Assembly (NCBI GenBank): GCA_020051015.1
Contig: JAGVJQ010000034.1
Location: 1 to 52,522, forward strand
Length of the DNA: 52,522 nt
Origin: Gammaproteobacteria bacterium
GTDB taxonomy: Bacteria; Pseudomonadota; Gammaproteobacteria; UBA1113
Reading direction: 5' to 3'
The position numbers were made by a program, and so were the translations under genes. Position 1 is the first letter of the stretch; every line of letters starts with the position of its first letter. The notes below the pieces were generated by a model that was not told where the DNA came from, did no database searches, and saw nothing but the letters and a program-made list of their open reading frames with translations. Shown here in pieces: positions 1 through 52,522 of the stretch.

Positions 1-1689
1 AAAGCAGTATATGAACTACCTATTGAAAAACAATTTCTGCATATGAAAAATATTTTCCTTTATGGAAACTCGGATTTAGAAACCATGTTTGTCAATTTGT
101 GTAATGATTTACTTCACCCAGCATTGCTGAAGGAAGAATTACTAAAAGAGCAAAGTTCATTATTGCAAGCCATTTTCAAATATACATATGCAAAAAATGA
201 TCGCCATGATGAAGCCATTGTCCGTTTAATTCGTGCGTTACACAAAGAAAAAAATGATAGCGCTATAGAAATTATCTTAACTTATGCCTATTCCAAGAAA
301 GAAAATCATCAAAGACTTGCAACGCTTATGGAAGTAATACCCGAGATTGAGCCGTGGGCTACTCCAATACGTGAAAAATATGAAACTAAATTTAACATAC
401 CATTAGAAAATATTTTTATCGTAGAACCATTTGAAAAAAATACCTCTTCGAAACCTTCAAAGCGAGTGAGAAGGAGAAAATCTGCCATGCATAATGATGA
501 TTCAAATAGTAATCTAGTCACTTCTACAGAAGATTCAATGACTATGTCGAAACGTAGGCCTGTCTCTAAAATATCATATAACCATACAGACGATGTTGCT
601 AATTTAACGAAACGTGATGAAGCAGCGATTGGGCAATTCTTACAAAATACATTTCAACGTTATCCTTTACCTCACCGGTTTCGCTTTATCCAGACAGTGA
701 TTAGTAGAGGAACTGAAAAAGTACAAAACATATTTTATCCTGAAGTTTTATCACTGTTAAAAGAGAATGACTCAGATATAGTTTTTAGTAATAAAATTAA
801 ACTTTATAAAAACATCATGCATGCTAAAGAAAAGTTTTCCTCTGATGAGAATTATGTGAAATTATTGCTAGATTTTATGGAAAATAATCTTACCGATGAG
901 GTACGCGTAAAACATATTATTTATTTGTTACTAAATTGCATGACTACCTCTTTTAAAGACATATTTGATAACCAACAAATTAATAATAATAAACTTATTT
1001 CATTAATGAACATTGTTATATTAAATGAAGAAAAGATATGGGATTTAGAAAAAACCATCGCAAAGTTTCCAATAAGCATGATTGAAGGCTATCCACGTTA
1101 TAAAAAGGAATGTGAAGCGCTAATTGATGACATCTTACGATCGTTTAATCAGCTAACAATAGCAAATTCGGAAGGCGTGGTTTTCGATACCCAAGATATG
1201 GAATTCGAATCAACCGTTGAGCCTTCGCTATATGATGCCGGTTTGTTTTACCCCGATACTTCTACGTTTGACTCCGCGCCCCCACTTTTGGCTTTCAATA
1301 ACCCATCATCATCTTCTTATGTTAATCTCATGGAAATTTTGACTGGTAGTATAAGCGACAGTAATGAAAATAACTCTGCTTTTACCGATTCACAATCTAT
1401 CACCCCTGAAACAGAGGAAGAATTATCGCAAACGTGCAATAGCTCTCCTGCAGAGGAGGAGAATGATATTTTTGCACGCGCTAATTTTAGCCCATCTTTT
1501 TCTAATTTCGATAAACTACCTACATCAGCAAGTAGCGATGACATCGATACGGAAAATGTAATGCCAAATAGCACATCGTTAATCAATTTTGGTATTTTTA
1601 ATTACCAAGAATTAGTCGAATTACTCGATATAGATGATAATCATTTATATGAAGAAATGATTAATAATATAGACATGGGATCGCCTTAA
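1..1689 (+). CDS. Large effector-like hypothetical protein, 5' end outside window
   Basis: I do not recognise a family. The frame is open from base 1 to the TAA at 1687-1689. The first ATG at 43 has no Shine-Dalgarno, so the true start probably lies upstream of the window. Numbered from that ATG (548 aa), residues 1-130 look alpha-helical. A strongly basic cluster, KRVRRRK, sits at about 140-146 and resembles a monopartite nuclear localisation signal. A second helical region spans about 195-380. The C-terminal 170 residues are rich in Ser, Thr, Asp and Glu and look disordered. There is no signal peptide or membrane segment. The layout of helical head, basic patch and disordered acidic tail matches the two proteins encoded at 8026-10618, which suggests a shared class. 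A translocated effector is inferred from this architecture only. Confidence 0.7.
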   Translation, partial: KAVYELPIEKQFLHMKNIFLYGNSDLETMFVNLCNDLLHPALLKEELLKEQSSLLQAIFKYTYAKNDRHDEAIVRLIRALHKEKNDSAIEIILTYAYSKKENHQRLATLMEVIPEIEPWATPIREKYETKFNIPLENIFIVEPFEKNTSSKPSKRVRRRKSAMHNDDSNSNLVTSTEDSMTMSKRRPVSKISYNHTDDVANLTKRDEAAIGQFLQNTFQRYPLPHRFRFIQTVISRGTEKVQNIFYPEVLSLLKENDSDIVFSNKIKLYKNIMHAKEKFSSDENYVKLLLDFMENNLTDEVRVKHIIYLLLNCMTTSFKDIFDNQQINNNKLISLMNIVILNEEKIWDLEKTIAKFPISMIEGYPRYKKECEALIDDILRSFNQLTIANSEGVVFDTQDMEFESTVEPSLYDAGLFYPDTSTFDSAPPLLAFNNPSSSSYVNLMEILTGSISDSNENNSAFTDSQSITPETEEELSQTCNSSPAEEENDIFARANFSPSFSNFDKLPTSASSDDIDTENVMPNSTSLINFGIFNYQELVELLDIDDNHLYEEMINNIDMGSP

Positions 1690-1761
1690 TTTAATACTTA
1701 AGATCTGCTTAATCGCAGGATGATATTATAGATATAATTTTTAATTTATAGAAAGTGGTCC

Positions 1762-2217
1762 ATGTTCAATACTCTAGATCGGAATAAACAAATAGACGCA
1801 CAAGCTTTTACTTTAGCGTCAGTTTTGCAAAAAACAAACCCGCCAACATTTTTTGCTGGTATGAACACACGACATATTGTTAAAAACAACCAAACAAGAG
1901 CTGATGGGGATGCGCAAGGGGTTTCAACATCATCGTATATGCCTTTGCAATTAAAAATGCCAACACATTTGCAAGATAAGCCACAAAAATTAAGTGATGT
2001 GGTATTTCGCATGTTAAACCATAACTGCGTAAAGAAATTAATTGCACAATATTCTCCAGAGCAATTACAAAAAATTAAAGATTTTATTGCTGAAAAAAAG
2101 AATTCATGCACCAATAATAAAGAAAAATCGGCCTTTGACCGTTTATTAGAAGAAATAGAAAATCATCTGCAAGCTATTACACCAGTACCACGAGTTGGAT
2201 TGCAATGTAAATTATAA
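1762..2217 (+). CDS. Small hypothetical protein
   Basis: This 151-residue protein is not recognised. It lies 72 bases after the preceding large ORF on the same strand. The ATG follows AGAAAGTGG, a weak ribosome binding site. There is no signal peptide or transmembrane segment. Residues 1-75 are polar and probably unstructured. Residues 78-140 are charged and probably helical, with many Lys and Glu. Two Cys residues near the end (NNKEKS region and GLQCKL) show no metal-site spacing. Its position next to an effector-like gene suggests accessory or host-interaction content, but nothing in the sequence shows a function. The ORF on the opposite strand over the same bases is judged a shadow. Confidence 0.6.
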   Translation: MFNTLDRNKQIDAQAFTLASVLQKTNPPTFFAGMNTRHIVKNNQTRADGDAQGVSTSSYMPLQLKMPTHLQDKPQKLSDVVFRMLNHNCVKKLIAQYSPEQLQKIKDFIAEKKNSCTNNKEKSAFDRLLEEIENHLQAITPVPRVGLQCKL

Positions 2218-2270
2218 CTTAGTTTGCTAGGATTTGTGCCCAGCATAGTAAAATTATAAACAGCCCTTAG

Positions 2271-3374
2271 TCAATTAGGCTCTTTATAAGCATATTTATC
2301 TGAAGGCTGAAATTCGGCGATATTCTCTTTTTGACTCAAGGGATAAATAACAACATTTTTTGCATCCAAATCTTGCTTCATTAAATCAAGACAACGTATT
2401 TGTCTATCTGCTTCAGTATGAATGCAATAACGTTTATGCGTAAGATCTGCAACGCTGGTCCATAAAGTGAATTCATAAGTGATTTTGCCATCGACATCAT
2501 CTCTGACAGCACCCTCTGGAACATCAAATTGATTAAGAATATGAAAAGCTTGATCAATGGTTTCTGGCGCATCATCTTTTTGGCGTGAACTATAAGTTAA
2601 GATAGCCGCGCGAATAAAACGTGAGGGTGGTGTGAAATCACCAGGTAAACCAACTAAACCAGAACCTTGCCCTGATGGCGCTAATTTAATTTCCCCAATG
2701 GTGATGGGCTGTACATTAGTAGGTGATAAGTGTAAATAATTTTTTAAATTGGTCATATGCCAATTAAAATTGGGGGCATTAGTTAATACATTAACGGGAT
2801 CATCATACACATGTAATTTACCTTTAAAATATTCGATAACGATGCTTTTTCCTTTTGCATCACGTATAAAATAATGTACTGGTGGCGCAAATCCCCATGC
2901 TGGTAATATTGCACCCGTCACTTTTATTTTACCAATCATGTTTTTTACATCATTAGTATCAGCGCAATTGCCTAATAACCAAGTACCTAATTGCCATGCT
3001 GCAATACTATTTTTATATTGATCAGGTGAAATTTTTTGATATTGTGCATAACCTGGAAAATAAAATAATCCGACCGCTAGTCCTTTTTCATTGACGCCGT
3101 CAACCGTAGCCAATGTTTTTGATGCGTTAGTGCCAACAAAAGCATATTTTGTTTTCCATGTTAAACCTGAACTATTATCTGCTGTTTGACCGGTAAATTG
3201 ATATCCATGTGGGACTACTATTAGATCAGATTGAAAATCTTGGCCAAATTCCAGTGTTCTTCCATAAATCATGGAGCCATCTTTTGCGTTTAATCCAATA
3301 CCCGTACACGCTAATGCAGAAAGACTGATTAAACTCGTACAGATAAATAAACAAAATAGTATTGCTTTTCTCAT
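2271..3374 (-). CDS. Secreted linear amide C-N hydrolase (choloylglycine hydrolase family)
   Basis: This is an Ntn-hydrolase of the bile salt hydrolase/penicillin V acylase/acid ceramidase-like family, which cleaves linear amide bonds. From the ATG at 3374 the N-terminus MRKAILFCLF begins a clear signal peptide ending in ALA, immediately followed by Cys (ALA|CTGIGLNA). In this family the catalytic nucleophile is an N-terminal Cys exposed by processing. The next motif, DGSMIYGRTLEF, carries the expected Arg. I chose this start over the longer one at 3392 because its ATG overlaps the stop of the upstream transglycosylase gene as TAATG, which suggests translational coupling. Length (367 aa) is usual for the family. 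The substrate is unknown; N-acyl amino acids, lipids and beta-lactams are all possible. Confidence 0.85.
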   Translation of the reverse strand: MRKAILFCLFICTSLISLSALACTGIGLNAKDGSMIYGRTLEFGQDFQSDLIVVPHGYQFTGQTADNSSGLTWKTKYAFVGTNASKTLATVDGVNEKGLAVGLFYFPGYAQYQKISPDQYKNSIAAWQLGTWLLGNCADTNDVKNMIGKIKVTGAILPAWGFAPPVHYFIRDAKGKSIVIEYFKGKLHVYDDPVNVLTNAPNFNWHMTNLKNYLHLSPTNVQPITIGEIKLAPSGQGSGLVGLPGDFTPPSRFIRAAILTYSSRQKDDAPETIDQAFHILNQFDVPEGAVRDDVDGKITYEFTLWTSVADLTHKRYCIHTEADRQIRCLDLMKQDLDAKNVVIYPLSQKENIAEFQPSDKYAYKEPN

Positions 3375-3997
3375 TAAAAAATCTTCCACCACGGTTTAGG
3401 AATTTTTCCTTCGCAGGTTGATAATTGTCGCTGATACATATTAGCACGTGATTGTACTTTTTTAGCGACATTCATCAACCATGGTTTACTTTTATAAGTT
3501 CCATGTTGATAATTACCAATCCCTTCATGATAGGCAAGATAAAGAGCATAAGCATTATAGTAAGACACACCCGCCTTGCGATAAGCACGATTCGCATACC
3601 AACCTACAAAATCGGAGGCATCTTTAAAATTATTGCGGCTTGCTCCCCAATTGCCAGTATCTTTTTGGTAAATTTCCCACGTACCATCTAATGCTTGCGA
3701 ATAGCCATTCGCTGTTGTTGGACGCTTCCAAGGAATGACCCATAATAATTTACCGCGAGGCGGTTTTGCATTGGCATTAAAACTCGACTCTTGGAAAATG
3801 ATGGCCATTTGCACTGACACCGGCACACCCCATTTCTTTTTAGTATCATTTGCAGCCCAATACCAATTGGGATATTCCATAAAAATCGAACAAATATTAT
3901 TCGGTTCTTGTGGTGGTGTTGGAGCACAAGCAGATAAAAAAATTGCCATTAGTATGATTAATACCGTTGTTTTTATCGATATCCGTATCGTTGCCAT
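3374..3997 (-). CDS. Lytic transglycosylase-like (SLT) lipoprotein
   Basis: This 207-residue protein starts with a lipoprotein signal peptide ending in the lipobox LSAC at about residues 21-24, so it is probably membrane-anchored. The mature part has the goose-lysozyme/SLT signature: a catalytic-type Glu in IFQESSFNANA, then NGYSQALDGTWE and an ALYLAYHEG segment. It is predicted to cleave glycan strands of peptidoglycan. The ATG follows AAGGGAAAT. It begins 8 bases after pyk ends and shares one base with the downstream hydrolase, so both ride on the gap-pgk-pyk transcription unit. Family assignment is confident; the exact subfamily is not. Confidence 0.82.
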   Translation of the reverse strand: MATIRISIKTTVLIILMAIFLSACAPTPPQEPNNICSIFMEYPNWYWAANDTKKKWGVPVSVQMAIIFQESSFNANAKPPRGKLLWVIPWKRPTTANGYSQALDGTWEIYQKDTGNWGASRNNFKDASDFVGWYANRAYRKAGVSYYNAYALYLAYHEGIGNYQHGTYKSKPWLMNVAKKVQSRANMYQRQLSTCEGKIPKPWWKIF

Positions 3998-4005
3998 TAT
4001 TTCCC

Positions 4006-5442
4006 TTATTGGACTTGCAAAATTTTCATTGTATTCGTGCCACCAATCTTACCTAGATGATCACCATGCGTTACAATCACCCAATCACCTCTTTTAATAA
4101 AACCATGTTTGGTTACTTCATCAATTGCGGCGTTGTAAATTTCAGTTACTTCCAATCGAGTAACATCAAATGCCAATGGATAAACACCTCGATACATTGT
4201 CATTTTACGCTGTGTTGGTACATGTTCTGATAAACCATAAATTGGAATGCCCGAACGAATACGTGACATCCATAATGGGGTAGAACCTGTTTCAGTTAAC
4301 GCAATAATAGCAGCAATATCTAAGTGATTTGCGGTATACATGGTTGCCATCGCTACCGCTTCATCAGCACGTTCAAATTGACATTCAACACGATGTTTAG
4401 AAATTTGCGTACTGCGATCACGTTCTGCACCTAAGCAAATACGCGCCATCGCTTCAACGACAACATCAGGATGATCACCTGATGCTGTCTCTGCTGATAA
4501 CATAACAGCATCTGTGCCATCTAATACCGCATTCGCCACATCAAATACTTCAGCCCGCGTAGGAATCGCATTATGAATCATGGTTTCCATCATTTGCGTA
4601 GCGGTAATAACGGCTTTATCTAATGAGCGACAACGATGAATAATCTTCTTTTGAATTGAGGGTAATGCGGCATCACCAATTTCTACGCCTAAATCACCAC
4701 GTGCCACCATCACTGCAGCCGAGGCTTTAATAATTTCATCTAATGTTTCACTTGCAACCGCTTCAGCACGTTCAATTTTTGCAACGACACCCGCTGTACC
4801 ACCCGCATCTTTAATTAATTGTTTGGCTTCTTCCATATCTGCCGCAGTGCGTGGGAATGAAATAGCAATATAATCCGCTTGCAGGGCAACAGCCGTTTTT
4901 AAATCCGCTTTATCTTTATCCGTCAATGCTTTTGCTGATAAACCACCCCCTAAGCGATTAATGCCTTTATTATTGGATAGTTCGCCACCAACAATGACAC
5001 GACAATGAATTTGGCTACCGTCTACATACTCAACCTTAAAAACCACACGGCCATCATCTAGTAGTAAGGTATCGTTTGCTTGCACATCTTGTGGTAACTC
5101 TTTGTAATCAATTCCAACCGCTTCGACGGTACCCGCATCACTGTCCATGCTCGCATCTAAAATAAAAGTTGCACCCGGCGTTAAGATAATTTTATTTTCT
5201 TTAAACCGCGCAACTCGAATTTTTGGTCCTTGTAGATCCGCCATAATACCAATTTCGCGGCCTAATTTAGCAGAGCATTCGCGCACCATTTTGACACGAT
5301 TTTCATGATCAGCTGTTTTGCCGTGAGAAAAATTCAACCGTACCACATCAACACCAGCACGAAATATTTTTTCCAACATGCCTGGCTTGTCCGTAGCAGG
5401 ACCTAATGTTGCAATAATTTTGGTTCTTCGTTTCTGTAACAT
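4006..5442 (-). CDS. pyk: Pyruvate kinase
   Basis: It converts phosphoenolpyruvate and ADP to pyruvate and ATP, the last step of glycolysis. The N-terminus RRTKIIATLGPAT and the VRLNFSHG motif are diagnostic. The Mg/K-binding MVARGDLGVEIG and the ITATQMMETMI segments follow in the expected order, and the C-terminal domain is complete. Length is 478 aa, typical of bacterial enzymes. The ATG follows AAGGAATAG. It lies 4 bases after pgk on the same strand, so the two are cotranscribed and probably translationally linked. Nothing unusual is seen in catalytic residues. Confidence 0.97.
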   Translation of the reverse strand: MLQKRRTKIIATLGPATDKPGMLEKIFRAGVDVVRLNFSHGKTADHENRVKMVRECSAKLGREIGIMADLQGPKIRVARFKENKIILTPGATFILDASMDSDAGTVEAVGIDYKELPQDVQANDTLLLDDGRVVFKVEYVDGSQIHCRVIVGGELSNNKGINRLGGGLSAKALTDKDKADLKTAVALQADYIAISFPRTAADMEEAKQLIKDAGGTAGVVAKIERAEAVASETLDEIIKASAAVMVARGDLGVEIGDAALPSIQKKIIHRCRSLDKAVITATQMMETMIHNAIPTRAEVFDVANAVLDGTDAVMLSAETASGDHPDVVVEAMARICLGAERDRSTQISKHRVECQFERADEAVAMATMYTANHLDIAAIIALTETGSTPLWMSRIRSGIPIYGLSEHVPTQRKMTMYRGVYPLAFDVTRLEVTEIYNAAIDEVTKHGFIKRGDWVIVTHGDHLGKIGGTNTMKILQVQ

Positions 5443-5446
5443 ATAA

Positions 5447-6607
5447 CTATTCCTTACTACGTGATTCTAAAATGGTAACTGCAGGTAGTGCTTTGCCTTC
5501 TACATACTCAAGAAAGGCTCCGCCACCAGTTGAAATATACGAAATATCAGATTCTAATTTAAATTGATCAATTGCAGCTAAGGTATCACCGCCACCAGCA
5601 ACACTAAATGCATTACTTTGCGCAATCGCCTCTGCCACGACTTTTGTACCATTGGCAAAAGCAGGAAACTCAAATACACCGACAGGACCATTCCATAAAA
5701 TGGTTTTTGCCTTAGCAATAATCTGTTGATAGCGTTCTGCTGTTTGCGGACCAATATCTAAAATCATATCATCCGCCTGCACATCAGCAATTTTTTTAAC
5801 GGTTGGCGTTGCAGAAGCTGAAAATTCTTTTGCGGTAACGACATCAACTGGCAAGGGAATATTGGTATTAGCTAATAGTTTTTCTGCAATAGGTAACATG
5901 TTTTTCTCATATAACGATTTACCCACTGGATATCCTGCCGCTGCTAAGAAAGTATTAGCGATACCACCGCCAATAATCAAATTATCAGTCACTTTGCTTA
6001 ACATGGTTAATACATCTAATTTACTAGAAATTTTTGAGCCTCCAACAATGGCCAATAATGGTCGTGCTGGATTTTGCATAACTTTATGTAATGCCGTAAC
6101 TTCAGCCATCAATAATGGCCCCGCACAAGCAACTTTCGCGTATTTCGCTACGCCATGTGTAGAAGCTTGAGCGCGATGCGCCGTTGCAAAAGCATCCATG
6201 ACAAATACATCGCATAAGGCAGCCATTTTGCGAGCCAATGTTTCATCATCAGCATTTTCGCCGACATTAAATCGTACATTTTCACATAAGACAACGTCGC
6301 CATCCGCAATCTCAAAACCATTTAGCCAATCTTTTTCTAAACGAACTGATTTTTTTAATAGTTGAGTTAATCGATCGGCAACAGGTTGCAATGAATATTG
6401 TGCGTCATATTCTCCCTCTGTTGGCCTGCCAAGATGCGATAATAAAATTACCTTAGCATTTTTTGCTAACGCCATTTTGATAGTAGGTAATGCCGCTTCA
6501 ATTCGTACATCACTAGTGATGTGACCATCCTTGTCTTGCGGCACATTAAAATCTTCGCGAATCATGACTCGTTTGTGATTGAGATCGATATCTTGCATGG
6601 ATAACAT
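5447..6607 (-). CDS. pgk: Phosphoglycerate kinase
   Basis: It transfers phosphate between 1,3-bisphosphoglycerate and ADP. Recognisable are the N-terminal substrate-binding REDFNVP, the SHLGRPTEG motif, the ENVRFN segment, the [11 protein letters not shown] hinge region and the C-terminal nucleotide-binding GGGDTLAA. Length is 386 aa, normal for bacteria. The ATG at 6607 has GAGAAA six bases upstream; an alternative in-frame ATG lies three codons later. It is second in the gap-pgk-pyk unit, separated from gap by a 151-base gap containing a double-hairpin repeat that could influence transcript stability. Confidence 0.97.
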
Positions 6608-6680
6608 AGTTTTTCTCGGCTTATAGTTTCACTTCAATTTGATTAAACCATTTTCTTCATTGTCATTCGCTGGCGAAAAC

Positions 6681-6751
6681 GTAGCCCGGGATAAAATCCC
6701 GGGATCAATATACATTGCAAGTACCGATCCCGGGATTTCATCCCGGGCTAC
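6681..6751. repeat. REP-like double hairpin between gap and pgk
   Basis: Two 26-base arms (6681-6706 and 6726-6751) are inverted copies with a single mismatch, separated by 19 bases. Each arm is also a perfect short hairpin by itself: CCCGGGAT, three bases, ATCCCGGG. This nested palindromic form resembles REP/BIME or small MITE elements. It stands out as GC-rich in an AT-rich intergenic gap. No other copy is seen in the window. A role in mRNA stability or attenuation between gap and pgk is possible. Confidence 0.85.
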
Positions 6752-6758
6752 ATGTTAT

Positions 6759-7766
6759 TTACTTCGCATTATAAAACGAAACACAGGTATCCAACATACG
6801 ATTAGAGAAGCCCCATTCGTTGTCATACCACGCCATCACTTTTACCAAATTGCCAATGACACGTGTTTCACTGGCATCAAAAATTGATGATGCTGGATTA
6901 TGATTAAAATCGATGGAAACTAATGGTTCGGTGTTGTATACCAATATGCCTTTTAATTCCCCTGCCGCTGCCTGTTTCAATATATCATTGACTTCTTGCA
7001 CGGTAGTATCGCGTTTTGCTGTAAATGTTAAATCTACTAACGACACATTTACTACTGGCACCCGTACGGCTAATCCATCTAACTTACCATTTAATTCTGG
7101 CAATACTAAACCAACTGCTGCTGCTGCACCGGTTTTAGTTGGAATCATCGATTGTGTCGCTGAACGAGCACGACGGACATCACTGTGTATGGAATCAACC
7201 AATACTTGGTCATTGGTGTAAGCATGAACGGTCGTCATTAAACCGCGTTCGATACCTAATTTATCATTTAATGGTTTAACTAACGGTGCTAAACAGTTCG
7301 TAGTACAAGATGCATTAGAAATCACCGTATCTGTTGCTTTCAATGTTTTATCATTGACACCGAATACAATAGTTGCATCGACATCTTTGCCGCCTGGCGC
7401 TGAAATAATAACTTTTTTGGCGCCTGCAGTAATATGCGCTGAGGCTTTCTCTTTGGTGGTGAAAATGCCGGTACATTCCATCACCACATCAACATCCAAG
7501 GCACCCCATGGCAATTTGGCCGGATCGCGTTCGGCAGTAAATTGAATTAAATCACCATTAACTAATAAATTATTACCTTCGATTTTTACATCACCATTAA
7601 ATGGGCCGTGTGTACTATCATGACGTAATAAATGAGCATTAACTTCAATATTGCCTAAGTCATTAACTGCGACAATTTTGATATCTTTTCTATTTGATTC
7701 ATACAAGGCGCGCAGAATATTACGCCCAATACGCCCAAAACCATTAATCGCTACTCGAATTGTCAT
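6759..7766 (-). CDS. gap: Glyceraldehyde-3-phosphate dehydrogenase
   Basis: It oxidises glyceraldehyde-3-phosphate to 1,3-bisphosphoglycerate with NAD. The N-terminal Rossmann motif [10 protein letters not shown], the active-site segment [12 protein letters not shown] with the catalytic Cys, the [11 protein letters not shown] segment and the C-terminal [12 protein letters not shown] are all present. I start it at the ATG at 7766 because an AGGAGA box lies six bases upstream and the family begins with this sequence ([11 protein letters not shown]); the longer ORF adds 23 unrelated residues. The protein is 335 aa, normal length. A perfect TATAAT at 7847-7852 on the same strand probably starts transcription. 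Confidence 0.97.
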
Positions 7767-7846
7767 GCCCGTCTCCTGATTAATAAATATGAGAAATTTT
7801 TCTGATTCGGCCTCGAAAATGACAGGCCCAATCACTAATGTCGACC

Positions 7847-7852
7847 ATTATA
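7847..7852 (-). promoter_or_regulatory. Probable -10 box of the gap-pgk-pyk promoter
   Basis: On the minus strand a perfect TATAAT lies about 80 bases before the gap ATG. A weak -35 match (TTAGCG) stands 17 bases upstream. The implied leader is about 75 bases. This is sequence inspection only; no start site is known. Confidence 0.5.
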
Positions 7853-8025
7853 CAGCAACCATCATTTAACGCTAACTGAAACTGGTCGATAATTATTAAA
7901 TAAACAATTGTTGCATTGTTTTAATATGTAATAAATATGGCTAATTATGCTAATTTTGTATTAATAAAAATCTGCTAAATTTTTGTCTTAATGAAATAAT
8001 TCATCATCCAACAAGAGAATTAGAA

Positions 8026-9018
8026 ATGCTAGGTGTCGAACAAGTTATTGGACAATTAATAAGAAATCGAAGAAAGGCTAAAGGCTCCTTACCACAAAAT
8101 ATTGAAGCTGAAGCTATGTCTCTTCTTCAAGAATACTGTGAAAATGAAAAAAGCTTTCACGATCTAGAGGCAGAGGATCTTACATTATTGATTAAATTTT
8201 TTGCATGTCGCGCAATAACCAAGGAGAATACGGTGACTGTTGGTCTAGCGCTGGCAAAACGACTTAAAGAGAAGATCGATAATGATGTACTTATCGCTAT
8301 ATTGAAGCGGCTAAAGTCATCCTATGTAGATCGTAATATCTGTATTGCGTTTTTTTCAACGTTTCTTGATCACCTTAATAACGAAACCATACTTACTACT
8401 TTCCGAAACATCGTCAACTCCTCTACAAGTGACAACATACCTGCATTAATAGCCATAGTTGATTCACGAATAAACGCATTAACAAATATACAAAAAAATG
8501 TAACCATGACTGTTGCTCAAGCAGATAACCCGTCTAACCGTGGAGTAAAAAGAAAGCGGGAGCAAAGTTTTACTGCTGATGACGAGTCTTCTAGCTCAGC
8601 ACCTCCTAAAGAACAAAAAAAATTATTAGGTGAAATACCTCATGCTTTTTTTAATGAAAAAAAGCATCCTATCAAACCAACTTCCTTTGACATAGCACCA
8701 CCAAAAAATATTTTAGAATTTTCATTTTTGACTCCTACACAATCTCAAGTTCATGATCGAGAAAATAGCGTCAATACCGTTATCAGTGAAACACCACCAT
8801 CAATGGAATTGAATAATAGGTTTAAAGCAATAGAGGTGTTGAATAATGAAGAGGGCTGCTTACTTTCTGATTGTGCGTTTTTCGACACTCATAAAAGCGG
8901 TAAGGAATCTTCTGTAGAGAAATTTGAGCCTCACGTATTACCTAATGTCGATGATGAAGATGAATTATCATCATTAACTAGTGAATTTGTATCATCACCA
9001 CTACCTTGGCGACGATGA
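8026..9018 (+). CDS. Effector-like protein, paralog 1, with nuclear-signal-like motif
   Basis: This 330-residue protein is unrecognised. Residues 1-135 form a helical module (AMSLLQEYC..., AFFSTFLDHLNNETI). KRKR at 175-178 followed by PPKEQKK at 193-199 resembles a bipartite nuclear localisation signal. The rest is Pro/Ser/Asp/Glu-rich and probably disordered. The C-terminus carries LLSDCAFF and ends FVSSPLPWRR. The same module and the same tail motif occur in the next gene, so the two are tandem paralogs. The ATG follows AAGAGAAT. There is no signal peptide or transmembrane segment, which fits a type IV secretion substrate, though no secretion signal can be proven. The pair lies divergently from gap, between gap and tkt. 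Confidence 0.75.
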   Translation: MLGVEQVIGQLIRNRRKAKGSLPQNIEAEAMSLLQEYCENEKSFHDLEAEDLTLLIKFFACRAITKENTVTVGLALAKRLKEKIDNDVLIAILKRLKSSYVDRNICIAFFSTFLDHLNNETILTTFRNIVNSSTSDNIPALIAIVDSRINALTNIQKNVTMTVAQADNPSNRGVKRKREQSFTADDESSSSAPPKEQKKLLGEIPHAFFNEKKHPIKPTSFDIAPPKNILEFSFLTPTQSQVHDRENSVNTVISETPPSMELNNRFKAIEVLNNEEGCLLSDCAFFDTHKSGKESSVEKFEPHVLPNVDDEDELSSLTSEFVSSPLPWRR

Positions 9019-9097
9019 TAGCGCAGATCGGAATTTTTCTTTGAAGGTGAAACATTATCACCTCTTTTCCCATGAGATTAATCCAGGAATATACACC

Positions 9098-10618
9098 ATG
9101 CCACGTATTAATATTGAAATAGTTATTAAGTTCTTAATAGACACTAAAAAGCAAACGCAAGATTCGGTACCTGATAAAATTAAGAATGATGCTGTATCTT
9201 ATATAAATGAATATTGTAACAAAGATAATAGTTTTCAAACCTTAGACGATAGAGAGGCCGTGTTATTTTCTGCATTCCTGGCTGCACGCTCAATTTCTAA
9301 CAAAACGAAAAATTTAATCTTCGACCCATTCGTGACAAGAATAAATAAAGATATTGATGCGTCGGTAAGTGAAAAGATATTGAAAAAAGTAATTGCGGCT
9401 CGTACAAGTCATATTTTATCAAAAGATTTTATTCCCAATCTTATTAAAATATCCTCTGTGAAAACTAAAAAAATAGTAGCACTTCGTCTTGCCAAATCTA
9501 GGAGTAGAAGTGAAGAAATGACTAAGTGGCGAAAATTACTACCTAGTGATTCTTCACACAATGAAATTGTGCGAGCACCTGTTGACCAATCTCTTAATAA
9601 TCATGCCAGTGGTGGTCCCAGTCAGGAACAGGCACTACCCATTACATCCTTGGCTATGTATTCGCCAGATAAAGAATATATATCAGCTGAAGTTCAAATA
9701 TCGGCTTTATCTCAACTTATAACCCACCTTCATTCTGAAAATAGTTTCAGTGATCCACAGGGAATAGACGTCAAATTATTTACCAGCGTCTTTAACGATA
9801 AAACTGTAAATATTCAAGAAAAACAAAATATTGCAAATGCTTTATTAGCACGACTGCAAAGAGCTATTAATTCTGCTTCACTTAGCATCATGTTTGATAA
9901 TTTAATCTCAGCTTATTTAGATAAAGATTTTGATTTTGAATTTATTTCTGCATTTCTAAATAATCTTAACAACGAAGAAATAATACAACTTTTCCTTAAT
10001 GTCTTTAAGGATGTTGTAAATAGATTTGAACCGTCTGAGCAAACATTACTTAAGCAAGTAATAAATGAAATGTTCGAAAGCAATAATTCAATGATGCCGG
10101 AAGTTATAAAAAAAAGAGCTTTGAGCCCACCTATTAATCAGCCTCCACTTAAAAAGCAAAAAACATCAGATACTAGTGTAAAGAATATTTTTACCAAACC
10201 GAGTACTAATACTTTTTTTGTTGGGAATCCAATCCCTTCGTCGTCTCTTACGACCAAAGATTGGGCTTTTATCCGTGAATTATCAACCTCTGACGTTTCG
10301 CCAACAGTTACATCCATGAATAACACGCCTCGTTACTCAGCAAACACCATTCAACCTGGAACACCGTGGAGGAACATCCTGATATCAGCTATCGCTGAAG
10401 CTTCTCCACCAGTTATGCCAATGAACGAAACACCTAGCTTACCAGCAATACCCGCTAGCGAATTAGATATACAAATACTAGAAACTGGTGATTTATGTTT
10501 GCTTTCAGATAGCGCATTTTTTTCAACATCATCATTAATTACTGAAAATGATACAGAAGCATTACCCGTATCTGCTGATTTTGCATCATCACCGTTACCG
10601 TGGCGTACAAAAACATAA
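9098..10618 (+). CDS. Effector-like protein, paralog 2, with duplicated module and nuclear-signal-like motif
   Basis: This 506-residue protein is unrecognised but clearly related to its upstream neighbour. The start at 9098 has AGGAA upstream and aligns with the start of the paralog; the longer ORF from 8981 runs into the previous gene. Residues 20-130 match the paralog's helical module, and residues 197-310 are a second copy (ALSQLITHL..., AFLNNLNNEEI). KKR at 338-340 and LKKQK at 351-355 form a bipartite nuclear-signal-like motif around SPP. A disordered Ser/Thr/Pro region follows, with PGTPWR internally. The C-terminus has LLSDSAFF and FASSPLPWR. A host-directed effector is inferred from architecture only. 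Confidence 0.75.
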   Translation: MPRINIEIVIKFLIDTKKQTQDSVPDKIKNDAVSYINEYCNKDNSFQTLDDREAVLFSAFLAARSISNKTKNLIFDPFVTRINKDIDASVSEKILKKVIAARTSHILSKDFIPNLIKISSVKTKKIVALRLAKSRSRSEEMTKWRKLLPSDSSHNEIVRAPVDQSLNNHASGGPSQEQALPITSLAMYSPDKEYISAEVQISALSQLITHLHSENSFSDPQGIDVKLFTSVFNDKTVNIQEKQNIANALLARLQRAINSASLSIMFDNLISAYLDKDFDFEFISAFLNNLNNEEIIQLFLNVFKDVVNRFEPSEQTLLKQVINEMFESNNSMMPEVIKKRALSPPINQPPLKKQKTSDTSVKNIFTKPSTNTFFVGNPIPSSSLTTKDWAFIRELSTSDVSPTVTSMNNTPRYSANTIQPGTPWRNILISAIAEASPPVMPMNETPSLPAIPASELDIQILETGDLCLLSDSAFFSTSSLITENDTEALPVSADFASSPLPWRTKT

Positions 10619-10643
10619 GAGATTTTATGTGGGGTGCAGTATG

Positions 10644-11525
10644 TTAATTCTGCTCATACAAGTACATAATGCCCTGAGTAAATGCATCAGGAAAAATCAT
10701 GTCGTGATCGTCATTGGGTAAAATCATATATTTTGATTTAAAATTTTTGTAATTTTGCTGTTGGAGCATTTTGACATAGTTATTTAAACTATCTACCATT
10801 TTGAAATCGCCACCATTTTCTTTGCTTCCAATGCCAAAGAAAACATTAACTGGTAATTGCTTGTGTGATTTAGCATAGGTTTTTTCTAGCTTAAACATAT
10901 AATTATTGTCATACCATAAAGAAGGGCTGACAATAATATAACTGCTAAATAAAGCTGGATTGTTAAGCATCGACCAGCTACCAAATAAGCCACCAAATGA
11001 ATGTCCAACTAACGTTCGTTGATCGTTTAAACGAAATGATTGATTTAAGTAAGGAATCAATTCTGATTGTAAAAATGCAGCAAATTTTGGCGCGCCGCCT
11101 GATAATTTTTGATATTGTGCACCATAACCACCATCGGCCACATACGTTGGAGTGTAATCTTGGGTACGATGTAATTCATATGCTGGAGCGCCAGCATATG
11201 CAATACCAAAAATAAACATCGGTGGAATACGATTACGATCCGATAAATGATTAGTAATCGCTGTCACAATTGGAAAGCTATAATCTGCATCCAGTAAAAA
11301 AATGGCTGGGTATTTTTTATTTGGGTGGATGTAATACTCTGCTGGAATACTAACGTAAATACGATAAGATTCATGTGTATTAGTTGAATCAAGATAACGC
11401 ACTTCAGTGTTGGGCAAGGTCAACGATTCGTAGCGTGCAACATCATCGACATTGCCGGCAGCTAATGCGATTTTTAGTTGCAATAAACTTAGTAATACTG
11501 TGGTAATTATTATAATTTTTTTCAT
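10644..11525 (-). CDS. Secreted alpha/beta-hydrolase esterase (BesA/esterase D-like)
   Basis: From the ATG at 11525 (AGAGAAG upstream) the protein begins MKKIIIITTVLL, a signal peptide ending near IALA, so it is exported. The nucleophile elbow GHSFGG is present, with a DHDM segment near the C-terminus supplying the likely catalytic His. PAIFLLDADYSF near residue 75 matches the COG2819 group of enterobactin/bacillibactin esterase-like enzymes. It has 293 aa. The substrate is unknown: siderophore esters or other acyl esters are possible. The 3' end converges on effector paralog 2 with a 25-base gap. The longer ORF start adds residues upstream of a clear signal peptide and was rejected. Confidence 0.8.
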   Translation of the reverse strand: MKKIIIITTVLLSLLQLKIALAAGNVDDVARYESLTLPNTEVRYLDSTNTHESYRIYVSIPAEYYIHPNKKYPAIFLLDADYSFPIVTAITNHLSDRNRIPPMFIFGIAYAGAPAYELHRTQDYTPTYVADGGYGAQYQKLSGGAPKFAAFLQSELIPYLNQSFRLNDQRTLVGHSFGGLFGSWSMLNNPALFSSYIIVSPSLWYDNNYMFKLEKTYAKSHKQLPVNVFFGIGSKENGGDFKMVDSLNNYVKMLQQQNYKNFKSKYMILPNDDHDMIFPDAFTQGIMYLYEQN

Positions 11526-11555
11526 GAGCTTCTCTGCTAACAACAAATAATCAAA

Positions 11556-11586
11556 TGTAGGGGGCGTATACAATACGTCCCCTACA
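11556..11586. repeat. Hairpin repeat downstream of tkt
   Basis: Arms 11556-11569 and 11573-11586 (14 bases, one mismatch, loop ACA) form a strong stem of the TGTAGGGG...CCCCTACA type. It lies just after the tkt stop and before the esterase gene. On the tkt strand it is not followed by a clean T-run, so it looks more like a dispersed palindromic repeat than a classical terminator, although it may slow transcription. Confidence 0.7.
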
Positions 11587-11592
11587 AAAAAT

Positions 11593-13590
11593 CTATGCTA
11601 ATTCCACAGCCGTTTTTACAATATTCTCTACTGTAACCCCTAATGCTTTAAATACATCGGCTGCTGGTGCTGATTCACCATAGCGATTTAAGCCAATGAT
11701 TTTTCCTTGCAAACCAACATATTTATACCAATAATCAGCTACGGCTGCTTCAATGGCAATTCGTTTTGTGACATCAGGCGGTAATACGCTATCACGATAA
11801 GCTTGATCTTGTGCGTCAAAATATTCCGTACACGGCATGGAGACAACCCATATATTTTGTTTTTGTTCGCGTAATTTAAATGCCGCTTGTTCAGCTAACG
11901 ATACTTCAGAACCTGTTGCAATTAAAATTAAATCAGGTTTTTGATTACGATCCCCACTTAATACATAACCACCACGTTTAATATCTTTTAATTGTTCAAC
12001 ACTACGTGGTTGGCACGGTAAGCTTTGACGAGATAGTAATAAAGAACTAGGACCGGTATGATGTTCGATCGCTTGTTGCCATGCAACCGCTGTTTCCACT
12101 GCATCAGCTGGACGCCACACTGTCATATTAGGTGTTAATCGCAACATCGCCGCATGCTCAACCGGTTGATGGGTTGGGCCGTCTTCACCTAAACCAATTG
12201 AGTCATGAGTATAAACAAAAATAACTTGTTGCTTCATTAATGCAGCCATTCTGACTGCATTACGTGCATAATCAACAAACGTTAAAAATGTACCAACATA
12301 CGGTACAAATCCGCCGTATAATGCCATGCCATTGGCAATCGCTGACATACCAAATTCACGTACGCCAAATGAAAAATAATTTCCGGTGCGATTTTTACGA
12401 CAGAACCAATGTGATTCTTGCCAATTGGTTAAATTGGACTCCGTTAAATCTGCGGAACCGCCAAATAATTCTGGCAATAGAGGGGCATACGCATTGAGCG
12501 CGTTTTGCGATGCTTTACGTGAAGCAATACTCTCTGCTTTTTCTTGCGTGGCTACAATATAATCTTCACTGACTCGTTGCCATTCAGTTGGTAATTGCTT
12601 GTGCCAACGACGTGTTAAATCAGCTGCTTTTTCTGGATAAGCTTTTTGATACGCTTGCCATAAAGTTTGCCATTTTGCATAACGCTTGGCACCGACTTCC
12701 TTCGCATCCCATGCTGAATAAATAGTATCGGGAATTTCAAATGGTGCATAAGACCAATTCAGCGCTTTACGTGTTTCATCAATTTCGGCAGCACCTAATG
12801 GTGCGCCATGGCATTTATGTGAGCCGGCCGCATGAGGCGCACCATAACCAATGGTGGTACGACAACAAATTAAAGTTGGTTTATCAGTCACATCTCGTGC
12901 TTGTTTAATAGCTTTGATTATTGCTTCCGATGAATGCCCATCGACATCAGCAACCACATGCCAACCATATGCTTCAAAACGTTTAGGCGTATCATCGGTA
13001 AACCAGGGGTCAACATTACCATCAATGGAAATACCATTGTCATCCCAAAACGCAATTAATTTTCCTAATCCTAATGTCCCAGCTAATGAACATACTTCGT
13101 GGGAAATGCCTTCCATCAGACAGCCGTCGCCTAAAAAGACATACGTATAATGATCAAACAGCGTAAAATCCGGTTGGTTGAATTCTGCGGCTAAACGTTG
13201 TTCAGCAATCGCCATCCCGACAGCATTAGCAATACCTTGCCCCAATGGCCCGGTCGTAGTCTCAACACCAGGCGCATAACCATATTCTGGATGGCCTGGG
13301 GTTTTAGAGTGTAGTTGGCGAAATTGCTTTAAATCATCCAACGTCATGTCATAACCAGTTAAATGCAATAAAGAGTACAACAGCATCGAACCATGACCAT
13401 TTGAAATAATAAACCGATCACGATTGGGCCATTCAGGATGGACGGGATCATGGGAAAGAAAATCATGCCATAATACTTGGGCAATATCAGCCATACCCAT
13501 AGGCATTCCAGGGTGGCCAGAATTAGCCTTTTGTACCGCATCCATACTTAAAAAACGAATTGCATTCGCTAGTTCGCGACGTGTTGCCAT
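11593..13590 (-). CDS. tkt: Transketolase
   Basis: This thiamine-diphosphate enzyme moves two-carbon units between sugar phosphates, linking glycolysis and the pentose phosphate pathway. The ThDP-binding segment GDGCLMEG...DDN, the [10 protein letters not shown] motif, the GPLGQG motif and the C-terminal transketolase domain with [14 protein letters not shown] are present. I use the ATG at 13590 because GAGGTG lies seven bases upstream; the longer start would be a GTG inside that ribosome binding site. Length is 665 aa, normal. It lies 20 bases after mdh and is probably cotranscribed with it. Confidence 0.97.
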
Positions 13591-13610
13591 TGATAGCACC
13601 TCAATATCAA

Positions 13611-14603
13611 TTAATCAATTAAACCCAATTCTTTTACTGCATCACGTTCACTACGTAATTCATTGAGAGTAATATCAAATTTTTCTTGGGAGAATTTATT
13701 GAAACCAATACCTTCAACGACTTTAAGTTGACCATTTTCAACACGGCATGGATAAGAGAAGATCAAACCTTTATCTACCCCATACTCACCCGTTGAGCAT
13801 TTCGCTACTGAAAAGCTTTCGCCCTTTGGCGTGTCATGCACGATTTGATAAACGGTAGAAATAATCGCGTTGGCTGCAGATGCAGCTGAAGAAGCGCCAC
13901 GGGCTTTAATCACAGCAGCACCACGTTGTTGTACAGTAGGAATAAAATCATTTTTTAACCAGTTTTCATCATGAATCACATCAGCAGCTGAACGGCCATT
14001 AATTTTCGCATGATAAAAATCGGGATATTGAGTCGCAGAATGATTACCCCAGATAGTCATTTCGGTAACCGCAGTTACATCCACACCTGCTTTTTTCGCT
14101 AATTGGAAACGGGCACGTTTTTCATCCAACATAGTCATTGCATAAAAACGATCATGTGGTACGTCTTTGGCATTGTGCATTGCAATTAACGCATTGGTAT
14201 TGCATGGATTACCTACTACTAATGTACGTACATCACTAGCTGCATATTGGCTGAGGGCTTCACCTTGTTTAGTGAAAATACCACCATTAATTTTTAATAA
14301 ATCAGAACGTTCCATGCCTGCTTTACGGGGTACGGCACCAACCATTAATGCCCAATTAATGCCATCATATGCTTTTGATAAATCAGATGTACACACCACA
14401 TTTTTCAATAATGGGAATGCGCAATCATCTAATTCCATCGCTACGCCATCTAAGGCGGGCAATGCTGCTTCTAACTCTAATAGATGTAAATCAACATCAA
14501 CATTGGGGCCAAACATTTGACCTGATGCAATTCTGAACAATAAGGCATAGCCAATTTGGCCTGCCGCACCAGTAATAGCCACTCTTACGCGTTGATTAGC
14601 CAT
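13611..14603 (-). CDS. mdh: Malate dehydrogenase (NAD)
   Basis: It interconverts malate and oxaloacetate in the TCA cycle. The N-terminal nucleotide-binding [17 protein letters not shown], the substrate motif [16 protein letters not shown] and the catalytic [12 protein letters not shown] place it in the approximately 330-residue group (type 2, related to plant cytosolic enzymes) found in Legionella and relatives. It is 330 aa and complete. The gene is upstream of tkt on the same strand and divergent from the mtnB-like gene across a 240-base gap in which I see no RNA structure I can name. Confidence 0.96.
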
Positions 14604-14843
14604 GAATTTCTCCTGTTATAGGTTTGTGGTCAGATCATACAAGCACATCTGCGGAAAGGGAATAGTTTGCTGTGATTAAACTTTAGCATAAATCTAATTT
14701 CTTACCCTACGGGGAAAACCCGGAGATTAGCTTGATACAATAGTCGTATCAATTTCATTTTGTCTGGATAAGCGATAAAATCTATACTCATGACATCTCA
14801 CGATGAAGGTAGGCGTATGCAATGCCTCTAACAAGGACTGTTT

Positions 14844-15506
14844 ATGAAATCCACATTAATTCAAGCCGACATATATCAAGCAATTAAATACATTGCTGAA
14901 CGTTTATATCAACGCAATTTATTAGCTGCTGCCGACGGTAATATCAGCTATCGTATGGACAATGGCTATATTGCGATTACGGCATCTGGTATTGCCAAAG
15001 TGGCTATTCAGCCCGATGAATTAGCCATCATCAAGCTCAATGGCGAGGTTATATCTGGTAATCCATCAAGTGAAAAACTGATGCACTGTGCAGTTTATCA
15101 AAAGTGTCCGACTGCCCGTTGGGTAATACATGCGCATCCACCTACCGCCATAGCCTGGACTGTTGCCAAACCAGAATTATCCGAATTGCCAGGCAATTGC
15201 ATATCGGAATTGATTCTTGCCGCAGGAAAAATTCCTATCGTTCCTTATGCCAGACCTGGTACTGCAGCAATGGGTGAAAACTTAATTCCTTTTTTACCAA
15301 CATATCGTATTTTATTGCTTGCTCGTCATGGCGCCTTGGCATGGGGTGAAAATTGGCAAGAAGCACTCAATGGCATGGAACGTCTTGAGCACGCTGCACA
15401 AATTTTATTGCATGCCGAAAAATTAGGTGGCATTACTGATTTACCCAGTGAAGAAATTGCGATATTACAAGAGATGCGTATTAAAATTGGAAATAAAACC
15501 ATATGA
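14844..15506 (+). CDS. mtnB: Class II aldolase family: methylthioribulose-1-phosphate dehydratase or aldolase
   Basis: This 220-residue zinc enzyme of the class II aldolase/adducin fold has the metal-binding HAH in VIHAHPPTA and a third His in RLEHAAQ. The phosphate-binding segment reads AADGNIS, rather than the TSGN form I associate with textbook MtnB. Its gene overlaps mtnA by four bases (ATGA), so it acts on the product of MtnA, methylthioribulose-1-phosphate. It could dehydrate that compound (MtnB, methionine salvage) or cleave it to dihydroxyacetone phosphate and methylthioacetaldehyde (Ald2 of the DHAP shunt). No mtnC or mtnD is in the window to decide. The start has AAGGACTG upstream. 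Confidence 0.75.
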   Translation: MKSTLIQADIYQAIKYIAERLYQRNLLAAADGNISYRMDNGYIAITASGIAKVAIQPDELAIIKLNGEVISGNPSSEKLMHCAVYQKCPTARWVIHAHPPTAIAWTVAKPELSELPGNCISELILAAGKIPIVPYARPGTAAMGENLIPFLPTYRILLLARHGALAWGENWQEALNGMERLEHAAQILLHAEKLGGITDLPSEEIAILQEMRIKIGNKTI

Positions 15507-16498
15507 AAAATTTAGTTAGTACTGGTATTCGTCATGAAAATAAACAATTATGGGTATTAGACCAACAGAAATTACCACAAGAAGAAATATGGTTACCTGT
15601 CCCTGATGTCAATACCATGGTTTTTATTATTAAAACTTTAAAAATTCGTGGTGCACCTTTACTAGGGGTTGCAGCTGCACTAACACTTGCACATCTTGCT
15701 GAGACAGGTGCTAATTTAGTTACATTACAACACGCTGCCATGTTATTAAAAAGTGCGCGTCCAACAGCCGTTAATTTAATGCATTGTGTTGATCGCATGA
15801 TGCAAGTTTTAAACGAAAATATTGATAACACAAATCGTTTCATTGCTGAAGCTGAAAATATTTTTGATGAAGATGTAAAGCTTTGCCAAGCCATGGGGAA
15901 ACATGGCGCTTCACTCATTAATGATGGCGATAGTATTTTAACGATTTGCAATACAGGTGGATTAGCAACTGCTGGCATCGGCACTGCATTTGCAGCATTT
16001 AAAACTGCCCATGAACAAGGTAAGCGTATTCATGTTTATGCTTGTGAAACACGACCTTTATTACAAGGCGGTCGATTAACAACATGGGAGCTAGAAAAAG
16101 CGGGTATTCCCCATACTTTAATTTGTGACAGTATGGCTGGGATGTTAATGGCGCAACATAAAATTCAAAAAGTATTTGTAGGTTCTGATCGCATTGCTGC
16201 CAATGGCGACTTTGCTAATAAAATTGGTACCTATAATTTAGCGGTATTAGCAAAATTTCATCATATTCCATTTTATCCGGTGGCCCCCTATACGACATTT
16301 GATCGCAATTGTCCCAATGGGGATGCCATTGTTATCGAACAACGCGATCCAGATGAGGTTTTAGGTGTTGCGGGTAGTTTCGGTAAAGTAACATGGGCAC
16401 CAATACACACCAAGGTCTATAATCCTGCCTTTGATGTTACACCAGTTAACTTGGTAACCAATTTTGTGTCGGACAAAGGTGTAGGAATGTTTGATTAA
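15503..16498 (+). CDS. mtnA: Methylthioribose-1-phosphate isomerase
   Basis: It isomerises 5-methylthioribose-1-phosphate to the ribulose form in methylthioadenosine salvage. The IRGAPLLGVAAAL motif, the catalytic Cys in TICNTGGLAT, the ETRPLLQGGRLT segment and GSDRIAANGDFANKIGTYNLA are characteristic. Length is 331 aa, slightly shorter than many family members but complete. Its ATG overlaps the preceding gene's TGA. Its 3' end overlaps the convergent diguanylate cyclase gene by four bases, so no terminator separates the two. Confidence 0.93.
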   Translation: MKNLVSTGIRHENKQLWVLDQQKLPQEEIWLPVPDVNTMVFIIKTLKIRGAPLLGVAAALTLAHLAETGANLVTLQHAAMLLKSARPTAVNLMHCVDRMMQVLNENIDNTNRFIAEAENIFDEDVKLCQAMGKHGASLINDGDSILTICNTGGLATAGIGTAFAAFKTAHEQGKRIHVYACETRPLLQGGRLTTWELEKAGIPHTLICDSMAGMLMAQHKIQKVFVGSDRIAANGDFANKIGTYNLAVLAKFHHIPFYPVAPYTTFDRNCPNGDAIVIEQRDPDEVLGVAGSFGKVTWAPIHTKVYNPAFDVTPVNLVTNFVSDKGVGMFD

Positions 16499-17682
16499 CG
16501 AAGATTGTTCGGCGCTTTATATGAAGTAAAGTGATAATTATTACGGCCATGTGTTTTGACATAATACATAGCATCATCAGCCGCTTTTATTAAAATTTTT
16601 GCCTCATGACCATCATCGGGATAAAAACTAATTCCGATACACGCGCTAATATAAACGGTATGACCCTCAATACTCATAGGTTCTGCTAACGATTTACAAA
16701 TGCGTTGCGCAATCAAAATAACGTCCGAACGATCTTCTACCTGCTCAACAATAACCGTGAATTCATCTCCACCAATACGTGCAAAAAGATCTGACTCACG
16801 TAAAAAGCTTTTTATTCTGTTGGTCACTTCTACTAAAACTAAATCACCTGCATCGTGACCATAATTATCATTGACTAATTTGAAATTATCTAAATCAATA
16901 TAAAGCAAAGCAATTAATTTTCTTTTGCGCTTAGCTCGCTTGATGGCATTGACTAAATTAATATGAAATAACAAACTATTATCAGCGTGAGTTAATGCAT
17001 CATGAGTAGCCAATTTTTCTAAATCTGTCAATAATTTATCATTTTCAAATTGTAAGTAAATCGTGCTTGTTCTAGAGGCATTAACTCTGAGAGATAATAT
17101 GATTAAATACCCCAAATATAGTATTAAAGCTACGCCAAGCAAATCATGATTGTCTCGATAGTGGAATAAAGTTTGAATAATAAATGGTAATATTATTGGG
17201 ATTAAAAAAATAAACGTAGCGATGCGCATGGTCGATATAGTAATAATGGCTCCTGCGGTGACCCCAGCTACGATTATTAGGCTTAATGTTTTTTGTAAAC
17301 TATCCGCCATTGGCCATAAAAATACACCTATGCTACCCCAACTTACCGCACCTAAAAATAAACTCAATAAAAATAAACCTTGCCATTTTGATAACTGTTG
17401 CTCATGCTTTTGATTAAGATTAAATGCAATCGCAATAATGCTACGAATCAATGTTAGTACTATAACAGATAAATACCAGGTCCATAAAATGGCCTTATCG
17501 GGTACACTATCGAAACCCCATAAAACTATTGAAGCTAAAATAATAATTGGGACTACATTAATATATAATTCATGATAACCGCGTTCTAATAAGGACATGC
17601 TCACTTGTCTCGCAACAGCAGGCGCAATCTTATTTCTATCAATGAGGTTATCTAGTTCCATTAGTGTAGTATTTCCATCCAT
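16495..17682 (-). CDS. Membrane diguanylate cyclase (GGDEF)
   Basis: It makes cyclic di-GMP from GTP. About six hydrophobic segments lie within residues 43-200, so the sensor part is membrane-embedded. The C-terminal GGDEF domain has an intact active site, GGDEF at 304-308. An RESD sequence at 295-298, five residues upstream, is a complete inhibitory I-site, so product inhibition is expected. The usual HDxLTGLPNR entry motif is altered to HDALTHADNS. It has 395 aa and no EAL domain. The first ATG lacks a convincing ribosome binding site, and an ATG eight codons in is possible. Confidence 0.9.
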   Translation of the reverse strand: MDGNTTLMELDNLIDRNKIAPAVARQVSMSLLERGYHELYINVVPIIILASIVLWGFDSVPDKAILWTWYLSVIVLTLIRSIIAIAFNLNQKHEQQLSKWQGLFLLSLFLGAVSWGSIGVFLWPMADSLQKTLSLIIVAGVTAGAIITISTMRIATFIFLIPIILPFIIQTLFHYRDNHDLLGVALILYLGYLIILSLRVNASRTSTIYLQFENDKLLTDLEKLATHDALTHADNSLLFHINLVNAIKRAKRKRKLIALLYIDLDNFKLVNDNYGHDAGDLVLVEVTNRIKSFLRESDLFARIGGDEFTVIVEQVEDRSDVILIAQRICKSLAEPMSIEGHTVYISACIGISFYPDDGHEAKILIKAADDAMYYVKTHGRNNYHFTSYKAPNNLR

Positions 17683-17776
17683 AAAGTATTATTTTAGGGT
17701 CTAGTATTATAAATAGCCTCTAATACTGTAACAAAAAAATCTTGTTTAAGAAAATAATTTTCGATTCTGGGTCATT

Positions 17777-19405
17777 TTATTCAAAAGAAAACATCTTAAA
17801 AACCTCTTGTAACGTTGTCAATGGAGCAGAAACCATATTTTTACTGCGCCAAGCCACATGTCCATCTGGTCTTACTAAAACAACACCATCATAATCAACC
17901 TCATAAATTTCATGCCATTTATTATGATCATCATGTAAATCACCATCAGCTGCCACACGATAAATTTTTAATGGCCAAGATAAGTTTTTCTCATTTATTT
18001 TTTCCGCAGCTATTTGCCAAGCTTGGCCATTTCTTCCCAGTAATAACACAAACTCTTTCTCAAATAAATCTAATATAGAAATTTTCACTCCGTCTTTTAT
18101 TAATTCCATATGGGGTACTCGACTACCAGGTAATGTGGTTGGGACATATTTTGAGGTTGTTACACTTAGCATTTGATCATTTTCTGAGATAATAGCTTTT
18201 GAATGATAAATAAAACCTAAATCCAACCCAGCATAATTTAAATGGTGGTGCTGTTCTTGTAATTTTGTTTTTAATAAATCCATATTTCCTTTCTTAATAG
18301 CCATGCTAATTTCAGAGAGCCGCTTCGTGTTATCACAACTCCATTCCATATTATGCTTGGCTACCGGTGCGCGTTCGTCATAATAGGTATCCAATAATGT
18401 TGTAGAAGTGCCATAATTTAATACCATTGCTAATTTCCAAGCTAAATTATGGGCATCTTGAATCCCTGTATTCATACCTAATCCACCAGTGGGTGGCATG
18501 CGATGTGCAGCATCACCAACTAAAAAAATGCTTCCTTTTCGATATTGATTAGGCATTTGTGCGCCCATGGTCCAAAAATTTTTACTTAATATATTAATAG
18601 TTAACTCTGGCAATCCTGTAATACGATGAATTTCACTAAGACAATAATCATCAGTAAAATCTTCTTTAGTTTGATCTCCAAAAAAACGCATTCCAACTAG
18701 CCAACGATTTTTACCATCAACAGATGCCAAAAAACGACCCGTTAATGCTGGATTTGCGAAAAGAAGGTTAATCGCTAAACGATGTTGTGTCCATGTCGAT
18801 ATATCCATTTCGCAATATACATTGCAATAACGACCCATATCACCATTGCCATGCATCTCTATATTTAATTGCTTACGAATATTACTATTTGCACCATCAG
18901 CCGCAATTAGATAGTGTGCAAAAATAGCTTCTTCCTGCTGAGTTTTTCGATCTAATATGCGTACAGTTACGCCATGATCATTTTGCGTAAAATCAACTAA
19001 CTCTTTTGAAAATTGAATATCTGCTTGCGAATATTTTTCTAAGCTATGAACTAATGACTGCTCAACTCGATCTTGGCTCACATAACTGGAGTAACTTGGA
19101 CTAAAAGACTCCATGCCCGTGTAATTTTTTTCAACACGAGTAATTTCTTTACCTTGCAATGACTCCATCCAAATAAATCGACGTGCTTCTTTTGGTAATT
19201 CATATGTCAATAATTCTTTTCCATTTCCCCATTGCCGAAATAACTCCATGCTACGTGTACTGACACCACGTGCTCGTGGATGGTGCATTATGGTTGGATT
19301 GCGCTCAATTAATATTGATTTCACATTTTGGCGTGCTAATGCTAATGCCATACTGAGTCCAACAGGACCACCGCCGATGATGATGACTGGAATTTTTTTC
19401 ATCAT
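17777..19405 (-). CDS. FAD-dependent aromatic monooxygenase-like protein
   Basis: This 542-residue protein belongs to the group A flavoprotein hydroxylases (PheA/TfdB/MhpA-like). The N-terminal FAD motif is GGGPVGLSMALALA. The second FAD/NADPH motif is YLIAADGANSNIRK, and the third is LVGDAAHRMPPTGGLGMNTGIQD. The C-terminal 150 residues match the thioredoxin-like tail of this group (LLGRNGQAWQ..., VVLVRPDGHVAWRS). It should hydroxylate a phenolic or polyketide-like substrate. No ring-cleavage or pathway gene stands beside it, so a detached biosynthetic or detoxifying role is as likely as catabolism. The start has tandem ATGs after AAGGCGA. Confidence 0.85.
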   Translation of the reverse strand: MMKKIPVIIIGGGPVGLSMALALARQNVKSILIERNPTIMHHPRARGVSTRSMELFRQWGNGKELLTYELPKEARRFIWMESLQGKEITRVEKNYTGMESFSPSYSSYVSQDRVEQSLVHSLEKYSQADIQFSKELVDFTQNDHGVTVRILDRKTQQEEAIFAHYLIAADGANSNIRKQLNIEMHGNGDMGRYCNVYCEMDISTWTQHRLAINLLFANPALTGRFLASVDGKNRWLVGMRFFGDQTKEDFTDDYCLSEIHRITGLPELTINILSKNFWTMGAQMPNQYRKGSIFLVGDAAHRMPPTGGLGMNTGIQDAHNLAWKLAMVLNYGTSTTLLDTYYDERAPVAKHNMEWSCDNTKRLSEISMAIKKGNMDLLKTKLQEQHHHLNYAGLDLGFIYHSKAIISENDQMLSVTTSKYVPTTLPGSRVPHMELIKDGVKISILDLFEKEFVLLLGRNGQAWQIAAEKINEKNLSWPLKIYRVAADGDLHDDHNKWHEIYEVDYDGVVLVRPDGHVAWRSKNMVSAPLTTLQEVFKMFSFE

Positions 19406-19442
19406 TATATTCGCCTTATTGTGATAAAACTCGTCACTCTTG

Positions 19443-20354
19443 TTAGAAAGTGGCTAATGAAACAGCAATTTCACCAGCTATTTTTGCATTATTAATTAAT
19501 AAGGATTTATTTGCTTGCAATGTCTTTCCTTGCGTAAGTTCACCTAATCTTGCCAGTACAAATGGCGTTACCGCTTTACCTAAAATATTTTTTTGCGCGC
19601 ATTCCTGGGTCGCTTGATCAATAGCACTTTCAACATCACTAGCATTTAAAGCATCTTGCTTTAAAATAGGATTAGCAACCAAAATTCCAGTCAATCCCAA
19701 TTCCCAATGCGCTTTAGCTATCTTGGCTAGATTTTCTGTTGTTTCAACATTGAGATTTAATTTGTATTCACTGTTATTTAAATAAAATAACGGCAAAGTA
19801 TCGGTTTGATAACCTATCACAGGTACACCTTGAGTTTCTAAAAACTCTAATGTTTTTGGCACATCTAAAATTGATTTAGCGCCACTACAAACGACTAGCA
19901 ATGATGATTTAGCAAATTCTGTTAAATCAGCTGAAATATCAAAACTGATTTCGGCACCGCGATGAACGCCGCCGATACCACCCGTGGCAAAGACCCGGAT
20001 ACCTGCTAAAGCTGCACAAAACATCGTACCAGCAACTGTTGTCGCTCCCATGCATTTTTGAGCAATACAATAAGAAATATCAGCTCGACTTATTTTTAAT
20101 ATATTTTTTTCTGTAGCAAATATTTTAATTTCATCATCACTCAAACCAATTTTTATTTTACCATTAATTAATCCAATAACAGCTGGCACAGCCCCTGTCG
20201 CTTTCACTACGGCAAGCATTTTATTGGTTACATCCAAGTTATCTGGATATGGCAATCCGTGCGAAATGACGGTTGATTCTAATGCCACGATCGGTTTATT
20301 TTGTTCAATGGCATTGATAATTTCTGGAGCAAATTGTAGAAAATTTTTATTCAT
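19443..20354 (-). CDS. psuG: Pseudouridine-5'-phosphate glycosidase
   Basis: It splits pseudouridine-5'-phosphate into uracil and ribose-5-phosphate (reversibly). ALESTVISHGLPYP near the N-terminus, MGATTVAGTM and the long conserved FATGGIGGVHRGAE block are diagnostic of the PsuG family. It has 303 aa and appears complete. The ATG (AGAGG upstream) lies inside the end of psuK, overlapping by eight bases, so the two are translationally coupled and work as one catabolic pathway for RNA-derived pseudouridine. Confidence 0.95.
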   Translation of the reverse strand: MNKNFLQFAPEIINAIEQNKPIVALESTVISHGLPYPDNLDVTNKMLAVVKATGAVPAVIGLINGKIKIGLSDDEIKIFATEKNILKISRADISYCIAQKCMGATTVAGTMFCAALAGIRVFATGGIGGVHRGAEISFDISADLTEFAKSSLLVVCSGAKSILDVPKTLEFLETQGVPVIGYQTDTLPLFYLNNSEYKLNLNVETTENLAKIAKAHWELGLTGILVANPILKQDALNASDVESAIDQATQECAQKNILGKAVTPFVLARLGELTQGKTLQANKSLLINNAKIAGEIAVSLATF

Positions 20355-21273
20355 TGATCATACCTCTTTGATTTATTTTTTCACTTGATAACATGCCATA
20401 AGTTTTGCTTTTAACCTCTACTGCTAAACTTGCTGCAGCAAGTCCTTGTTGTAAACAGTCTATCGCGCTTTTTTGTTTAATTAATCCTGAGATGGCGCCG
20501 GCAGCAAAAGCATCACCCGCGCCAGTTGTATCTATACTATTTACTTTTAAAATGGGTAAACTTTTTTGGGATTGCTCTGCGCTTACACACGCACCATGTT
20601 CCCCCAATGTAAGAAATACCGTTTTGACACCAGTTTTTCTTATCTCATCTGCAGCAAGTAACGCATTCTCCGTTTTAATCTCTTCTGACAAAATAAGTGA
20701 TGCTTCAGTTTGATTTAGAAAAAGTGCATCCAAATGAGCTAATGCAGGAGTTATTTTCTTACTTTTTGGTGGACAGGCTATCACAGCATAAAGTTTAGTT
20801 TGTCTAGGTTTAATATTAACAATATATTTTATTGCTTCTTCACTCAAATTCGTATCAATGACCCAGGTATCAAATTTTTTCATATTAACACTCTGGGTTT
20901 CAATCAGCTCTGGTGTCAAGAAATCATATATTTCTGTCCTTGGCTGCATAAAAAGATGCTTACCTTGCGGATTCACTACAAATAAAATTGATGCTGTTTT
21001 CTGGTTTGCTAATTGTAGCAATAATTTTTCTGTAAAACCTGATGAACCTATTTCAGCAATTATTTGATCGCCTTCAATATCCATTCCTACCGCACTCATA
21101 AATCCAACGTCATGACCAAGACTTTTAAGATTTTGTGCAATATTGTGCGCCACTCCACCAAAAGAACATTTAAACGTAATAGGTATATCAAAGGCTGGAA
21201 ATGAATTACCAGGATATTGACCTATCCAGTCTATGTTGGCACCACCAATACAGAGAATATTATTTTGACCCAT
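20347..21273 (-). CDS. psuK: Pseudouridine kinase (PfkB family)
   Basis: It phosphorylates pseudouridine to feed PsuG. This is a PfkB-type sugar kinase: the N-terminal GGANIDWIGQ, the FGGVAHNIAQNL motif and the C-terminal anion-hole signature DTTGAGDAFAAGA are clear. It has 308 aa. The ATG follows TGAGGTCAGT. It is the first gene of the psuKG pair. A metabolite exporter/importer gene is divergent from it across 169 bases and may share regulation, which is inference from position only. Confidence 0.93.
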   Translation of the reverse strand: MGQNNILCIGGANIDWIGQYPGNSFPAFDIPITFKCSFGGVAHNIAQNLKSLGHDVGFMSAVGMDIEGDQIIAEIGSSGFTEKLLLQLANQKTASILFVVNPQGKHLFMQPRTEIYDFLTPELIETQSVNMKKFDTWVIDTNLSEEAIKYIVNIKPRQTKLYAVIACPPKSKKITPALAHLDALFLNQTEASLILSEEIKTENALLAADEIRKTGVKTVFLTLGEHGACVSAEQSQKSLPILKVNSIDTTGAGDAFAAGAISGLIKQKSAIDCLQQGLAAASLAVEVKSKTYGMLSSEKINQRGMINE

Positions 21274-21344
21274 ACTGACCTCATTTTAATTAGGCTAATT
21301 ATACATGTTTGTTTATTATTTTGCCTAATATACCTATTTGCTCC

Positions 21345-21378
21345 TGAGAGGCAACGGCGATATTCGCCCCTCAAGGGG
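21345..21378. repeat. GC-rich double hairpin in psuK/EamA intergenic region
   Basis: GGCGA-TAT-TCGCC (21356-21368) overlaps CCCCT-CA-AGGGG (21367-21378), giving two adjacent short hairpins in AT-rich surroundings. The sequence style resembles dispersed palindromic repeats. It lies in the divergent promoter region and could also be a regulatory structure. The rest of the 169-base gap shows nothing I can name. Confidence 0.5.
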
Positions 21379-21442
21379 TATATATCTTGCTACCAACCGC
21401 ATCTCGCGTTAAAGTGTCTCATTCTCCTATGTAGATTAAATC

Positions 21443-22378
21443 ATGCTTAACATAGTACCTAAACAACACGATCTTAAGGCTACTCTATTAGTAGCTATTT
21501 CAGCCACACTTTATGGTTTTTTGGCTTTCTTGGGAACTCAACTCATACGAGCACATTTCTCCATTGAAAATATGTTATTTTGGCGTTTTTTTATTGCTGC
21601 AATTTGGATGCTTGGCTATTACACTTTCCAAAAACGAAAAACTTTTTTAAAAGAATTGCCCAATATTCGTGCTTTAATTCCAATTTTTCTTCTTGGTGCC
21701 ATTTGTTATAGTGGTAGTTGCGGTTTTTATTTTCTAGCTACACAATATACTGGTACCGGTTTGGCTATGGTTATTTTCTTTTCTTATCCGATGATGGTCG
21801 CTATTTTGGTATGGTTTACAGATCGACGTGCCATTAGTATATCGTTAATTACAGCATTAATTGCTATATCTTTTGGGTTGTTTTTATTAAAAGGCCCTAG
21901 CTCACATAGTATTAATTTATTAGGCATTTCTTTTGCTTTGTTGGCTGCATTATCTTATGCATTTTATGTATTTGGTACAAAATGGACTGTTAAGACTATT
22001 GATTCTGGATTATCGACCATTGTAGTTTGCCTGGGATGTGCAACCGCTTTTTTATTGATTACTCTCTTAACACATACCTTTGTCATCACTCACTCAATAC
22101 GAGATTGGTTATATATTATCGCCCTCAGCATTATTGCCACGGCGATTCCAATTCAATTAATGCTTGAAGGTTTGAAATCAATTAATCCGGTACATGCATC
22201 TGTATTGTCTGTATTAGAACCTTTAGTGACGGTCGGCGTTGGAATTATCTTGCTTAGTGAAACTATTTCGTTTATTCAAGCAACAGGTTGTATCATTATT
22301 TTAATTAGTGCCTTAGCTATTCAATTTCAACGAATTTCACCACATCAGCGTGAACTAATACAATCAATATCTGAATAA
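21443..22378 (+). CDS. EamA/DMT-family transporter
   Basis: This 311-residue integral membrane protein has ten predicted transmembrane segments in two homologous EamA halves (about residues 15-145 and 160-295). The halves contain the typical GF/WRFxxA start (ENMLFWRFFIAAIW) and the second-half AxxPxxxxxxEP-like end (HASVLSVLEPLVTV). Substrate cannot be read from the sequence; family members export amino acids, nucleosides or other metabolites. It is divergent from psuK. Its 3' end overlaps the convergent gene ending at 22345 by 34 bases. Confidence 0.9.
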   Translation: MLNIVPKQHDLKATLLVAISATLYGFLAFLGTQLIRAHFSIENMLFWRFFIAAIWMLGYYTFQKRKTFLKELPNIRALIPIFLLGAICYSGSCGFYFLATQYTGTGLAMVIFFSYPMMVAILVWFTDRRAISISLITALIAISFGLFLLKGPSSHSINLLGISFALLAALSYAFYVFGTKWTVKTIDSGLSTIVVCLGCATAFLLITLLTHTFVITHSIRDWLYIIALSIIATAIPIQLMLEGLKSINPVHASVLSVLEPLVTVGVGIILLSETISFIQATGCIIILISALAIQFQRISPHQRELIQSISE

Positions 22379-22830
22379 GCATAGATTAATCCTTTTTCAA
22401 ATAAATGAGTATATTTTTTCGATGAAACTGAACCAACCATTAAAACCCCATCGATGAAAGAACCACATTGCGCACAATAGGTGCGAGCACCTTGTCCCTG
22501 AATATTTTTTACTTGCTTATTGACTGGAGGTGAAAAAAACTGTGCTACGTGCGTTAAAAATCCTTCACTATTAATAAAATGAAATCCATCATGATATGGA
22601 TGTTGATAATCTGTAATTTCATTTAAATATGCGACTAAATCTCTTGAGCCAACTTTCAATTGCGGAATTTTTTTATCATCATCGACAAGATCACAATGAT
22701 ATTGTGATAATGTGCTCATGTTTTCATATAAAACCAAACCCACGCCAGAAAATCCCTTTTTTTCTGTCATGGATAATTCTTTTGTTAGTTCCAAAAATGC
22801 ATTAGTAATCGCTTCATGTTTCATTTTCAT
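22345..22830 (-). CDS. Hypothetical protein, possibly DisA_N-like nucleotide-binding
   Basis: This 161-residue protein is the last gene of the radical SAM operon. I start it at the ATG at 22830, three bases after the upstream stop, because GGAG lies seven bases before it; the longer start is a GTG. A HDGFHFI...THVAQFFSPP segment (about 80-103) followed by GARTYCAQCGSF (about 114-125) and an MVGSVSSKKYTHLFEKG strand is reminiscent of the DGA and RHR motifs of diadenylate cyclase (DisA_N) domains. The His and Ala positions are changed, so catalysis is doubtful. This assignment is tentative. It contains no signal peptide. Confidence 0.6.
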   Translation of the reverse strand: MKMKHEAITNAFLELTKELSMTEKKGFSGVGLVLYENMSTLSQYHCDLVDDDKKIPQLKVGSRDLVAYLNEITDYQHPYHDGFHFINSEGFLTHVAQFFSPPVNKQVKNIQGQGARTYCAQCGSFIDGVLMVGSVSSKKYTHLFEKGLIYAYSDIDCISSR

Positions 22831-22833
22831 CAC

Positions 22834-23355
22834 TTACTCCAAATTAATTTCATCAAACATGCTTAATTGATTATTTACAATTTCAACTAACTTAATTGTT
22901 TTTAGTTCCCCATGAATATTAATTTTTTTCATATTTAAATGAGTTATCAATTGTTTACATTCTGCTTGATCTTGAAAACTACCAATAGCTATATGTGGTA
23001 TAAATGATAACGTTTCATCGCAAATCATTTTTTGTTTTATTAACTGGTGAATCTTTATAATACAATCAGATCCGTTCTTTGGAATTAAATATGCATACCA
23101 TGATTTATGATCATTTGATGGGGGCATTAATATGGATTTTTTAATATTAAATTTAATTCTTTTTATTGTCGTTAGTTGTGCTTTTACTTGCTGTGACAAT
23201 AGATTTTTATCAATTCTTGTCGTGGTAGAAAACAATGTGAAATGCGGATCTATAAATGCATAGCCACGTGGGTCATATTGCTGACGATAATTTTGTAAAA
23301 AATTCCAATCTTCCATATTTAACTCTGGAATAGCAATAGCCATGATTTTTGACAT
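22834..23355 (-). CDS. 2H phosphoesterase (2'-5' RNA ligase/LigT-like)
   Basis: The protein has the paired H-x-[ST/A] motifs of the 2H superfamily: HFT at residues 38-40 and HIA at 121-123. The second lacks the usual hydroxyl residue. Family members open or close 2',3'-cyclic or 2'-5' phosphodiester bonds in RNA or nucleotides. I start it at 23355 because GAGGT lies just upstream of this ATG and the longer form adds nine unrelated residues overlapping the previous gene. It has 173 aa. It sits in the radical SAM operon, seven bases after the DUF5662 gene. Confidence 0.75.
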   Translation of the reverse strand: MSKIMAIAIPELNMEDWNFLQNYRQQYDPRGYAFIDPHFTLFSTTTRIDKNLLSQQVKAQLTTIKRIKFNIKKSILMPPSNDHKSWYAYLIPKNGSDCIIKIHQLIKQKMICDETLSFIPHIAIGSFQDQAECKQLITHLNMKKINIHGELKTIKLVEIVNNQLSMFDEINLE

Positions 23356-23362
23356 TGTTACC

Positions 23363-23896
23363 TCATGATCTATTTTTACCATTTCGATAATCCATTTCTT
23401 GGATGGTTTTGAATATTAATTGTTTTTTATCGACAGAAAAATTCCATTTTTTATCAATATTCTCCTCAGCCCATAAATAACAACTACCATTACTGTGGTT
23501 ATTTTCTTGGCTAATCGCCGTCCAATCCGCAATCATTTCAATAATATTGGCATCAGTCATTGCATCATGTGATGCATGTGCTTCTGGGTGGTGTGAGTTA
23601 TGGCAAAGGTGATGTTGCCAGCCTTGAAAAACCATTTGTTCTATGTTTTTTGGATAAGTAAATGGGATGTTATTGTTTTTACAATAGTACATCCAGGTCA
23701 TCCAAATATATGATATACGCTCAGATTCATCATATTTACTTTTATCGTGCATACAAGCTAACTCTTGGAGAAAATTAATATCAATACCTAAATAGCCTTC
23801 CATCTGTAAAAGATTTTTCTTTACTAAAGCAATATGATGCTTTGTTCTTTTTTCAAATAACGCTATCATCTCTTTGCTAGGTACGATAGCAGACAT
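23363..23896 (-). CDS. DUF5662-like protein with HDKSK motif
   Basis: This 177-residue protein has the features I associate with DUF5662: a KHHIALVKKNL helix, HDKSK at 50-54, QGWQHHLCHNSHHPEAH and the EMIADW segment. The multiple His/Asp residues look like an HD-type metal site, so a phosphohydrolase activity is possible but undemonstrated. The ATG shares a base with the FkbM gene stop (TGATG) and is preceded by AAGGATG, so translation is coupled. Its role in the operon is unknown. Confidence 0.7.
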   Translation of the reverse strand: MSAIVPSKEMIALFEKRTKHHIALVKKNLLQMEGYLGIDINFLQELACMHDKSKYDESERISYIWMTWMYYCKNNNIPFTYPKNIEQMVFQGWQHHLCHNSHHPEAHASHDAMTDANIIEMIADWTAISQENNHSNGSCYLWAEENIDKKWNFSVDKKQLIFKTIQEMDYRNGKNRS

Positions 23897-25185
23897 CAGT
23901 TTACATCCTTGATTGCAAAGACATTATAAATCCCTGATTTTTTTAAATTCTTATCACTTTCGATATGCAATAGAAAATTTTTGCTAGTTAGTATTTCCGT
24001 TATAATATTCAAGTCTTCTTTATTATGTACTTCCATGACTATTTGATTTATCTTTTCCCAATCGTTTTGACTTATGCCATGTAGTACAGCGAGCTCTGCT
24101 CCCTCTACATCAATTTTAAGCAAATCAATTTTCATTATTTGCTCGTTTTTTATAACACTTGACAAGGTAATCATTTGACATTGATAAGCTATTTTTTTTG
24201 ATAATCTATTGTTTACCAATCTGGAAATTTTCTCTGGTTTATCATTATTTTTATTAGTTGCCATCATCCCACTAACAATAATATCTGCATCACGCTGTTG
24301 GTCAGCATAACATCCAGAAATAACTGAATAGCCTGGATAATAATAAAAAGTTTGTGGTGCATTGGTATCAGACAAGCCAAAATTATAGGTCTTAATATCT
24401 TTGCTAAGTTTTTTCATATTTAGGTCAAGCACAGCATAGGTCGCCGGGGCAGGTTCAAAAGCATAAAGTTTACTAGTTTGAAATTTTTCCTTTATATACA
24501 AACTAAATAAACCAATATTAGCGCCAACATCAAATATAGTTGCACATTCTTTAATTTTTATACCATGCTGCAAATAAGTTTCGTCAATAAATATTTCATT
24601 GAAGAGAAAGTCGGTTTCATAATCATTAATATGAAATATTTCTTCCCCATTTGGTAAGTTATATCTATCAAAGTTGATTGTTTCAAGTTCAATTATTCCT
24701 TTTCTACTACCAATCCAACTTGAACTTTCACCTCTTGTTATGCTAAAGCACGCTATATCAGGTTGACAATGTTTTGTTATTCTTAAGTTTTGTTGCAATA
24801 CATTATTATCAAATTCTATTTGATCCCAAATCATTAATGCACCTTCAGCACTAGAAAGCTCTCTTACTTTTTTATAATAATAGGGTGCTGCTTGATGATG
24901 TCTTATTACAATAGCAGCAATACGTTCTTTTGATAAGGCAATTGCTTCGCACAGACGTTGTGATTTGTCAGCTGCTATTGTCAGTATGTCTTTTTCTTCC
25001 TGACTTGATTTATCGGTATTAATTTTTTTTGGATCAACTAAAACAATTACCTTATTTCTTTTGGTATGCGATTTTGCTAGTGTTATTGCTTTTGCAATTG
25101 CAAAATCCGGCGTCAGAATATGGTGCGTTGACTCCATGGATGGAATAATAGCTTGTATTAGTTTTAATGTGTCTATTTTTTCCAT
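23896..25185 (-). CDS. FkbM-type methyltransferase fused to aminotransferase-like N-terminal domain
   Basis: The C-terminal half (about residues 195-425 of 429) is a SAM-dependent FkbM methyltransferase: FDVGANIG at 218-225, FEPAP at 243-247 and LLKIDVEGAE. Residues 25-165 look like a cut-down class III (glutamate-1-semialdehyde-type) aminotransferase. AIAKAITLAKSHTKRNKVI, IAAIVIRHHQAAP, VRELSSAEGALMIWDQI and QPDIACFSITRG match its succession of motifs. The PLP-binding Lys position is occupied by another residue and the normal N-terminal ~100 residues are missing. The N-terminal domain is therefore probably non-catalytic. The gene overlaps both neighbours by one base. Confidence 0.8.
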   Translation of the reverse strand: MEKIDTLKLIQAIIPSMESTHHILTPDFAIAKAITLAKSHTKRNKVIVLVDPKKINTDKSSQEEKDILTIAADKSQRLCEAIALSKERIAAIVIRHHQAAPYYYKKVRELSSAEGALMIWDQIEFDNNVLQQNLRITKHCQPDIACFSITRGESSSWIGSRKGIIELETINFDRYNLPNGEEIFHINDYETDFLFNEIFIDETYLQHGIKIKECATIFDVGANIGLFSLYIKEKFQTSKLYAFEPAPATYAVLDLNMKKLSKDIKTYNFGLSDTNAPQTFYYYPGYSVISGCYADQQRDADIIVSGMMATNKNNDKPEKISRLVNNRLSKKIAYQCQMITLSSVIKNEQIMKIDLLKIDVEGAELAVLHGISQNDWEKINQIVMEVHNKEDLNIITEILTSKNFLLHIESDKNLKKSGIYNVFAIKDVN

Positions 25186-26366
25186 TAAAAAAATCCTCGT
25201 GCGTACCCATCACTAGTAGTGCCACTTTCATTTACTAGTAATTCAGGCTTAAAGTATTTTTTAGTTAATTTCATTCCATCTAATAAAAAACGCAGATTGA
25301 AGTCTTTGTTTTGTATTGTTCGCATTGCGTCATTATAGGCTGTAAAAATACTTAACCATGGCACTATTTGCGTATGTTTTAACGATTGATTTATTTCAGC
25401 TAATTGTTGGAAGAAATATTCAGTAACATCTAATGAATCCAAACCCATTAAATAAGTAACACGAACCAAATGTTTACCTAATTCTGGTCGCGCATCTAAA
25501 TAGTTAGCATAAGTCTTTATCAGCTCGACAAATTTTTTGCTATCCCGGCCTTTATGGCCAACTTTGCCATTTAACGCTATATTTCTTAAATTTTGATCGT
25601 AACATTCTAATGTAACAAAAATGTCATAACCTAATTTACCTACTATGTCATCAAATTGTTCTTCAGTTACAATATTATGTTCAAGCACGCGATAGGTTGA
25701 TGGTTTGCAATATGCATCGATATTACGACGAACATCCGTTAAATGCTGCTTTAATTGATTAAAACTGGGAAAACATCCGGTTACTACAGCAACACTATTA
25801 AGTTGTTTAATTGCTTCTTGATGTTGTTCAAAAATTCGTGTGACAACTGTTTCGGCTGACAAGGTACTATCCATCCCATTATTTACACGACCGGTTTTAG
25901 CACCCGCACATAATACACATTTCTCTAAACAAGCTGGACTTAAATTTAAGGTCATGGAATCATAGGGTTGGTGTTCTTTATTTGGATCATAATGAAAGTA
26001 CCAAAATGGCGTAGTATGTGGAATTGATTGAGGATAAATAGCTGTTTGAATGTGATCTATCATCAGTAAACCATTTTCAAACCTAATATTTGGTCTTTTT
26101 TCATGTTTATTTTGTGACATGGGAATTAAAAAAAAATGATCCTTTCCACTAACAGAATCAGTATAACGTGCATAGGTATGTGTTTGCCAAATACCAGTTG
26201 GGGTCATGCCATGGGCAGTTATAAATAATCTTAAGAAATGTTCTGGTGATAATTCATTTGCTGCAATTAAAACTATTTCATCCTCAGCATGATATTGATT
26301 TGCTAACCAAATGCATTCTGCAGTCCCAAGATTAACTTTTTCATACGCGAGGTTTGTTGCTTGCAT
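25185..26366 (-). CDS. Radical SAM enzyme, first gene of the operon
   Basis: From the ATG at 26366 the protein has 393 aa. The iron-sulfur cluster motif CLEKCVLC (CX3CX2C, Cys 146, 150 and 153) shows a radical SAM enzyme. About 140 residues precede it, which I do not recognise. The downstream part has the expected alternating strand/helix pattern (SVAVVTGCFPSF, YDIFVTLECYD) but no obvious SPASM cysteine cluster. I use 26366 because GGAG lies seven bases upstream; the ATG two codons earlier is too close to it. The substrate is unknown. The coupled downstream genes suggest it acts with the FkbM fusion protein. Confidence 0.85.
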   Translation of the reverse strand: MQATNLAYEKVNLGTAECIWLANQYHAEDEIVLIAANELSPEHFLRLFITAHGMTPTGIWQTHTYARYTDSVSGKDHFFLIPMSQNKHEKRPNIRFENGLLMIDHIQTAIYPQSIPHTTPFWYFHYDPNKEHQPYDSMTLNLSPACLEKCVLCAGAKTGRVNNGMDSTLSAETVVTRIFEQHQEAIKQLNSVAVVTGCFPSFNQLKQHLTDVRRNIDAYCKPSTYRVLEHNIVTEEQFDDIVGKLGYDIFVTLECYDQNLRNIALNGKVGHKGRDSKKFVELIKTYANYLDARPELGKHLVRVTYLMGLDSLDVTEYFFQQLAEINQSLKHTQIVPWLSIFTAYNDAMRTIQNKDFNLRFLLDGMKLTKKYFKPELLVNESGTTSDGYARGFF

Positions 26367-26422
26367 GCTCATACTCCAGTTTGATATAACTTGAGCATTA
26401 GCATAATAGAGGTTTACATTTC

Positions 26423-26448
26423 ACATTACCGTATTAATACGGTAATGT
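26423..26448. promoter_or_regulatory. 26-bp perfect palindrome, candidate operator for the PAS-LuxR regulator
   Basis: The 26 bases are a perfect palindrome with half-site ACATTACCGTATT. It lies one base after the luxR-type stop codon and about 56 bases before the radical SAM start. It is not followed by a T-run on the minus strand, so an intrinsic terminator is less likely than a protein-binding site. Binding by the adjacent regulator is inferred from position and symmetry. Confidence 0.6.
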
Positions 26449-26449
26449 A

Positions 26450-27145
26450 TTAATCTTTTAAAATATCAATTAAATTCAAATCAATGAGACTCTTTGGCAC
26501 ATGTTTTTGATAACCTTGTTCAATGGCTGTAACTAGTAATTCAGCTTTGTTCATGCAACCTAGCTTTGATTTTATATTTTCGGTATACGATTCGACGGTG
26601 CGTTTGGATAACTTTAGTATTTCACCAATTTGTTTAGCTGTTTTACCACGTAACTGTAAAAATAGACACTCTAGTTCACGTTGTGATAATTCAGCAGGAT
26701 TATCATTAGCATTTAAATTGTAATAGTCTGGAATAGTTGCTAAAGGTTGGAATTTCTTATCAATTTGTTTTAATGACGTTAAAAGATTCTCTTGTTGCCA
26801 TGATAAGCAGTGATAAAGCACACCAATAATTTTCTCTTCTTCATTGCGTAATGGTTTTTTCTGCAAAAAATATGTTTTATTATCTGTTGAACTCTCTAAC
26901 GTATGCATAATTTCTATGGTATGCCCTTGCAAAGCGAGCAAATCATGTTGCCGATAAATTGCATTTTGGGTTGGTTTGCTCGAAGTTAATTCATCATCGC
27001 TAATACCAATTAATTCTTCGCGGCAGTTTAATTTCATTTGTATGATTAAACTTTTATTGGCACCAATATATTTTAAATTAGTATCTTTCCAAGCAACAGC
27101 GGCAGGAATTTGATCAAGAATCAATTGATTAGTAATGATTAACAT
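26450..27145 (-). CDS. PAS-LuxR transcriptional regulator
   Basis: This 231-residue protein has an N-terminal PAS-like sensor domain (about 5-120; VAWKDTNLKYIGANKSL, GISDDEL) and a C-terminal GerE/LuxR helix-turn-helix (about 155-215; LSQRELECLFLQLRGKTAKQIGEILKLSKRTVESY...). No receiver domain is present, so it is not a classical response regulator. The PAS domain should sense a small ligand or redox state. It lies directly upstream of the radical SAM operon with a palindrome in between, which makes that operon its obvious candidate target. Confidence 0.88.
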   Translation of the reverse strand: MLIITNQLILDQIPAAVAWKDTNLKYIGANKSLIIQMKLNCREELIGISDDELTSSKPTQNAIYRQHDLLALQGHTIEIMHTLESSTDNKTYFLQKKPLRNEEEKIIGVLYHCLSWQQENLLTSLKQIDKKFQPLATIPDYYNLNANDNPAELSQRELECLFLQLRGKTAKQIGEILKLSKRTVESYTENIKSKLGCMNKAELLVTAIEQGYQKHVPKSLIDLNLIDILKD

Positions 27146-27175
27146 GACTTGATTCCATTTAGGATAGAGAAAAAA

Positions 27176-27442
27176 CTATAACAACTGTTTTCTTGCTTTA
27201 CGACTTGGAAACAATGTTTTAAAAAAAATATCACCATTAGCTTCCAGAACAAAAGGAACAGCATACACTTCATCAGATAAACGTACATAAAGAATCTTCT
27301 GATTTGGGTATTTCTTTTGATTATAATGATCTTTAATTTCTAAAATATTTCCATCAGAAATAGCTTGAATTATTTCATCAAAACCAATACCTATTTCATT
27401 TAACAACAATGCATTCTTTTCGTAATTATATTTAAACTGCAT
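27176..27442 (-). CDS. Small toxin-like protein of a toxin-antitoxin pair
   Basis: This 88-residue protein starts FKYNYEKNALLLNEIGIGFDEI and ends FFKTLFPSRKARKQLL. It resembles the BrnT-like/COG2929 small toxins in having an N-terminal strand-plus-helix and a C-terminal basic SRKA segment, although the central KYPNQKILYV block marks a distinct subgroup. It follows the antitoxin gene by nine bases on the same strand. The likely activity is ribonuclease-like growth inhibition, inferred from the family. Its exact family name is uncertain. Confidence 0.75.
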   Translation of the reverse strand: MQFKYNYEKNALLLNEIGIGFDEIIQAISDGNILEIKDHYNQKKYPNQKILYVRLSDEVYAVPFVLEANGDIFFKTLFPSRKARKQLL

Positions 27443-27451
27443 TGGTTTACC

Positions 27452-27715
27452 TTAAAAACTGGTTGCATCTTTATGAATTAGCATATTGAGATAAGTTTGG
27501 TAAGGAATGCCGCACTTCGAGGCTTTAATTTTTATTATTTCGATATCGTGTGCTGAAACACGAATAGTAATTGGTTTTTTATCTTGTAAATGTTTTTTTG
27601 CTGCGTCCTGTAACTGATTGATTAATTTATTTTTATTACTTGTAACAGGTAATCGCCCGAAATTATCTTCAAGATCTTGCTCATATAAATCTAGATTGTC
27701 TTTCTTTGCCATCAT
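27452..27715 (-). CDS. CopG-type antitoxin
   Basis: This is a roughly 87-residue ribbon-helix-helix protein. The C-terminal KPITIRVSAHDIEIIKIKASKCGIPYQTYLNMLIHK matches the CopG antitoxin family (PF12441 type). The N-terminal region is charged and may wrap the toxin. It is the first gene of the pair and is expected to repress the promoter at 27745-27772. The start has tandem ATGs without a strong ribosome binding site. Confidence 0.8.
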   Translation of the reverse strand: MMAKKDNLDLYEQDLEDNFGRLPVTSNKNKLINQLQDAAKKHLQDKKPITIRVSAHDIEIIKIKASKCGIPYQTYLNMLIHKDATSF

Positions 27716-27744
27716 CGTACCATTTAATAGAAATTATAATACTT

Positions 27745-27772
27745 AATATAGCTCAAATACATACATTGTCAA
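27745..27772 (-). promoter_or_regulatory. Sigma70-type promoter of the antitoxin-toxin pair
   Basis: On the minus strand, TTGACA (27767-27772) is followed after 16 bases by TATATT (27745-27750), a strong match. The antitoxin ATG is about 30 bases downstream. A small palindrome, ACTGA-A-TCAGT, lies just upstream over the rsmE stop region. Confidence 0.65.
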
Positions 27773-27784
27773 TACTGAATCAGT

Positions 27785-28513
27785 TTAATTAAAATCACCA
27801 AATATAGCTTGCAGCGCAGCAATGACGGCTAAACCGGCTGTTTCAGTACGTAAAATGCGGGGTCCGAGTTTAATCCCAGTAAATTGATGGGTAGTAGCAT
27901 ATTGAATTTCTTTATCACTTAATCCGCCCTCACCCCCAATGAGTAAAGCAAACTCGAGTGCTGGTGTTAAGGATTTGATGGTGTTTTCCGCTGCGGGCTC
28001 AAGTATTAATTTATGTTGTGCTTTAGCACTAGCGATCCAAGTTAAAATGGGTTGTGGTTGATGTAATGTAGGTACTATTGTCCGCCCTGATTGTTCACAT
28101 GCGCTGGTCATAACACCTTGCCAGTGCGCCATTTTTTTATCTGCGCGTTCTTCTTGTAACTTTACATTACAAAAATCACTGGTGAGTGGTGTAATTTCAG
28201 TAACACCTAATTCCACTGCTTTTTGTAAGGTATAATCCATGCGTTCACCACGGGAAATAACTTGACCAAGGTGAATGGTTAACGCACTACTAATATCTTG
28301 TGCGATAAATTGCTCGAGCATGACAATAACTTCGCGTTTACTAATAGAAGTAATGCGACTGATATATTCACCGCCGTGACCATTGAACAAGTGAATTTGC
28401 GCACCAACTGGCAAACGCAATACTCGTGCAACATGATTGGCAGCATTTTCATCAAGAGCAACAGCCGCACCAAGTTGTAGCGGCTGTGTTGTGTAAATAC
28501 GTGTAATGCGCAT
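27785..28513 (-). CDS. rsmE: 16S rRNA m3U1498 methyltransferase
   Basis: This SPOUT-class enzyme methylates U1498 of 16S rRNA. The N-terminal PUA-like part (NHVARVLRLPVGAQIHLFNGHGGEY) and the knot region (ALLIGGEGGLSDKEI, LGPRILRTETAGLAVIAALQ) are diagnostic. It has 242 aa, full length. It begins six bases after ahcY on the same strand, so the two are cotranscribed, an arrangement with no obvious metabolic link other than use of SAM and removal of SAH. Confidence 0.95.
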   Translation of the reverse strand: MRITRIYTTQPLQLGAAVALDENAANHVARVLRLPVGAQIHLFNGHGGEYISRITSISKREVIVMLEQFIAQDISSALTIHLGQVISRGERMDYTLQKAVELGVTEITPLTSDFCNVKLQEERADKKMAHWQGVMTSACEQSGRTIVPTLHQPQPILTWIASAKAQHKLILEPAAENTIKSLTPALEFALLIGGEGGLSDKEIQYATTHQFTGIKLGPRILRTETAGLAVIAALQAIFGDFN

Positions 28514-28519
28514 TGATGA

Positions 28520-29806
28520 TTAATAACGGTAGTATTCTGGTTTGTAAGGACCGTCAATAGGAACCCCTAACGCATCGGCTTGTGCTTGTGTTAAGCGTGT
28601 CAATTTAACACCTAATTTATCAAGATGTAAGCGTGCCACATCTTCGTCTAATTTTTTCGGTAAAACATAAACTTGTTTTTGATACTTATCGCTATGTTGC
28701 CATAATTCCATTTGCGCCAATACTTGATTGGTAAATGAATTTGACATAACAAAGCTTGGGTGACCGGTGGCACAACCTAAATTCACCAAACGGCCTTCTG
28801 CTAATACAATGATACGTTTGCCATCTGGGAAAATCACATGATCAACTTGTGGTTTGATATTTTCCCACTTAAATTGACGTAATTCAGCAATTTCAATTTC
28901 AGAATCAAAGTGACCAATGTTGCACACAATAGCTTGGTGCTTCATTTTTTTCATGTGCTCAAGCGTGATAACACGATCATTACCTGTTGCCGTCACGAAA
29001 ATGTCACCCATTGGTGCAGCATCTTCCATCGTAACCACTTGATATCCTTCCATTGCTGCTTGTAATGCGCAAATGGGATCGATTTCAGTAATTAATACGC
29101 GTGCACCTAAGCTACGCAATGATTGTGCACAGCCTTTACCCACATCGCCATAACCTAATACCACGGCAATTTTACCTGCGATCATGATATCAGTTGCACG
29201 TTTAATGCCATCCATTAAAGATTCACGGCAGCCATATAAATTATCAAATTTAGATTTAGTAACGGAATCATTTACGTTAAATGATGGCGCTTTTAAGATG
29301 CCTTTTTTCGCCATTTCATATAAACGATGGACACCGGTTGTGGTTTCTTCGGTAATGCCACGTACTTCAGCCATCACTTCCGGATATTTCTCATGTAACA
29401 CTAAGGTTAAATCACCGCCGTCATCTAATACCATATTGGGGCGCCAGCCGTTAGGGCCAAATATAGTTTGATCCACACACCACCAATATTCTTCTTCGGT
29501 TTCGCCTTTCCAAGCAAAGACTGGAATACCCGCTTTAGCAATAGCAGCTGCTGCATGATCTTGGGTGGAGAAAATATTGCATGATGACCAACGTACTTCC
29601 GCACCTAAAGCAACTAAGGTTTCAATTAATACAGCAGTTTGAATCGTCATATGTAAACACCCAGCGATACGGGCACCTTTTAAAGGTTTTTGCGCCGCAT
29701 ATTTTTCGCGGATAGCCATTAAGCCTGGCATTTCAATTTCTGCCATGGTCATTTCTTTGCGGCCCCAATCGGCTAGCGACATATCAGCTATTTTATAATC
29801 GTTCAT
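28520..29806 (-). CDS. ahcY: Adenosylhomocysteinase
   Basis: It hydrolyses S-adenosylhomocysteine to adenosine and homocysteine, removing the inhibitor produced by methyltransferases. Conserved segments include [21 protein letters not shown], the [15 protein letters not shown] motif, [13 protein letters not shown], the NAD-binding [13 protein letters not shown] and the C-terminal KPEYYRY. It has 428 aa and is complete. The start follows AGAGGAA. I looked for an SAH riboswitch in the short leader and could not support one. The divergent toxin gene begins 165 bases away. Confidence 0.97.
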
Positions 29807-29906
29807 GGTGGTTCCTCTAGCAATAGTACAATTTTTGAGTATCGCTATCTTACTTGGTTTTGCATGGGATTTAAACCTTCATTTAAATATATTTTATATT
29901 TATGCC

Positions 29907-29946
29907 TTGAAATATTACCTTGTGATGTATATATTTATCATATACA
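29907..29946 (+). promoter_or_regulatory. Promoter with overlapping palindromic operator for BrnT/CopG pair
   Basis: TTGAAA (29907-29912), 17 bases, then TATATT (29930-29935) is a good sigma70 promoter. A palindrome TGTATAT-N7-ATATACA (29926-29946) overlaps the -10 box, a typical position for autorepression by a ribbon-helix-helix antitoxin. Confidence 0.6.
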
Positions 29947-29971
29947 CTATTAAGGATGATATTAATAAATC

Positions 29972-30268
29972 ATGTTGAATTTTGCTGAAATTGAAGGTTT
30001 TGATTGGGATAAGGCCAACATCGAAAAAAACAAGAAAAAACATCAGGTTGAGTACTGGGAATGTGAACAAGTATTTTTCAACCAACCACTGTTATTGCAT
30101 GAGGATATTGGTCACTCACATCATGAAAATCGTTTTTATGTCCTTGGTCAATCTGATAATAAACGACGATTATTTATTGCTTTTACAGTCCGCAAACATT
30201 TAATCCGAGTAATTTCAGCTCGTGATATGAGTCGACGGGAGAGAGAAAGTTATGAAACACAGAGATGA
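29972..30268 (+). CDS. brnT: BrnT-family toxin
   Basis: This 98-residue protein has the BrnT layout: FDWDKANIEKNKKKHQV near the start, a middle HENRFYVLGQSDNKRRLFIAFTV and the end IRVISARDMSRRERESYE. BrnT toxins are ribonuclease-like and block translation. It precedes its antitoxin, overlapping by 17 bases, the usual toxin-first order for BrnTA. The start codon is not well supported by a ribosome binding site, since AAGGAT lies about 15 bases upstream. It is a different family branch from the toxin at 27176. Confidence 0.88.
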   Translation: MLNFAEIEGFDWDKANIEKNKKKHQVEYWECEQVFFNQPLLLHEDIGHSHHENRFYVLGQSDNKRRLFIAFTVRKHLIRVISARDMSRRERESYETQR

Positions 30269-30557
30269 ACAAAAATTACTTGATGAAGACTCAAGTGAAT
30301 TTATAGATTGGAAAAAAGCTAAAAAAGTTGCTTTTCCAAATTTAAAACCATCGACACGCGCCATTTCTTTGCGTCTTAGTGAATCAATGCTCAATGAAAT
30401 TAAGGTTATTGCACATAGTCAAGATATACCCTATCAATCCTTAATCAAGATGTGGTTCAATGAGCAAATTAGAGCATATCATCATGGTTATACCAATCTC
30501 AGCGTTAGCGAACCCTCTAAAACTTATAGCGCAAAGAAAAAAACTAAAAAGTCATAA
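30252..30557 (+). CDS. CopG/BrnA-type antitoxin
   Basis: This 101-residue antitoxin has a charged N-terminus with DWKKAKKVAFPNLKPS, then a ribbon-helix-helix core (AISLRLSESMLNEIKVIAHSQDIPYQSLIKMWFNEQI). It ends in a Lys-rich tail. The core resembles the antitoxin at 27452, although their toxins differ. Its ATG lies inside the toxin gene after GGGAGAGA, which gives coupling. It likely neutralises BrnT and represses the promoter at 29907. Confidence 0.82.
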   Translation: MKHRDEQKLLDEDSSEFIDWKKAKKVAFPNLKPSTRAISLRLSESMLNEIKVIAHSQDIPYQSLIKMWFNEQIRAYHHGYTNLSVSEPSKTYSAKKKTKKS

Positions 30558-30620
30558 GAATATACTACTCACTAATGAAGATGCGAAGGCATGGACAGCA
30601 AGATACGAAGTGATACTTCA

Positions 30621-30851
30621 TCATGGTTGTTTTTTATGTTGTAACGACGTTTGCATTTGAAAACTTGTAATCTTAGGTGAAGATTTTGGTGTGAAAAATG
30701 TAGGTCTAATAAATTTTTTTACTGGTTGTTCCAATGGTTTCAACCCAAAAGGATCAGATGGGTTAGTTGGATCCGGTGCATACCAGAAAAGCAAAGTTTT
30801 ACAAACTGCTTTAACTCCACCAGCAACACTTTCGAATACACGAAAAGACAT
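30621..30851 (-). CDS. Small hypothetical protein
   Basis: This 76-residue ORF lies in a 468-base gap between the toxin-antitoxin pair and the deaminase gene, on the opposite strand. Its ATG has one of the best Shine-Dalgarno sequences in the window, AGGAGAGGAT directly upstream, which is the main reason to accept it. The protein begins MSFRVFESVAGGV, has a hydrophobic stretch VCKTLLFWYAP, and continues Pro/Lys-rich (PTNPSDPFGLKPLEQP). No family is recognised. The ORF on the plus strand over the same bases is less supported. The rest of the gap (30852-31025) is AT-rich and holds the mtaD leader. Confidence 0.5.
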   Translation of the reverse strand: MSFRVFESVAGGVKAVCKTLLFWYAPDPTNPSDPFGLKPLEQPVKKFIRPTFFTPKSSPKITSFQMQTSLQHKKQP

Positions 30852-31025
30852 ATCCTCTCCTAATTTATTTTTCTTCTTACTCTATATGCTAATTTATATT
30901 CCACCATTTTAATGATGAAATTTTTACCATTTACCAGAACTCTCAGCATATGAAATCTATCTTGAGATTACACATTATGATAAAGTACATTAAATTTTAA
31001 CACACTTTGCGCAGGAGTCATCATT

Positions 31026-32342
31026 ATGCAATCAGTCGATTTAATTATCGCGCCACGTTGGTTATTGCCCATTGAACCAGCAAATACCGTCTTGGAACAC
31101 CATGCCATTGCTATTAAAAATGGAAAAATTGTTGCCATTCAACCTGCTGAAATCATGCGTGTTAATTATACGACGAAAGAATACATTGAGTTATTAAACC
31201 ATGTTTTAATGCCTGGGTTTGTCAACACGCATACTCATGCTGCTATGAATTTATTACGTGGTTTGTGTGATGATATTCCCTTGATGGATTGGTTAAATAA
31301 TTATATTTGGCCTGCAGAAAAAAAATGGTTAAGTGAAGCTTTTATTCATGATGGAACACAATTAGCCATTGCCGAGATGATTAAATCAGGCACCACTTGC
31401 TTTAACGATATGTATTTCTTTGTTCCTGCTGCTGTAAAAGCAGCTGAAGAAGCTGGGATTCGTGCCGCACTGGGAATTACTGTATTTGATGTGCCAACCC
31501 CATGTGGTGATAATGCTCAAGATTATTTAAATCGTGGCTTACCGCTATTTGAACAATATAAGAATCATCCACTCATTCAATTAACGATGGCGCCACATGC
31601 GATTTACACCTCTTCGGACGCAACGCTAGTTGAAGTGCGTAAAGCTGCAGAACGTTATAATGCATATATCAATATGCATGTGCAGGAAACGCATGATGAG
31701 ATAGAACAATCAATAGCAAAAACTGGCAAACGTCCATTGGAGCGGTTACACGCACTAGGGTTGTTGTCAGATAAATTTATTGCCATTCATATGACACAAA
31801 TTACACCTGAAGAAATTGAGTTATCTGCAAAAACAAAAATTTCTGTCGTACATTGCCCCGAATCTAATATGAAATTAGCAAGTGGCATTTGTCCCGCACA
31901 ACAATTTTTAAATGCGGGAGTTAATGTTGCTTTAGGTACTGATGGTGCCGCCAGCAATAATGATCTGGATATGATAAGTGAAATGCGTAGCGCCGCATTT
32001 TTATCTAAATTAAGCGAAAAAAATCCAACCACTGTCTCTGCTATTACAGCATTAACCATGGCCACATTAAATGGGGCTAAAGCATTAGGCAAAGATAAGA
32101 TTTTTGGTAGTTTAATTGAAGGCAAAGCTGCCGATATGATTGCGATAGATTTACATCATGTCAACACCGCACCTGCTTATCACCCTACTTCTGCCTTAGT
32201 TTATGCAGCTAATCGCCATCAAGTTAGCGATGTGTGGGTTGCTGGAAAGCGATTATTAGATAATCATCGATTAACAACCATTGATGAAATCGCTTTATTG
32301 GATAATATCGAACGGTGGGAAAGACGAATTAGTTCTAATTAA
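31026..32342 (+). CDS. mtaD: 5'-methylthioadenosine/S-adenosylhomocysteine deaminase
   Basis: This amidohydrolase-superfamily metalloenzyme deaminates methylthioadenosine and/or SAH to the inosine forms. The metal-binding THTHAAMNLLRG, the VQETHDEIEQS region, IHMTQIT, HCPESNMKLASG and LGTDGAASNNDLDM are all present in order. It has 438 aa, usual for the family. The start has AGGAG upstream. With mtnA and the mtnB-like gene elsewhere in the window, it suggests methylthioadenosine is processed through methylthioinosine, as known in Pseudomonas. The required phosphorylase is not in the window. Confidence 0.9.
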   Translation: MQSVDLIIAPRWLLPIEPANTVLEHHAIAIKNGKIVAIQPAEIMRVNYTTKEYIELLNHVLMPGFVNTHTHAAMNLLRGLCDDIPLMDWLNNYIWPAEKKWLSEAFIHDGTQLAIAEMIKSGTTCFNDMYFFVPAAVKAAEEAGIRAALGITVFDVPTPCGDNAQDYLNRGLPLFEQYKNHPLIQLTMAPHAIYTSSDATLVEVRKAAERYNAYINMHVQETHDEIEQSIAKTGKRPLERLHALGLLSDKFIAIHMTQITPEEIELSAKTKISVVHCPESNMKLASGICPAQQFLNAGVNVALGTDGAASNNDLDMISEMRSAAFLSKLSEKNPTTVSAITALTMATLNGAKALGKDKIFGSLIEGKAADMIAIDLHHVNTAPAYHPTSALVYAANRHQVSDVWVAGKRLLDNHRLTTIDEIALLDNIERWERRISSN

Positions 32343-32490
32343 TGAAATTCGTAATGAGAGGGTGGGGCTCTATAATAGCTCTATCCCCTCATTGCGTAGG
32401 CAAATACTTCGTTTAATTAAAATTATTGCTTGCCGAAAATATAAGTTTTTATCATTTATTTTGTATGTTTAATAGGAGCGACTAGACTAC

Positions 32491-32973
32491 TTACTTTATG
32501 GCATTAATTGCTTCATCAATTTGTGTTTCATCGAACACTTGAATATGATTTTGCATTAATAAAGCAGCAGTAATGCCCATACCGTCAATGATTCTGCCCG
32601 AATGCGTACCATCATAAATTTGGCGACTACCGCAAGAAGGGCTACGTGCTTTTAAAATAGCAACTTTAATTCCATATTGTTTGGCTAATGCCAATGTTTT
32701 TTGTGCGCCAGAAATAAATTGTGCGGTTACATCTTCGTCGTGAATAGTAATAATCTTTGCGTTGCTATTTAAGACATCGAGACCATTATTACCATTTTCA
32801 ATTTCAGCAGGGGGTCTTGGGGTCGGTAAACCGCCCGCCATTTCAGGACAAATAGAAATCACTTCGCCCGCTTTAATTAATGCTTGTAACCCGGCATGTT
32901 CTTGCAAACAATTCTTGCCATCATAGCGGACATTTTGTCCTAGTAAACAAGCACTAATTAATATTTTCGGCAT
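32491..32973 (-). CDS. DUF523 family protein
   Basis: This 160-residue protein has the DUF523 signature: ISACLLGQNVRYDG at the start, ICPEMAGGLPTPRPPAEI in the middle and LKARSPSCGSRQIYDG toward the end. The conserved Cys residues (CLLG, CPE, SCG) suggest metal or Fe-S binding. The biochemical function is unknown. It follows metK on the same strand after about 30 bases. The 148 bases between it and mtaD hold only a weak imperfect hairpin near 32353-32392. Confidence 0.88.
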   Translation of the reverse strand: MPKILISACLLGQNVRYDGKNCLQEHAGLQALIKAGEVISICPEMAGGLPTPRPPAEIENGNNGLDVLNSNAKIITIHDEDVTAQFISGAQKTLALAKQYGIKVAILKARSPSCGSRQIYDGTHSGRIIDGMGITAALLMQNHIQVFDETQIDEAINAIK

Positions 32974-33002
32974 GATGCTATTCTCAACATTTGCAAATTA
33001 CT

Positions 33003-34172
33003 TTATGCCCCCAGCTTACCTGCATCTGCTTTCAATGCGGCGGCCTTATCGATTTTTTCCCAGGTAAACTCACCTTCTTCACGACCAAAATGGCCATAGG
33101 CCGCTGTTGGTTGGTAGATTGGTCGACGTAAATTTAACATCGTGATAATGCCATAGGGTCTTAAATCAAAATGTTTCCGTACTAATTTTACAATTTCTGC
33201 ATCAGGAATCGCGCCCGTACCAAATGTGTCGATACTGATCGATGTTGGCTCCGCAATACCAATGGCGTAGGAAACTTGAATTTCACAACGTTTAGCAAGA
33301 CCCGCTGCAACAATATTTTTTGCTACATAGCGACCCGCATAAGCCGCACTTCGATCAACTTTGGAAGGATCTTTGCCAGAGAAACAACCACCACCATGAC
33401 GTGCCATGCCGCCATAAGTATCAACAATAATTTTACGACCCGTTAAGCCGGAATCGCCCAATGGGCCACCAATAACAAAACGCCCCGTGGGATTCACTAA
33501 AAACTTAGTATTAGCTGTAAGCCATTCCGCTGGTAATTCTGGTTTAATAATTTCCTCAATCACCGCCGCACGCAATGTCTCTTGGTTAATTTCTGGTGCA
33601 TGTTGCGTTGACAAGACTACAGTATCGATACCAACGGGCTTTCCATCATGATAAATAAAGGTGATTTGGCTTTTTGCATCAGGTCTTAACCATGCTAATT
33701 TACCTGATTTACGTACTTGCGCTTGACGTTTCACCAAGCGATGCGCGTAGGTAATTGGTGCTGGCATCAAAACATCGGTTTCATCACTTGCGTAACCAAA
33801 CATTAATCCTTGGTCACCGGCGCCTTGTTCTTCTTGATGACTGCGATCAACCCCCATGGCAATATCAACGGATTGTTTACCAATAGCAGTTAATACCGCA
33901 CAGGACTCCCAATCAAAGCCCATTGCTGAGCTGCTATAACCAATATTGCGAATGGTTTCACGAACTATTCCTTCAATATCAACCCATGCAGTTGTGGTAA
34001 TTTCCCCTGCCACCATCACCATGCCTGTTTTCACTAAGGTTTCACAGGCAACACGGGCATGGGTATCTTGTGCCAAGATGGCATCTAATACGGCATCTGA
34101 AATTTGGTCAGCTATTTTATCTGGGTGGCCTTCAGATACTGATTCTGAGGTAAATAGATAGTCGTGTTTCAT
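33003..34172 (-). CDS. metK: S-adenosylmethionine synthetase
   Basis: It makes SAM from methionine and ATP and so supplies the methyltransferases and the radical SAM enzyme in this window. The N-terminal [21 protein letters not shown], the [12 protein letters not shown] motif and the [14 protein letters not shown]-type segment ([19 protein letters not shown]) are diagnostic. I start it at 34172, where GAGGA precedes the ATG and the family sequence begins ([11 protein letters not shown]). It has 389 aa; the longer ORF adds 23 unrelated residues. Confidence 0.97.
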
Positions 34173-34373
34173 TATGGTCCTCGATCTTCTTAAATAATCG
34201 TGGCTACGGCATATGATGCAGAACGCATTACTCCGAAGCATTATTGTTTAAATCTTACAGAGATTATGTTTTATACTCTATACAATAAAGGCAAATTGGG
34301 AATTAGCATACCACATTGGTAAATTATGTACAGCACGTTTTGACTGCTTTGCATTGTTGCCGATTATTGCATA

Positions 34374-34404
34374 AAAAAAGCGCGAAAAAATCGCGCTTTT
34401 TTTA
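34374..34404. terminator. Bidirectional intrinsic terminator
   Basis: GCGCGA-AAAAA-TCGCGC (34381-34397) is a perfect six-base-pair hairpin flanked by seven A residues on one side and seven T residues on the other. It works on either strand and lies 22 bases beyond the stop of the Sel1 gene on the minus strand, which it should terminate before metK. Confidence 0.9.
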
Positions 34405-34426
34405 TAATACTTATTAACAAAGCAAA

Positions 34427-35452
34427 TTAATCATCATCTGGTTTGTGGCCATACTTGATTAAATAATCATTTGCTAATTTTTTTGCTTCCTCTTGCTGTG
34501 CTGGAGTAAGCAAACTGTAGATATCATTCTTTGCTTTATTATAATCACTAACCGTTGAATCTAATGTACTTGCCGTCGCCATCCATGCATAAGCTTGCAC
34601 CATATCTTGCTGCACGCCCTTGCCATTATAATACATCAATCCCATACTGTAATCGCCTTCAGGATCACCTAACTCAGCAGCTTTTTGATAATATTTAATG
34701 GCTTCCTTATAATCTTTAGGTACGCCATGTCCACCTTCATAAAGCCCCCCTAAAGCCAGGTATGCGGACGTATATTTTTGAGCTGCTGCTTTTTGATACC
34801 AATCCATGGCCATTTTATAATCTTTCGGTACACCATCGCCATATTGATACATAGAACCCATATTATATTGCGCTGTTGAAAGCCCTTGATCTGCGGCTTT
34901 GCGATACCATTCAGCAGCTAATTTATAATCTTGCGTCACACCATAACCATTATCATATAAAATGCCTAAACCAAGTTGTGCGCGTGCATTGCCTTGATTA
35001 GCAGCTTTAGTATACCACTCATAGGTTTTAGCATAATCCTTGGCTACACCATCACCATGATAATACATATTACCAACGTTATACTGCGCATCAGCCATAC
35101 CTTGTTCAGCGGCTTTTTCATACCATTTTACCGCTTCCGCATAATCTTGCTTTACACCATAGCCACCATCATACATTGATCCAAGCTCATATTGGGCTGC
35201 GGCTAAGCCTTGTTCAGCAGCTTTGCGATACCATTCGGCGGCAGTACCATAATTACGCATTGCCCCATCACCGGTATCATACATAACTGCCATATTATAT
35301 TGCGCTTGGACATCGCCTTTATTCGCCAATGGCTGACAGGTAGCAATATCACTACAAACGTTATAAGGTAAATCATCTGCCGAGGCTATTCCGGTTGCCA
35401 ATGCCCCCATTAATCCGACAGCCATTGAAACCAGAACATTTTTCGTTTTCAT
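34427..35452 (-). CDS. Secreted Sel1-repeat (TPR-like) protein
   Basis: From the ATG at 35452 (GGAGAA upstream) the protein starts with a signal peptide (MKTKNVLVSMAVGL...IASA), so it is exported. It then carries seven Sel1-type repeats of about 36 residues, with the typical A.xYxxGxxYxxGxGVxxDYxxAxxWYxKAA pattern, up to about residue 300. A Lys-rich helix with PAQQEEAKKLA closes it. Sel1 proteins act as protein-binding scaffolds; in Legionella (LpnE, EnhC, LidL) they affect host entry and trafficking. It has 341 aa and stands alone between two unlinked genes. Host-related function is inference. Confidence 0.9.
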   Translation of the reverse strand: MKTKNVLVSMAVGLMGALATGIASADDLPYNVCSDIATCQPLANKGDVQAQYNMAVMYDTGDGAMRNYGTAAEWYRKAAEQGLAAAQYELGSMYDGGYGVKQDYAEAVKWYEKAAEQGMADAQYNVGNMYYHGDGVAKDYAKTYEWYTKAANQGNARAQLGLGILYDNGYGVTQDYKLAAEWYRKAADQGLSTAQYNMGSMYQYGDGVPKDYKMAMDWYQKAAAQKYTSAYLALGGLYEGGHGVPKDYKEAIKYYQKAAELGDPEGDYSMGLMYYNGKGVQQDMVQAYAWMATASTLDSTVSDYNKAKNDIYSLLTPAQQEEAKKLANDYLIKYGHKPDDD

Positions 35453-35594
35453 GTTAGTTCTCCGAACCATAGCTCTTTGTATTAATTATAATCGTAGATT
35501 GATTACTTGCTTTAAATCTAAAAAAGAATGCTTTTTATTATATGTTATTTTATTTGAAAATCGGTTGTGGATAATTAATATTTAATAAAAAATA

Positions 35595-36842
35595 TCAACA
35601 TATTAGTGAAAAGTAAAAGGTGGCACCTTTACCAACCTCGGCCTTAGCCCATATTTCCCCACCATGCTTCTTAACAACTCGAGAAACCGTTGCTAATCCA
35701 ATACCAGTACCTTTAAACTCCTCATCGGTATGTAGTCGTTTAAATGGTACAAATAATGTATCTGCTTTCTTCATGTCAAAGCCAGCACCATTATCGCGAA
35801 CAAAAAATATTTTTTTACCATTTTTGTTTTTTTCACAGCCTACTTCTATCACTGCATTCTTAACATAAGAAGTATATTTCCAAGCATTATTTAATAAATT
35901 TTCTAATAAAATACTTAATAAGCCGCTATCGCCTTGAACAACTAAATCATTCTCGATTTTAAATGATACCGCTCTTAATGAATCTTGCTCCTTTAATTTT
36001 TGTGCAATATCTTTCGCTAATTGAGATAAATTTACCTTACTAAATTGTATTTTTTTACTAGTTACGCGCGATAACATCAATAAACTATCAATTAAATCAC
36101 TCATATCAAAAACAGCTTTTTGTATTTGTTGTAAATATTCCTTACCACCATGATCAATTTTTTCGCTACATTTCATCGTAAGTACATCGCTATATGTGGC
36201 AATTCGTTGTAATGGTGCACGTAAATCATGAGATACAGAATATGAAAAAGCTTCTAATTCTTTATTTAAATCTTCCAATTCGACTGTTCTTTGTTTAACT
36301 CGGTTTTCTAATTCACCAAAAATTTGAACATTCTCCATGGCAATCGATGTGCTGTCCGCTAATGCTTGTAATAAATGAATTTCTTCATCCGTTGCAATAT
36401 GATGCGTAGCCCAATAATTGCCAATTGCACCAATTGGAGATTCGGTACGAATGGGAACCATTAAAATACTTTTAACGAAAGTCGGACGATATGCATCAAT
36501 TGGAATTCGTGGATCAACATAAATATCTTCAATCATCACTGCTTGTCGATTTAACATCACCCAACCACTGATACATTTTTCCATGGGAAATTTTTGCCCT
36601 TTCCATAATGGCGCAATAGCTTCTTCATCATAGTAATAACATTTATCACCATCTCGCAACACAAACGTCGCGCCATCGGCACCAGTTAGCTGACGTGCCG
36701 CATGTCGAACTATTTTAGTAATAGAATCTAAATCACGTGTTAATGACAGATCTTGAATAGTTTTAATTAAACTAAACGTTGCTTCATAAAAGGAAAGCTG
36801 AAGAGAATTATCACTTAATGCATCAAACCTAGACTCACTCAT
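35595..36842 (-). CDS. GAF-domain sensor histidine kinase
   Basis: This 415-residue protein has an N-terminal GAF domain (about 30-170), a short coiled coil (FGELENRVKQRTVELEDLNKELEAF), a HisKA domain with the phosphoacceptor His205 in SYSVSHDLRAPL and a C-terminal HATPase with the N box (LLNNAWKYT), G1 box (DNGAGFD) and G2 box (GTGIGLA). There is no transmembrane segment, so it is cytoplasmic. No response regulator is adjacent. It is similar in layout to phytochrome-like and PAS/GAF light/redox kinases, but no chromophore Cys can be argued. Confidence 0.92.
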   Translation of the reverse strand: MSESRFDALSDNSLQLSFYEATFSLIKTIQDLSLTRDLDSITKIVRHAARQLTGADGATFVLRDGDKCYYYDEEAIAPLWKGQKFPMEKCISGWVMLNRQAVMIEDIYVDPRIPIDAYRPTFVKSILMVPIRTESPIGAIGNYWATHHIATDEEIHLLQALADSTSIAMENVQIFGELENRVKQRTVELEDLNKELEAFSYSVSHDLRAPLQRIATYSDVLTMKCSEKIDHGGKEYLQQIQKAVFDMSDLIDSLLMLSRVTSKKIQFSKVNLSQLAKDIAQKLKEQDSLRAVSFKIENDLVVQGDSGLLSILLENLLNNAWKYTSYVKNAVIEVGCEKNKNGKKIFFVRDNGAGFDMKKADTLFVPFKRLHTDEEFKGTGIGLATVSRVVKKHGGEIWAKAEVGKGATFYFSLIC

Positions 36843-36882
36843 AACTTTTTCTCTTTAAAAGTAATAATATGTAGCCTATTAG

Positions 36883-36905
36883 TAAGTATAATACGCTTAT
36901 ACTTA
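36883..36905. repeat. Inverted repeat upstream of the histidine kinase gene
   Basis: TAAGTATAA-TACGC-TTATACTTA is a perfect nine-base inverted repeat 41 bases before the kinase start and 34 bases after the end of the VOC gene. It is too AT-rich for a strong terminator. An operator or weak terminator is possible. Confidence 0.4.
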
Positions 36906-36938
36906 TCGCACCGTGCTAATAAAGCTATTTTGTTAATA

Positions 36939-37337
36939 TTAGCGTAATATTTCATTAGCAATTTCGATTAAATTACCATCAGGATCACGGCAATAAATTG
37001 AATAAATTGGGCATAATGCACCGGTTCTTTCGACGGGACCGAGCTCGATTACAATATGATTTTTATGTAAATATTCAATTATGTTAGCAATAGGTGTTGA
37101 AGTTATTAAACATATATCAGCTGAACCTGGTTTTGGATGAACCGCTTTAGGTTCTATTTCTTTTCCAGATTCATGCAGATTAATTTTTTGTTGTCCAAAC
37201 TTAAGTGCAACTCGTTCATTATCTTTACCAAAATGAACTAATTCCATACCTAATATATTATGATAAAAATCAATGGTTTTATTAATATCACTTATGGTTA
37301 AGACCAAGTGATCCAATTTTTTAATATTGATATTCAT
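36939..37337 (-). CDS. VOC (glyoxalase/dioxygenase) family protein
   Basis: This 132-residue single-subunit VOC-fold protein has KLDHLVLTISDINKTIDFYHNILGMEL at the N-terminus with the first metal-ligand His, and DPDGNLIEIANE at the C-terminus with the Glu ligand. Family members include glyoxalases, fosfomycin-type thiol transferases and lactoylglutathione lyase relatives; which one cannot be told. It begins six bases after batD ends on the same strand, so it is the last gene of the Bat operon. Confidence 0.9.
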   Translation of the reverse strand: MNINIKKLDHLVLTISDINKTIDFYHNILGMELVHFGKDNERVALKFGQQKINLHESGKEIEPKAVHPKPGSADICLITSTPIANIIEYLHKNHIVIELGPVERTGALCPIYSIYCRDPDGNLIEIANEILR

Positions 37338-37343
37338 AATCCG

Positions 37344-39212
37344 TTACTCTGGATATAATTTTGGTAATTGTCCATCATTTTTTTTGCTGATACTCTTTTC
37401 TGGCACTAAATCATTCGCAATCATTTGCCAAGTAAAATCAGCTTGCCAGGTACCACTACTTGCGGAATATCGTATCTTATCTAATGCTGCGATTGCTTCT
37501 TTTGCTTGAGCTGATTTACATTTAGATGCAATATCTGTTAAAGATAAAATCGATGCCTCTGGCCATACTCGTTGCGCCAAACCAATTAAAGCTACTGCAA
37601 ATTGCTGTGGATTTTGCGCTTTAACTGCTTGCTCAACTCGAGCTCGTGCTTGCCGTAATGTTTCTGATGTACCAATATCATGTGATTTTTCATTGAGTTG
37701 CGCTACCGTTTTCTTAACTCTAGTACCTCGATAAATCAACCATGCAATAATGGTTATTAACCAAATAATACCTAATGCAACAGTGATCCAAAACCAATAA
37801 TTAGTCGCCTTCATTTTAGAAATTACTGAATTCTTTTGTGTCGTTAAATTCGTCATTAACGTGTTAGATTCTGTATTTGAAGGAATTGACACTGGCGTAA
37901 TTGGCTGTGAAGAACCACTAGCCGCTGGCAACACATTAATAGTTTTAGCAGGTAAAGTTGCTGTTTCCATCATATCTGTTTTAGTATCCCACCAATTGAC
38001 AACAATAGATGGTAAAGTCACCGTTCCAGCTTGTGTTGGAATATATGCTGCTTTTTCAATACGCGTACCAAATACATTTTCACCATCTGAGCTGCTAGTC
38101 ATCGCTGGCTTATCTGGATAAATTTGAAACCCAGGAATATTATTTGCGATCATAACTGGCAATTGTGTAGCCATAATACCTTGCGCTGCTAATTTGACCG
38201 TGCGCGTCACAGGGACACCAACTTGAACATTATCTAAATTAGATGACCACTGTTCACTAATTTGTACGTCACCTGCTGGCAACCACCACGTATTGGCAGC
38301 AGCAGTTGGAATGGGTTGAATAGTTGCCTTAATCGAATTCGCTGACGTTTGAACTGACTTAAAATTTGCATTGGTAAAACTAACCATACTTCCTACCAAC
38401 ATATTTCCCATAAAGGTAGGACCTTTTATGTTTACCGTTCCACTTTTTTCGGGGAAAAATGCATATTTCATTTCAATAACTTGATAGGGATGATTATTAA
38501 TAACTTTTTGATATACATCATTTTGGCCAATACGAATAAAATTAGCGCCATCAGCACTTGGCTCTGATATTTGTGGATTGGCAATTTGTTTATCGTAATA
38601 TAGCCGCAAAGTATAAATTGCCTGACTTTGTACATAAGGTGAAGATGGTGATAAATCCGCTTTTAAAAACACATCCGGTATGGATGGTGTTGCAGTGCTT
38701 GGCGTCACTGGTGGTGGTGCTGATGCAGCAACAGTGGGTGTAGCACTAGCCGTAACTGGCGCATTGCTGATACCGCCTGTACCATCGTTTACACGAATAG
38801 TGATAGGTGAAGTTTGTTGGCTGCCAAGACTAATAGCAGGAATTGTTAAAATACCAGCATGTTTAGGTGATAAGGTAAAGATCCAAACTGTCTCTGTTAC
38901 CATACGATTGTTTGACATAGCAACTTGTTGTGTTTGGCTGGAGCTCAACAAATCAAAATCATTCACTACGGTGCTTAAATCCGGCACTGCATTATTAGAA
39001 ATATTACCTGCATAAATTGTTAGTTGAATATTATCGCCAAGATCCAGTGATTGTTTGTCAACGCTTGCTGTTACATCTGCTTTCACTATCGTTGAAAAGC
39101 ATAACAAGCTAATTGTTATCACCATGACGAATATCTTATGAACACTAACTAGTTTTGAAAAAACTTTACTGATTTTTTGCAAAAGCAAACTATGTAAAAT
39201 TGGTTTTACCAT
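37344..39212 (-). CDS. batD: BatD-like protein
   Basis: This 622-residue envelope protein has an N-terminal hydrophobic segment/signal (about 25-47), a large extracytoplasmic region of beta-sandwich type and one transmembrane helix near residues 470-492 (YWFWITVALGIIWLITIIAWL), followed by a cytoplasmic helical tail. The first folded segment, ADVTASVDKQSLDLGDNIQLTI, is the typical oxygen-tolerance/BatD beginning. A Thr/Pro/Ala-rich linker lies around 150-175. Its ATG overlaps the end of the TPR gene by seven bases. Bat proteins are linked to aerotolerance and envelope stress in other bacteria. Confidence 0.9.
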   Translation of the reverse strand: MVKPILHSLLLQKISKVFSKLVSVHKIFVMVITISLLCFSTIVKADVTASVDKQSLDLGDNIQLTIYAGNISNNAVPDLSTVVNDFDLLSSSQTQQVAMSNNRMVTETVWIFTLSPKHAGILTIPAISLGSQQTSPITIRVNDGTGGISNAPVTASATPTVAASAPPPVTPSTATPSIPDVFLKADLSPSSPYVQSQAIYTLRLYYDKQIANPQISEPSADGANFIRIGQNDVYQKVINNHPYQVIEMKYAFFPEKSGTVNIKGPTFMGNMLVGSMVSFTNANFKSVQTSANSIKATIQPIPTAAANTWWLPAGDVQISEQWSSNLDNVQVGVPVTRTVKLAAQGIMATQLPVMIANNIPGFQIYPDKPAMTSSSDGENVFGTRIEKAAYIPTQAGTVTLPSIVVNWWDTKTDMMETATLPAKTINVLPAASGSSQPITPVSIPSNTESNTLMTNLTTQKNSVISKMKATNYWFWITVALGIIWLITIIAWLIYRGTRVKKTVAQLNEKSHDIGTSETLRQARARVEQAVKAQNPQQFAVALIGLAQRVWPEASILSLTDIASKCKSAQAKEAIAALDKIRYSASSGTWQADFTWQMIANDLVPEKSISKKNDGQLPKLYPE

Positions 39213-40255
39213 GGTTGTTGCCCTTGTTGTTGTAACTGTTGATAAGTTGCATGGTCGCGTAAAAATTTTTGATGTAAAAGTCCGCCAGGATCATCTGGAA
39301 TACTTTGTAACCATTGCTCGGTTGCTTGTTGTTCGCTTTGTTGCGTTGACTGGCCTTTATTACCTAATTGAGCTGGTTGATTATTAGCATGACTATTTGC
39401 TTGTTGTTGGTCATTATTATTTTGTTGTTGATTATCCTGATTTTGGCCAGTTTGATTATTTTGATCATTTGATTGCTGGTTATTTTGATTATTATTTTGT
39501 TGCTGATCTTGTCCAGCTTGTGTTTGATTATTACTGGTATCTTGATTTTTTTGAACGTTATTTGATTGATTAGCATCATTTTTTTGATCTGATTGGCTAT
39601 TTTGTTGTTGAGAATCGTTTTGGTTATTTGATTGAGATTGATCATTTTGTTGTTGTGAATTATTTTGTTTATCTGACGATGATTGATTGTTTTGCTGTTG
39701 ATTTGATGACTGTTGTTGCTCAGACTGATCTGATGAATTAGAATTTTGCGCTTGTTGTTGCGAATTATCTTTTTTATCTCGTGATGATTTTGATGAATCT
39801 TGTTGATTTTGTTGTTTTTGTTGCTGTAGTAATTTTTCTACCATCTCTTTATTGTATTGTGCGTCACTAAAATGAGGATTTTGCTTTAACGCTTGGTTAT
39901 AGGCATCAATTGCTGCTTGATAATTGCCTAAATGCGCAAGAGTATTCCCGCGATTATAATACCCCTGTGCTGAGTTATCTTTAGCAAAGAGCTGTTCTGC
40001 TTGTTGATACTTGCCGGCGCGATAATAAGCGACGCCTTGCCAATCCGGCGTTGTAAATAAATTAGCAGCCGCTGCAGGTTGCCCAGCTTGTAATGCTTTG
40101 GCACCTTGCTGATCCGGACGCAACCATAAATCATTCCAAGAAAATGCCGATGCAGATTGGGCAGTAAAAAATAACATAAAAACAGCCATAGCTGCGCGAT
40201 ATAAAGCCCCTCTTTTCTTACTTGCAGGGGTATACCCATCATATGGCAATTTCAT
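39206..40255 (-). CDS. batC: TPR protein of the Bat operon with Q/N-rich tail
   Basis: From the ATG at 40255 (AGGAGG upstream, and ATGA overlap with batB) this is 349 aa. A signal/anchor segment (about 18-37) is followed by TPR units (about 55-140; YYRAGKYQQAEQLF, NRGNTLAHLGNYQAAIDAY). Residues about 143-310 are almost entirely Gln, Asn and Ser with some Asp/Lys. The C-terminus ends with the conserved WLQSIPDDPGGLLHQKF block. The TPR-plus-low-complexity arrangement is known for this family, but the tract here is long. The symbol follows the BatC/BatE TPR usage and is approximate. Confidence 0.88.
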   Translation of the reverse strand: MKLPYDGYTPASKKRGALYRAAMAVFMLFFTAQSASAFSWNDLWLRPDQQGAKALQAGQPAAAANLFTTPDWQGVAYYRAGKYQQAEQLFAKDNSAQGYYNRGNTLAHLGNYQAAIDAYNQALKQNPHFSDAQYNKEMVEKLLQQQKQQNQQDSSKSSRDKKDNSQQQAQNSNSSDQSEQQQSSNQQQNNQSSSDKQNNSQQQNDQSQSNNQNDSQQQNSQSDQKNDANQSNNVQKNQDTSNNQTQAGQDQQQNNNQNNQQSNDQNNQTGQNQDNQQQNNNDQQQANSHANNQPAQLGNKGQSTQQSEQQATEQWLQSIPDDPGGLLHQKFLRDHATYQQLQQQGQQPW

Positions 40256-41262
40256 AATCGCCCTCCTAACCAACCGCGGCGGAATGCAAATAAACTAAGG
40301 AATAACAATGGCCATATCAACCACCTTCCCTCATCTTGCCATAAAGCTGTCGTTGCTTTATCTTTACCCGCTTTAAAATGAGTAGCCATAGTTGGCGTAA
40401 TTAATAATTTGCTGATATCGCTATCATCATTACTGAAGGTGGCATATTCACCATCTCCAGCCTGTGCTAAAGCTTGTAAACTAGCTGCATCTAATTTACT
40501 AAAGATAATGGCACCATTTTTATCTTGCAAAAATTGTCCATTTGGTTGCATGATCGGCGTATTCTTATTGGTTCCCACCCCCAATACTGAGACGTTATAA
40601 CCTTCTTTGGCTAACTTCTTTGCTTTATCAATAGCATGTGGTGTCGCTTTGCTCGCGGTAATAACAACAATTTCACCTTGGGTAGCACCTGCTTGCTTTA
40701 ATAACCTAGCAGCTAAGCTTAATCCTGAGGTCAAATCACTACCTTGGACGGGCATTAATGACGGATCAAGATCAGGAACCATAGCAGCTATCGTATTAGT
40801 ATCATTGGTTAAGGGTGAAACCACATAAGGTTCCCCACTGTAAACAACTAAGCCTGTTTGTCCATCTTTACTTTGTTGCAATAAATCCAATAATTTATAA
40901 CGTGCTCGAACTAAACGTGATGGTGCAATATCGGTTACTCGCATATCATTTGATAAATCAAAAACAATGACCCGATTAATGTCTTGTTTATAAACGGGTT
41001 GAGGCAAACGATCCCATGCTGGACCGGCTAATGCTATAACGGCAATTAACCAACCTATTGCCATTAATATCCACATCGCTAAACCACGTGTTCCAGCTTG
41101 ATGTATCAATAGATGTGGTAATAAATGAGGATCACATACTTTTGTCCAGTTGTGCGCTTTACGTTGGATTTTATTCGAGAAAATCCATAGCAATGCTAAA
41201 GGTAGTAACGCTAATAACCACCAGGGACGAATAAAATGAAATTGATGTATAAATGCCATCAT
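40252..41262 (-). CDS. batB: BatB-like von Willebrand factor A protein
   Basis: It starts at 41262, where the ATG overlaps the batA stop as ATGA; the longer ORF reaches into batA. The protein (336 aa) has two N-terminal and one C-terminal transmembrane segments around a vWA domain. The metal-binding MIDAS sequence expected as DxSxS reads DLSND, and the usual TDG strand reads VVITASKA, so the metal site looks degenerate compared with BatA. This pairing of an intact and a weakened vWA protein may matter for complex formation. Family assignment rests on operon position and fold pattern. Confidence 0.9.
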   Translation of the reverse strand: MMAFIHQFHFIRPWWLLALLPLALLWIFSNKIQRKAHNWTKVCDPHLLPHLLIHQAGTRGLAMWILMAIGWLIAVIALAGPAWDRLPQPVYKQDINRVIVFDLSNDMRVTDIAPSRLVRARYKLLDLLQQSKDGQTGLVVYSGEPYVVSPLTNDTNTIAAMVPDLDPSLMPVQGSDLTSGLSLAARLLKQAGATQGEIVVITASKATPHAIDKAKKLAKEGYNVSVLGVGTNKNTPIMQPNGQFLQDKNGAIIFSKLDAASLQALAQAGDGEYATFSNDDSDISKLLITPTMATHFKAGKDKATTALWQDEGRWLIWPLLFLSLFAFRRGWLGGRL

Positions 41263-42251
41263 TTTTTGTTTAACCTTCCTGTCACTACTAATGCTGACAG
41301 CAACAATGCCAAACCAAGTGGCCATGGATATAACTCTTTCACTGGCCGAAAATATTGTTTATCCGCAGAAATTGGCTGTAGTTTATTAATTTGTTCGTAA
41401 ATTTGTTTTAGTGCTTCACTATCACGCGCACGGAAATACTGACCACCCGTAATAGATGCAATTTGCTTTAACGTTCCCTCATCTAAATCGGCAGAAGGAT
41501 TAACGTATTGTGGCCCCCAAAATGTTTGTACAATAGCTTTATCAGAACCAATACCAATGGTATAAATTTGTATCCCTTGTTTAGCAGCCATTGCTGCGGC
41601 ATCAGTGGGCGATACAAAACCAGTATTACTTGCACCATCAGTTAATAATACCAACACTCGACTTTTTGCTGGGTATTGCATTAAACGCTTAACCGATAAA
41701 CCAATGGCATCACCAATGTCGGTCATCTGTCCTGCTAAACCAATGGTTGCATCACTAAGCATTTGGTGAACCGTTTTGCGATCGAATGTTAATGGTGTTT
41801 GTAAATAAGCTTGCGATCCAAACAAAACTAATCCTAATCGATCGCCTTGACGTTGGTCGATGAAATTACCGGCCACCGCTTTAATCATCGTTAAACGATT
41901 TACTGTTTTGCCATTGAGTGACATATCAGGAATTTCCATACTGCCTGACAAATCAACTGCTAGCATAATATTACGGCCTGCTTGCTGAATCATGACCGGT
42001 TTTCCTAACCATTCAGGCCCGGCTGCAGCAATCACGATTAATATCCAAATAAGATAAGCTAATAAACTTTGCCACGTTTTTATGCTGGTCGTTAATTCTG
42101 TTGGCACCGCATTAATTGCTTGCAAGCGTGCAAAAAATGGCACTCGCAGTGCTGATTGCTCCAGTGGTTTTGCGCGCGGCAATAAATAAGGAACAACCAA
42201 GGGTAATGGTAATAATAATAACGCCCACCAAGTCGCTAAATGTAGCATCAT
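41259..42251 (-). CDS. batA: BatA-like von Willebrand factor A protein
   Basis: It starts at the ATG at 42251 (ATGA overlap with the DUF4381 stop); the longer start is a GTG. The protein has 330 aa, with two N-terminal transmembrane segments, a vWA domain with an intact MIDAS motif (AVDLSGSM, then LLTDGASNTG) and a C-terminal transmembrane segment (LGLALLLSALVV). It is expected to expose a metal-dependent binding domain to the periplasm or cytoplasmic face and to work with BatB and the MoxR ATPase. Confidence 0.93.
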   Translation of the reverse strand: MMLHLATWWALLLLPLPLVVPYLLPRAKPLEQSALRVPFFARLQAINAVPTELTTSIKTWQSLLAYLIWILIVIAAAGPEWLGKPVMIQQAGRNIMLAVDLSGSMEIPDMSLNGKTVNRLTMIKAVAGNFIDQRQGDRLGLVLFGSQAYLQTPLTFDRKTVHQMLSDATIGLAGQMTDIGDAIGLSVKRLMQYPAKSRVLVLLTDGASNTGFVSPTDAAAMAAKQGIQIYTIGIGSDKAIVQTFWGPQYVNPSADLDEGTLKQIASITGGQYFRARDSEALKQIYEQINKLQPISADKQYFRPVKELYPWPLGLALLLSALVVTGRLNKK

Positions 42252-42727
42252 AAACACCGTTTAATGGTTTGTTCGATTAATGAAAACAAGTCATCTAAGT
42301 TATCATCTATTTCACTGGCATAAGGTGCCGTTATTAATAAACGACCACAGCCTTGAGTATATTTTTTTGATCGCGAAACTTCATCCAAAAAAACTAGCCA
42401 ATTTTCATCATATAATCCAGCAACTTGCTGCCTGGAATAACGAACTAATAAGGCTTTTTTTAACAAAATCGACATTTGACTAGCGACATGTTGTTTATCG
42501 GTATATTTGGCAAACCAATGTCGCAACTCAACCAGTTGTTTTAAGGCTAATCGACGACGGCGTAATTTAAGCCAGTGTCGCCATAAAAAATAACCCACAG
42601 TAATCAACAATAAAATGCTTAATCCAAGTAAAATATACCAACCAGGCGCGAGTGGCCACCAAGAAACTGGAGCGGGTTGCTGAATATCTTTTAACTGTTG
42701 TAACACACTATCTGCCGGGTTATTCAT
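42248..42727 (-). CDS. DUF4381 membrane protein
   Basis: This 159-residue protein has one transmembrane helix near residues 29-48 (GWYILLGLSILLLITVGYFLW) and a basic cytoplasmic part (RHWLKLRRRRLALKQLVELRHW). The pattern and position between DUF58 and batA are those of DUF4381, a constant Bat-operon member in gammaproteobacteria. It overlaps both neighbouring genes by four bases (ATGA), so the operon is translated as a coupled chain. Confidence 0.9.
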   Translation of the reverse strand: MNNPADSVLQQLKDIQQPAPVSWWPLAPGWYILLGLSILLLITVGYFLWRHWLKLRRRRLALKQLVELRHWFAKYTDKQHVASQMSILLKKALLVRYSRQQVAGLYDENWLVFLDEVSRSKKYTQGCGRLLITAPYASEIDDNLDDLFSLIEQTIKRCL

Positions 42728-43644
42728 TTTTTAACCCCTCGCACTTTTAATAATGCATGATAAAGAACTGTCGCAACATCATCTTGCGTTGATAAACTAA
42801 TTAATGGAATTCGTTGTCGCCCTAATATCGTCTTCACTTCATCAAAATGCAAAGTAAATTGTTGATTATATTTATCACAAAATGCTTTTGAATGAGTGTC
42901 AAATCGTAATAATTGATTGCCATTAGTAACTTGATAAGTACCAGGCAATGGCGCATCACGCTCCAGCGGATCGCTAACATGACAAGCAATGATTTCACTA
43001 TGTTCTGCGATATTACGCATATGACGCTCTACAATTGGCGTCATACCAGTGAAATCACTAATCATAAAAACCAACCCGCCGGGATAGCAAATTCGTCTCA
43101 ATTGTGCAACGACAAGTTCTAATTGTTGTGATGAAAAAAACTCTGGTGTTTCATTATTCAAACGAGCAATTTGCTGCATCAATGGTAAAACACCTTGTTT
43201 ACGACTACGCGGTTTTATGGCATGAAAATCACTATCATGAAACACCACGCCGCCCACTCTGTCGCCTTGATGAACAGCAGCCCAAGCTAAAATAGCAGCA
43301 GCTTGCGCTGCAACCACCGATTTAAACGTAACGCGACTACCAAATCGCATACTGAGCGATTGATCTAATACAATAAAGACTGGACGTTCACGTTCTTCTC
43401 GAAATAATTTGGTATGCGCACGACCACTTCGCGCCATCACTCGCCAATCCATAAAACGAATATCATCGCCAGCTTGATAACCTCGTGTTTCGTCAAAATC
43501 CATACCACGTCCGCGAATATGCGATAAATAACTACCAGAACGAGCGGTCTGCACGGATTTTTTGTTAATTAACGCTACATGCTCAGCGGCTCGTTGCAAC
43601 GCAATTAACTGACTGATATCAACGTTAATATCGGTTATTAACAT
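42724..43644 (-). CDS. DUF58 protein of the MoxR/Bat operon
   Basis: This 306-residue protein carries the DUF58 signature GMDFDETRGYQAGDDIRFMDWRVMAR, followed by a vWA-like domain (VFIVLDQSLSMRFG, with a DxSxS-type site). DUF58 proteins act with MoxR AAA ATPases, perhaps as adaptors for cofactor or complex assembly. It begins 12 bases after moxR and overlaps the DUF4381 gene by four bases. Confidence 0.92.
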   Translation of the reverse strand: MLITDINVDISQLIALQRAAEHVALINKKSVQTARSGSYLSHIRGRGMDFDETRGYQAGDDIRFMDWRVMARSGRAHTKLFREERERPVFIVLDQSLSMRFGSRVTFKSVVAAQAAAILAWAAVHQGDRVGGVVFHDSDFHAIKPRSRKQGVLPLMQQIARLNNETPEFFSSQQLELVVAQLRRICYPGGLVFMISDFTGMTPIVERHMRNIAEHSEIIACHVSDPLERDAPLPGTYQVTNGNQLLRFDTHSKAFCDKYNQQFTLHFDEVKTILGRQRIPLISLSTQDDVATVLYHALLKVRGVKK

Positions 43645-43656
43645 ACTTATCCTCGG

Positions 43657-44637
43657 TTATGGCACAGCAACACGTTTGAGAATTTCTTGAATCACATAAT
43701 CAGTAGTAATGCCTTCCGCTTCTGCTTCAAATGAGAGAATAATACGATGACGTAAAACATCATATGCGACGGCATGAATATCTGCTGGCGAGACATAATC
43801 TCTACCTTGCAACCAGGCATGCGATCTTGCACAACGATCTAAACCAATCGTGCCACGCGGACTTGCCCCATAACGCAACCATTTTGCCAAATCAGAACCA
43901 TAAGGCGCTGGCTGACGGGTCGCAATCACGAGTTGCACCATATACTCTTCTAATGCAGGACTTAAGAACATACCCAAGACTTCTTGGCGTACAGCAAAAA
44001 CAACTTCTTGTGATAGATGTGGCACTTTAGCTACGGCTTCTTGCTGCCTAGAAACATTACGATTTAATTGCAAAATGCTTTTTTCAGCTGTTGCATTAGG
44101 GTAACCAATTGAAACATACATCAAGAAACGATCCAATTGCGCTTCCGGCAATGGGTAAGTTCCTTCTTGTTCAATTGGATTTTGGGTTGCCATTACTAAA
44201 AATAATTCTGGTAATGGATAGGTGTGACGCCCAATCGTAGCTTGTCGTTCAGCCATGGCTTCTAATAGTGCGGATTGCACTTTTGCTGGTGCACGGTTAA
44301 TTTCATCGGCTAATAATAAGTTATGAAATATGGGGCCTTGTTGGAAAGCGAAAGAACCATCCTGCGGACGAAATACGTCGGTCCCGGTTAAATCTGCCGG
44401 CAATAAATCAGGTGTAAATTGAATTCGGTGGAAGCTGCCTTCGATACATTTAGCCAATTCTTTAATGGCCGTTGTTTTTGCCAACCCCGGCGCACCTTCG
44501 ACTAATAAATGACCATCTGAAATCAAAGCAATCAACAAGCGATTAATTAATACTTCTTGTCCGATAATGCGTTGATTTAAATAGGTTTTTAGGTCAGCAA
44601 ACACTTGATAATAGGTTGATGATTTTCTTAATTCCAT
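43657..44637 (-). CDS. MoxR-type AAA ATPase
   Basis: This is the first gene of the Bat operon. This 326-residue AAA ATPase has Walker A (EGAPGLAKTTAIK), Walker B (LLADEINRAPAKVQSALLEAMAE), sensor 1 (VMATQNPIEQEG) and a C-terminal lid domain with GASPRGTIGLDRCARSHAWL. MoxR ATPases work as chaperone-like remodelers of vWA proteins, here BatA/BatB and DUF58. The start follows GAGGGG. The 112-base gap upstream holds the likely operon promoter, which I could not place precisely. Confidence 0.95.
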   Translation of the reverse strand: MELRKSSTYYQVFADLKTYLNQRIIGQEVLINRLLIALISDGHLLVEGAPGLAKTTAIKELAKCIEGSFHRIQFTPDLLPADLTGTDVFRPQDGSFAFQQGPIFHNLLLADEINRAPAKVQSALLEAMAERQATIGRHTYPLPELFLVMATQNPIEQEGTYPLPEAQLDRFLMYVSIGYPNATAEKSILQLNRNVSRQQEAVAKVPHLSQEVVFAVRQEVLGMFLSPALEEYMVQLVIATRQPAPYGSDLAKWLRYGASPRGTIGLDRCARSHAWLQGRDYVSPADIHAVAYDVLRHRIILSFEAEAEGITTDYVIQEILKRVAVP

Positions 44638-44749
44638 ATGCCCCTCGCTGACGATTTAATGAAATTCAATACTGAGACTGTCATGCATCATACCAAGACA
44701 TGTGGCTGGTGTTAAGTACTAATAAAGAAGTCGCATTAGGAATGCCTTA

Positions 44750-45067
44750 TTATTTCTTCTTAGGAAGCGGTAATTGCGCTGCGGTGAGTCTTATCAAATG
44801 AGTTAACCATTCATGATCATCCCATTTGTCACCTGTAATCAGCAAATAGGGTTTGGCACCAGGATAAGGATAGGCTTCAACATATTCACCAATAAATGCT
44901 TTGCCTGCCATCGTTGGCTTAACAAATAATTGGTCATCGCAAACAAACGCCACTATCTTCCCATTGCAATAAACACCATATTCGCCAAACATTTTTTTTG
45001 CTGTAATAATGCCCGCTGCTGCAATTTGCTCAAGAATAAAATCTATCGTACTTTGCTGTGAGGCCAT
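44750..45067 (-). CDS. TfoX N-terminal domain protein
   Basis: From the ATG at 45067 (AGGGTG upstream) the protein has 105 aa and consists only of a TfoX_N domain: TIDFILEQIAAAGIITAKKMFGEYGVY, VAFVCDDQLFVKPT and the Tyr/Pro-rich YVEAYPYPGAKPYLLI. TfoX regulates competence in other gammaproteobacteria, but stand-alone TfoX_N proteins are of unknown function. The longer ORF adds 40 residues with no family similarity. It is divergent from the MFS gene. Confidence 0.9.
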   Translation of the reverse strand: MASQQSTIDFILEQIAAAGIITAKKMFGEYGVYCNGKIVAFVCDDQLFVKPTMAGKAFIGEYVEAYPYPGAKPYLLITGDKWDDHEWLTHLIRLTAAQLPLPKKK

Positions 45068-45202
45068 AATAACACCCTTATATGCTTGTTGATGGTACAA
45101 TAATAACTCAAATAAGCGTATAATCACCTTTCGATATAACGTGAAACAACAGTTTCTTTTATCAGTGATAATAACACCTTTAAACAATAAGAAATCTTCA
45201 CC

Positions 45203-46561
45203 ATGAAATCATCCGCTTCCAAACTCAACAATGCATTAACATTAATGGCACTGTGTCTTGGCTTTTTCATGGTTATCATCGATGTGACTGTCGTCAACGT
45301 CGCATTACCTAGTCTGGCCCAGCAATTACATACTCAGATTACTGGCCTGCAATGGGTGGTGGATGGTTATACCTTAACTTTTGCCTGTTTACTATTATCG
45401 GCTGGACATTTAGCTGATCGTGTCGGTGCAAAAGCGTCTTTTCTGTGGGGGTTAAGCTTATTTGTTATTACTTCGCTTGGATGTGGTTTATCAACATCAG
45501 TTGGATTATTGATTGCCTTTCGTCTGGTACAAGGATTATCCGCTGCCTTAATCGTGCCGACTTCGATTGCACTTATCAATGCCTCATATGACAATCAACC
45601 CGCGCGTTCGCGTGCCATCGGTATATGGGCTGGTGTTGGAGGGATTGCGGCGGCGTCTGGCCCCGTTTTGGGCGGCATTTTAACTGCTGGATTTGGTTGG
45701 CAAGCTGTTTTTTATATTAATATTCCGGTAGGAATTATCGCTATTCTTCTTACACTTAAATATGTTGCCCATGCTGCACAAGATAACAAAGGAGCTTTTG
45801 ATTTACCAGGTCAAGTGGCCGGTATTCTCAGCATAGCTGCATTAGCGTTTGCATTAATTGAGGCGGGACGGCTGGGATGGTTTTCATTACCTGTCCTGAC
45901 TGGTTTTGGCATTTTTCTAATTTGTTTTTTATTATTTTTAGCAATCGAATATCGCTCTAAAGCTCCTATGTTGCCATTAGCGTTATTTCATTCGCAGACA
46001 TTTTCAGCTTCCATTGCGATTGGCATGATTTTAAATAGTGCAAGTTATGGTTTGTTATTTATTTTACCGCTTTATTTTCAGCAAATAAGAGGATTTTCTG
46101 TTTTACTCACGGGTTTAGCTGTCACGCCATTTTTGGCGTGTTCATCTATATCATCTTATTTTGGCGGTAGAGTGGCCAGCGTAATTGGCCCTCGTTTACC
46201 GATTACTATTGGTTTATCAACCTCTGCCATCGGTTTTTTAGGCATGTTTTTTGCCTTGAAATATTCAACGCATTATTTTGTATTAATGATACCATTGGCG
46301 ATGATTGGACTTGGAACGTCATTCACCATGCCAGCGGCAACCATTGCGGCCATAAGTTCGACGCCTGAAGGACGAGCTGGAATAGCAGCTGGAACATTTA
46401 ATGCTAGCCGCCAGCTTGGTAGTTTAATTGGTGTTGCTATTTTTGGTACCATTATCAGTACGGTGGGTCATTTTATGACGGGTATGTATCTTTGTTTGTT
46501 GATTGGTGTTGTGGTATTTTTTAGCGGCAGCATTATTGGAAAAATCTTCATAAAGAAATAA
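45203..46561 (+). CDS. DHA2-type MFS drug efflux transporter
   Basis: This 452-residue membrane protein has about 14 transmembrane segments. DVTVVNVALPSL is the motif D1 of the EmrB/QacA (DHA2) group, GHLADRVGAKASFLWG is motif A and GPVLGGILTAGFGWQAVFYINIPVG is motif C of antiporters. It should export drugs or toxic metabolites by proton antiport. No EmrA-type membrane fusion gene is adjacent, so it may act alone across the inner membrane. The M15 peptidase gene follows after five bases. Confidence 0.93.
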   Translation: MKSSASKLNNALTLMALCLGFFMVIIDVTVVNVALPSLAQQLHTQITGLQWVVDGYTLTFACLLLSAGHLADRVGAKASFLWGLSLFVITSLGCGLSTSVGLLIAFRLVQGLSAALIVPTSIALINASYDNQPARSRAIGIWAGVGGIAAASGPVLGGILTAGFGWQAVFYINIPVGIIAILLTLKYVAHAAQDNKGAFDLPGQVAGILSIAALAFALIEAGRLGWFSLPVLTGFGIFLICFLLFLAIEYRSKAPMLPLALFHSQTFSASIAIGMILNSASYGLLFILPLYFQQIRGFSVLLTGLAVTPFLACSSISSYFGGRVASVIGPRLPITIGLSTSAIGFLGMFFALKYSTHYFVLMIPLAMIGLGTSFTMPAATIAAISSTPEGRAGIAAGTFNASRQLGSLIGVAIFGTIISTVGHFMTGMYLCLLIGVVVFFSGSIIGKIFIKK

Positions 46562-46566
46562 TTGGA

Positions 46567-47094
46567 ATGAGCATGGCTTATCAAAATTTAATTATTGAAT
46601 TGCATCAAAAAATTGGTATCCCAACTGACTATGCAGAGCAACGTAATTTATCACTGCAGATTGAGGCAACTGAATTAATTGCTGTAGAAACCAATGCTGT
46701 TGGGAAAACATTTCGGGCCACTCCTGAAACTACATTGGCATGGAAAAATATGCAAACAGCTGCAACTAACGATGGCGTGATTTTGCAAATCGGCTCTGCC
46801 TTTCGCAGCGCGATTTATCAAGCCCAAATCATCGAGGATCGTATGGCACAAGGTCGCACCTTGGATGACATTTTAAAAGGTATTGCCGCACCAGGTTATA
46901 GTGAACATCATACTGGCCAAGCCATTGATGTTATCACCACAGATTCCACACCGTTCAGTGAGCATTTTGAGTCAACGCCCGCTTTTGCTTGGCTGCAAAA
47001 AAACGCTGGCCAATTTGGCTTTCGGTTATCGTATCCACGCGGCAATAAATTTGGTTTTGTTTATGAACCATGGCATTGGTTTTATGTAAAATAA
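46567..47094 (+). CDS. M15 family D-alanyl-D-alanine carboxypeptidase-like protein
   Basis: This 175-residue metallopeptidase of the VanY/DacY type has the zinc ligands in SEHHTGQAIDV and EPWHW, with the substrate-binding GSAFRS segment before them. It should trim D-Ala from peptidoglycan stem peptides or act as an L,D/D,D-peptidase. No signal peptide is visible from either ATG (46567 or 46573), which is unusual for a cell-wall enzyme; a cytoplasmic role or non-classical export is possible. It is probably cotranscribed with the MFS gene. Confidence 0.85.
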   Translation: MSMAYQNLIIELHQKIGIPTDYAEQRNLSLQIEATELIAVETNAVGKTFRATPETTLAWKNMQTAATNDGVILQIGSAFRSAIYQAQIIEDRMAQGRTLDDILKGIAAPGYSEHHTGQAIDVITTDSTPFSEHFESTPAFAWLQKNAGQFGFRLSYPRGNKFGFVYEPWHWFYVK

Positions 47095-47120
47095 TTCACA
47101 AAAAAAGGAAGTCACATAGA

Positions 47121-48407
47121 ATGCAAATAAAACAACTATCCGCTAACGAGCTTAATAAACTGTTACAAAACGGTGAGATTGTATTAGTTGACACACGTTC
47201 CCAAAAGAAACAAGAAGATGACATTGAAGGGGCACTAAATTGTCCTCTTCATCTTACAATATCTGACGCTCGTTTTGGAGTTGCCTATGATGAATGGGTT
47301 GAAAATTTTAGAGCCTTCTGTGATCGGAATAAACAAAAAATCGCGACTGCAACTCATGTTGTCATTATATCCTGGGATAACGGAATCAGTTCTTTATGCA
47401 TCGAGCGTGCGCTACTAAAATTATCTAACCCTTTGTCACAAGAAATTAAAAATAAACTTTTCAATTTAGCTGGTGGCTTTTCAGCATGGAAGGCACAAAT
47501 GCCCGTCTCTCAGCTTTCCATTTTGCTTAACAATCCAGAAAACCAAGTTTTAATTGTTGATGTGCGCTCTGAAGATGAACAAAACGAAGAAGGTAAATAT
47601 CCAGCAAAAAATACAATAACTGTTCCGTATGATAAGGATTCTATGATTTGGCATCATCTTCTACAAAAAAAAATACGATCTGAACAAGCTCGATTTGATA
47701 ACGCTACCCACATAGTTTTTGCCTGCCACAATGGTGAGCGTAGTGAGGTATGTCGAAAAACTGCTAGAGATCTATTTGGTTACCCTTTAGAAGGCAGGGA
47801 CGTTAATTTAGCTGGTGGTTATCTTGCTTGGAAAGATTATCTCCGATCTTTACCAATTGAATCTAATAAAAAAATAGTCATGGAAAAAATTTCTGCTCAA
47901 GCCCTCCAAAATAAAATTGACCAAAAGAAAGCCGTATTAATAATTGATGTTCGTCCACCTGCCGAACAAGAGGCTGAAGGGCAATATCCTGAAGATAATA
48001 CTATTACTATTCCTTATGATTCAAACAAGCCCGAAGAATGGTTACCGAAATTAATAACTGAGATCGAAAAAAATCCAGAAAAATTTATTGATACTACTAT
48101 CGTTTATGGCTGCCGCAGTGGAAATCGTAGTGGAAAATGTCAACAAATAATAGCTGATGCGGATATTTCATCTTACCCTGAAAATGTACAACGCATCTTA
48201 ACATTTATGAAAGAAAATAGTTTTAATTTAGAGAATGGTAATAACGGTTGGCAACTTTTATTAAAATCACAACCGGTTTCGACTCTATCATATGGTGAAC
48301 AATCTCATCTTGCATTTGCTGCTCCTAAATCACCAAGAGAAGGCTCTTCTTCAGCCGAGCCAAGTGCACAGCCTAGCACACGCGAAACAGCGTCATGCGG
48401 TATGTAA
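47121..48407 (+). CDS. Triple rhodanese-domain protein
   Basis: It starts at 47121 with AAGGAAG upstream; the longer ORF overlaps the M15 gene. The 428-residue protein has three tandem rhodanese-like domains (about 1-128, 131-245 and 255-385) and a Ser/Pro/Ala-rich tail. The active-site loop CxxGxR is intact in domain 2 (CHNGER at 202-207) and domain 3 (CRSGNR at 331-336). In domain 1 the loop reads WDNGIS, lacking both Cys and Arg, so that domain is probably structural. It could transfer sulfane sulfur or bind thiol/phosphate groups. No signal peptide is seen. Confidence 0.85.
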   Translation: MQIKQLSANELNKLLQNGEIVLVDTRSQKKQEDDIEGALNCPLHLTISDARFGVAYDEWVENFRAFCDRNKQKIATATHVVIISWDNGISSLCIERALLKLSNPLSQEIKNKLFNLAGGFSAWKAQMPVSQLSILLNNPENQVLIVDVRSEDEQNEEGKYPAKNTITVPYDKDSMIWHHLLQKKIRSEQARFDNATHIVFACHNGERSEVCRKTARDLFGYPLEGRDVNLAGGYLAWKDYLRSLPIESNKKIVMEKISAQALQNKIDQKKAVLIIDVRPPAEQEAEGQYPEDNTITIPYDSNKPEEWLPKLITEIEKNPEKFIDTTIVYGCRSGNRSGKCQQIIADADISSYPENVQRILTFMKENSFNLENGNNGWQLLLKSQPVSTLSYGEQSHLAFAAPKSPREGSSSAEPSAQPSTRETASCGM

Positions 48408-48438
48408 GCCGTGTTAGGTGGTGTGAGTAGCAAAATCC

Positions 48439-48572
48439 GCGCCTTCTCTCCGCAGTTATTGTTGGACAGCAAGAATAGCAAAAACCGCTCCCGCTCCCCG
48501 CAGCTACACGCTCATAATTGCCACTTTCATGGATGTAGAAGCTGTGCGGGAGAGGGCTGGGGTGAGGGGTTC
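48439..48572. repeat. Left inverted repeat flanking the DUF559 gene
   Basis: About 134 bases closely match the reverse complement of 49058-49192. Strong blocks include AGTTATTGTTGGACAGCAA, GCTCCCCGCAGCTACACGCT-like sequence and GATGTAGAAGCTGTGCGGG. The middle about 18 bases are diverged. Each arm can itself fold, because CTCCCCGCAGCT and AGCTGTGCGGGAG are complementary. The two ORFs predicted inside it are repeat artefacts. Confidence 0.88.
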
Positions 48573-48662
48573 TTTGCCAATAGCATAGTGTCAATCGAAG
48601 CAAGTTAATTGAACTTTTAATTTATTAATATATGCATTAAAATATTAATAACTAAAAACAAT

Positions 48663-49037
48663 ATGACCTATCTGATGACTCATAAATACCTATCCTACGC
48701 AAAACAACTTCGCCAAACTCATACGCTAGCTGAACAACGACTATGGTACTACTTACGAAATCGACATTTTTTAGGAATAAAATTTAGGCGCCAAGTGCCT
48801 ATTGGACATTACATAGCTGATTTTATTTGTTTTGAGTATCGTTTAATTATTGAAGTTGATGGCGGACAACATGCTGAGCAATTAGAATATGATGAAGTTC
48901 GTACTCAATGGTTTGAAACAAATGGCTACTCAGTGCTGCGTTTTTGGAATCATGATGTAATAAAAAATATTGAAGGTGTTTTACAGAAAATTCAATGTTA
49001 TCTTGAAGAAAATCATGTTTTGACTCGGAAACAATAA
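48663..49037 (+). CDS. DUF559 endonuclease-like protein
   Basis: This 124-residue protein has the DUF559 signature: ARQLRQT-type start (AKQLRQTHTLAEQRLWYYLRNR), FLGIKFRRQVPIGHYIADFICFEYRLIIEVDGGQH and RFWNHDVIKN. The D...E-V-D arrangement is that of a PD-(D/E)XK nuclease fold related to very-short-patch repair (Vsr) endonucleases. The gene sits alone between two long inverted repeats, so it probably belongs to a mobile or repeat-maintained cassette. No adjacent methylase is present. Its ribosome binding site is weak. Confidence 0.88.
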   Translation: MTYLMTHKYLSYAKQLRQTHTLAEQRLWYYLRNRHFLGIKFRRQVPIGHYIADFICFEYRLIIEVDGGQHAEQLEYDEVRTQWFETNGYSVLRFWNHDVIKNIEGVLQKIQCYLEENHVLTRKQ

Positions 49038-49057
49038 CCCATATTGTGCTAACGATA

Positions 49058-49192
49058 GAAAACCCCTCACCCCACCCCTCTCCCGCACAGCTTCTACATC
49101 AATATAACGTTAAAATCCAGCGTGTAGCTGCGGGGAGAGGGAGCAGATTTTGCTATTTTTGCTGTCCAACAATAACTACAGAGAGAAAGAGC
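49058..49192. repeat. Right inverted repeat flanking the DUF559 gene
   Basis: This is the reverse-complement partner of 48439-48572, running from the CCCCTCACCCC block through GCTGTCCAACAATAACT. It begins about 20 bases after the DUF559 stop codon. The two copies and the gene span about 750 bases. Confidence 0.88.
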
Positions 49193-49198
49193 AGCTGT

Positions 49199-49350
49199 GG
49201 GTGGGCTAAATATTGTTGCCCTCGAAGAGATATCGCATAACAATATGTGCCCACCATTGGTTATGTGTGCTGCCATGATGGTGGGCACATATCGCTTCAT
49301 TATCATGCTAATTTGTCCTCTTTGTACGTGACGCGATATTTAGCCCACCC
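49199..49350. repeat. Nested palindromic (MITE-like) element
   Basis: The outer arms 49199-49213 and 49336-49350 are a perfect 15-base inverted repeat (GGGTGGGCTAAATAT). The inner arms 49243-49257 and 49278-49292 are another perfect 15-base inverted repeat (ATATGTGCCCACCAT) with a 20-base loop. The element abuts the right repeat of the DUF559 cassette and contains no believable gene. Together with that repeat it explains most of the 459-base gap before glyQ; 49351-49496 is the glyQ leader with nothing I can name. Confidence 0.85.
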
Positions 49351-49496
49351 TACAGCGTTCAGTATACAATACGCCCCGCTTTCGCGGAGACCATCTCTAC
49401 AAAAGAGATTACAGTAAATTTTATCCAATAGCCGATGCTTATCCCGCCCACATTCGGTATAATGTTTGTTCTTTTTTAAATTGATAGTTTTTAACC

Positions 49497-50393
49497 ATGA
49501 ATTCACCTGATATCACTACATTTCAAGGCCTTATTCAAACGCTGCAGCAATATTGGGCAGAGCAAGGCTGTGTTATTTTGCAACCCTTAGATATGGAGGT
49601 CGGTGCCGGTACCTTCCACACCGCTTCTTTTTTACGTGCCATTGGGCCTGAGCCGTGGCGTGCTGCTTATGTGCAGCCATCGCGTCGACCGAAAGACGGC
49701 CGTTATGGCGAAAACCCTAACCGTGGTCAGCATTATTATCAATTCCAAGTGATTTTAAAGCCGTCGCCCGACAATATTATCGATTTGTATATCGATTCCT
49801 TGCGTCGTTTGGGTGTCAATACGTCTACGGATGATATCCGTTTAGTTGAAGATAACTGGGAATCACCAACGCTTGGTGCGTGGGGTTTAGGTTGGGAAAT
49901 CTGGCAAAACGGGATGGAAGTCACTCAATTTACTTATTTCCAACAAGTCGGGGGGTTAGACTGCAAGCCCGTCACTGGTGAAATTACTTATGGCTTGGAA
50001 CGTATTGCTATGTACGTTCAAGGTGTCGATAGTATGTATGACTTGGTGTGGGCTCGTGGGCCACAAGGTACCGTGACTTATGGCGATATTTTTCATCAAA
50101 ATGAAGTGGAAATGTCCACCTATAATTTTGAATACGCCGATGTGCCAACATTATTTGCTGCTTTCGATAATTACGAAAAACAAACGCAAGTGTTACTTGA
50201 AGCCGGCTTGCCATTACCTGCTTATGAAATGGCATTGAAAGCGTCACATACATTTAATTTGCTCGATGCGCGGCGTGCAATTTCCGTGACCGAACGACAG
50301 CGGTTTATTTTGCGAGTTCGCGCTTTAACGCGTGCGGTCGCTGAAAAATACTATGAATCGCGCGAAAAATTAGGTTTCCCTTTGTGTAAATAA
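49497..50393 (+). CDS. glyQ: Glycyl-tRNA synthetase alpha subunit
   Basis: This is the catalytic subunit of the heterotetrameric bacterial glycyl-tRNA synthetase. [32 protein letters not shown], the [26 protein letters not shown] block and [14 protein letters not shown] are diagnostic. It has 298 aa, full length. The gene is followed 17 bases later by glyS. The leader lies just after the palindromic element, so its promoter may have been affected by that insertion. Confidence 0.97.
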
Positions 50394-50410
50394 TTTAAAG
50401 GTCATCATTC

Positions 50411-52471
50411 ATGACAAATATTGACAATTTATTGGTTGAATTAGGTACTGAAGAATTACCACCCAAACCATTAAAAAAATTATCTGACAACTTTGCTGCG
50501 CTGGTACGCCAAGGATTAACGCAAGCTGGATTAAGCTTTGTGGATATTATCCCCTATGCCGCGCCACGTCGTTTAGCACTTAAAATAACGGGCTTAAATA
50601 ACAAACAACCTGATCGCTATGTTGAAAAACGTGGTCCAGCGTTAACAGCCGCATTTGATACACAAGGTAATCTCACTAAAGCTTGTGAGGGGTTTTTACG
50701 TTCTGCAGGAGCTACCGCCGATCAAATCATTAAGCGTGATAACTATGTGTGGATTAACAGCCACGAATTAGGAAAATCAGTAGCCGATTTAATACCTGGC
50801 ATTTTAACTCAAGCCATTGCTCAATTACCGATTCCTAAACGTATGCGTTGGGGCAATTATACTGCTGAATTTGTGCGTCCAGTGCATTGGATTGTGTTGT
50901 TATATGGTAATCAAATTATTCCTGCCACCTTACTTGATCATCCAGCTGGCCGAAATACATTTGGTCATCGCTTTCATCATCCACAAGCCATTGCGCTTAA
51001 TCATGCCGATGATTATGAAGCTGCATTAGAAGCAGCTTACGTTATTCCCTGCTTTGAGAAACGTCGCGAACAAATTCGATCGCAAATTATTGCGTTAGCT
51101 CGTGAGAAAGGCGGGCAAGCGTTAATTAACGATGATTTGCTTGATGAAGTCACCGCATTGGTTGAATGGCCAGTTGCATTATGCGGCCAATTTAACGAAC
51201 GATTCTTACAAGTCCCGGCTGAAGCATTAATTTCAGCGATGGAAGGTCATCAAAAAAGTTTTGCCATTGTTGATCAGCATCACCACTTAAAACCGTATTT
51301 TATTACCATTAGCAATATTGAAAGCAATGATACACAACGCGTCATTCAAGGTAATCAACGGGTTATGCATGCACGTTTATCAGATGCAGAATTCTTTTAT
51401 CAAACCGATTTGAAATCACCTTTATCAAGTTATGTTGAGCCATTAAAAAATGTGGTGTTTCAAACTCAATTAGGTACCGTATACGATAAAACTCTGCGAA
51501 TTAGTACATTAGCCGTTTTAATTGCTGAACAAATTGGTATTGATAAAATTGCTACACAACGTACGGCTGTCCTTTGTAAAGCGGATTTGATGACCAGTAT
51601 GGTGGGTGAGTTTCCAGAATTACAAGGTATTGCTGGATATTATTATGCTAAACAAGCTAATGAACCCGCTGAAACAGCATTGGCAATTAAAGAGCATTAT
51701 TTACCACGTTTTGCTGGAGATGAATTACCAACAACAATGACCGGTTGTGCTGTGGCGTTGGCTGATCGGATAGATACATTGGTTGGCATTTTTGGTATTA
51801 ACCAAATTCCAACCGGTGAAAAAGATCCATTTGGTTTACGCCGCGCAGCATTAGGTATTTTGCGAATTATTATTGAGCATAACTTAACATTAGATTTGTT
51901 GAGTTTAATTCAATATGCTTTTTCACAATATAAACATTTACCTAATCAAAATACCGTAAATGACGTATTTGATTTTATTATGGAACGTATGCGCGGTTGG
52001 TATAGTGAACGTGGTTTGCCTGCTGACATATTTCAAGCTGTCATGGCTAATAAACCTACTAAACCGCTTGATTTTCATCACCGTGTTAATGCGGTAAGTT
52101 ATTTTTTAACCTTGCCTGAAGCTGCCGCATTAGCTGCTGCCAATAAACGGGTAAGTCGTATTTTACAAAAAGAAGCTCTAAATAATACTACTCATGCCAT
52201 TAATCCAACATTATTGACCGATGATGCTGAAAAAATTTTAGCGGAAAAAATTATTGCCTTAGCTACAGTAGTTAATCCTCTGTATCAGCAAGGGAACTAT
52301 AATGAAGTATTGACTACACTGGCTCAGTTGCGTGAACCGATTGATCAATTTTTTGATCACGTAATGGTAATGGTTGACGATGCGGCAATGAGACAAAATC
52401 GAATTGCCTTATTGCAACAATTGAGGGCCTTATTTTTATTAGTGGCTGATATTTCCTTATTACAAGGCTAA
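50411..52471 (+). CDS. glyS: Glycyl-tRNA synthetase beta subunit
   Basis: This is the tRNA-binding subunit partner of GlyQ. The N-terminal LLVELGTEELPPKPL, the conserved EGHQKSFAI region, GIAGYYYAKQANEP and the GEKDPFGLRRAALGILRI block are characteristic. It has 686 aa, complete to the TAA at 52469-52471. AAAGGTC precedes the ATG. The remaining 51 bases of the window show nothing further. Confidence 0.97.
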   Translation: MTNIDNLLVELGTEELPPKPLKKLSDNFAALVRQGLTQAGLSFVDIIPYAAPRRLALKITGLNNKQPDRYVEKRGPALTAAFDTQGNLTKACEGFLRSAGATADQIIKRDNYVWINSHELGKSVADLIPGILTQAIAQLPIPKRMRWGNYTAEFVRPVHWIVLLYGNQIIPATLLDHPAGRNTFGHRFHHPQAIALNHADDYEAALEAAYVIPCFEKRREQIRSQIIALAREKGGQALINDDLLDEVTALVEWPVALCGQFNERFLQVPAEALISAMEGHQKSFAIVDQHHHLKPYFITISNIESNDTQRVIQGNQRVMHARLSDAEFFYQTDLKSPLSSYVEPLKNVVFQTQLGTVYDKTLRISTLAVLIAEQIGIDKIATQRTAVLCKADLMTSMVGEFPELQGIAGYYYAKQANEPAETALAIKEHYLPRFAGDELPTTMTGCAVALADRIDTLVGIFGINQIPTGEKDPFGLRRAALGILRIIIEHNLTLDLLSLIQYAFSQYKHLPNQNTVNDVFDFIMERMRGWYSERGLPADIFQAVMANKPTKPLDFHHRVNAVSYFLTLPEAAALAAANKRVSRILQKEALNNTTHAINPTLLTDDAEKILAEKIIALATVVNPLYQQGNYNEVLTTLAQLREPIDQFFDHVMVMVDDAAMRQNRIALLQQLRALFLLVADISLLQG

Positions 52472-52522
52472 TATTAGATATAAGCGTGTCGAATTCCAAA
52501 ACATTAGTGATATTTATAGAGG

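What the first reader, a model, noticed from the sequence alone, without database searches (positions are those of the whole stretch)
22345..27145. Uncharacterised operon: radical SAM, aminotransferase-FkbM fusion, DUF5662, 2H phosphoesterase, DisA_N-like protein, with its own PAS-LuxR regulator
Five genes are chained with one-base overlaps or gaps of a few bases, so they are translated as one unit, and a dedicated regulator stands directly upstream. The combination of a radical enzyme, a methyltransferase, two likely phosphohydrolases and a possible nucleotide-binding protein matches no pathway I know. It could make and control a modified nucleotide, lipid or peptide signal. The parts are seen in the sequence; the joint function is inference.
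Basis: partly seen in the sequence, partly recalled or inferred. Interest (0 to 1): 0.8.

Follow-up and report, generated by a model that had tools for sequence, protein, structure and literature searches.

The report
PanS-type cyclase in an unfamiliar operon
A rare five-gene bacterial operon ends in a relative of an enzyme (PanS) whose other relatives mostly sit beside parts of anti-virus alarm systems, but here no such alarm part was found and modification enzymes stand next to it instead.

Summary
Six minus-strand genes lie at 22345-27145; the last five (variant radical SAM, FkbM methyltransferase, DUF5662, 2H phosphoesterase, DisA_N-like) abut or overlap, and a perfect 26-nt palindrome, nearly unique in the genome, separates the PAS-LuxR gene from them. 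The 'aminotransferase' half of the FkbM protein is a fragment lacking the catalytic lysine. The 'DisA_N-like' protein is the informative part: a homologue of PanS, deposited in the PDB (37jy) as 'Panoptoo PanS synthase' (E=9e-12); no paper on it was found in the library. In 7 of 9 other distinct PanS loci opened, the next gene carries a Cap15-type cyclic-dinucleotide receptor domain (two below Pfam's cut-off), and 5 of those 7 have CBASS genes alongside. The window shows neither. One further Cap15-free case, in Azospirillum, also lies in a packed metabolic operon. So this is a PanS-family protein without a recognisable Panoptoo system. I favour an acquired operon that makes, tailors and turns over a nucleotide-type small molecule (0.35). 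No genome sampled carries the same gene order (radical SAM: 0 of 298 others; PanS: 1 of 368 and 1 of 397 others), so conservation cannot test joint function. No structure model was obtained.

The parts
26450..27145 (-). PAS-LuxR (PAS_4 + GerE) transcription regulator, 231 aa
   Evidence: Pfam PAS_4 1.6e-8, GerE 2.3e-15
26423..26448 (.). perfect 26-nt palindrome ACATTACCGTATT/AATACGGTAATGT, probable operator of the operon (function inferred)
   Evidence: longest perfect palindrome in the window, next 16 nt, 20 shuffles at most 18 nt; in the own genome its 20-nt core recurs within 3 mismatches only at 52078-52097; the terminator scan also scores it as terminator-like on the + strand
25185..26372 (-). 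variant radical SAM protein, 395 aa (start may be ATG at 26366)
   Evidence: C148xxxC152xxC155 read from the sequence; NCBIfam variant_rSAM 0.016, below cut-off; relatives on a Mycobacterium and a Streptomyces plasmid, 24.5% and 24.1%; no Pfam hit
23896..25185 (-). FkbM-family methyltransferase (residues ~210-405) with a partial class-III aminotransferase-like N-terminus (~65-175) lacking the catalytic lysine
   Evidence: PF05050 1.1e-18, TIGR01444 8.1e-30; NeoN transaminase 0.0059 over residues 82-175, F147 opposite the lysine; 11 of the 15 best plasmid matches listed lie under NRPS/PKS-type annotation, the top one under none
23363..23896 (-). DUF5662 protein, 177 aa; H50-D51 and clustered histidines look like an HD-type metal site (inference)
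   Evidence: PF18907 4.8e-29
22834..23382 (-). 2H phosphoesterase of the YjcG type, 182 aa; motifs H47-F-T49 and H130-I-A132
   Evidence: PF13563 3.7e-10; PRK13679 2.6e-12, below its cut-off; structure 2d4g, BSU11850, 0.0018; the name YjcG is recalled
22345..22833 (-). PanS-family (DAC-superfamily-like) protein, 162 aa, or 161 from ATG at 22830
   Evidence: PDB 37jy 'Panoptoo PanS synthase' 9e-12; HDGFH 81-85 and G115-x-R117-xxx-A121-xxx-S125 invariant in 7 aligned sequences; family profile reaches DAC/CdaA structures at 0.0026-0.014

Best explanation
The genes are an accessory operon, probably acquired horizontally, under a PAS-LuxR regulator that probably binds the 26-nt palindrome in front of the radical SAM gene. 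Shown: the packing, the families, the palindrome, and that the last gene is a PanS-family protein without the Cap15-type gene that stands beside most of its relatives. Inferred: PanS joins nucleotides into a cyclic or linear (di)nucleotide; the radical SAM and FkbM enzymes tailor that product or the compound that carries it (FkbM enzymes put methyl groups on hydroxyls, recalled); the 2H and DUF5662 proteins hydrolyse phosphoesters in its processing or turnover. The product would be a nucleotide-type specialised metabolite or private signal, not the classical Cap15 membrane-lysis output.
For: Chained starts and stops. PanS homology. No Cap15 domain hit in the own genome and no membrane segment predicted in the six proteins (simple hydropathy). 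A second PanS homologue without Cap15 among its scanned neighbours, in Azospirillum, lies in a chained metabolic operon: glycosyltransferase, esterase, class-IV aminotransferase, PanS, UDP-glucose dehydrogenase, Ldh_2. The radical SAM relatives on Mycobacterium and Streptomyces plasmids lie in metabolic clusters with phosphoketolase-like, enolase-type and HAD proteins. FkbM is like domains of NRPS/PKS proteins in 11 of 15 listed plasmid matches. PanS, radical SAM and DUF5662 are rare in the samples and the flanking genes lie elsewhere in the genus-mate G001.
Against: No other genome examined shows the five genes together, so the link rests on packing in one assembly. The closest PanS relative (G079, 59-65% identical over the part held) lies in a genome in which the other four proteins were not found (joined query, no positive control, assembly 88% complete, contig begins inside the gene). 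PanS relatives mostly sit with Cap15, which favours the guard rival. The second 2H motif and the PanS motif at the place of RHR are altered. No promoter-like match in the gap before the operon. The negative Cap15 search had no positive control and the own assembly is 88.68% complete. Nothing shows a product.
Confidence: 0.35

Rival explanations
1. A Panoptoo-like guard with a different effector: PanS makes a decoy cyclic dinucleotide that holds a toxic partner (2H or DUF5662, or a protein encoded elsewhere) in check; a phage enzyme or sponge that removes it releases the partner.
For: PanS homologues are beside a Cap15-type gene in 7 of 9 other distinct loci opened, 5 of these 7 with CBASS genes; rarity and scattered distribution; toxin-antitoxin pairs next door; the Panoptes precedent of an inhibitory decoy nucleotide (PMC12657218, PMC12657230, passages).
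Against: No Cap15 hit, no membrane segment among the six proteins; no PADLOC match for the five chained proteins (a 2023 library that predates the Panoptes papers of 2025), and a radical SAM plus FkbM pair has no place in the known scheme.
Confidence: 0.2
2. Specialised-metabolite tailoring operon in which PanS is only a nucleotide-binding regulator or a borrowed fold, with no cyclase activity.
For: PanS deviates from the DAC signature (DGF for DGA, R-T-Y for R-H-R; DAC signature recalled); metabolic neighbours here and in Azospirillum.
Against: R. etli PanS, which its depositors call a synthase, deviates at the same places (DGF, R-Y-L); the residues invariant in the alignment are all kept.
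Confidence: 0.25
3. A collection of unrelated enzyme genes that happen to be packed in an acquired island, with no common product.
For: No recurrence of the gene order in any sample; toxin-antitoxin genes at the border.
Against: Two one-base overlaps, two further junctions within 20 bases and a nearly unique palindrome after the regulator are unusual for a random pile-up.
Confidence: 0.2

Closest known systems
Panoptoo PanS (PDB 37jy; same sequence, residues 2-147, as the Rhizobium etli Mim1 plasmid protein in L005)
   Same: Homologous over residues 14-145 (E=9e-12), same invariant HDGFH and GxRxxxAxxxS
   Different: 26% identical; no Cap15-type partner and no CBASS seen beside it; sits fifth in an operon with radical SAM, FkbM, DUF5662 and 2H genes
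Panoptes (OptS mCpol + OptE 2TM-beta; PMC12657218, PMC12657230, passages)
   Same: Idea of a nucleotide synthase paired with a Cap15-like protein near CBASS, which the PanS loci L003, L005, L007, L010 and L033 share
   Different: mCpol is a Cas10-type enzyme, not of the DAC type; the window has no receptor protein that I could recognise
Azospirillum sp. B510 pAB510a PanS-like gene (L030 14737-15282)
   Same: PanS family, no Cap15 among the six neighbours scanned, chained with metabolic genes; DAC hit 3.7e-4, below cut-off
   Different: Neighbours are other enzyme families; 23-25% identical
CdaA/DisA diadenylate cyclases (PF02457)
   Same: PanS-family profile matches DAC/CdaA structures at E=0.0026-0.014
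   Different: Window protein alone gives no PF02457 hit; RHR signature (recalled) not kept

Membership tests
PanS protein family | Sequence homology to the solved PanS | tested here: met
   37jy E=9e-12
PanS protein family | Residues invariant in the other six aligned members (HDGFH; GxRxxxAxxxS) | tested here: met
   7 sequences
Panoptoo system | Cap15-type (PF18153) partner gene next to PanS (inferred from 7 of 9 other distinct loci, not from a publication) | tested here: not met
   no hit in neighbours; none in the own genome (where no control genome rang either; assembly 88.68% complete)
Panoptoo system | CBASS genes nearby (5 of 7 Cap15-linked loci) | tested here: not met
   none among 23 window proteins scanned with Pfam; other window ORFs and the rest of the genome not searched for CBASS
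Panoptoo system | Cyclic-nucleotide synthesis and phage defence (both assumed from the PDB name and from Panoptes) | not testable with these tools
   needs biochemistry
DAC / diadenylate cyclase | PF02457 match | tested here: not met
   the family profile reaches DAC structures and the Azospirillum member scores below cut-off
DAC / diadenylate cyclase | DGA and RHR motifs (recalled) | tested here: not met
   DGF and R-T-Y in the window protein
Radical SAM | CxxxCxxC cluster motif | tested here: met
   C148, C152, C155 read from the sequence; the two relatives have CxxCxxC instead
Radical SAM | Pfam or NCBIfam profile match over cut-off | tested here: not met
   no Pfam hit; NF045502 E=0.016, below cut-off
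FkbM methyltransferase | PF05050 over cut-off | tested here: met
   1.1e-18
Class-III aminotransferase | Catalytic lysine | tested here: not met
   no lysine from residue 139 to 161; F147 opposite it in a weak alignment
2H phosphoesterase | PF13563 over cut-off | tested here: met
   3.7e-10
2H phosphoesterase | Two HxT/S motifs (recalled) | tested here: not met
   H47-F-T49 kept, second is H130-I-A132 (sequence)
DUF5662 | PF18907 over cut-off | tested here: met
   4.8e-29

The most novel reading that the evidence does not exclude
A PanS-type nucleotide cyclase has been rewired into a pathway in which its dinucleotide product is chemically tailored (radical SAM chemistry plus FkbM O-methylation) and cleared by a dedicated 2H/DUF5662 pair: a modified cyclic-dinucleotide signal or metabolite, which phage sponges and nucleases might not recognise.
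Probability: 0.08. Interest if true: 0.85.

Novelty: new variant of a known kind. Interest (0 to 1): 0.5.

Why it matters
A search of the paper library for 'Panoptoo' found no paper on PanS, so the family seems very new. If members work outside the Cap15 pairing, in metabolic operons, then either the nucleotide has uses beyond guarding CBASS or the alarm was assembled from a metabolic enzyme. Either would bear on where decoy-nucleotide systems come from, and the two loci without a Cap15-type neighbour (window, Azospirillum) make the question testable.

Tried and rejected
Genome-collection scans with PanS and radical SAM as single proteins found no relative. Viral scans: radical SAM alone and as an alignment found none, DUF5662 none, the window-type PanS none, the PanS family one. 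Phage records: PanS none; radical SAM + DUF5662 + 2H joined gave only two Lysinibacillus phages, matched over the DUF5662 part. Plasmids: DUF5662 none, 2H one weak. Solved structures: radical SAM none, alone or as an alignment; DUF5662 only chance-level matches.

Rejected: EamA transporter as an operon member, because it is convergent and has a 59% homologue in G001, on a contig where no operon gene was matched. Rejected: Panoptoo filing for the whole operon, because no Cap15-type gene was found. Rejected: active aminotransferase, because the lysine is gone. A tree of the 9 PanS proteins resolved only window + G079 (99/96); the placing of the Azospirillum protein is open, with very long branches. 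The terminator scan scored the palindrome as a plus-strand terminator-like site; in the operon's own direction no T-run follows, so I prefer an operator, unproven.

Counts: other distinct PanS loci opened = 9: L003, L004, L005, L007, L010, L014, L033 with a Cap15-type next gene; L030 without; L013/L015 (G079) with an ankyrin protein downstream and nothing held upstream. Not counted: L038, 98% identical to L007, and L039, 99.3% identical to L003 over 10.4 kb with the PanS match in three pieces and no gene annotated there. The seven Acinetobacter hits H2-H8, same score and identity as H1, were not opened. In L007 and L033 the Cap15 score is under the Pfam cut-off. In L014 the contig ends about 0.5 kb beyond the Cap15-type gene, and not every ORF of it was scanned. 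G588 was found after the alignments were made and is not in them or in the tree.

Full report
What is there. On the minus strand, 27145-22345, six open reading frames follow one another. After the regulator come five genes with two one-base overlaps (25185, 23896), one overlap of 20 nt or gap of 7 nt depending on the start chosen, and one direct abutment. That is the packing of one translated unit. The regulator is 77 nt upstream of the first ORF and only 30 nt downstream of a BrnT-like gene, so it may belong to the same transcript as that pair; a promoter-like match of 11 in 12 lies before the pair and none in the 77-nt gap (matches in the region were fewer than in shuffles). GC of the six genes is 28-34%, against 37.5% for the window and 41-42% for the neighbours RsmE and AHCY, but 34-36% for the neighbours on the other side, so composition alone is weak evidence of transfer.

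Operator. The gap between regulator and operon holds a perfect palindrome of 26 nt (26423-26448). The next longest in the window has 16 nt, and 20 shuffles reached at most 18. In the own genome its 20-nt core occurs here and, within 3 mismatches, only once more, at 52078-52097 of the same contig. So it is not a dispersed repeat. Its centre lies 27 bases before a TATTAT, near where LuxR-type activators bind (recalled); the role as operator is inference.

The proteins. PAS-LuxR, FkbM, DUF5662 and 2H are confirmed by profiles. The radical SAM protein has C148-C152-C155 but no profile hit over a cut-off; the only relatives found are two actinobacterial plasmid proteins (24-25%) next to phosphoketolase-like, enolase-superfamily and HAD proteins. 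For the FkbM protein 57 plasmid records match, none over 80% of the query; of the 15 listed, 11 lie under NRPS/PKS-type annotation, and the best (Nostoc, 41%) under none. Its N-terminal part resembles the middle of a class-III aminotransferase (NeoN, E=0.0059; GSAM 2e-4) but is short and lacks the catalytic lysine. The 2H protein keeps one of its two motifs intact.

The last gene. phmmer against solved structures gives 37jy, 'Panoptoo PanS synthase', at 9e-12. 37jy matches the protein in R. etli Mim1 plasmid locus L005 residue for residue from 2 to 147. The paper library gave no text on Panoptoo; the one paper listed is about PANoptosis and was not opened. tblastn found 14 plasmid records with relatives. 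In 7 of the 9 other distinct loci opened, the next gene has a Cap15 cyclic-dinucleotide receptor domain, in 5 over and in 2 under Pfam's cut-off; in 6 of these 7 the protein has a membrane segment near its start (the Mesorhizobium protein, fused to a nucleoside phosphorylase domain, has none). In Acinetobacter, R. etli, Agrobacterium, Mesorhizobium and G588 CBASS genes are in the same stretch; in Shewanella and in the viral contig none was seen. This resembles Panoptes, in which a constitutive cyclic dinucleotide restrains a Cap15-like toxin and phage sponges or nucleases release it (PMC12657218 and PMC12657230; listing and passages). That PanS works the same way is an inference from the anatomy.

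What is different here. No Cap15-type neighbour, no membrane segment in any of the six proteins, no PF18153 in the own genome (with the warning that no control genome rang, and an assembly 88.68% complete). No CBASS protein among the 23 window proteins scanned; the rest of the genome was not searched for CBASS. The Azospirillum homologue is the only other clear case without a Cap15-type neighbour; it too is chained to metabolic genes, and the next gene beyond them that was scanned is a transposase part. Whether the two are one branch cannot be told (tree). HDGFH and GxRxxxAxxxS are kept in window and Azospirillum; G079, of which only the second half is held, keeps G-x-R and the last S and has serine for the alanine.

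Recurrence. PanS: 0 of 50 other relatives, 1 of 368 other class genomes (G079), 1 of 397 other phylum genomes (G588). Radical SAM: 0 of 298 others. DUF5662 over cut-off: 0 of 368 others (one fragment below cut-off). G079 has the nearest PanS (65% over 62 columns; 59% in another alignment) but none of the other four proteins was found (no positive control for the joined query); it is the only genome held of its order. In G001, the genus-mate, AHCY-RsmE and EamA lie on different contigs with other neighbours. So the operon looks like a rare acquisition, and conservation cannot test its unity.

Judgement. I put a nucleotide-type product operon at 0.35, a guard with another effector at 0.2, a borrowed, non-catalytic PanS fold at 0.25 and chance packing at 0.2.

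Noticed in passing
window 27176-27715 and 29972-30557: Two BrnT-like/CopG-type toxin-antitoxin pairs lie on either side of the RNA methyltransferase (RsmE-like) and S-adenosylhomocysteinase genes; the second pair is over Pfam cut-offs (8.1e-23, 8.7e-25), the first just or well below them.
   Followed up: partly
window 28520-29806, 31026-32342, 33003-34241: S-adenosylhomocysteinase, an amidohydrolase (possibly one that deaminates adenosine derivatives, inferred) and SAM synthetase lie within about 7 kb of an operon with two SAM-using enzymes.
   Followed up: no
L014 643-9002: An IMG/VR contig carries PanS + Cap15 downstream of a phage-type integrase and a DUF927 protein, possibly a phage satellite with the pair as cargo.
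   Followed up: no
L004 4287-6112: In Shewanella baltica two Cap15-type genes flank one PanS gene.
   Followed up: no
L010 5449-6891: In Mesorhizobium the Cap15 domain is fused to a nucleoside phosphorylase-type domain and has no membrane segment, a possible different output.
   Followed up: no
L033 4704-13423: G588 has a resolvase/recombinase gene, then PanS + Cap15-type gene, with two DncV-type CBASS cyclase genes downstream.
   Followed up: partly
L015 468-5193: In G079 the gene after the closest PanS relative codes for an ankyrin-repeat protein of at least 1575 residues that runs off the contig.
   Followed up: no
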